Shown here: in pieces, positions 1-48,046 of the stretch
Numbering within the stretch: the stretch's first letter is position 1
Layout of the letters: every line of letters begins with the position of its first letter
NCBI RefSeq assembly: GCF_000003605.2
Contig: NW_003142304.1
Location: 674,453 to 722,498, forward strand
Length of the DNA stretch: 48,046 nucleotides
Reading direction: 5' to 3'
DNA from: Saccoglossus kowalevskii
Taxonomy: Eukaryota > Hemichordata > Enteropneusta > Harrimaniidae
Made by a program: the position numbers and the translations under genes
The notes under the pieces: generated by a model
The model's input: only the letters and a program-made list of their open reading frames with translations
Told to the model about the DNA's origin: nothing
The model's database searches: none

Positions 1-543
1 TTTTTTAATTTATGAGTAGGCTCTACTTAAAGAAATGAGATATATGCACAAACACTCTCGAACGTGCATCAAAACTCGTATGCACTTTTCCTTTTATGCA
101 TACTATAGATACTTTAAGTGTTTTAAAGTGGGGACTAGCTCATAAACTTTATATGTTTTTCATAGTAAACAGTGAAAATATTTTATCATGAAACAGTAGT
201 GTTGTTATGTGAACAATTTGTGATTTTAACGTGAAGTAAAACATTCTATATGTTTAATTATAAAACAGCGATTTTAAAGTGAGGCATACACTATGTTAAA
301 TTTTAAAACACTCAGATTTTCAGTGTACTGGACCATTACGGGTAACAATCATTATCTGTGCTGGTTTAGAATAAGTTGGCAATAATTTCCATGTGTAATG
401 GAGTTAAGATTCAGGGTCATGAATAATATCCACATTAATCCCCTAATGATTCGTTGACCATTTCATCTTTACTAAAAAAAAAACGAATTCGCTGATATCT
501 TAGATGACACCTATATGTTAACCTTTATCCGTTTTTTTAACAG

Positions 544-749
544 ATGGATACATAATTTTAGTGATGAGAGAGGTGCACTGGAATATTGTGTGCGATAAAC
601 TTCAAGAAGTAATCCAAGACTTAAAAGTGAGGAAAATGGTGTCAGACATGCATGTGGACTCAGTCCCAGAATATCACATCGCTACCGAGTACAGCCCAAG
701 TGCCATTCCTGGAATAATAGTAGTCATCAAAGTTTCGAAACATGACTAA
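544..749 (+). CDS. Terminal coding exon of a gene entering from the left; possible METTL27-like methyltransferase end
   Basis: A strong splice acceptor (pyrimidine run ending in TTTTTTTAACAG at 533-543) opens a frame of 67 residues plus stop at 747-749, entered in phase 1. Seen: the segment starts GYIILVMREVHW, continues with an amphipathic stretch (DKLQEVIQDLKV) and ends VPEY...IPGIIVVIKV. Known: class I SAM-dependent methyltransferases of the METTL27/WBSCR27 type end with a hydrophobic strand, a helix, and a final strand pair with a VP-aromatic motif. Inferred: this is the last part of such an enzyme. No SAM-binding motif lies in the window because the upstream exons are missing, so the family call is weak while the exon call is stronger. 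A possible poly(A) signal lies near 1138. Confidence 0.5.
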
Positions 750-1268
750 CACAATGTAGTTGATAGAAAGACAAATACTTACTAATCAGAATGTCCGTAC
801 CGATGTCACCAGTGGCGTTTGCTTACTCGTAATACTCGTGCTTGAAATTACGCCCTCTAGTGATATAACCTGCATTTCCCAACATGTTATAATCACGCCC
901 TCTGCTGGTTGGATTTCTACACGTAATAAGAATCACACTATTCGTTCACGTCTCGGCTTGCAAAACCAGCATGACAGGGGTGGTTCTTTTGTGGCGTCTC
1001 GCACATATTTATTATAATTTTAAGTTACGTTCATTATTAAAATACAATTACACATTGTGGATTTTCTGTATTTTTCTCACGTGGTGTATGGATTTCTAAA
1101 TAACCATGTATTTATTTAAACTAAATTGTCATCATTATAATAAAATCTTAATAAAATTTTAATAAGTCGGTGCATTATTAAATTGACTTCTTGTTTTCTT
1201 TTGCCTAAAGCGATTCTTATTTATGTATTTAATATTGCCGTATAATTAAAGCTTGGCAATTATAACTA
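750..1268. other. Non-coding stretch after the left-hand gene
   Basis: Probable 3' UTR and spacer of the exon ending at 749. It holds two short CGCCCTCT-type segments (about 850 and 896) resembling MITE ends and an A+T-rich tract at 1017-1250 with AATAAA near 1138. The 85-codon open frame at 760-1017 shows no protein-like features. Confidence 0.4.
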
Positions 1269-1594
1269 TCCTCGGGGGCGGACATCCGGGCATTTTCACC
1301 GCCTGGCAACCCGCGGCGGTGAAAACAAAGGCCCAAAACTCGCAGAAAACGGTACTTTGGGGTGATTGTGGAGACTCCTCTGAACAGTGCAACAAGATTA
1401 GCCCTACGTGTGTAACATATATAAATTTGATTGTTCGGGATTACTTCAAAGTTGAGTTTGTATTGTTTTCTCGAATTTTCACCGGCTCGACCGGCGTTCC
1501 ACAGCAGCGCGCACAGAGCCCATAGAAATGCATGGTACAGTGGTGCGCGTCTTAGCAACGTGGAACGTCTGTGACGTAGCTCCGCCCCCGAGGA
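1269..1594. mobile_element. 326-bp MITE with 14-bp perfect terminal inverted repeats (family M1, copy 1)
   Basis: The element begins tcctcgggggcgga and ends with its exact reverse complement. It is non-coding: the open frames across it on both strands are chance. Further copies lie at 38386-38700 (opposite orientation) and 47060-47365. Inside, a second inverted motif (CATTTTCACCGCC near the left end, CACCGGCTCGACCGG near the right) is conserved among copies. No clear target-site duplication is visible. Confidence 0.85.
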
Positions 1595-2626
1595 TTGGTC
1601 TAATAGACATGACTTTGAATCTTCATGTCTGTTGTTGCTCATTTTATCTATGTACATATTAATTTCGATTCATTTTTGACGCCATGACAACCATATATGT
1701 TTTGTTACACGCGGACATTGCGTTTTATTTTAATGTTTTACATTTTTGCACTTTTGTTTCATGCCTTGTATTTATCCTGAAAACAATTTCTGAACACTCT
1801 TCCGTAACTTTGTAACACAAAGTTTCTTACAATTGGTAATGAACAGGCGTTACGGAAAAGCCGAGGTTAAGCTTGTGTTGTACGTGACGTGTGTGGCCTA
1901 TTGATACATTGTTGTAACGAAATCTACAAACCTTTACTATCGTATTTTGATATAGAAGATGCGTGTTAATTTCTCTTACGTCATATAACAACTTTGCGTT
2001 ATTTCAGAAATTTACATTTGTTTATTAGGTTGTCACAATAATAAATACAAGATTGAAACAGATACATCGTTGTTAAACTGTCTGCTAATTGAAGAGTTTT
2101 AATGTGCTTTTTTGAAAACTTGTATTACACGGTGTCATTATAGAAATGACACAAGTCGCAAAAATATCATTAACCATTCCCGAACTCAAATGACTTTCAT
2201 CATTTGAACTGAAAAAGTAGAGATTCTAGCAATATTATAATATAAGAAACGATCAGAAATCTTAATGATTTTATTTGTTTACATGTTTTGTCTTGGTTGT
2301 GATAATCCCGGCCAGTCAGTCGCAATTAACGCGATAATTTGTTATTTAAGTGTCTGAAATCTCAATGTATGGTGACTGTATGACATGGTTACCGTGAGAA
2401 AATTAACGCAGTAAGGGTTATTTTAATTAGAAAAAATCCACGCGAGTGCCTGTAATGGAGGAACGTATTAAACCTTTCAGTTATTAAAAATAACGTTGGC
2501 AGATTTTGTTTGTTTTTAAATCCGTATCAACTCGATATATCCCACTTTTTGCAGTTTGGGTATTTTTAGAATATATAGACAGCTGTTGGAAAATAGAAAT
2601 TGTAATAAAAAATATAACCAGAGACT
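1595..2626. other. No recognisable feature
   Basis: A+T-rich spacer with no supported exon, RNA gene or repeat of its own. Confidence 0.4.
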
Positions 2627-3010
2627 GTAAAAGCTGGTCCCAAGGGGCTGTGCACGGATGGTATTATAACAGAAGTACATGGGGTAAAATACAAAGATGT
2701 GGTATTAATAGATGCATTGTGAGCAAACACGGCGTTGAGTGAAATAAACGACAAAATGGCGTCTGTGAGGAGAAAAGAAAATCCTCTATCCTCCAACCGA
2801 AATGACGGAAAGTTCAACAAAAAGAACAGAACTGAATCCTCCAAGCCTGACTCCTTAATCCAATAGTTACTAGACAAAGGATTAACACAGCTGATTTCTG
2901 TACAGGCTTGTCAATTGAAATAAAAATAATTGAAAACGCCTATTCACTCAATACCAGCTTATGGGGGCTTAAATCGACAAAATTAAAGCAATTTGTTGGA
3001 AAACGCAGCT
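2627..3010 (+). repeat. Dispersed repeat R1, copy A, carrying a 36-codon ORF
   Basis: About 380 bp that reappears in reverse orientation at 31675-32070 with high identity. Both copies contain an ATG-to-TAG frame of identical length (here 2756-2866) encoding a short basic, polar peptide starting MASVRRKEN. Similarity fades just outside these limits. No terminal inverted repeats were seen, so it could be the 5' part of a retroelement (UTR plus the start of a gag-like ORF) or a non-autonomous derivative. The peptide matches no family I recognise. Confidence 0.75.
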
Positions 3011-4854
3011 TAGCTTGCAAAGCAGTGTTGCTACATATGTGCAACAAAAATAACAAACTTTGGATATTTGTTATTATGAATAGTTTACCTTGAATGAAAT
3101 ATATGTTAGTAAGCACATGGCGATGCATATGTTCCTCTGCAGCACCGTCTGGTGTGTACAGTGAAAATGAAAACACGTTTTTATAAACTATTTAACACGC
3201 GGATTAATACACAGAAGATAAAACCCAAGACTGAACATTTCATTAAATTTGCATTGTTTTCGTTGTTCCCGTGCAGGTTCAGTCAATGTCATGTGATGTT
3301 AACCTTTCGTTGTCCCCGTCGTCAAACTAGTACAACAGTGTGTTGCCATTTGTTGTGAATACGTGTTCTAAATTTTAACTGCAGAGATTTCGGTTGACAC
3401 ATTAATATAGCTATATATATATATATATAATATTTGTACTAATGTGAACGATACGAAAAGGTACGAGGTTACGGCGATGACAAGACAGACCAAGTTTGCA
3501 CACAAACCAGTATGTGATCGCATATACTCGTGGTAGTAACATTATTAGTTGAAACTTTCTTATATTGGTATAATCGCTTGCTATCTAAAGGACAGAGCAA
3601 TGTGATGAAAGCTAACCGTGGTAATATCTTATTATTGTTCCTTATTTGAAAATACCATTTTCTGATAAGATGGAAAAAATGTGTCCGCATCTTGGAAATA
3701 TCCCATCATCGAATCGATCTTTATTTTAAATTCACATTTCATATTAATGTACACTGGTACAGAAACCAGACGCTGCGCTGAAACTTTTGTAAACTCGCTG
3801 TAAGATGATCTTTACATAAAAGTTGTAAAATGGATTTTGTAGAAAAGATACAACTATAACAGTTCATGTTAAAAGCGGAAGACGTCATAGTCATTTGTAT
3901 AATTATCAATTATAAGTTTACAAACGCTATCCTCGTCATAAATACAAATATCAATTTCAAATACGAATATTCTGCACTAGAACTTAGAAGGTTCGTTTGC
4001 AATTTTTATTTTGTTTATTGTATTTTGATAATAATATGAGAAAATGAGTTTTAAAATGATCTGAAATTCAGGCATTCCCTAAACGTTACTAAGCATACAT
4101 CACATGACTGCTTAATGTAGGCGAATGTGGTATTGCATATACAGTATCAATGTTTGACAGCCAATTTCGTTGGTTGAAGAGTCCAAAGACAACTTTACGC
4201 TACACGAAGTTACCGGTTCCACGTTAATTCTGGGGTGTTGCTTTTCAGTTTTTCCGTTTTTCGAGACAACGTACTTGTAACTTTAACTGTTTTAATTTTC
4301 AGTCCGTCAAAACTGTCCAACGAATTGTCAGTAGTTTGATGATAGCTGCAAGATACGAAGGCGGATAAAGACAAAAAAATGAATACAATGTTCCGGTCAT
4401 TCAATGCAATTCGCAGGTCATTCACATGACTGTAGTATTGAGAACAGTGTTTCCAATAGTCGGAATAGTCGAAAATAACAATATTGTCGCGTCAGAAAAT
4501 CCACTTGATAAACATGGTACAGAATATGAACTACCGTATTTGCCTATTCTAAGTTTTCAGATGATGTACAGGTTGTTATAGTAGCATTCTTATAATTAGT
4601 AACATTTAGAGAATCAGATATCGATTGTAACTTCGAGTCGTTTTTTCTTGTTGCTACCTTAAGCGTTAATATATCTAATGACCATATATGGAAAACAGTA
4701 ATGCATAATCATTCGCCAAATTTGCATGTCATTATTCATTGGGAAATTTGTTTACCGACTTAGTCACAGATACTTGGGCAATTTAATGTAAAAACAACTA
4801 AATATAGAAATATGATTCACTAACATACATCACCCACAAAAGCTTAAACAATGC
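3011..4854. other. Spacer with a TA microsatellite
   Basis: Holds a TA dinucleotide run at about 3411-3429 and A+T-rich unique sequence. The open frames here (60-75 codons) lack splice context or protein-like composition. Confidence 0.4.
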
Positions 4855-5250
4855 GGTAAAGACTTTCCGTTTCGACATTGTGGAATTCTTTCATTTTTAT
4901 GCAGAAAATACAGTATTTTTACCAAGTAAAATCATATTTATTGAAGTTATTGTTCATACATGAGTTGTCGAACACACTACATAGTTTGTAATTTCATTAA
5001 GCGTATTTCAGTCACAATTTAAGACAAATAAAAAGCAAAAAATCGAGAATATAGCAAATTATCTTTTTTTCTGTAATATTCTTCTGTAGTCGGTAATTAT
5101 GAAAGTTATTCATGGGTGCATAGGGTATATATTTCGCTGTGTATTATTCATACTATATTTCTGAATTATCTTGCCAAAATCAGTTTTTTTTAAAGTATTT
5201 TCTCCCAAAAATGAAAGACTTTCACAATGTCAAAAACGGATAGTCTTTAT
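4855..5250. mobile_element. Inverted-repeat element, family M4 copy 1
   Basis: Begins GGTAAAGACTTTCCGTTTCG and ends with a diverged reverse complement (ACAATGTCAAAAACGGATAG then TCTTTAT), giving terminal inverted repeats of about 35 bp around an A+T-rich, non-coding interior. A second copy lies at 34979-35322. The ends resemble those of Tc1/mariner-type MITEs, but no transposase is present and the target duplication is unclear. Confidence 0.7.
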
Positions 5251-5302
5251 CGTAGTGTTCTATGAAAGATTACAACTAGTATCATGTGAAACTAATTTGA
5301 TG

Positions 5303-5304
5303 TT

Positions 5305-5344
<40 letters not shown>

Positions 5345-5345
5345 G
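5303..5345. repeat. (GTT)n microsatellite
   Basis: An uninterrupted run of about 13-14 GTT units; it explains the poly-leucine open frame that covers it. Confidence 0.95.
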
Positions 5346-7456
5346 TAAAGTAATTCATATTTCAAAAACTTTATCATTGATATCTTCAATTTTTCCCAGC
5401 TTTGATTGAACTATTTCTATTTATTTCACATTACCAGCCGTGTTTGAAAATAAGCGATGATTGACTGATTCAACGACTACTAATACGTTATTCAAGTTAT
5501 GCATTTGTTTCCAGTCCACTGGGCGATGATGCGTATTTTCTTTGTATGACATGCGATATATAGATAATAACACGCGTAATAATGGCGCCGTGCCACTTCA
5601 CTGATGATTGAGATATCGTGTTCATGAAAATTACTCAAGATGTTGATTCCTTTATTCATATTTGAATGCATTTTATTTTTTCTGTTTCTACATTGGCATT
5701 GTGCCAATAATCTCATAATTTTATCATTCAGAACAGGTAGGGTTATCAGTCCATCTAATGACACGACTTCATAGTTGAGAATTACAGTATAAGTTACAAC
5801 TCAGTCCGAACCGCAGCGAATGTAATCCGCATAATATACGCAATGAGGTTCCTCGCTACTAGTATATTGCTATACCTATATCAATGTATACTGCTGTCAA
5901 AAGAACAATTTTTTTTTTCAAAACTCTGATTGTTGACGGTAAAGTAGCCTTGATAGGTTTAAATGAAAACTGTTTTACCACTTAGTTGTTGTTAACCACA
6001 AACACACTCCAACAATCCACATCCGATTGCCGCTAAATTAGTTGAATTCGCGGCTCAGTGCAGGCACCACCCTTTGTGCTGGCTCGCTTCTCGGCGTGCC
6101 GGTTTACGTATAATAGCGCCTAGCGGATATTATGTTGTATTGAATGTAGAAAATTAAAATAACAACCGATAACTACTGCAAGGCCAGAATTATTGTGTAG
6201 ATAGTATCGCAATATATTGCCACAGTTGCTATGTCAACAGTTCGATGTTCACTAAAGTTGATGTAGTAAGAAAGTAGTGTTTCGATTTAAAGCTAAAATA
6301 CAAATAATCGCTCTGTTATTGTACTGCGCTGTTTCATTGTATATTTTTAAAAATATTACTGTATCACGGAGCAATTGATTTTTAAAACGGCGTTCTCGTC
6401 TGTACATGTTGTCCGACAGTAACATTTATCATGAGCTGTCAACTGACATTATGTTGTTATCTGTATTAGCGGCCCAATCGACACAATTCAAATAAACCAT
6501 TGGCAATTATAATGTTTTCCAGATTTATTGGGACCGGGAATCGAATATTCACCTCCGATAATTAATCTAGCAGCGAGGAGAATATTTCCAACACGTATTA
6601 TTTTAATGACGTCATCGGGCACAAAATACCACGTGACACATAAAGTTACAATCGTAATTATAACAGTGACGCAGGTATCACGTGTCCACAAACCGAATTA
6701 TATGTAGCACACAGTCGTAAATAGTGATGTGTGTTTTATTTATTGCGTTATTGACAACTTGCTTCCACGGCTATAATGATGGTATTTCATTGTTTTACCG
6801 ACGTTGTAGCTTGTAAATGGTCAGTGGTGCATGACGTCATGTGACGTCACAGAATACCTCTGAACATAAATGCCTTTGGCTTTGTGGGAGAAAACACGTG
6901 GAACTAATGCATGATGGATATTTGAAGATGGCCAAACTTTTCGTAAAAATCATGATCAAATCTCCAAATAGTGTGAGCGATCTTTGCTATGTTCTACTGT
7001 ATGTTTCAATAAGATATTGAATATAATTACAGAGGCATTTTTGATACCTGGACAAGTTAAGGTTGAAATTTAACCAATCAGCTTAGACTTATTTCCGTCG
7101 ACTTATTCTTAAACCCAAACGGAAAACAGTGATAATCTTGCTTTTTTAAGTGCCGACCCCGCCCTTAAAAGCGTCTTACTTGTATTATGGTAAGGTGTTT
7201 TCAACGCTTCAATGACGAAGATCTGTCGCTCCATTCATAGTGCTAAAACACCAGTGTTGTCTTACGTTGTAAAACAAAACACAAACTTAAAACGCTATTT
7301 AGGGATATGACATGGGACGGCAATGTCAGATTATGGTGATATCCAATCTGACACTCTCTGTGGTCCGGCGTCGATCCTCGAAATAGAATTATACAATCGT
7401 GAATAAAAATACATGGATGCATGTATATGTAATCGTTTCATGTGAGGTCATAGCCT
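5346..7456. other. Gene-poor spacer with clustered CRE-type palindromes
   Basis: No supported exon. It contains TGACGTCA at 6607-6614, 6832-6839 and 6842-6849, and CACGTG near 6632, 6680 and 6895. That is an unusual concentration for 300 bp and possibly regulatory. No TATA box or gene start can be assigned. Confidence 0.35.
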
Positions 7457-7675
7457 TTTTACCACCAGTGCCCTCTTTTCAACATCAATTCACAAAATAT
7501 TTCTGCCTATATTCCTTCAGAATATTGGAACAAATATCTTTTTTAGTAAAAACTGAAAATTGACTGAAATTTATGCCTGCTAGCTCCAAAACGAGGGTTC
7601 ATTTCAAAAAAATATTGAAGAATATAATAAAAAAAGAACTGAAATTATCGGACGAGAAAGTCTGGTGGTGAAAAG
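7457..7675. mobile_element. ~220-bp MITE with ACCACCAG/CTGGTGGT ends (family M3, copy 1)
   Basis: Starts TTTACCACCAGTGCCCTC and ends GAGAAAGTCTGGTGGTGAAA. The terminal inverted repeats are about 12 bp and the interior is A+T-rich and non-coding. A directly oriented second copy lies about 0.9 kb away at 8394-8615. Confidence 0.75.
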
Positions 7676-8393
7676 TTTAAACCCGAAATTCGCATGAAAC
7701 GTATAACGGCGGTAATTATATTTTCCAGTCTCAAGCTGCCATACGTGGGAATATTTCGTTTTCCTATTTATGCGTAATCAGACGGTTAAGACTGAGAGTG
7801 TCACTGCATTGGTGCTAGAACACATGTCAGCCAGGTTTCTTCCAATTGCACGCGTGCTGTGCCCCGGTCTTAAGATTAATATAGAATGGAACGCTTTTCC
7901 CATGATGCATTCGCCATGCGGCATTGCATGGAGAGGTGATGACACCACTGTAACTCTCATAAGTTTAGGAATCAAATTGTCACAGAATATCTGTAAATAG
8001 GAATAATTATTATTTGTGGAGGCAGAGATTCAGTCGATTTAATTTGCTAAACGTCAGTTTTACAGTACAATGTGAATGCGTGTATTTGATTTGATATCTG
8101 CTTTTCGTTGCACTCCTCTTTTAATAATAAACAACTGTAATAGTCTTACATACAAGTTGTAGCTGTAGTCGAGTTAGCAACAAATAGAATTACTCAACAA
8201 AAATGAATACGACTCGACAAACTACGATATGAACAAACATAAACTCGATCACATCAACGACTCACTGTAGTGTCACAACGCACACGGTCATCAACACGGG
8301 CATATCCACGTTTGTATTACATTTTTAAAGATTTAATTTTAATTCACCAAGTCGCGGTGCGATATAATGGTGTTTGGAGATTGCTTTAACCTT
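7676..8393. other. Spacer between two M3 copies
   Basis: Open frames on both strands at about 7770-8000 overlap one another and have no splice or family support. Otherwise unique sequence. Confidence 0.35.
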
Positions 8394-8615
8394 TTCACCA
8401 CCAGTTCCCTCTTTTCAAAACAAATTCAAAAAACAGTCCCGTTTATAGTCTGTACTTTCCTTCAGATGATTGGGAAAAAATATAATTTTTTTAATAATAA
8501 CTGAAAATTGACTCAAATTTTGTCTGTTAGCTCCAACATTAGGGTTCTATTCCAAATATATGAAAAATATAAGAAAAAGTGCAGACAAATTTGGGCGAGA
8601 AAGTCTGGTGGTACA
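8394..8615. mobile_element. ~220-bp MITE, family M3 copy 2
   Basis: Same orientation and end structure as 7457-7675 (TTCACCACCAGTTCCCTC ... GAGAAAGTCTGGTGGT). The shared core includes ACTGAAAATTGACT and TTAGCTCCAA. Divergence between copies is substantial, so this is an old pair. Confidence 0.75.
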
Positions 8616-8726
8616 ACACAACTCCATTCTACTCGGTTAAAACATCATTGTCACTGAAACACGCAAATGCCATTCATTTTTAACAACCCAAGAACACTTC
8701 CCTCAGTCTGGCATCATATTCCACAG

Positions 8727-8832
8727 ATATGTTCGATATGGGACTCATAGCGACGTATACGACGCGTGTAAAATACTTTGTTTATGTATATGAAATTCGA
8801 ACACGCGCTGCGCGACGACCACCGCGCTTTAA
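8727..8832. mobile_element. TTAA-flanked MITE, family M2 copy (left end degraded)
   Basis: Reverse-oriented copy of the elements at 29814-29946 and 36773-36892. The right end reads GACGACCACCGCGCTTTAA with TTAA at 8829-8832. The opposite terminal repeat is lost or degraded. Confidence 0.65.
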
Positions 8833-10624
8833 AGTTGTGATACATATAATGATTAACAATCAAAGAATGAAAATATTAATAATGTTCATATTTCTGTCAT
8901 ATTTATTCCCACTTTACACGTGACAGGGCTTATTATAATCAACTGGTGGCTGGAATACACTTGTATTTACATGATACCAATTATAACTACCATTTATTTC
9001 GTCTTGTTAAATAGTTGTACATAGTTATCCTCGCTATTAAAGAACACCGCATATATATAACGTTACTCCGATCGTGAGAAAACTATAAAGGCCCCTGTTA
9101 TTTTGAACTTTAATGTTATTTCAACATGAGTAGTCGTTAATTAGGTGGATTGGGAATAATGTATCACGTGTCTGCTATTGATATACCTATGCACCTTAGA
9201 TCTAAGGTTTGTGGTATAATTGTTAACAGTATGCATCGGCGCATTAGATGCAATAATAACGATGTAGCTACGATAAATGAAAACTTGGAAGAAACCAATT
9301 GGGGTGAACTAATGCGCAAATTACGTTTTTGTTTCATCCAGTTTTTTTATCGATATACCCTTTTCTATAGCTTTCCGTGTAGATGTTTTATTTAATTTGT
9401 TTCTGTGTTGTTTAATTTATTTCAATTCCACCACCTTAGACTTTCTATGGTCAATTCCTCACCTGTGAGAAACATGTGGAAATGCTGTGGATATAAGCAT
9501 GCGGTGATTCTTATTGTTTAGCAGCACTTCAGTGGTAAACTGGAACAAGATTTTGCGTCATCGCCGTTTTCAACAAATTCAATGCGTTGGATCTTATTTC
9601 CTTCCAACAATGAAACAATTATTTTTTTTCTAATGGGGCCCGGGTCAAAGCTTTGGCTCCAGTAAGACTTACATTTTATACTGAAGGTAAAAATAAAATA
9701 GTGTTTAACGCAAAACGTTTCGGGATCACTCCACAGCTATCACGCAATTGTTTTATTTTTTGTCTATTTTGCCCATGCGCAGTATAAACAAATCACACCT
9801 ACTGGTGCTAGTCTTGTGTCTGTCTCTGAGTTACTGAGTTCGTATGATTCAAGATAACAATTATAAAACAGTATGCCTGTGACACGCATATACGCCTTCC
9901 CCTCTCTGAGCGTGTTCGCTCACACAATTCACACATGGTCAGGATCATAACAGCGTCTAATCACGCAAAGTGTCATAATGCAAACGTTTAAAGATATTTG
10001 ATTATTGAAATACATAAATTGAAGATTTTTTGGGAGCAAATTTCATTATCATTCGATGATTCAATAAATCAGTTTGGTTCGCAAATTTGTTACGTGCTGG
10101 TTTGTATTCAAGAATAATTTAATATACTGTCTTAGACTGGTGCGTACGTGTCTATTGGCCACGTCATCGACTCTAATATTATTGATTTTCAATTACTGCC
10201 ATGCTTCGTATGCAGATACTTTCGAATTACGACTAACAAATGTATTACATATTTATTACAAATATGTAGGTTAATATAATTTGACTTATAGTTGTGAGAA
10301 GATGTCAGTTTCAGTCTATTTTACGTCACTGCTAATTGATTTCCCGTGCTTCGATTTGTCAAATTATATTCCTCAGTGTTGAAATCGATTTGTGACGTCA
10401 TCTTCGTTATTGTCAATATTGATCTTCAACTGGATCCAATTGTTGAAAATTGTCATTCCTTATTCGATTGCATCCATAACGAGTGGGTCTCACTCTTCGG
10501 TGTTTCCCGTATTCTTGTGTTTGTGTTGCCGGATATTTTGTTCCACGATTGTAAATGACTGAAATTATTTGCAAATTACTACAGAATTGTGTTCATCAAG
10601 AATGAACGTTTTCATACTGTGGAT
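8833..10624. other. No recognisable gene
   Basis: Unique A+T-rich spacer. A single TGACGTCA lies at 10393-10400. The open frames at 9150-9395, 10074-10274 and 10346-10558 lack splice sites and family resemblance. Confidence 0.35.
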
Positions 10625-11095
10625 GTATATCGTTGGGCGCAATGACTTTGGTTCAGAAACAGGTGATATCTACAACTGTTGGTTATTTTGGCAAAGGTAT
10701 TCTAGTATACTGTAAAGAACGTCAAAATAGCGACATTGCAACAAATTTGAAACATGGCATAAATTAACAGAAACTTAATTTAGCTAATGTGCCATCAATC
10801 TTGTGAGAATATACTTTATTTTAAATTAGCGACATCTTGAAATAGTGAAATTACAAATTAACTATAATAGCTAAAATAACACGATAGCCAAAAAGACATG
10901 TTTTACACTATATCGTTGGACGCAACAGCTTTTGATTCAGAAAACTACAGATAAGAACCAAAGACGTTTGCTGAAAGTATTCTAATATATATCGCTAAGC
11001 GCAATTATGATTTTTGATCAAGAAAACAACAGGTAAGAGTCAACGCCGGTGGTCCTTTTGTCAAGCGTATTCTAGTTTATATTGTTAAGCGCAGT
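10625..11095. repeat. Degenerate tandem/local repeat, unit about 80 bp
   Basis: Units starting TATATCGTTGG(G/A)CGCAA recur at about 10627, 10909 and 10986, with a partial unit at about 11077. Each contains a TTCAGAAA(A)CA(A)CAGGT-like segment and ends near TATTCTAGTAT. The first unit is separated from the others by unique sequence. Confidence 0.65.
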
Positions 11096-11546
11096 AACCA
11101 CACAAATAACTAGAATTTCACTTGGAGTCATTTGGTCATCTAATTCAATGGCTCTGTGGGGAGTGTCTATTCAGGGGAGGACGTTTGCCCGGAAGAAGAG
11201 GGGCGTAATATTGTCGCCAGGACTAATACATCGTCCGTTCTACTACACCGTCATTTCTTTAGTTTCTTGTGATTCTTGTATGTAATCCATATGATTTGTA
11301 ACCCCCTGATTTTTATTGAAAATGACTCATGCTTTGCTTAGTGAGGAATCAGTGTTACAAGCTCTTTCTGTTCTTTCCTATTTTGCATTGGCATACTTGT
11401 CACATTGTTGTAACGTATCATTATCAGCACGTTTATGCATTTATTTTTTTGCATAAATTATAGTACAAATTGTAATTTGAAAACGAACAAACATACAGTG
11501 ACGATACTGTTTCAAAAACTAGATGGCCGCCCACCATAAAATACCA

Positions 11547-11596
11547 NNNNNNNNNNNNNNNNNNNNNNNNNNNNNNNNNNNNNNNNNNNNNNNNNN
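11547..11596. other. Assembly gap (50 N)
   Basis: Run of 50 unknown bases; the true gap length may differ. Confidence 0.99.
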
Positions 11597-11795
11597 ATAG
11601 AAACAAAGATGGCAATTTTTGCTAGTATTGCAGATCAACGAGTGGAAGAAGAGACGTTCACAGGCTTTTTCGGTGTATGAAGGAGTCACCGGCAGTAATT
11701 AGTGGACGTTGCGCCCAGATCAAAACTCATACTTGCGATATCTATCAGAAGAGAGCATTGGATTGTGGGGAAAATCAATATTTATTAACACAAGT

Positions 11796-11832
11796 GTCGC
11801 ACATGCGCGGCGCGACGACCACCGCCCTTTAA
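11796..11832. mobile_element. Fragment of TTAA-flanked MITE family M2
   Basis: Only the right terminal repeat (GACGACCACCGCCC) plus TTAA at 11829-11832 is recognisable. Confidence 0.5.
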
Positions 11833-12220
11833 TTAGCAATCCGGGTGATTTTGGATCGGCAATGCGAGTGATTTAAGGGATTTCAAGTCAGTGTGTTAGT
11901 GGTCAGCATGTGGGTGATTATTTTGCTTCATTCGTTTCGAAATCCCGATGTAGACATTGCCATGACCGAATGTCATAGTTAATAATTAAGTATTCAAGTA
12001 ACACATACACGTATTGCAGACAGTATTCGAATTTATTTGATATATATATATATATATATGAAAAGTACTTACACGTATGACAAATACAGTGACAACTAAA
12101 AATCGATATCTTTACTACGACAGTTCGAACACAGAGTGAACCACGACTACATGCCGTGAACAAATACCAGAAATAAGTACGAGTATATCAGTGTATGTAC
12201 AAAGTGTAGATGCAGTTTCA

Positions 12221-12226
12221 TTTATT
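12221..12226 (-). terminator. Probable poly(A) signal of dmbx
   Basis: AATAAA on the minus strand (TTTATT as given), about 180 bp beyond the dmbx stop codon, with no nearer canonical signal. It implies a 3' UTR of about 0.2 kb; a second AATAAA near 12033 could be an alternative. Confidence 0.5.
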
Positions 12227-12401
12227 CACATCCAGACAAGACAACAAATAATTCCCCACTCTGGAAATATTACGTAAGGGTGGGGTATAATAAGTCCATA
12301 TACCACAACATTAAGTCCGCTGGTACCTACATTACTGTTGCCATATCAAAAGTGGGACATAAGACCGTAGTTTTATAAAATGTCTGAATAAACCACGTTT
12401 G

Positions 12402-18004
<5,603 letters not shown>

Positions 18005-18015
18005 TTTCGGGGATA

Positions 18016-21000
18016 CTGAAATAAAAAATATATATTAATAGTAAAATACCAAAAAACAATATAGTAATACTTCCTAAATTGAATGAATGAAAAATAAATA
18101 AACCATACAGGATTGTTTTTTCGTTCAAAGAATAACTCAAATGTTTTAAATGGAAGCTTGTGGTGTACACCAATCCTCTTTACCGCCCGAACTGACGTTT
18201 GTGCGAACAGATCCAGGTATCTAACTGTCAAATGTCTCGGTTGGCCCGCCCCCACGGAATATATGAGTAGTATCCGTGATTAGAAAAAGGTGTAGATTTA
18301 ATAGATTTATAAGATCCACTCGACAAAGGCTTTTATTCGAATCCGATTAACTTTAAACACAGGTGTGGAGAAACAAACTGAATTAAAAAAAATGCACTGA
18401 AAATTGTACTTTCACAAACCGGACTAAGATATCGTATTACACTAAAGACATTAGGGTAATTGCTGTTTTGGTGTGTCCATTTCACGTGAAACATACCTAA
18501 GAGGTAGAATGTGTATATGCTAAATTAATTTTATGTTAAAATCGTATTAAGCACGTTGTACTTCCCCCTTGAGAATTACTACGTTTAACCCGACATCAGC
18601 AGAGTGGTTGTTTATTAAATTGTCCGCATTATATGTGTGCTATCCGGGGACGTGCTAGATTAGCGTACTTGGTATGTTTGGAATCAATTTCCCATAGCGA
18701 GAAATCCCCTATATGGAAATAAACGAACTCAACTGTTTTAATGTGTTGTTCCTTTGTCCGAAATCTCACGAGTCGTAGATTCTGCTTCATCATTTGCCAT
18801 ACTAAATATGTTCCCGTTAACTTTTATCTTTTGGACTGTCTCCCGGACTGAAGGACTTCGATTAAATCGGTCCACATCAGACTAACATTGAATTATCTAC
18901 TTTATCGAGATCAACCCGTAACTGCATTGCATTTTTAACAAGAATTGAAACTTAAAACTGTTCATGTAACACTATTATTATAACGTTCCACCATATTTTA
19001 ACCTTCTTACCAGCGTTTATTTTTTCCTTTCTTAGGGGGGGGAGGGGGGTTCTAAGCTGTGATGTACAACATGAAACGTTTAGGATAGAGTCACCGAGTG
19101 AGAAAGTGCGAATAAAACACAGCATTTCCAACTTATACTCTGTCTAGTAACGTAGCTACTAGTGTACATGGCATGCTGCCCGATCTCCATCATCAATATG
19201 GACGTGGATACCTAACATTCAAGAATATCTTGGTACATTTTGTTTCAAAGTACAAATGTTTCATATTGTGAGCAATCAATCGTTCAATGCTAAGTTGAGC
19301 GATTCCATAATTTGTTGGGCTGGGAGATTGCTCGAGGACGACGAGCAAATCACATTTGCACAATGATTGTATACTAGTATGTACATTGCGTTATGTAATG
19401 TGAAAAACAAAATATTCACAAAACACGATTTTGTCTTTTCTTTGTCCATAGTTCCCTATAAGATTATGGCTGTGTCACGAGTGATTACATTAAGACTCGG
19501 TGACTGATAATTAGTTAGTGGATATGGGTGGTGTTTACGGTAAACAGGAAATAATAACGGTCTAATAAAAAAGAAACTTTACCGCCACATATCGCAAATA
19601 ACGTCATAGTTCAATGTCAGCACGGTTAAAACGATTACACGATGTATCGGTAAATCATTTTTTTTTTTATGAATTTGAAGAAAACGAAATCATCCGACGC
19701 TCAATACATGTGTGAAAACGATATAAATATGCGCCATACGTGTTGACATCTTTTTGACGCAAGTTTCTAAATTCTTTTAATTGTGAAACGGGGAGGGGGC
19801 CTCTTCAATCTGACACTCTATGTGTGAAAAAAGCTAACGATTTGCCTCATATTTGTTGACACTTATAGACGATTTATCTAAATCCATTTACGGAGCCGGG
19901 AAGGGTTCTTTTTTTCCATCTAGAAATATCGCTCAATACTCCGCATTACACTCGTCCGGTTGACTATTTGTTGATACAATGTTTACATTAGACACAACAG
20001 CGATCTTAATGTCTTTGAAAAAAATGCAATTAGACCATTCCCGCATTTTCCATCTAACTAACTAAAACAGCGTTCGATTGAAAGGAACAAAACATATTGA
20101 GCAGGTAGGCAGGTAAAAAAAAACAAAAACAAATATTGGCGCTGTTTTGGTCGATGCTAAGATGGTAGGGTGAATTAAAGCAAAGCCATTATAAATGCCC
20201 TTAATACAGATTTATATTTAATTTGGTCTCATATTGTTCCTTTACTATGCGTTCTCGGAGTTTTTCATATCCTCGGTGTCTGTTGATTCATTGTTAGCAA
20301 ACGGAAAGAAAACATACAAGCTTGTGTGAAACCCTCTCATGTGATCGATATAGCTTAATATAAAGTATACCTATCCATACTGCGCTGACACTGTAACAAT
20401 AACAAAATGACTACATCGATCTGCCGCCCGAGATGATGTTTGTTGTATAGTAGCAATTTGTTGCAATTAAGCTACCAGCGTCTATACGTATGCGAGGGTG
20501 ACGTCCAAGTTCAAATACTCACTGAAAGATAAACTATTATGACTTTGGGGTAATTGGTTGCTAATGGCATCGATGTCAGATATCAGATGAGGACTTAGCC
20601 ACTCGAATACACGTGTGATACTGCGGGAGCAACGGAGATAGTCGGGTTGGCAATTTCCAAACTCTATAGCATTTTAATAGTATGTATTTCAAATGTTCGG
20701 GAAAACGGTCCCATACCCGTCGGCCTCAAGTCCCTGCTTCTGTATGTTAAAGCAATGCCTAGAAGCTCATGTAGCTGGTTTCAATAAAGTTAGTATGCCC
20801 CCATTTCTCTTCTGATAACTGAGTGCAATTATGGTTTCAGAATGCCATCTAGGAACCTTCATACGACATTCAATCGACCCAAACATGGAGATATTGCTAC
20901 ACATTCCTTGGTCGAATCAATAATAGTTGTGAGTTATTTCAATTTTTAATCCAGGTTTTCACGAAAATCACGATTCTTGAGTTTTATTTACATGTGGACA

Positions 21001-22352
21001 ATTCCATAAAAAATTGATAATATTTCAAAAGCTTAAATTTTAGAAATTGTCTGTAAAAAGTTGATTTAAAATGTGCGGAAACCCAACATATCGGCATTTT
21101 AACGGGAATGTTTTGTTACAAGTTATCACGAAATATATGTGTTCAAAGCGCGACCATAAATATTAGATTTTTAAGTCTCAAATTTAGCGAATTTCAGAAA
21201 TTTCGGAAAAAGTACCTAGAATAGTCTCGTGTAGTTGATGCGTTGGGTCGACAGCCATATTACGATGGTGGTTGCTTTCGTCGCATATTCCTTAGAGAAA
21301 GATGGACTTTGAATTACAGTGTGACATATTACTAGTACTCGTATATTTTTTTCCAAATTTTTGCAAATTAGTGAATTAGAAACATTTCTGTTTTTTTCCC
21401 CACATATTCTAAAACTAAACGCTTGTATTTTACGATGTGGGTAGTGCGGTGAATGGCGTTACACATTGTTCCACCACAAAATATCTTTTAAAACAGAATA
21501 AAAGAACGGCGTACTAGTATTAAACAGCAGTGAGGCAAGACAGTGCCAGTAGGAGCTATGAATTGTATGTTTTTCAGGCACTCTGGTATCTAACGTAAAA
21601 AAAATGGTCTATCAGTTCCAGAATATATGCTGCATGTTTGGTACGTTCATGGAGTTAACTTGAAGTACGCAATGAGACTCTCGATTAACTCCACCACTAG
21701 GCGCAGTAACGAAGATACAAAAGGAGAATTTTGCAATTTGTAAGTGAAGGAGACGATTTTTGGGATGGTAGATTTTTCTGTGAAAGCTAGTTCGAAATTG
21801 CCGAGAGCAGGTGTTATATTTTCAATTCATATAAATACGGACTAGGTATGCAACTAAAACAAGTTTTTCAGCGCTATGTTATTCCGAGGAAAATTTAACA
21901 GAGAAAGACACAGAGGTACAACGTCTATATCAGGAGATATACGGAGAGACTGTTCAGGGAAAAAATACTCTTAATATTTTTAGTCAATTCATGCACAATT
22001 CAACGAGAAAATCAGGCGGGCCTTTAAAAAAAAACAAGAACTTACAAGTGGCCCGTGTATGTCAATGGCTTAAACGATTTGTTTCGAAAAAAACTACTAC
22101 ATGTAGTACACATGTAGTATCATACACGCCACACAGTTTTTAAGTAATGTTGCCGAAACCAGAACGGAGGTTACCAAGTTCCCTGTAATCACAAGATTTT
22201 AGCGCAGGCCGATCTAATACGAGGAGCTCTGTACATGGCCGAACTAAATCTACAGTCAATCGTGTGTTACTTTCCCCTTTACATAATACAGATCTATCCT
22301 TATTGTTGCCAAAACAACGTTTGCCTTCTTCAAACCCGGGCGTCGATTTGAA
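18016..22352. other. dmbx upstream region; 5' exon and promoter not located
   Basis: This must hold or precede the dmbx non-coding first exon, but no convincing donor or core promoter can be assigned. No supported ORF exceeds 60 codons in 18256-22139. TACTAGTA occurs at 19372, 21330 and 21512. Confidence 0.4.
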
Positions 22353-22387
22353 CAAAGACACTAGAAAATACATTTCTAGTGTCTTTG
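22353..22387. repeat. Perfect hairpin with 14-15-bp arms
   Basis: CAAAGACACTAGAA and its reverse complement flank a short loop. A weaker relative (CAAAGAC...GTCTTTG) lies at about 47513-47535. Confidence 0.85.
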
Positions 22388-25300
22388 ATTTGAAGCGAGT
22401 TTAAATATATCCAGGTGTGTATTTTTTTCTGTATATAACTTAATGCAGATTAAAAGTACTTACGGGATTGAACTTCAATTTATTTATTTCAATTAATAAC
22501 TAATCTTACTTGAAACGTGTTAATCCGTACGATTATAACTAACCTTGTTCATTATCCGACAAGATAGCGGAAGCACATTGTCTGTTGTTGTTGATGTGTG
22601 TTAGTGTTTGGGTATAATCCTACTCCACAGCTGATGCGAGTTATACTTATAAATCTACATGTATACAGCCCTCACGTACATCATTTTTTTATTGCGGAGT
22701 TTGGATTGTTCTGTTCAACTAAGTTCAAAAACAGTTGAATATCTTCTTATTGTGTCAGAAAATAATACATTTGAATTGTCATAGATACTAAGGAGTGAAA
22801 TATAGGAATAGAACATATTGTCCAAATAATATTACCCCTATAAAGTACTATAGTTCTTGGCGGTCGTTGTGCGCATATGAAGGCAGTCCCCACCCCCGCG
22901 CCACCTTAATATAGCACACCTCCACACTCACTCATTGTATATAAAGCTACATTGTCATGTGTTTCTCTTTTCTTTTAGTTTTACCACGGTTACTAAAAAC
23001 TAGTAACCGTGGTTTTACCCCGTGGTTCATTGCAATGCGCGTTCATTGCTGATGTCGACGCACCACCTGTGTTGGCAATAAATATTAACACACCGTAAAA
23101 GATTAATTCAAGAGGATGGTGACGTAATAAACACAATAATTTCCACACCTTGGTACAAGCTGATCGCGTGTTGTGTAAACTCGATGATTTGACAAACACC
23201 GTCATCTCAAATAAACTAATGTTTATACACGACTTCGTACAAAGTAATAATTTGATCTCAAAATATGTACTTTAGTGATTGGATCCGATTAGATTTAAGA
23301 GAATTTTAAATTTAAAAAGTCTGATACCGATGTATATATTATTTACATGTTTGATATACCCTGAACCCTGTATGGAAAAATTGCTTCCGTGACCCGACGG
23401 CCATCTTGATTACGCTCAACGATTCTCGACTGATGTGTTAGGTCACCCACTTTATTCGACGAAATTGCTTTACCATGCGTTTATATATCATGATTAAAAC
23501 ATATATTCGACTGTAACGCTTTTATCCTTGGTCAAAGTGTTGAGGAAACTTCAAAACACATGATCATATTGACACGGCGGAATTTCGCGAGGTCGACGAA
23601 TATTCGGTTCACCTCACGTGTGGTAGTTAGTGTACAGTCGTTGCAGGGGAAAAAGTCACTGGACATGTAGTTAAAAATTATATGTTTTGGTACATCCTGA
23701 TATAGCACTGAACACAGTAATTAAGTAATTGGAAGTAATTAATACAACAATGAAATGTTGAAAACAATACAGACGAAATTGTCATTTATACACTCCGAAT
23801 ACTGTTTTATGTTATTTACTGTTGGTGTAGAGATATAAGGCAAAGTGTTCAGACCTGCAAGTCTCGAGGTTACAACTTTCATTTTGCCGGCAAACTGCTC
23901 TGAAAACAAACAATTTTCGGCAGTGACTTTAAAATCCGAAAATCACACCTACGATAAAAATAAATACATGTGCATTTGAAACTTTTTCCTCTGAGAATTG
24001 TTCCTATATTCGTGTTAATTGCTCAGCGTGTCGTGTCTGTCCAGTGCTGACTTCGATGACTCAAAATAACGCTGCGGTAGCTATACGAATGCCCAAATGT
24101 TATACAGATATACTAGTATACGTTGTTGGTATTGTTGGTTTTCTATCTTCACCCCCTTTAAATCCAAACATGCAAATGCACGTTCCATGTAAGAACATAT
24201 TAGTTCATTATAACCGGTGTAATTTCAAAGATTATTCTTCAAAATATCGATGACAACAACTTAGGAAAATCGTGGACCTGTTAAAGCTACATAGTCAAAT
24301 CGAATGTCCAAAATTAAAACTTATTTCGTAAAATACATCTAATTGGATTACACACTCTTTTTGAAGAAAGAATATAAATATTGCTGTTATATGGTCTCTC
24401 GATTGTGTTAAAGTCGAACAGTTAACGTGCTAGAAAGTATCACGGGGCAAAATCAACAACACCCGTCCATCAATTGTATTCATATTTGAAATCTTCACAA
24501 TATACGCTAGAAGCGACAGTGGGTCCTCCAGACATTTTTTTTTTCTCCGTCACGGAATCAAATAATATGAGAAATATTGAACATCAATGCAACACGATAT
24601 TGAACACATCCGCATGGTCACTTTTGTCTGTTTCAGTTGTTATAAAAGTTAACCGGGCTCACTTGTGCCATATCTAAAGAATGGCTACGAGCATCCTACC
24701 TGTGCACACCGTTGGACGTCGCCAGTCACCAAATATGAACACGTAGATGTCTAAATCCAGTAACAGTTAGGTATGATCCCGATGCTTGTACTGAGGCGCC
24801 ACTGCTTTGCAAAGTTTACTAATAGGCTGATAGTGAAAAACGGTCAAAAAATTAGACCCCCTAACTCGACGTAAAAGTGCAAAACAGTCAACTTGTATGC
24901 TTCCGAAAAGACATCGATTTTTTTTTCATCCATTCACTAAATATTCTGTTTTGAATAATTTGATATTTTAAAGACAGATTTCCGTTAGCATGATATGATA
25001 TGTATATGCCTTCATCGAGAAAGTGTTCCAACCCAAAGATGTGCGAGCTTCATAATCGAAAGTGCACGTACAAGTTGTCGGCCATTGTGAACGTTAATTA
25101 CTTGGGTGTAAAGGAGGCGAGACATGACAACAATAATTTGTCCTTGTCAGGGAGAGATGTGACAGTTGGTGAAGGAGGGGGTTGGACAGGGAGGTGATAT
25201 CTTTCATGAAAACATTGTTCCTGTTTATTCCAATATATTATTTCTATCATCTACTAGTCGCTTTCAACAACAATTTTCTTTTTTGTATGTACATGTATTT

Positions 25301-28300
25301 GTGAATTGGAAATACTTTGCGTCAGTTCTATACAATTTCACGGGGATTGCGCAGAAATACGACTATTGTAATATGCAGATACTGCTAAATTTTTGAAATA
25401 ATAATTCAACGACTTAGAATTTACCGTGACTACATAAAAAAAAAACACTGCTCTGATTGCATGCTGTACAACCAACGACAGGGCAAGTCACCGTCTGAAA
25501 AATCAACTCGTATACTTGAAATTGAAACAAAACCAATATAATGATTCCATCAGACACTTTGGGCCTTGTTATTCCTTCAAAGCTATGTTTGTTAAATATC
25601 GCCCTCCCGTCAATCACTCTGCCTGCAAACACGGAGATTGCCGAGGTGTGGAATAAAAAAAGAGCACTGACTGTAACACCACACTAAACAAAGTGATTAC
25701 CCACCTTCCTAGTGATTGGATTTCAGGCCTAGAAATGGATTTTCTATATGTACCTTAGAATACGATATGTCATGTAAATTCGTTAAAACCAGGCTTAGCT
25801 TACATAGCTCATAACACCGCCATTAAATATACCCTTCCCAAGGAATGCCTGCAAACAAACCAACGTTTGTGCGTCCTTGGTTTGAACACGTGGAGAATGC
25901 CAGTTATACCACTAATGTACAAAAAATACACCTTATTTGCTGTAATTAAGTAAAAATGCACACAATCTATTGAAAATGAGTAAAACTTGGGTTGTTTGTG
26001 TAAAACTTGGAGGATATTGAAAGCATTTGGACTCGTTTTAATGGGTGTTGTTCTATACAAGGAAGCTAGTCTGTTTTCATGAGTAAACTGCCTCAAGCCA
26101 CGATGTATTTTACTTGGAATTCAAACTTTTGTGTATAATATCGTTTATGGAGGTGATTAAGTGAGTGCCATGTTATCTTAATTCGTGGCTATTATTGACG
26201 TCTTTATAAAGCTGAAATCTCGGAGATTAGTCCTCTTTTCAATACTTCTTTTTACATTGTACATTTCGTATCGATGAGTCGTGAAATCAACAATGGAATA
26301 GGTAATTATATCACAACAACCACCACACAACGTGTTCCTTTCTCCGTGAAATCGGGCACACTGAGGCGCACAATGCCCGCGCCGAGTGGCAATGGAGTGC
26401 AGTGGGCTTGTTATACGACTCTATTCAAAGCCGTTAGTACCCATATACGTCAATGAGGACCCGAACACGCGTAAGTATACAACGATCGTCAACAGTGTTG
26501 ACAGGTGGTAGGAGAAAAAACAAATTATATTATTCGGCGGAAATGAAATGAAGAAGCAGGATTTCGAACAAGACACATTTTTAGGTTTTGTAAATATTGT
26601 CTTTAGAGTGGAATTTTTCACGTTTTATCTAGCGCATGTAGTTATAAATAAATGATCAAGTCATGGCAGGATAAAAACATTCTGGCCATGAACTGAAAAT
26701 AATTGTGCTATGCACAATGGATCCACTCAGGCCCATCTTGAGGCGTCCTTCTGAAAATTACATTTTAATTTCACATTTTAATTTATTGTATACTATAGTG
26801 AGGAAAGTTTTCAATATTGGATTTTTATGTCAAAATATAAGTGCTGTACATCTTATTCATATATTTATTGAAAAAACAGATTTTCATATACCAAGGATGT
26901 GTCGTAGTATTATTTTAATATTTGCACGATGTCAAATGGCGTACTAGTCATTGATATTTTTAAAAGGGTAGTTAATTTAGCTTTTATTTAAAATATAACT
27001 GTGTTTGAATGGAAACAAAATATGGCAATATTGTCCAATTTGCCATTTTACTTTTACTGAATATTGTTTCTTTAAAAAATGGCTTTACTGTCACAAAAAA
27101 ACGTCGGCTGCCGAGATATGTTATTGTAGACAGATTTGTGGAAATGAAATAACGCATAACTTATTATGGGTCATATACACGTGGCTACTCTGTAACGCCA
27201 AGTAACACCGTGAGCTAGAATGTGTATAAGACGGTACAAACACTCAAATTATATCCGAAAACATTTGACAAAGTAAAATTATCAATATTTTATATTGAAA
27301 AAAAAGCGACACATATAGCGTTATCTGAATTCATCGCAGTATAAAAGTTCTTATTAATCGAAAACGGAAAACAAATGTTGCCGTTTATCTCATTTTTATT
27401 CAGAGATAACAGTTATATATTATACGTGGGATATGTCATATATTTACTGCGTCCATCTAGTTTACTAGCGACGGTAATATGTGTCAGAAAATCGAGATTA
27501 TGTTACTTTTCTCAAATAGTAATGAGAATGAAACAGTTGTGCTGGAATACACAGGACGCGGTGACGTTTTTACGTTTTTTTTTTTATCAACATGTACAAA
27601 ATACCCGATGTAATTAAGATGCCACGATGCACGTCCGCTGAGTAAAGATCTCGAGTGATAGAACTTCTAGTTCTACAGTACGAAAACAGTGTAAAGTCTA
27701 TACTGCCATTGAATGGTCGCAGTCATGCGTATACGAATTGACAGCCAAATCCCCCAAACAACGCTAAGATGAACGTGTTCGTTTACCTGTCTACCAAAAC
27801 CCAGACATCGGGGGAACTGCAATACTAATTATGATCGTTCCGAATCCGTATAGTTTACACTTAAATATACCTAAGGTCTCTAATATATATTTTAAAGTCG
27901 GGTTTCAAAGTAATTTTGCTGTCTTAAATGCACTCTCAAAGTGGAGGTTTAAATAGCTGACTAATACTAGCATCCTGCCCCAACAATAATCTCATTTAGA
28001 GAAGTGTCTCTCCGGGGCTTGGCGAAAGTAAATGGGTGGGCTTTTACAAGGTAAACAAATTATAACGTGTATGGTGTTGGTTTAATCCCTTTACGCTATC
28101 TCATGACCTTCGTTGGGCATTAAGGACGCATTATTTTTCGAATATCTACCATTTTTGGTCTAAGCCAAATACGGAAACTCCAATCAATACTGCTTTGTGG
28201 TCAATGAATGACACGTTGAGATGGTGTAATTTCAGACGAGTTTCCAAGCTGCCCTTTCGTGACTTATCGTTTCTTTTCTCGAATGATCAGAACACCAGGG

Positions 28301-28320
28301 AAGAGTAGAAGAATTTTAGG
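22388..28320. other. Gene-poor intergenic stretch
   Basis: Contains the hairpin at 22983-23013 and TACTAGTA at 24111-24118. Open frames of 60-95 codons (for example 25809-26096 minus and 27375-27617 plus) show no domain, splice context or biased composition that would support a gene. Confidence 0.35.
22983..23013. repeat. Perfect hairpin, 12-bp arms, 7-base loop
   Basis: ACCACGGTTACT ... AGTAACCGTGGT. No poly-U tail or gene context suggests a function. Confidence 0.85.
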
Positions 28321-28572
28321 TTACCGCTGATTAAATAGTTCCCCCACTTTAGGATGATTTCGGTCATGTGATCTGATAAAGTGTTGCTGATGTTTATTCC
28401 ACGGAGGTGAGTGGTTTATAACTTCTAGTGATACAGACATACTTGGTCCGTGTTTACTTACATTCATTGTACCTTTCACTATTCCGCCCACTATCAGGTG
28501 AGATTGAGACGGTCTACGAAATTCGCACCTGCAATCTTTCTGCAATCTGTCCTGCCATGTCCGCTGTGTGTA
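28321..28572 (-). CDS. Candidate last exon with a netrin-like (NTR) pattern
   Basis: A possible acceptor (GACAGATTGCAG) opens in phase 0 into a frame beginning KDCRCEFRRP, with SHLIVGGIVKG, a SVSLEVI strand, PPW and a basic tail to a stop at 28321. Known: NTR/C345C modules of netrins, complement C3-C5 and SFRPs carry a CxC, then basic residues, a hydrophobic L(I/L)(M/L/V)G strand and a conserved Trp before a basic C-terminus. Inferred: the end of a secreted NTR protein. The acceptor's pyrimidine tract is poor, no other exons were found, and a donor-like AAT|GTAAGT lies inside the frame, so it may instead be a shorter exon or chance. Confidence 0.27.
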   Translation of the reverse strand, partial: YTQRTWQDRLQKDCRCEFRRPSQSHLIVGGIVKGTMNVSKHGPSMSVSLEVINHSPPWNKHQQHFIRSHDRNHPKVGELFNQR

Positions 28573-28602
28573 CGTATCTTTTTTTTTACTTTGATAGTAC
28601 AT

Positions 28603-29813
28603 AATCTGATAACAGTTGTAATCTGTTCAATATAATCCTAATTAATAATAAACATACTAATGTAATGGTGCTATGATGTTTCATTTCACAATATAGCTTG
28701 AACACAAAAAATACAGTTGAAGTGACCGATTAAACATTCAATTAACAGAGCAAATTCAGGCCATGTCCAGTTAATAATGTAGCAGTCATGGCTGGTCTGA
28801 GCCCTTGTGATATATTGTAATATATCCTCTAAAATCCATGAAAAGTGCTTTATTAGTACGCCCAAAAGCAGCCAAAATTTGATGTAATTGTTGTCTGGTT
28901 CGCAATTTCTCGGAATCGATCACGACTACAGTGCATTATTGGTAACCCCCCCCCCCCACGACGTCTCTGATATGCTCATGGTATGTTGAAAGCCAATCAC
29001 AGAGAACTAACGCATTGACGCGCAATCACAATTGTTTGGGTTTGTGGTATCGTAATGACTCCAAAGTTGCTCAATTTCAGAAATTCAATATCCGTTTTGA
29101 TGACGTGCCTGATTCCTGCCCAATTTCACCCTTCATTGAAATGAAAATATCTTCTTCACTGATCCGAAGATTTTTAAAACAACTTGCAACCAATCGGATG
29201 TGGTATTTTGAATCCATGTTTTGCGGCTTTTCGGGAAAATTGCACGATTGGGTGTATAAGTCACGGTAGTACAAGCTAATTAGCGGATATTGGGTACGTG
29301 CGCCAATGAAGACATCTTGGTGATGGCGATTCATTTTAACAGGCGGCGCGCAACCGATATTCGCCTAGTTTCGTAGAACTGTAAAATGTAGAGAAAGAGT
29401 GACGTCACCGTATTATGTAGTCAATCCACTACTTCTCGAGTACTTTGAAGTGTTTCCGTTCAAAATGATCACATTTTTTTGTCGTTCGTATAAAGGAAAT
29501 TTGACCAATCTTAAAGTTTAAAATTATTTTGGAAATGTTCTTGTTGCTATGACACGCAATGATGCACCCTAAAATGACAAAATTCCACCAAAATAGCGAT
29601 ATATTTATAAAAAAAAAAAAACACTGTCAAACTGAGAATCATTTTAACATCTTGTTACGAGTATATTCAATACAAACCAAGTCACTCTATAAACTTATTC
29701 TATCCTTGTTAAAATATTAACAATTTTTCATAATAATCAAACAAAGTTTGTTGATATACGATTCACCGGAAGAATACTATATAGTGACACAGGCTTGACG
29801 AAATACACTAAGT
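28603..29813. other. Spacer
   Basis: Poly-C run at about 28948-28957 and TGACGTCA at 29400-29407. Overlapping open frames on both strands at 29015-29334 cannot be separated from chance. Confidence 0.35.
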
Positions 29814-29946
29814 TTAAAGCGCGGTGGTCGTCGCGCAGCGCGTGTTCGAATTTCATGTAAATAAACAATGTATTTTACACGCGTTGTATACGTGGTTATG
29901 AGTCCCATATCGAACAGAACGCGGCGTGACGACTGCCTTTAGTTAA
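29814..29946. mobile_element. TTAA-flanked MITE, family M2
   Basis: TTAA then AGCGCGGTGGTCGTCG at the left, and GACGACTGCCTTTAG then TTAA at the right. The terminal inverted repeats are about 18-20 bp with a non-coding interior (GTGTTCGAATTTCATGTAAA core). TTAA target sites are characteristic of piggyBac-type insertion. Sibling copies lie at 8727-8832 (reverse) and 36773-36892. Confidence 0.75.
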
Positions 29947-31674
29947 TGCCTTTATAAAATGCAATTAATATACCAGAAGTGACAGACTATACTACGCGAT
30001 TTGTTACATTTATATCACCACTCACTTTACATGGCAATCTAAATATACTAGTATTTGAAATATTCAACATGGATGATGTTGTGGAAAGTGAAGATCCCAG
30101 TGCGCCTAGCCTCGGGTAGGCGAGATTACCAAACATTTGCTCTGCTGCGATTATCATGTTCTAAAACATACTAAAGACGATTAGTGGCACTACTTAGTCG
30201 GGACACTGAATTTTCTTTGCAAACATGGGACATCAAATAAATGCAATGATATATAGATTGCGTTGGTGTGTTTTTTAGACTGTGGTGTTTGGATATCAGA
30301 AGCCCCTGGGGTGAGAACTATTTGTCATTGTGATGAGGTGTTATTCTTATGCGATGAATTCACTAAAGGCTGTGAAGACCAATGTTTTGTTAATTTGGGT
30401 TGGGGCAGAATGGGTGACAACCTTTGTAAAGCGGCGGGCATTTCAGCTGGAAGGACTCGTTAAGTGTGTATTCATACCAAAACAGTACTGACGAGTACCA
30501 ATTGATGTGTACAGTCAATTACGTACTTGGGGCTGTGTTCCACTTCAGACAACATATCAACACGCATGCGTTATGAGATTATTATAAAGTTGTATTGGGA
30601 CGATTATGTGAAATATTTCATAGTCTGCATTTGCGCAAATTGCGTGAACTATGTACTAAACGTTAATTTCCAGTGCGTCCAAATGTTGACGCTCGATAGT
30701 TTCGATTTCCCATTTTATTGGGTTCTTTGATTTGCTAACGCCTTTCAGTAGTATTTCGATGTATCTCCGTGCCGAAGTAAATCACAAAGAAAACTTATCG
30801 CGATTCGCGCAGACTCAGATCATGAATATCTCAATGCCCAAATAAGGTATGGATGATCTGAGAGTGAATGTGTCTCTGATCATGGAACTATGGGTTTATA
30901 GTTCCATGCTCTGATGAAATGAGCCATTTAAAATGAACACACATTCCTACGGTTTGAGGGAAGAAAGTCCATCATAAAGGGACTTTTTTTCACACAACAC
31001 GGCTCTCGTATTTTCTGTGAACCGCAGAGCCACGAAATTAGTAGGTTCACGCCGGGTCAGTTCATGTGGAGTTTAATAATAACACATTATATTGCTAGAA
31101 AATTGTAAATATATTGTTTGAGTACGATGGTGCTATGTTTCCCAGTAAAACGATGAGTACAACAAACAAACACACAGATGGGATTTAAGCGGTTCGGTTT
31201 TGGCTTTCACATTGAAAAAAACGCACAGCAAGCTATAAAACAATTACGCTGTAACTGAACCTAGCAGTAAAATATGGCATATAACGGTGTTAGCGCATGT
31301 GTTTGTAAGTAGACCCATGTGATATATCATTCAGCGTTTGTCCCGTGTTTCTCACGGAAATATAACAATGACATTAACCAAACCTTTACTACTACCCACT
31401 CACCCACCCCCACCCGTGATGCTTTTAGTATATTGTGCAATATATTAAAACACTCAGTACAGCATCGTGGCCACTTTGCTACAATGTCACAATGGTTGCA
31501 ATTGTTGCAATGGGCCGTTGTTTTCTGGAATCCAACCAGACGGCACTACTAAAGGGGCATATGAAACGGCGGGTTTTTACACAAGTACAATTCATCCAAT
31601 TAAAATTAGTGAAATAAAAATCATTCAAATTGTGTTATTCGGCTCTTATACATGTAACACAACTGCTAGGCAAA
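29947..31674. other. Intergenic stretch with weak coding hints
   Basis: A short frame with good start context at 30070 (MDDVVESEDPSAPSLG, ending beside a GTAGGC donor-like site) and a Cys-rich frame after TTTTTTAG at about 30278-30463 do not join in phase. TACTAGTA lies at 30046 and a hairpin at 30881-30908. Confidence 0.3.
30881..30908. repeat. CATGGA...TCCATG hairpin, 11-bp arms
   Basis: CATGGAACTAT, 6-base loop, ATAGTTCCATG, flanked by TCTGAT and CTCTGATG. Confidence 0.85.
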
Positions 31675-32070
31675 TAATTGAGCTGCCTTTTCCAATAAAT
31701 TGCTTTAATTTTGTCGATTTAAGCCCCCATAAGCTGGTATTGAGTGAATAGGCGTTTTCAATTATTTTTATTTCAATTGACAAGCCTGTACAGAAATCAG
31801 CTGTGTTAATCCTTTGTCTAGTAACTATTGGATTAAGGAGTCAGGCTTGGAGGATTCAGCACTGTTCTTTTTGTTGAACTTTCCGTCATTTCGATTGGAG
31901 GATAGAGAATTTTCTTTTCTCCTCACAGACGCCATTTTGTAGTGTTTTTTTTCACTCAACGACGTGTTTGCTCACAATGCAGCTATTAATACCACATCTT
32001 TGTATTTTACCCCATGTACTTCTGTTATAATACCATCCATGCACCCATCCCCCCTTGGGACACGCTCTTA
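31675..32070 (-). repeat. Dispersed repeat R1, copy B, with the 36-codon ORF
   Basis: Reverse-oriented relative of 2627-3010. The ORF (31935-31825, minus) has the same length and stop as in copy A, with only a few amino-acid changes (for example KENS for KENP, KNSAE for KNRTE). Because the stop is shared, it was probably already present in the source element. Confidence 0.75.
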
Positions 32071-32630
32071 CAAGCTCTAGACATGTTGGATATTCGGGAT
32101 TATTTCCGAACAGCTGTAAGTTTACATATATATATCCTTCTTGTGAAAGAGCGCGCATAAGAGTGGCTTTGACAGAGGCGCGATGTTTGTGTTCATACGC
32201 GCGTGCCCTATTAACCATGTTGGTCCCAAACTTTTCAAAGAGGCACGTGTACCGATTTAGCGCCAGGGATATGATCATGTATTTCGTGGACAAAACCCGT
32301 GCGACTTGTCACACGCGATAAAACAATGATCATCGCAGCATCTGACGGAAGTTATTGTGATTCCTGTTATAGAAAATACAAAGTCCTGTAATAACCATGA
32401 TGATATTGACCGTGTCCCCGAGACAGCCGAGAACCACGTCTTTATCTAAACCACACGTCGTGAGACGGCGGTTACTAACCGGGGTTAGATGAACGAACGA
32501 AGGCGGACGCTTGTAATCGGTAATAAAAAAAAAGCGCAAGATGTCATTGAACGCAGAATAGAACTTGGCACAATAGAAGAGTAGATATAATAGAGAATTG
32601 CCAATACCACCAAAACAAGCAAAACCTATT
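32071..32630. other. No recognisable feature
   Basis: Unique spacer. The open frames on both strands at 32055-32321 are mutually overlapping shadows. Confidence 0.35.
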
Positions 32631-32788
32631 CAGGGCGGATACAGGATTTTTCATGGGGGGGGGGGGACTTTAAAATCGCCAGACTAAGTTAATGATTTTG
32701 TTATATTATACAAAAACAAATTGAATACATTTTTCAACCGGGGGGGTGGGGTTGTCCAGACCCCAAGAACCCCCTAGATCCGCCACTG
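32631..32788. mobile_element. 158-bp MITE with CAG(T)GGCGGAT ends and a 5-bp target duplication
   Basis: Begins CAGGGCGGATACAGG and ends CTAGATCCGCCACTG. It is flanked directly by CTATT at 32626-32630 and 32789-32793. The interior has a G run and a G-rich tract. The end style resembles hAT/CACTA-like MITEs common in invertebrates, though hAT elements normally duplicate 8 bp. Confidence 0.75.
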
Positions 32789-32793
32789 CTATT

Positions 32794-34886
32794 GAAGGTT
32801 GTTATGCGTCGCTTATAATGTTTGTCTAAAATTGTAATTGCGGCATATAAGGGAGCGTTTTCGCTAATTATCCCAACCATTTACTCTTTCTGTTTTATTG
32901 AGTAGGTGATTCCACCCTCGTTCGCATTTTTAGATTTCAACTTTCGTAATATTTTTGAAATTATTCATTTTCCCGCTGCCCCCAAGTCTTAAATATATGA
33001 ACTTAATGTGTATTGGCCATTAGCATCATGTGACTCGGTTATAATTCATATATTAGCACCGCTAATAAATTAATATTTTATACTTTTTAATGTAAATCTA
33101 TTAGTTGTCGCGGTTATCAATATATGATAGTCACTAAATCGAATGAAATTCTCCTGACTCGTAAAAATCACAAAAATAAAACGTGTTTACGGCAGATCAC
33201 AGAATATACTTACAGTAACCAATACTCGATTGGGGGCGCTATGCTATGGACACGTTCTCCAACTTGTCCCGCCGACGTTTGAGTTACGTTTCCACGCGTC
33301 GCGTCCATGCGTAACGTGGGTGCTAAAATTTCAAAATAAAATTTTGATCCCGGCATATTATGAAAACCTGACTACTATATCTGGTTGCTTACCTGCCACA
33401 GAAAATTTCAAGACAGATTCCTGTTGGGTAGCTCTCCTCATAAACCTGTCTCTGTGCGCCAACACGACTTTGAATCGTTTCGTGTATGTGGTAAGAAGTA
33501 AAATTTACATTTCTGATGAACAACTTTGTAGCTGGCCAAGCAACTGACTGTGATCGCTAACTGGTCTCATTTAGGTCAGTAGTAACCAGCTTTCGGCTTG
33601 TTATTTTAACAACAAAATAAGCTTATTGGCTGAATTCCACTAAGTCTGTTTACTGAACACTGTGTTTAGATTGTGTTCTGTCTGACGTGGATTATGCGAA
33701 CTGTAAATTTGTTCCGCTTGTGGAGCCCATGGTATATATATATGTGTGTAAAGCAGAATATTCTAGTGACGTCACTTGTTGGGCACTATGCTACAAATGA
33801 ACCGCAACGCCGTCGATAGGTATGAAACACCCTCCCAGGTTTAATTATCGAGTGTGTTTAACAACATACTAGATGTCCCAACTCGTTTGAAATATTTAAA
33901 TGACTGGAAATCGTTTCAACGAAACCATTATGCCATGACTACAACGATGAAGCGTTGTTCCCGGCTGCGTTGCACCGATTCCGCTGTTATATATACTTAA
34001 AAAACAGGCATACGTTGGGTACATAGTTTAAAACAAGAAACAAAACTACCGAGTGTCACAAGAAGGGCATAAAACAGCGAGCAATGCGGAATGCAATTAG
34101 TCAAATGTCGTTCTGAAAAAAATAACACAAACTTTAAATTTGGTACCAATCAACTGACGAGTATGATAAAAATGAAGCTGAAATATCAGCTGTCTTCCTT
34201 CAAGAAACCACTGAGAAGGGATTAAGGTGATTTCTCTTTAAGGAGGATACTTATTTTAGATCATTATCTTAAAGACTCCATCGATAGCGGTGCCCAAGTT
34301 TTTTCAGAGACACCTAGGCATTGATAAGGGATTTGGAGGGATTAAATCATGGCGTGCAAAACTCACAGATTAAACTGTCAGAAGGCGTCGGTGAAGGCGA
34401 TAAGCGTAGGTTCTTTGTCGAGTTATATTTGAGCTTTCCCAGGACCGTAAAACAAATTCGTTGTGAGCACTTTTTAACTGACTAGCACATCATTCTAGTC
34501 TCGGGATGTAAGTACTTTCTTTGCCGAGGAGGACAATGAAAGTTATTGAAAGTGTTTGCTTTCTATTTATAAGTGAAACAGTTGTTTTTTGTTTGTTTGT
34601 GTGTGTTTTTAAGAAAAAATACCTGATCGCAAACTCAAATAAAGTAAAACTTGAGGTTGAATCAGGTAATACTCGAACCGTAGTCGAATGTAACCAGTCC
34701 GGTGTCATGTCTTGTGTCACGTGACTTAAAGAATTTTGCACCGCGTGGATTCCTCGGTGGATTGTCGGTTTCGCGTTATCATTGAATAAAAGTTACATAT
34801 ATAAGGTTTTTTAAATCGGTTGGTAGGTCATCACCTCAAAGCTTTCTTATTTTCTTTTTTTTAAATGACGCTACACTCACTCAGAC
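32794..34886. other. No recognisable gene
   Basis: A 105-codon open frame at 33230-33547 (plus) has no recognisable motif, weak start context and no splice partner. TGACGTCA lies at 33767-33774. The rest is A+T-rich spacer. Confidence 0.35.
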
Positions 34887-34942
34887 CATGGAGATAAAAT
34901 AATTAGCTCCATGCTCAAACCATGGACGTAAGTACATCCATG
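34887..34942. repeat. Two adjacent CATGGA...TCCATG hairpins
   Basis: CATGGAG...CTCCATG (34887-34913), then CATGGACGTA...TACATCCATG (34919-34942). The second is close in sequence to the dmbx-intron hairpin at 16754-16782. Confidence 0.75.
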
Positions 34943-34978
34943 CTCAGACTGAAAGTTACGCTATTTTTAACACTGTGG

Positions 34979-35322
34979 TAAAGACTTTCTGTTTTCGAAA
35001 TTGTGAGAAATTCTTCCGTTTTTTGGGAGAAAAAATGGTGTAAAAATTATTTTGAAAATATAATTCAGAAATTAATATTAAAAATAATTCATAACGAAAT
35101 CTATTCTATATGCACCCATCACAGAAAAAAAGATAATTTGCTCAATATAAATATAGTTTTGCTTTTTATTTGTCTTGAATTAAGACTGAAAGAAGCTGAA
35201 TGTAATTACAAACTATGTAGGTTGTTCAACAACTCATGTGTGAACAATAACTTAAAAAAAATATTGTATTTTCTGCATAAAAACAAAAGAATTTTACAAT
35301 GTCGAAAACGGAAAGTCTTTAT
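34979..35322. mobile_element. Inverted-repeat element, family M4 copy 2
   Basis: Begins GTAAAGACTTTCTGTTTTCG and ends CGAAAACGGAAAGTCTTTAT. The terminal inverted repeats are about 35 bp and the A+T-rich interior differs in length from copy 1 (4855-5250). The 112-codon open frame across it is low-complexity and lies entirely within the element. Confidence 0.8.
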
Positions 35323-35386
35323 TGCAATGTTTTTTTCTTAATAGCGATTCATTTGAGTAGTGGTCATCAGTGTGAAACGAAGTTCA

Positions 35387-35460
35387 ACCCCGAGAGTTTA
35401 TTGGAGCCGAACTTGGCCGTAGGGCTCCGATGAAATGCTGTCGTGTGAACGTAGCAAATA
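35387..35460. repeat. Short repeat R2, copy 1
   Basis: GGAGCCGAACTTGG...GGCTCCGATGAAATGCTGTCGTGTGAACGTAGCAAAT matches 42563-42622 in the GCM-family gene intron. The GGAGCC/GGCTCC arms are inverted, suggesting the end of a small transposon. Confidence 0.55.
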
Positions 35461-36772
35461 TTTATCACATTTCGCCATTTTGATTGATTGATTGAATGCA
35501 TAAATTACTATTGCTTGCACAAATCACACATTTGTGTGATTCAGAAATTCTACCACGTTCTGATGATGGTCAATCTGGACGGGATTGTTCTAATGACTAC
35601 TCGTACCCAAAACATGTTATATGAATAATTGACACGGCAGAATTGTCAAGTATAATTTTAAAATGACGATAAAACCTAAAACCAACGTATATTTAGAAAA
35701 AAAACAGACGATTCATTGTCATTCATTGTATGCGGTCATTGTATGCGGTCATTAATTATAATGCAAAACACAATTGCGTACTTAGTATACTAACACAACC
35801 GTGTTCCGCAGAAGAGGGAGAGTTTACATTTTCACTTTATTTACACGGAATATGTTTATGTGTTGGTTATTATGTTTAACTGCCTTCAATCCTTCTAAAA
35901 ACAAGTCATCAAAATTAATAAAAAACATTCACGCTTCTCCTGGGGCGATTGGGATGAGCCCGTCGTTGTCGCATGCACATCTAATTTGGTAATTGTCGTT
36001 TCATATTTCACGGCAAATTTATAATTATAGTCAGGAGGGAGTTGTATGACACGATTGGTTGAAATAATCATCTCTTTTGCATAAATTAATAATCATGAGC
36101 AATAAAAAACTTGCCTATTGCTCAAATTGCTCNNNNNNNNNNNNNNNNNNNNNNNNNNNNNNNNNNNNNNNNNNNNNNNNNNNNNNNNNNNNNNNNNNNN
36201 NNNNNNNNNNNNNNNNNNNNNNNNNNNNNNNNNNNNNNNNNNNNNNNNNNNNNNNNNNNNNNNNNNNNNNNNNNNNNNNNNNNNNNNNNNNNNNNNNNNN
36301 NNNNNNNNNNNNNNNNNNNNNNNNNNNNNNNNNNNNNNNNNNNNNNNNNNNNNNNNNNNNNNNNNNNNNNNNNNNNNNNNNNNNNNNNNNNNNNNNNNNN
36401 NNNNNNNNNNNNCAGTTACTTTTATCAGTGACAAGTTATCTAATTAGTGTGTGAGCATGCGCAGTTTGAAATGGAACATATTTGAACGCAATAAAATCAC
36501 GCGTAGAACTCGGGCTCCAGCAATACAATTGTGGCGTCAAACTGGTTGTCGGTTGAATTGTTTTGCAATAGACATAATTTTGGAGCCTGTATTTGTCTAT
36601 GAAATGTTTCTAAGTTTTGTTGAGGATTAATCTGTAAAGAAATTGCTGAAATTGTTTCATCTGTTCGTAAACGGGACGCTGTTGCTTTGACGATGGGCTA
36701 CGGGCGACTGACGTCGAAACGTTCCATTCAGATCGGATGGCGCCCTCTCGTGCCAATCCCCCCTGATTATAG
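35461..36772. other. Spacer with assembly gap
   Basis: Contains the 280-N gap (36133-36412) and a short direct repeat of TGTATGCGGTCATT at about 35729-35752. No exon is supported. Confidence 0.4.
36133..36412. other. Assembly gap (280 N)
   Basis: Run of 280 unknown bases; any open frame spanning it is meaningless. Confidence 0.99.
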
Positions 36773-36892
36773 TTAAAGCGTGGTGGTCGTGTTCGAATTT
36801 CATGTAAATAAACAATGTATTTTACACGCGTTGTATACGTCGCTATGAGTCTCATATCGAATAGGACGCGGCCGACGACTGCCGCCCTTTAA
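36773..36892. mobile_element. TTAA-flanked MITE, family M2 (best-preserved copy)
   Basis: TTAA at both ends (36773-36776 and 36889-36892). The left end AGCGTGGTGGTCGTG and right end CGACGACTGCCGCCCT form the inverted repeats. About 112 bp between the TTAA sites, non-coding. Confidence 0.8.
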
Positions 36893-38385
36893 ACTTTATC
36901 CCAACAGGGCACACGTTTTTTTGTTTTTTTTTTTACAACAAACGGATCGTAACTCGAGTGTCTTTATTATATGTATTAATCTGTCGCCACAGACTCGGAA
37001 AATTGCCGAAAGTACGCTCTTCTCCACAGAGGCCACGATAGCGTCAGATTTCATTGTGCCACAATGGACGATGTTTATGTTCAAAGTTGTCTGACAATGA
37101 TATATAAACATAGTAAAGGTAATTTCCTCTGTACCGCATTCCTAATTACTAGTGTATTTCAAAATCGATCATAACATCGATTTGCCGCCATCACGGCACC
37201 AGGCCGATTTCAAAGGAACTTGAACTCCGGCAATCGTGACATTGTGCTTAGATTTTTTAATAAACGCTGCGCAATTTGAGTTATTTTTTGAAGAAATCAC
37301 CGTCATAGCCAGGGATGGGTCGCCATGGAAACGATGAATCTAAACACGTGCTGGTCAACTGACAAGTGATTATGATTTTGGATTAGCAGCGGGACATTCT
37401 CTGTTTCAACGATAGAGGGCAAATATCTACTTCTAACCGACCACACCATCTATCTTCGCCAGCCGAGGTTCATTTATTCGACCATCGCCTCCCCACTGCA
37501 CCTTGGCAAACCGTACATAGCAAACGTGTATTTAAGTTCGCACTCTCTGGCAATACTTGAGACATTTCCGTCAACGCATTGTCCAATCAAATTGCTCGTT
37601 ATAGCTGCATCACGAACAAGTAGAAGTTTTCTTTTCAGCCAAAGATTGAGCTGATGTGTCACTATCTGTTACATGGGGCTAAAAATCCAACTGATTAGAT
37701 CAATTCATTTTATTAATTTGCTTTCCCATTTTACACTACACTAAAGAAACACAGCTACGGCATACGGCCACCGTGCACGGTAATATTCGTGTGCATGATG
37801 CAAGCTATATGCTCTCCGAAAATATCAATGGTTGCACTTGAGAAAACAGAGCAACTGTATGACTGTAGGTAAAATACGCGACTTATCAGTGATATCCCGC
37901 ACGGGTTCGTGGGCGAGTACTAGTATGTTTACACCGAGCACGCGAAACCGCGCGATTCGGAACGATGCTCACCTTCAAGCTAACTACATGTATTTCACAA
38001 TTGCAAGGTTGTCGGGTTGATTCTTTGCAAGATAAAACGCACACACCAACTAAATATAGATTTACATTAAAATCTAATTTATTTCCAAATATATTTACAA
38101 ATACTTTAAAAAACAACACGAGGTAAACACTAGGTAAACACTGAGCAACTAACGGGCAATTCAGTTAAACTATAGATCACAATCAAGAGACTTTTTAAAA
38201 CATGGATTGATCACAATAACTAGGAAGTACATAGGAAGATTTAAACATTAATTTATCTCTGACTGGGTCGAATGTGACACGAACGACAATCCTACATACC
38301 GACTACAGTTCGGTCGAGCCAGTAAAGTAAATACAAACGCGAATATGATTACGATTCCAGTCATAGTATTGTAATTATGCATTGT
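36893..38385. other. No supported gene
   Basis: Minus-strand frames at 36896-37111 and 37474-37662 look mildly protein-like (for example GTMKSDAIVASVEKS) but have no clear splice sites or family. TACTAGTA lies at 37918-37925. Confidence 0.3.
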
Positions 38386-38700
38386 ACTCGGGGCGGAGCT
38401 ACGTCACAAGACGTTCCACGTTGCTAAGACGCGTACCATTGTGCATGCATTTCTATGGGTTCTGTGCGCGCTGCTGTGGAAAGCCGGTCGAGCCGGTGAA
38501 AATTCGAGAAAACAACACAAACTCAACTTTAAAGTAATCCTAAACAACCAAATTTATATATGTTACACACGTAGGGCTAATCTTGTTCAGGGGAGTCTCA
38601 ACAACCATCCCAAAGTACCGTTTTCTGCGAGTTTTTGGCCTTTGTTTTCACCGCGAGGGTTGCCAGGCAGTGAAAATGCCCGGATGTCCGCCCCCGGGGA
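38386..38700. mobile_element. MITE family M1, copy 2 (reverse orientation)
   Basis: ACTCGGGGCGGAGCTACGTC at the left and CGGATGTCCGCCCCCGGGGA at the right, the reverse of copy 1 at 1269-1594. It lies about 400 bp past the stop of the GCM-family gene. Confidence 0.85.
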
Positions 38701-38743
38701 TAAGATACGTGTATAACGTGATGTCCAGCGTCACACATTTCCT

Positions 38744-38880
38744 CTAGCGCCCTCTAACGACAAAACACTTTAGTGACGTAAATGGGGCGAGGACAAATGC
38801 CGTTCAAATAGTCAATATTATTTTGATCGTCGCTCGTTTTGAAAGATTTAACTATATAGATTTAACTATAGCCTTTACCA
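38744..38880. mobile_element. Partial copy of MITE family M5
   Basis: Matches the left half of 44752-45004 (TAGCGCCCTCTAACGAC end, then GTAAATGGG...GCCGTTCAAATAGTC). The right half is missing. Confidence 0.55.
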
Positions 38881-39106
38881 CCTAATGAATATGCATGAGC
38901 TAATTTGATCCGGGCAAACGAGTCAGATGTCTTAAAGACAAAAAATGGCGACAGGCGTATTTATAATTGTTTTGGCGTTGAAATAATTTTTCAATGCTTT
39001 CATTCAGGAAATAAACCTAATAAAAAATTAGCCGCCACGAAGTAGTGCGGTTACGTCAGTTCTATTTTAGGAAGATTTCGTAATGGCAAACGCTATAAAT
39101 ATACGC

Positions 39107-39603
39107 TCAAACTTTGTATGGATGAAACAACTTTAAATAATTTAGGTTGTTGCTGGTGCGTCTGATTGGCCCAATCTGGTTGTCGTTTCTATGGTGATTG
39201 GAATACAAGGTGGCTAGGAGCGTGTTATGTAGAACAGGGTTGTACGTAATCAGCGATGGTAGTATTGGTGTCACGGAATACGGGAACGATGATGACATCG
39301 GTACATTGGACGGTCTGTGGGGCATGTGTTGTTGTACTGACAGAACCGCATCTTTTGACTGCAGTGGTAACCTAGGTGACGACATCGGTTGAGCTGCCCC
39401 AGGAAGCAAGAAAGCAGGGCACGACTTACGGCGGTGGTGTTGAAACTGCGGGAGTAAATGCGGGAAACTGAACCGATTTGTCAGCGATGTTTCTGGTTTG
39501 TTGAGACATTGCGCCGATGTTGACGTCGGGGACGTACTATGAGTGGGTCTGTGGAAGGCTGATCGCATCAACGCGTCTTCTCCTAAACCAAATTTTGTAA
39601 AAC
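39107..39603 (-). CDS. GCM-family gene last exon (Ser/Pro/His-rich tail)
   Basis: The acceptor TTGCTTACTTGCAG is strong and the frame runs 164 residues to TAA at 39109-39107. The sequence is rich in Ser, Pro, His and Leu (for example [13 protein letters not shown]), which fits a disordered activation tail. No canonical AATAAA was seen within about 200 bp downstream. Confidence 0.85.
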
Positions 39604-42600
39604 CTGCAAGTAAGCAAGAAACGCTCATTTTGAATTGCGCCACCAACGACCTTTTTTACTATGAAAAAGGCAATTAGCATTACCGGTGGTATATGCAAAA
39701 AGGGCGTAAGTTTTAATATTGTTGCTTGATAGTGTAGCACGCAACTAGGTATTCGTTTAATGTAATAATTATATTTTTAATGTATTGGTCGTTTTGAACG
39801 TACATGCACAATGTAGGTGTTATTTTTTAACAAATCGACTGTTGACGGCGCTGCTCAAAGAAACAGAAATGACTTTTCAAGTGTATTTACCCATGTATGT
39901 AACCATCTTAAGAACTATCCGGTGTTAACGTTGTGGTATTTATTGAAGGTAAAGTATTATAGAAGCAACAAGCCCCAGATCTCCGCTTTTCGCTTAAAAA
40001 TGCCTTGACTTACCCGCCAAGTTTTAATTTATTTGAATTTGTCAGAACATATAAATCGTATTGTATACAACTACACGAAAAACTTGTACGACCAATACAC
40101 GTCCGTCAACCTATTAAACGGGGGAGTCGTCACCTACGCATGCGTCAGCTGGCCATATCGTGTCGTTGTTAACAAACAACCGTTCACCCATGAGCCTTTG
40201 CGTTCTTAGCGTGTGTTGTTATCGTCGCTTGGGATCCTCCCGCTTTGACAAAGACGACGAAATGAACATATAGAATTATGTGAAACAGCTACCTTGTTCT
40301 GTCGCTGTTTTCAGTGATTTCAGAAACTCTATCGCTGGTCCTTCCGTAGTTTGCTTTATGTCGTTTCTTGCTGCCGGCTCTGTTCGACAAACATCACACC
40401 CACATCTATTGGCACTGTCCTTATCTGAGCCGTCTGCAAAATAGATAGTTTGGTATTACACTAAATCACTTGGTCACGTGACAACGTTGAGCTACGCAAT
40501 ATATAAAGATGTAACAGGGACGAAAGCATGTCTGACGTGACTATGATGCATATCAATCACAGTTGTGACGTTTAGTGTGAAATATCACTAGGTGACATGC
40601 TGTGGTAAACGTCACAATATTCACGCTAAACGTCATCATTTCACGCATCTACACGGAGAAAAAATCGCGCAGTTGTACCACATTTGTTATAGCAACGCAA
40701 TAGTATCAGTCTGGATAACAATTACTCGAACAATTATTTCGAATATAAACATATGATTCGTTAAGCGTAGTGTAATTACGATTTACCTTTAGTTTTTTGG
40801 TTCGTGAATAATACTAAATTATGACGTCACTCGTATTTGCCGGTTCTATGAATATCAGGGAAGTACCTAACATGTGACAGTTCGGAGTGTCCTAACTCCA
40901 GAAAAATCGTAAAAATTGTACTACGCTCACGAATCAAATGCTAATTTATGCTAATTGTATTATGATTTAAGGTTAAATACAACAAATGCTGTTTATGCGT
41001 CACACACGTGGCAACACTACCAGCATTCGGAAAATGGAAACACAAATACGCATGCGCAGTAATTGCTATTGTACGTACAAGACCAATCAGCGCATGCGCA
41101 TCAGAAAATGTCATTGTTCCATCGAACTAAAATTCAAATTACTACATGTACAAAACATCGTTCATGATAAATCACTGCTCAGTGTATTCATCGTATACAC
41201 TATCAAACAGCACTAATCATAAATCTACCCGTTTTCGTTTATATTGCATCAACAAAACTGAATAAATTATACAAAAATATCATACAAGTTTATGGTAATG
41301 TTTACACGTGGCACATACTTTGAAAGGTAAAAACACTCACATAAAACAATTCATACTGCACAAATATTCAGCGAATTTCTCACCGATACATTCTGGATTC
41401 TGTGATTTCAAACACTGTATGATGTTGTTTAACCCTTCTTTCAGAGGGAGGCGACGGAACGACAACCTGAAACCAGCTAATGTAGCCTTGGCAACCCCAC
41501 CATCATCTGTCATCTCACTATTCATCTTATATGCATCGAATATTGCCATGGCAACTGGAAATACTTTGCAGGATGCGAGTTCGTTTCCCCAGTACATCCA
41601 AAATTCATTGATGATGGGTGGACCAAGAGACGGATCCTAGAATGAATAGAACCAAACACTGTAGTGATAAAAAACATACTGTCACGTGACCATAACATAT
41701 TACGTCGTGTGTATTACTGTAGTTCATAACAAATGAAGGTCATTTCGACATTGTAACAAGAACAAAATAGGCACCAGTGATTTCAGAAACAATTCGCCGT
41801 CACAGACAACCAGTGTTAACAGTTTGTCAACCTAGTTTGCAGAGCTTTGATTCATTTTGCTGTTGACGAACAGAAGAGATACTATACGTGAAACCTATCA
41901 ACTGAACTAAATTAGTAACACCCAACTGTCATTATGATTGCTAGGACTTTATGTTAGTAATTCCATTGGTATGACTGGTAAAATTATGAGTTATTAACTC
42001 CATCCTGTCATTACTATTGGTGAGCCTATGAAATATTAACTCCAACCTATCATTACTATTGGTGAGCCTATGAAATATTAACTCCATCTTGTCATTCCGA
42101 TTGGTGGAATCAAGAGTTTTTAAATCCGACCTATCATTATGATTGGTGAAACTATGAGATATTAACTCCCACCTATCATTATTATTAGTAAAACTACCAG
42201 TTATTAACTCCAACCTATCATTACGATTGTTGAAACTATGAGATATTAACTCCAACATGTCATTACGATTGGTAAAACTATGAGTTAATCACTCCAATCT
42301 GGCATAAAAGGAAGAACCAATATTTTCAAATGTGTTATAACACACTCAGTGCTTATTGTCTGAGTATTACGATGCTTATTTCAATAGCGGACATTTTTGT
42401 TTGGCATCCTGTACCAGTGTTAGCTTGACAGCATATACTATGAAAGTTATTTTTTGTTCTAAACAGTTTTTTGTACCAAATATTGCCCGTTTACTAGAAA
42501 ATGACTGGTTCACGCTTGATAACTGGCCACAATTACGAGTAAACAAACTGTTTTTTTTGCTGAAAGAGCTGGCTGGAGCCGAAGAGCTCCAATAAAATGC

Positions 42601-45600
42601 TGTCGTGTAAACGTAGCAAATATGTAACTTTCAGTTTGAAGTTTATAATTTATAATACCGTGGATTTAAGACTACTTAAATAATCACCATGACGACTAAT
42701 TACTTACTCTCAAGATGATATCAGCACGTTTAAAATCATAAGCACTGCATTTTGTAGAGGTCATGTGATCCAGTAATGCGATGAACCTCGCCGAATCTTG
42801 TTCTGGTAGTTTGGATCCAACCTCGTTCAAGGCAATATAAAAGTATTCATGGAAGCTTTTTAAACTTGGTAGAATCATGGTGTCCTGGCAATAAATATCA
42901 AACAACGAAGTGTAATAAATATATGTATTAATATGTGAGATAATTTAGCATCATATAATCGCAGATTTTGATAGTTCAATGACTCAAATATCAATATAAT
43001 ATCACCTTCAACATCTGAATAATGTCAGCCACGTTTCGATCAGCAAATGTTTTCGTCAGATGATCACGTTGTAAATCCAATATAGTCTCTGCGCATGCTT
43101 GGATGACTTGGTCTCGGTCAGTTGGTTTCAGATCGGCAACTAAAGTCTATCAAGAAATGACACGCACAGTGATATAATTGTTCAGTACGTGGTAGGGATG
43201 TATACGAAACATACTTTTGACACATGAATTTTCTGAAATGTTGTTCCACGTGACCCGCTAGTTGTCGAATTGTGAGCGATAATTGTACGTATTTTGGTAT
43301 ATGCTCAATTTAAAATGGCCGCTAGTTCAACTTTTTAAGAAAATCATAAGTACCCCTTCTTTTTTCGCTCTTTGCAATTTTTTTGGAGGAATCTTCCACT
43401 CAGCAATATATTTGACGTGTCTGCCTTATTCTTCACGGTTGAATGCATATCATTTAACTATTAACTGTTATGATTGGCAGAGTTGGACACATTGTTGATC
43501 TAACGGTGTGTAGTGTGAAGTGCATACTCATCCGAGTTTCAGACTTCATAATGTCCAAAAAAGCATAATGACGTCATTGACATATTTCACTGAAGAAATA
43601 TAATCGTTGAGTTTTTTGATGTGCACGTTTATATAAATAGTTTATCACTTGGGAAGCATGGTCAGCACATCATGCCCCGGCATTGATATTTTGTTGGTCG
43701 TCCATGGTGCAATGCGTATATTGGAAATACCCCACCAGCGGTGAGAGTTACTATTCACGAGTATAAAAATATGTTTTTCGAGTTCATGTCTAAGCCCAAG
43801 TTATCGTTCTTGCATATATCTTAATAAAATGGACAAATATTTTACATACCGGCAGGTGACAACATGCGAAGTGCGCTGTTGGGTCGAATAACATTTTGAT
43901 GAGGCTTGCAAAATGGCGTCGGAGACCTTCCGTTGTACCTTGTTGCCACAATGTAAGTTGTACTATAGACATGCACGACCTGTTGATTTGTTGACAGCAA
44001 GAAAATTAAATTAGTTTTTATTTACAATTTCCAAATAATTTATTCGGATGTGTTTCTGGTGATTGACAAAATAGTCTCCAAACCTTTGAAAATTTGGTGC
44101 CATGGTGATTATGGTATGGAATCCCTCAATCAACTCCAAGTTGTCATCGCATAGCAACACCGGCGTCACGTGATACGCACGAGGTAAGCCTTCTCTGATT
44201 TGCATTTGTTTTAATACGTCCACCATAAAAGGGAAGGCCAATGTGATGTGTTGTTTTTCTGGCTTGATTGAAAATGATTTAATTGCCTGCAGTGGAAAAG
44301 GAAATGATGTAATATATACTTTGAATATTCGGGTCGCATAATACTGTGGAAGAATGTATCTAGAAATTATGAAACGCCACCAACGACGGCGGTCACGGTA
44401 GCTGAAGAACAGTGAAACATATACCAGTATATAGTATATAGTATCACGACCGGATGAATATGTATTCTTACTTGCTGCACATTATCGGGCAGACATCCAA
44501 TTGCATCCATTGTCAATATATTCTTAACTGTAGATTCGTTTCCCTTAATCCTTTCTTGTGGTTCACGTCTTTGTCTTGGGCGAGTAACTTTGGTTTGGGC
44601 CTAGACAAAATAAATGATAATTAATACGCCTTAGTGTAATAACATTATTCTACTTCCGAAATCGACATGTTATGTTTGTTGCGCAGGTACCATTAGCAGA
44701 AACTCCAACTGAACGATTTAGGGATGGACCGATTAATACATCTTCACAATAAATCGCGCCCCTAGCGACGAGGCTCGTCTATGAGGTAAATGGGTAACAC
44801 GAAGGCCGTTCAAATCGTCTATATCGTTTTGATCTGTAGCCGTTCATCGGTAAAGATTGTGTTTTTGAGAGATTTTATTATATTCTAGATGATGAAAGAC
44901 TAAACGATCAAACTCAATCTGAATGTCGATATGAACGACATTGCTTTCGCCTTCATGCGTAATTTTGACGTCATAAAAGCACTCTGTCACTAGAGGGCGC
45001 GATTTATATAAATGTTGTATTCTTTATTCTGAATGGCAAATCATAAATAAGTTCCCCACCAATCTTAGTTCCGCTTCAAATACCATTGCAGGATCTATTC
45101 CTAATTCTAGCATCTCGTTCGGTATTCTTCTGGTGTCTGGCCGCGGGTGGTCGTGGATACCACGTGACTCAAATGCAATGACGTCTGATTGGTCGCTCCA
45201 CAGATGCACCACGGGAAATCCATTGTTCCCACGGCACCTATTTATGAACAGTGACGTATATTTAATTATGCGGGTATGATAAAAAACGGAGTGATATCAA
45301 AAATAGAACATATTTCTCATATTCATACACTTACTTGTTGTGTATCATTACTCCCTTACAATTTGGATTAGAGCAGGGTTTTCCGATCTGTTTTTCTCGT
45401 ACTTTATCGGAAATTGCTGGTCGGATGGCAATCGGCGTCAAATCGCACTCTCGTCTATCTTCGGTAATGTTCGGATCTGCCGAACACTTGCTGCAGACGA
45501 TAACTCCGATGCAAGCTTTTTTCAGGACGTACTTGTTGTGGTTGTTAGTGTATTTCATGGCCCAGCCTACAGTACGATAAAAAAGGATCTATCATATATT

Positions 45601-47792
45601 TTTACCTGGCCATAGTCGGGAATTTTCTATTCAACTTCGGAATATGTTGAAAACATGAACAAATGATTATCGTCAGCCTCACGTGTAAATCAAGCAAACC
45701 ACCGTTTTTCTTGTAATCTTGCTGATTCCATTGAACCGGCAACTACGATGAAGTATGTTCAAACGCCCGATGAATGTGTATGTGTACTTCACGGCACTTT
45801 ATCAACGTCTGATATGGGAGTGTAGCATTCATTTTATAACTAACAAGGTAATATGATTCTGCGATTCATGGTAATGGGAAAATGCATTGTGAAGCCAATA
45901 GAATAAATGGACGTGTCTGACAACAGGTCATATTCAAGTTGGCACGTTTAAACCAAAATGAAGACAAAAATTCTTTCCAGCTCCAAAAAAACATCTTCCC
46001 ATCCGATTCCAATCTTATTCAAGTAAGGAATCTAGTTGAACCTACGCCGTGTTTTGAGAATATTTTAAAAGTTATTTACTGAAAATAATAATAAAAGCGA
46101 CAAATCGGAATAATTGACCGTTGATGGCTCATAATATTCATTTATTCAGAACGTTCTTGCATCATTAGCTGAAAATCAAAGAAAACAATACAAACAATAA
46201 CACAGACGAATGAGCGCGATAGGAGTAAAACGCACATTATTATATATATACTCGAATCAATTTGAAATTTGTGTTGTCAAAGCATTAAAGCGGTGGAGTC
46301 GTCACCTGCGCATGCGCCAGATGGACATAGCGTGTTATTGTTTACAAGCAAACGTCTACCCATGAGCCTTTGCGTTTTTAGCGTGTGTTATTATCATGGC
46401 TTGGGAATCAATTCCCGCGCGTGCGCAGGTGGCGATCATCCCGCTTTAAGCGCAATTGACAGCACACCTCACCCATCAAACATAAAAGTAGACAAAGTTA
46501 CGTCCTGGCTAATATTGCCATGGTAATCACTCACCTGAAACGTGACCCTGTGCTTCCGGGTCAGTGGGTCGATAATTGCGTTTCACGTTCCCATTCGCCC
46601 ATTCATCAAAATCATCAAATTCTTTCCTCTAAAATAACAACAATTGAATTTTAATTACGTGAAATACTCTGTGACGTCAACGAGACGTAGATATGTGTCC
46701 AAATAAATAGTCAACTCATTTAAAATATACCAAGTCTTTAAAAACAAATAATTTATTGATGGACAATATTGACGATGTGAACGTTGCACTCATTTTTGCT
46801 ATATAAGCGCGTCAGTCATCGCTAGAGGGCGCAGTTTATAGTTACGGTTAATCACTCGATGATGAATGTCGTCAAAGTGCATTGAGAAAAAGAGATAACT
46901 CCATAAACTTCAGTTAAACATACCTTGTCGTGAACTAATTCAGTTTCATTGTCACTGTATTTCTCTGCATTACCAATGCGTGTTACGTCTAACCTGTAAG
47001 AAAAATGCCGGGATAAATGCGCCGCAGTTAGACCGTGAAGCCATGGTGGAGAATCCTATTCTCAGGCGCGGACATCCGGGCATTTTCACCGCCTGGCAAC
47101 CATCGCGATGAAAACAAAGGCCGAAAACTATCAGAAAATGGTACTTTGGATTAGTTGCTCAGACTCCCCTGAATAGTGTTAAAAGATTACGCCTGTATGT
47201 GCAATATAAATTTGGTGTTCAGGATTACTTCAAAGTTGAGTTTGTGCTGTTTTCTCGACTCTGGCTTCAACCGGCGCTCCACAGCATCCAGCGCAGGGCG
47301 CATAGAAAACCACGGTACAGTGATGCGCAGTAGAACGTCTTGTGACGTAGCTCCGCCCTCGAGGATTCGTAGTGGTTAGTCTGAACAACCCTATAGCACC
47401 ACATCTAACCAACGTGACGTCACACAAGGCAAGGGAAATAAGTCTAACATGTACCGCATGTGAGTACGGTTATATAGTTCCCAGTGTTATTTTTGTATAC
47501 TGTATGTTTGATCAAAGACAATAGAAATGTCTTTGGTTTGATATATTCAAATGAAATATTAATCATAGGTACACGATATCTAGCGGATTTGATGTCCGAC
47601 ATGAAACAGACCTCTCATGACCACTATGATAACAGACAACTTACCTTTCGTTGATTATAGATCCCAAGGCATCATTGAACGTAGAGAGCAAGTCACGGTG
47701 GTCATGTAACTGCCCATCTTTCATGTCTTTATTGACAGACGATAATTGAATATGCTCCGTTGCGTGAACTTTGATATCGTCATCTGATGCAT
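39107..47792 (-). CDS. GCM-domain protein with a long unrecognised C-terminal region (13 exons, 5' partial)
   Basis: Join of 47792-47645, 46993-46924, 46628-46535, 45566-45335, 45237-45060, 44600-44472, 44286-44084, 43979-43850, 43146-43006, 42884-42708, 41636-41384, 40433-40293 and 39603-39107. That is 2393 bases, 797 residues, with matching phases at all twelve junctions. Seen: a GCM DNA-binding domain at about 74-220 ([49 protein letters not shown]). Then a basic linker ([14 protein letters not shown]), about 350 residues of helical-looking sequence, a CGCDVC exon and a Ser/Pro/His-rich tail. Known: GCM proteins are zinc-containing transcription factors (glial, placental, parathyroid and skeletal roles); vertebrate GCM1/2 are about 430-510 residues and lack this middle region. 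Inferred: a divergent GCM-family regulator. Least certain are the 45060 donor (GTGGGG) and the 44084/43979 junction. The entry codon at 47792 is split, so upstream exons are missing. Confidence 0.9.
40118..40250. mobile_element. MITE family M6, copy 1 (intronic)
   Basis: Starts beside TTAA (ACGGGGGAGTCGTCACC) and contains CCCATGAGCCTTTGCGTT. Its right end is degraded (CCTCCCGCTTTGA). A fuller relative is at 46284-46452. Confidence 0.65.
40293..40433 (-). CDS. GCM-family gene exon with CGCDVC motif
   Basis: Between ATTTTTGCAG and GAACAAG|GTAGC. It encodes [16 protein letters not shown] followed by an amphipathic helix ([10 protein letters not shown]). The three closely spaced cysteines could bind metal or form a small redox/zinc knuckle, but no family is recognised. 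Confidence 0.82.
41384..41636 (-). CDS. GCM-family gene exon (novel region, part 5)
   Basis: 253 bases, TTCATTCTAG to ATCG|GTGAGA, exit phase 1. It encodes [18 protein letters not shown] and [15 protein letters not shown]. The composition suggests a folded globular region. Confidence 0.88.
41950..42299. repeat. 42-bp minisatellite, about 8 diverged units
   Basis: TATTAACTCC recurs, exactly or with a few changes, every 42 bases (41992, 42034, 42076, about 42118, 42160, 42202, 42244, about 42286). The period is a multiple of three, so the minus strand reads as 14-residue repeats of the type (M/L)ELI.H..TN.NDR with no stop through seven units. Confidence 0.95.
42563..42622. repeat. Short repeat R2, copy 2
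   Basis: GGAGCCGAAGAGCTCCAATA then AAATGCTGTCGTGTAAACG. It is a shorter version of 35387-35460. Confidence 0.55.
42708..42884 (-). CDS. GCM-family gene exon (novel region, part 4)
   Basis: 59 codons, phase 0 to 0, between TTTATTGCCAG and TTGAGA|GTAAGT. It encodes [20 protein letters not shown] and further helical sequence. Confidence 0.88.
43006..43146 (-). CDS. GCM-family gene exon (novel region, part 3)
   Basis: 47 codons, phase 0 to 0, between CTTGATAG and TTGAAG|GTGAT. Strongly helical composition ([19 protein letters not shown]). Confidence 0.85.
43850..43979 (-). CDS. GCM-family gene exon (novel region, part 2)
   Basis: Acceptor ...CAAATCAACAG after a T-rich tract; donor CTGCCG|GTATGT. 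It encodes [20 protein letters not shown] and [13 protein letters not shown]. The start depends on the phase match with 44084. Confidence 0.72.
44084..44286 (-). CDS. GCM-family gene exon (novel region, part 1)
   Basis: The acceptor TTCCACTGCAG is strong. The frame includes [20 protein letters not shown] and [15 protein letters not shown]. The end at CAAAG|GTTTGG fits the next exon's phase. The frame stays open to a second donor (44026, AAATT|GTAAAT), which would end in phase 0. Confidence 0.75.
44472..44600 (-). CDS. GCM-family gene exon (basic linker)
   Basis: 43 codons, phase 0 to 0, between TTTGTCTAG and [25 protein letters not shown] could act as a nuclear-localisation signal. Confidence 0.85.
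44752..45004. mobile_element. 253-bp MITE with TA target site (family M5), in a GCM-family gene intron
   Basis: TA at 44750-44751 and 45005-45006 flank AATCGCGCCCCTAG ... CTAGAGGGCGCGATT, an inverted repeat of about 14-16 bp. TA target sites fit Tc1/mariner-type movement. It ends just 55 bases before the exon at 45060. Partial relatives lie at 38744-38880 and about 46800-46846. Confidence 0.8.
45060..45237 (-). CDS. GCM-family gene exon (end of GCM domain, zinc-ligand HDH)
   Basis: Starts with [13 protein letters not shown] and includes [15 protein letters not shown], the conserved Cys and His-x-His segment that helps bind zinc in GCM structures. The donor used here (TTG|GTGGGG) is weak. ATG|GTATTT, 27 bases upstream, is also in phase 0 and is the alternative. 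Confidence 0.93.
45335..45566 (-). CDS. GCM-family gene exon (GCM domain core)
   Basis: 232 bases from GTACTGTAG to CAACAA|GTAAGT. It contains [23 protein letters not shown] and [11 protein letters not shown], motifs diagnostic of GCM. Compared with the canonical domain there is an insertion of about ten residues after the VCSKC motif, and Ser replaces Cys in the PAICDKAR motif. Confidence 0.95.
46284..46452. mobile_element. TTAA-flanked MITE, family M6 copy 2 (intronic)
   Basis: TTAA then AGCGGTGGAGTCGTCACC at the left, and GGTGGCGATCATCCCGCT then TTAA at the right. The terminal inverted repeats are about 27 bp and include GCGCATGCGC-like palindromic sequence. The ends resemble family M2, suggesting mobilisation by the same kind of transposase. 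Confidence 0.75.
46535..46628 (-). CDS. GCM-family gene exon (start of GCM domain)
   Basis: Between TTATTTTAG and TCAG|GTGAGT. It encodes [20 protein letters not shown], matching the F-x-E-W-x-(D/N)-G-(H/N) start of GCM domains, and leaves in phase 1. Confidence 0.88.
46629..46923 (-). other. GCM-family gene intron
   Basis: Contains TGACGTCA at 46672-46679 and, at about 46800-46846, the right end of a family M5 MITE (CATCGCTAGAGGGCGCAGTT). Confidence 0.6.
46924..46993 (-). CDS. GCM-family gene exon (70 bp, pre-GCM linker)
   Basis: Between TTTCTTACAG and GACAAG|GTATG, exiting in phase 0. It encodes [18 protein letters not shown]... The canonical WDIND-type start of GCM domains is not present here. 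Confidence 0.8.
46994..47644 (-). other. GCM-family gene intron carrying an M1 MITE
   Basis: Contains M1 copy 3 (47060-47365), TGACGTCA at 47415-47422 and a weak CAAAGAC hairpin at about 47513. No coding sequence. Confidence 0.7.
47060..47365. mobile_element. MITE family M1, copy 3
   Basis: Same orientation as 1269-1594. The left end is mutated (TCTCAGGCGCGGACATCCGG) and the right end preserved (CTCCGCCCTCGAGGA). An internal deletion relative to copy 1 lies near the right end. Confidence 0.85.
47645..47792 (-). CDS. GCM-family gene, first exon in window
   Basis: Acceptor TTTATCCGCAACAG, entered in phase 1, leaving in phase 2 at GAAAG|GTAAG. It encodes an acidic, charged segment ([13 protein letters not shown]...ALGSIINE) with no domain. 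The ATG at the exon start is out of frame, so translation begins upstream. Confidence 0.8.
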
Positions 47793-48046
47793 CTGTTGCG
47801 GATAAAAACATAAGATGTGATGTACTTAAAATCGGCTACAGTTGGTGCTCATCAACACACAGTCAAGAGCGAGGTCTTATTTTGCATGCAAAGCAAATAG
47901 AAAATACAGAAATATAGGTCTTGAATATAAAACTTTTTTCTTGAAAAAAACAAAACGGAATGTGAACTTTTTATTAAAAACCCATTTTATTAACTCCAAA
48001 GTAGGGGTCACCCTAGTCTCTATGTCAAACTTATGTTATTTCGGAA

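Follow-up and report, generated by a model that had tools for sequence, protein, structure and literature searches.

GCM transcription factors direct cell fates in a range of animals, among them glia and blood cells in the fly, the placenta and parathyroid in mammals and pigment cells in the sea urchin. In the passages of the literature on which we draw, described GCM factors consist of a DNA-binding domain together with activation and turnover segments; fly Gcm and human GCM2 have the DNA-binding domain, an NLS, one or two activation domains and PEST segments, human GCM2 also has inhibitory domains, and neither account includes a region like that described below (PMC5209662, PMC8859918).

The window analysed here is a 48,046-nucleotide stretch of Saccoglossus kowalevskii DNA, and on its minus strand lies what appears to be a genuine spliced animal gene belonging to the GCM family. 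The reading we favour, with some reserve, is that this gene is a diverged GCM paralogue, one of three found in the genome, whose product probably carries a folded tail module of about 340 residues with a regulatory or partner-binding role. Thirteen exons between positions 47811 and 39107 (Table 1) form a single, phase-consistent open frame, as the preliminary description had proposed. The product has at least 797 residues, the figure given previously, when exon A is read from an acceptor at 47792, and 803 when it is read from the ATG at 47811; the DNA upstream of exon A is N, and with the acceptor at 47792 the true start may lie further upstream. One detail of the earlier model has moved: the likeliest end of exon K is now the donor at 41384 (7.7 bits) and not that at 41357 (2.2 bits). 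The Pfam search of the whole protein, the first PDB and NCBIfam searches and the searches of PHROGs and of prokaryote and virus contigs used an 812-residue model, in which exon K extends to 41357 and is nine residues longer, and later analyses used the end at 41384. No small additional exon between K and L, spliced through a donor at 41341, was found at the thresholds used.

Table 1. Predicted exons of the GCM-family gene (window positions; splice sites scored in bits with generic weights)
Exon	Position	Strand	Content and splice sites
A	47645..47811	-	acidic N-terminal segment; donor 11.9; acceptor 6.4 at 47792
B	46924..46993	-	N-terminal linker; acceptor 10.0, donor 9.0
C	46535..46628	-	start of GCM domain; position and phase of the exon start, as predicted, agree with C2716
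D	45335..45566	-	core of GCM domain (motifs of 16 residues, letters not shown); matched by Pfam, 1odh and the genome search
E	45060..45237	-	end of GCM domain (16 residues, letters not shown), 26 residues, then phase-0 intron
F	44472..44600	-	basic linker leading into the extra region (residues 248-290); acceptor 9.0, donor 7.4; chained
G	44084..44286	-	extra region, residues 291-358; acceptor 13.2, donor 4.4; model mean pLDDT 62.6
H	43850..43979	-	extra region; acceptor 2.6, donor 8.5; recovered by exon-chaining script
I	43006..43146	-	extra region; acceptor 5.1, donor 6.4; recovered by exon-chaining script
J	42708..42884	-	extra region; acceptor 7.4, donor 6.5; recovered by exon-chaining script
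K	41384..41636	-	end of extra region, residues 508-591; acceptor 7.4, donor 7.7; model mean pLDDT 49.0
L	40293..40433	-	Cys-rich, with CGCDVC; acceptor 6.2, donor 6.1; symmetric phase 1-1
M	39107..39603	-	Ser/Pro-rich tail and stop codon; acceptor 11.8

From the exon E donor, an exon-chaining script returned exons F to M as the best minus-strand chain, with 1,726 open bases against 93 on the plus strand; in this chain exon G extends to a weaker acceptor at 44343. None of 100 dinucleotide shuffles reached this total (maximum 993, median 240) under identical site thresholds of 2.5 and 4.3 bits, chosen beforehand to fall slightly under the weakest sites of exons F to M. Because a separate chaining procedure recovers these exons and the shuffles do not match them, they represent more than chance. 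Across 12 control stretches of equal length, taken from 14.0 to 35.4 kb, the highest chain was 1,427 (14.0-20.4 kb, minus strand) and the next 941. By eye, the stretch at 14.0-20.4 kb contains, on the minus strand, the first coding exon of a neighbouring homeobox gene. Exon M is open across 494 bases, whereas no open segment occurs among 4000 samples, each 450 bases long, drawn from the non-exon DNA at 39.0-48.0 kb. Leave-one-out codon scores place the true frame top or tied in nine of the 13 exons and another frame higher in B, C, K and M (the true frame of M scores 0.07 and a reverse frame 0.21); training on the GCM exons alone reduces the count to seven, with the true frame of exon H lowest among the six. 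Rfam returned no match.

The family assignment made previously is borne out by residues 83-225, which match the GCM domain (PF03615) at E 2.1e-51 (174 bits against a curated cut-off of 25), and by the structure of mouse GCM1 (1odh), matched at E 8.7e-36. Six cysteine or histidine columns of the alignment (53, 93, 98, 107, 134 and 136) do not vary among mouse GCM1, C2716, the partial piece of C1263 and the window gene; these are columns counted by conservation over four sequences and not zinc-ligand assignments; one cysteine near 'VCSKC' is a column out of register with C2716 and mouse. Mouse GCM1 Arg62 is a DNA-contacting residue (PMC8859918), and its column holds arginine in C2716 and lysine in the window gene, lying outside the C1263 piece. 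The change is conservative, and it weakens no claim but that of DNA contact identical to mouse GCM1.

GCM matches in the 572-Mb genome fall in two other places, C2716 and C1263, giving three GCM genes found. A phase-0 donor is predicted after the domain in all three, 26, 29 and 32 residues past HDHxRP (counted by hand), and the intron at the 5' domain border has the same predicted position and phase (0) in the window gene and C2716. With a complete domain and predicted border introns matching those of the more typical paralogue, the gene is therefore a true member of the family and not a stray domain. Its domain is diverged, and within the domain C2716 and C1263 have introns at positions different from its own. 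Beyond the phase-0 intron, the other two genes have long open tail exons (read as exons, not as full gene models) rich in Pro, Ser, Thr, Asn, Gly and Gln, while the window gene has about 344 residues not found downstream of their domains, followed by the Cys-rich exon and the Ser/Pro tail; searches covering about 18 kb after the domain in C2716 and about 14 kb after it in C1263 gave only chance-level matches. The extra region is, as previously described, cut by introns; it lies outside the GCM Pfam model and is not found beside the two other genes. Elsewhere in this genome, a 17,037-base contig carries COX1 (E 8.1e-142). Aligned with human COX1, its TGA codons stand at Trp in 6 of 9 places and its ATA codons at Ile in 5 of 9 and at Met in 1 of 9, while AGA and AGG are absent from the aligned part. 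Gene order on that contig, named by eye, is like the usual deuterostome order but with COX1 inverted, which would suit a deuterostome, perhaps a hemichordate.

Composition sets this region apart from the other tails compared. Residues 291-591 contain 36% FILMVWY, against 24-29% in three other tails (0.29 in C2716, 0.24 in C1263), and their PSTNGQ fraction is 0.28, against 0.46 in both C2716 and C1263. Composition is weak evidence of folding, because the GCM domain itself (hydrophobics 0.24) is no richer in hydrophobic residues than the floppy tails. In the earlier characterisation of the region as apparently folded and helical, the word 'folded' draws on composition; helicity is not established, since the single-sequence models of exons G and K, made singly and of low confidence, show strands as well as helices. 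A Foldseek search with the exon-G model gave a best match at E 0.41 (PII-like), and none of 507 matches reached E 0.001, a result that carries no information given the low confidence of the model. Nothing significant matched the extra region in Pfam, NCBIfam (no family), PHROGs, PDB sequences or prokaryote and virus contigs; in these contigs 16 and three stretches fit a pattern and tblastn, which with a single-protein query detects close relatives only, confirmed none. Sub-threshold Pfam matches were DUF2738 (E 0.22 and 0.051), LigT (0.041-0.11), Ty5 Gag (0.066) and DUF4838 (0.27), taken at E up to 10, though filters drop most above about 0.1; phrog_31911 scored 0.016 and PDB sequences 0.068-1.2. 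No internal repeats were detected by blastp.

There is an appreciable chance, well short of even, that the region is an ordinary feature of this clade's GCM orthologues which Pfam, whose model is limited to the GCM domain, does not represent. This would be compatible with our preferred explanation, bearing instead on novelty. The window paralogue looks old, with its divergent domain and different internal introns, which favours such an account; against it, the searches beside C2716 and C1263 did not find the region, and among the papers listed by literature searches no title or abstract opening names one like it.

It is improbable that two neighbouring genes share this strand, with exons A-E making up a short GCM gene and exons F-M another gene. 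Read-through of exon E does meet a stop immediately beyond 45027, where an AATAAA at 45028 overlaps it, and exons F-K show no resemblance to the C2716 and C1263 tails. However, AATAAA is common locally (10 on the minus strand between 38.0 and 47.9 kb), both other GCM genes have a predicted donor at about the same place, and the exon F acceptor is in phase with the exon E donor (6.3 bits), only 459 bases away. The same read-through makes a short GCM-only product possible from the single gene that we prefer.

GCM-type zinc domains have been linked to transposase zinc fingers, and the preliminary description suggested a domesticated transposase. Derivation of the region from a transposable element, whether transposase or gag-like, is very unlikely: Ty5 Gag appears once, at 13.4 bits against a cut-off of 23.5, while the unrelated DUF2738 scores as well; no transposase family is among the Pfam matches listed at E up to 10, after filters that drop most above about 0.1; repeats found within the window overlap no exon; and the region is single-copy in the genome (eight of nine matches are the gene itself, the ninth at E 9.3), although the source of an ancient domestication could since have disappeared. 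A decayed 2H phosphoesterase (LigT-like) domain within the region is less probable still, a reading picked after seeing the data. LigT_PEase is the only Pfam match to pieces around residues 300-330 (E 0.089, 0.11 and 0.041), on a motif of 11 residues, and the low-confidence exon-G model runs strand-helix-strand-strand; yet the 13-14.5 bits fall below the cut-off of 23.3, hhalign aligns 15 columns at 1.8% probability with one of 200 shuffles reaching the score, the 2H fold is absent from the best 50 of the 507 Foldseek matches, and a PDB sequence search was empty; a LigT query of plasmids gave one record, which was set aside. As to the ligand-binding-like module also suggested earlier, no hormone-receptor family is among the Pfam matches listed at E up to 10. 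Results from Pfam, NCBIfam, PDB, hhalign and Foldseek thus support none of these readings.

As a diverged GCM paralogue, the product would bind a GCM-type DNA site, perhaps with slightly altered contact because lysine replaces the residue aligned with Arg62. Past the phase-0 intron, a folded module some 340 residues long may have replaced, or been added to, the low-complexity tail of the other paralogues, offering a partner-binding or regulatory surface ahead of the Cys-rich segment and short Ser/Pro tail. We consider it a long shot that the region is an undescribed domain and that a partner or ligand binding to this tail gates the activity of the factor, a form of control absent from the passages on GCM factors consulted. 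A folded tail would mean that, in one animal lineage or more, the GCM family was rewired through its protein partners, and so large an orphan domain would lend itself well to structure prediction, given relatives.

With 2H phosphoesterases (LigT, PF02834) the gene has one HxTLxF motif in common, a lead only; the place of the second HxT reads HLPT by eye, out of form and unaligned, and the score is not significant. With GCM factors it shares a complete GCM domain with the CRG, GFPV and HDHPRP motifs, 50% identical to mouse GCM1 across the aligned part, and it differs from them in its length of at least 797 residues and in the approximately 340 ordered-looking residues of its tail.

On the minus strand of the window, 13 exons (A to M) join in one stop-free frame to give a GCM-family gene in which exons A and B are N-terminal, C to E encode the GCM domain, F to K an extra region of about 340 residues, L a Cys-rich segment and M a Ser/Pro tail. 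The predicted protein has 803 residues counted from an in-exon ATG, or 797 residues plus any upstream part where exon A is taken from its acceptor (6.4 bits); of 9,901 bases retrieved upstream of that exon, 9,402 are N. At the end of exon K, the best donor in the phase of exon L scores 7.7 bits against 2.2 bits for another, and a second donor of equal score to the best sits earlier in the exon. Coordinates are collected in the table, together with neighbouring features and repeats. COX1 is encoded on one strand of the mitochondrial contig C4830 and most other protein genes, which were named by eye, on the other.

Features of the GCM-family gene, its surroundings and related loci (window positions unless another locus is named)
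Feature	Position	Strand	Remarks
GCM-family gene, exons A-M	47811-39107	minus	in-exon ATG at 47811
Exon A acceptor	47792	minus
Exon E read-through	45023-45060	minus	adds 11 residues; stop where AATAAA begins (45028)
Exon K donor, best in phase of exon L	41384	minus
Exon K donor, weaker	41357	minus
Exon K donor, earlier	41501	minus
Paired-type homeobox gene	12405-13795	minus	homeodomain in two parts on separate exons (E 9.6e-15 and 0.0019); OAR motif (E 2.2e-06); presumably Dmbx-like, by eye
Exon candidate	17807-18034		perhaps, we assume, the matching N-terminal exon of the Dmbx-like gene
Interspersed repeat, ~320 bases	1266-1599; 38387-38706; 47053-47363		three copies in the window, 77-91% identical; one closely follows the 3' end of the GCM gene, one lies in intron A-B
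Stretch resembling the ~320-base repeat	L008 5203-5619		by eye
Direct repeat pair, 131 bases	40105-40234; 46276-46406		84% identical; both in GCM gene introns
Tandem array, 42-base units	41976-42297		intron J-K; ~7.7 copies; one minus-strand frame open
Short CTAGAGGGCGC-like core	38740; 44990; 46820		by eye, repeated within introns and in the flanks
Third GCM gene	L006 (C1263) 3-5866		divergent; domain split by introns unlike the other two genes

The GCM domain is complete, with Pfam PF03615 matching residues 83-225 (E 2.1e-51) and mouse GCM1 (structure 1odh) matching the protein at E 8.7e-36. A search of the genome for the domain (572,110,611 bases, window included) returned five rows at three places: the contig that we call C2716 (E 1.2e-36 and 1.1e-24), the contig C1263 (E 1.1e-26) and the window gene (E 5.7e-19 and 2.4e-10), C2716 being the most typical of the three by score. 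A TAA inside the C1263 match is most simply read as intron read-through. In the aligned pieces, identity to the window gene is 43% for C2716, 46% for C1263 (partial) and 50% for mouse GCM1, and 29 columns are invariant among the four, six of them Cys or His (aligned-piece positions 53, 93, 98, 107, 134 and 136). The column of mouse-chain position 62, which the portion of PMC8859918 consulted gives as a direct DNA contact, holds Lys in the window gene and Arg in C2716.

The predicted introns at the domain borders agree with those of a paralogue: the intron before the domain has the same position and phase in the window gene and C2716, and a predicted phase-0 donor lies a short way beyond the domain, following the HDHxRP motif by 26 residues in the window gene, 29 in C2716 and 32 in C1263. 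Predicted introns within the domain are not alike among the three genes. The extra region begins directly after the phase-0 intron; reading through exon E instead of splicing there could possibly yield a short GCM-only product.

The reality of exons F to M was assessed with a chaining script that started at the exon E donor and used splice-site scores, phase and open frames only, with thresholds fixed slightly under the scores of the weakest F-M sites and applied unchanged to the controls. The chain it built has 1,726 open bases and runs through exons F to M, differing from the model only in a longer exon G, whose acceptor is weaker (4.8 bits, against 13.2 bits in the model). Read on the plus strand, this region gave 93 bases, 100 dinucleotide shuffles a maximum of 993 (median 240), and 12 control stretches of equal length 69 to 1,427, with 941 second highest; the stretch giving 1,427 (14.0-20.4 kb, minus) holds, by eye, the first coding exon of the neighbouring homeobox gene, not necessarily within its chain. 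Codon scores are weaker evidence: the true frame was best or tied in nine of the 13 exons when each was left out in turn (exceptions B, C, K and M), and in seven (A, B, D, G, I, J and K) when training was on GCM exons alone, where the true frame of exon H was the lowest of six. Third-position G+C is 42-50% in the exons (35% in exon L) against 37% overall in non-exon DNA.

Nothing comparable to the extra region was detected beside the paralogues. Searching the window protein with tblastn (E up to 10, default word size) against the DNA that follows the domain in each paralogue (about 18 kb for C2716, about 14 kb for C1263) gave, beyond the GCM domain, only rows with E of at least 2.6; a more permissive search with residues 248-640 alone returned many rows, the best at E 0.68. 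Against the whole genome (E up to 10), the F-M part gave nine rows, eight of them the window gene itself and the ninth at E 9.3. The paralogues carry long open tail exons rich in Pro, Ser, Thr, Asn, Gly and Gln, in which no Pfam family exceeded the cut-off; that of C1263 drew two sub-threshold rotamase rows (E 0.007 and 0.03). Residues 291-591 of the window protein are richer in hydrophobics (0.36, against 0.29 and 0.24 in the C2716 and C1263 tails) and poorer in these six residues (0.28, against 0.46 in both), a composition which suggests a folded domain, although hydrophobics make up only 0.24 of the GCM domain itself. Single-sequence structure models mixed helices and strands, with mean pLDDT of 62.6 for exon G and 49.0 for exon K.

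The region was named by no Pfam family, whole or in five overlapping pieces, nor by NCBIfam, PHROGs or PDB sequences, and searches of prokaryote and viral contigs gave it no identity. The domesticated transposase and the ligand-binding-like module proposed in the preliminary description are left unsupported. LigT_PEase (2H phosphoesterase) and DUF2738 recurred as sub-threshold Pfam rows, the former on an 11-residue motif; with hhalign aligning 15 columns to four LigT sequences (probability 1.8%, a score reached by one of 200 shuffles), the putative LigT_PEase likeness stays a lead.

We consider the gene to be, somewhat more probably than otherwise, a diverged GCM transcription factor whose tail was replaced by, or gained, a folded partner-binding or regulatory module, our confidence being set slightly lower by the mixed codon scores. 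As in its family, the protein would bind the GCM site in DNA and control transcription, and the region after the domain, judged by composition and position, may serve as that module in place of the usual tail. The consulted portions of PMC11193209, PMC10491807, PMC3564725, PMC10396339, PMC3521660, PMC5209662 and PMC8859918 describe no GCM protein with a comparable region, which is not proof of absence. The original observation, of a GCM-family gene with an extra region, is borne out, and the gene is a real, somewhat unusual member of the known GCM family.
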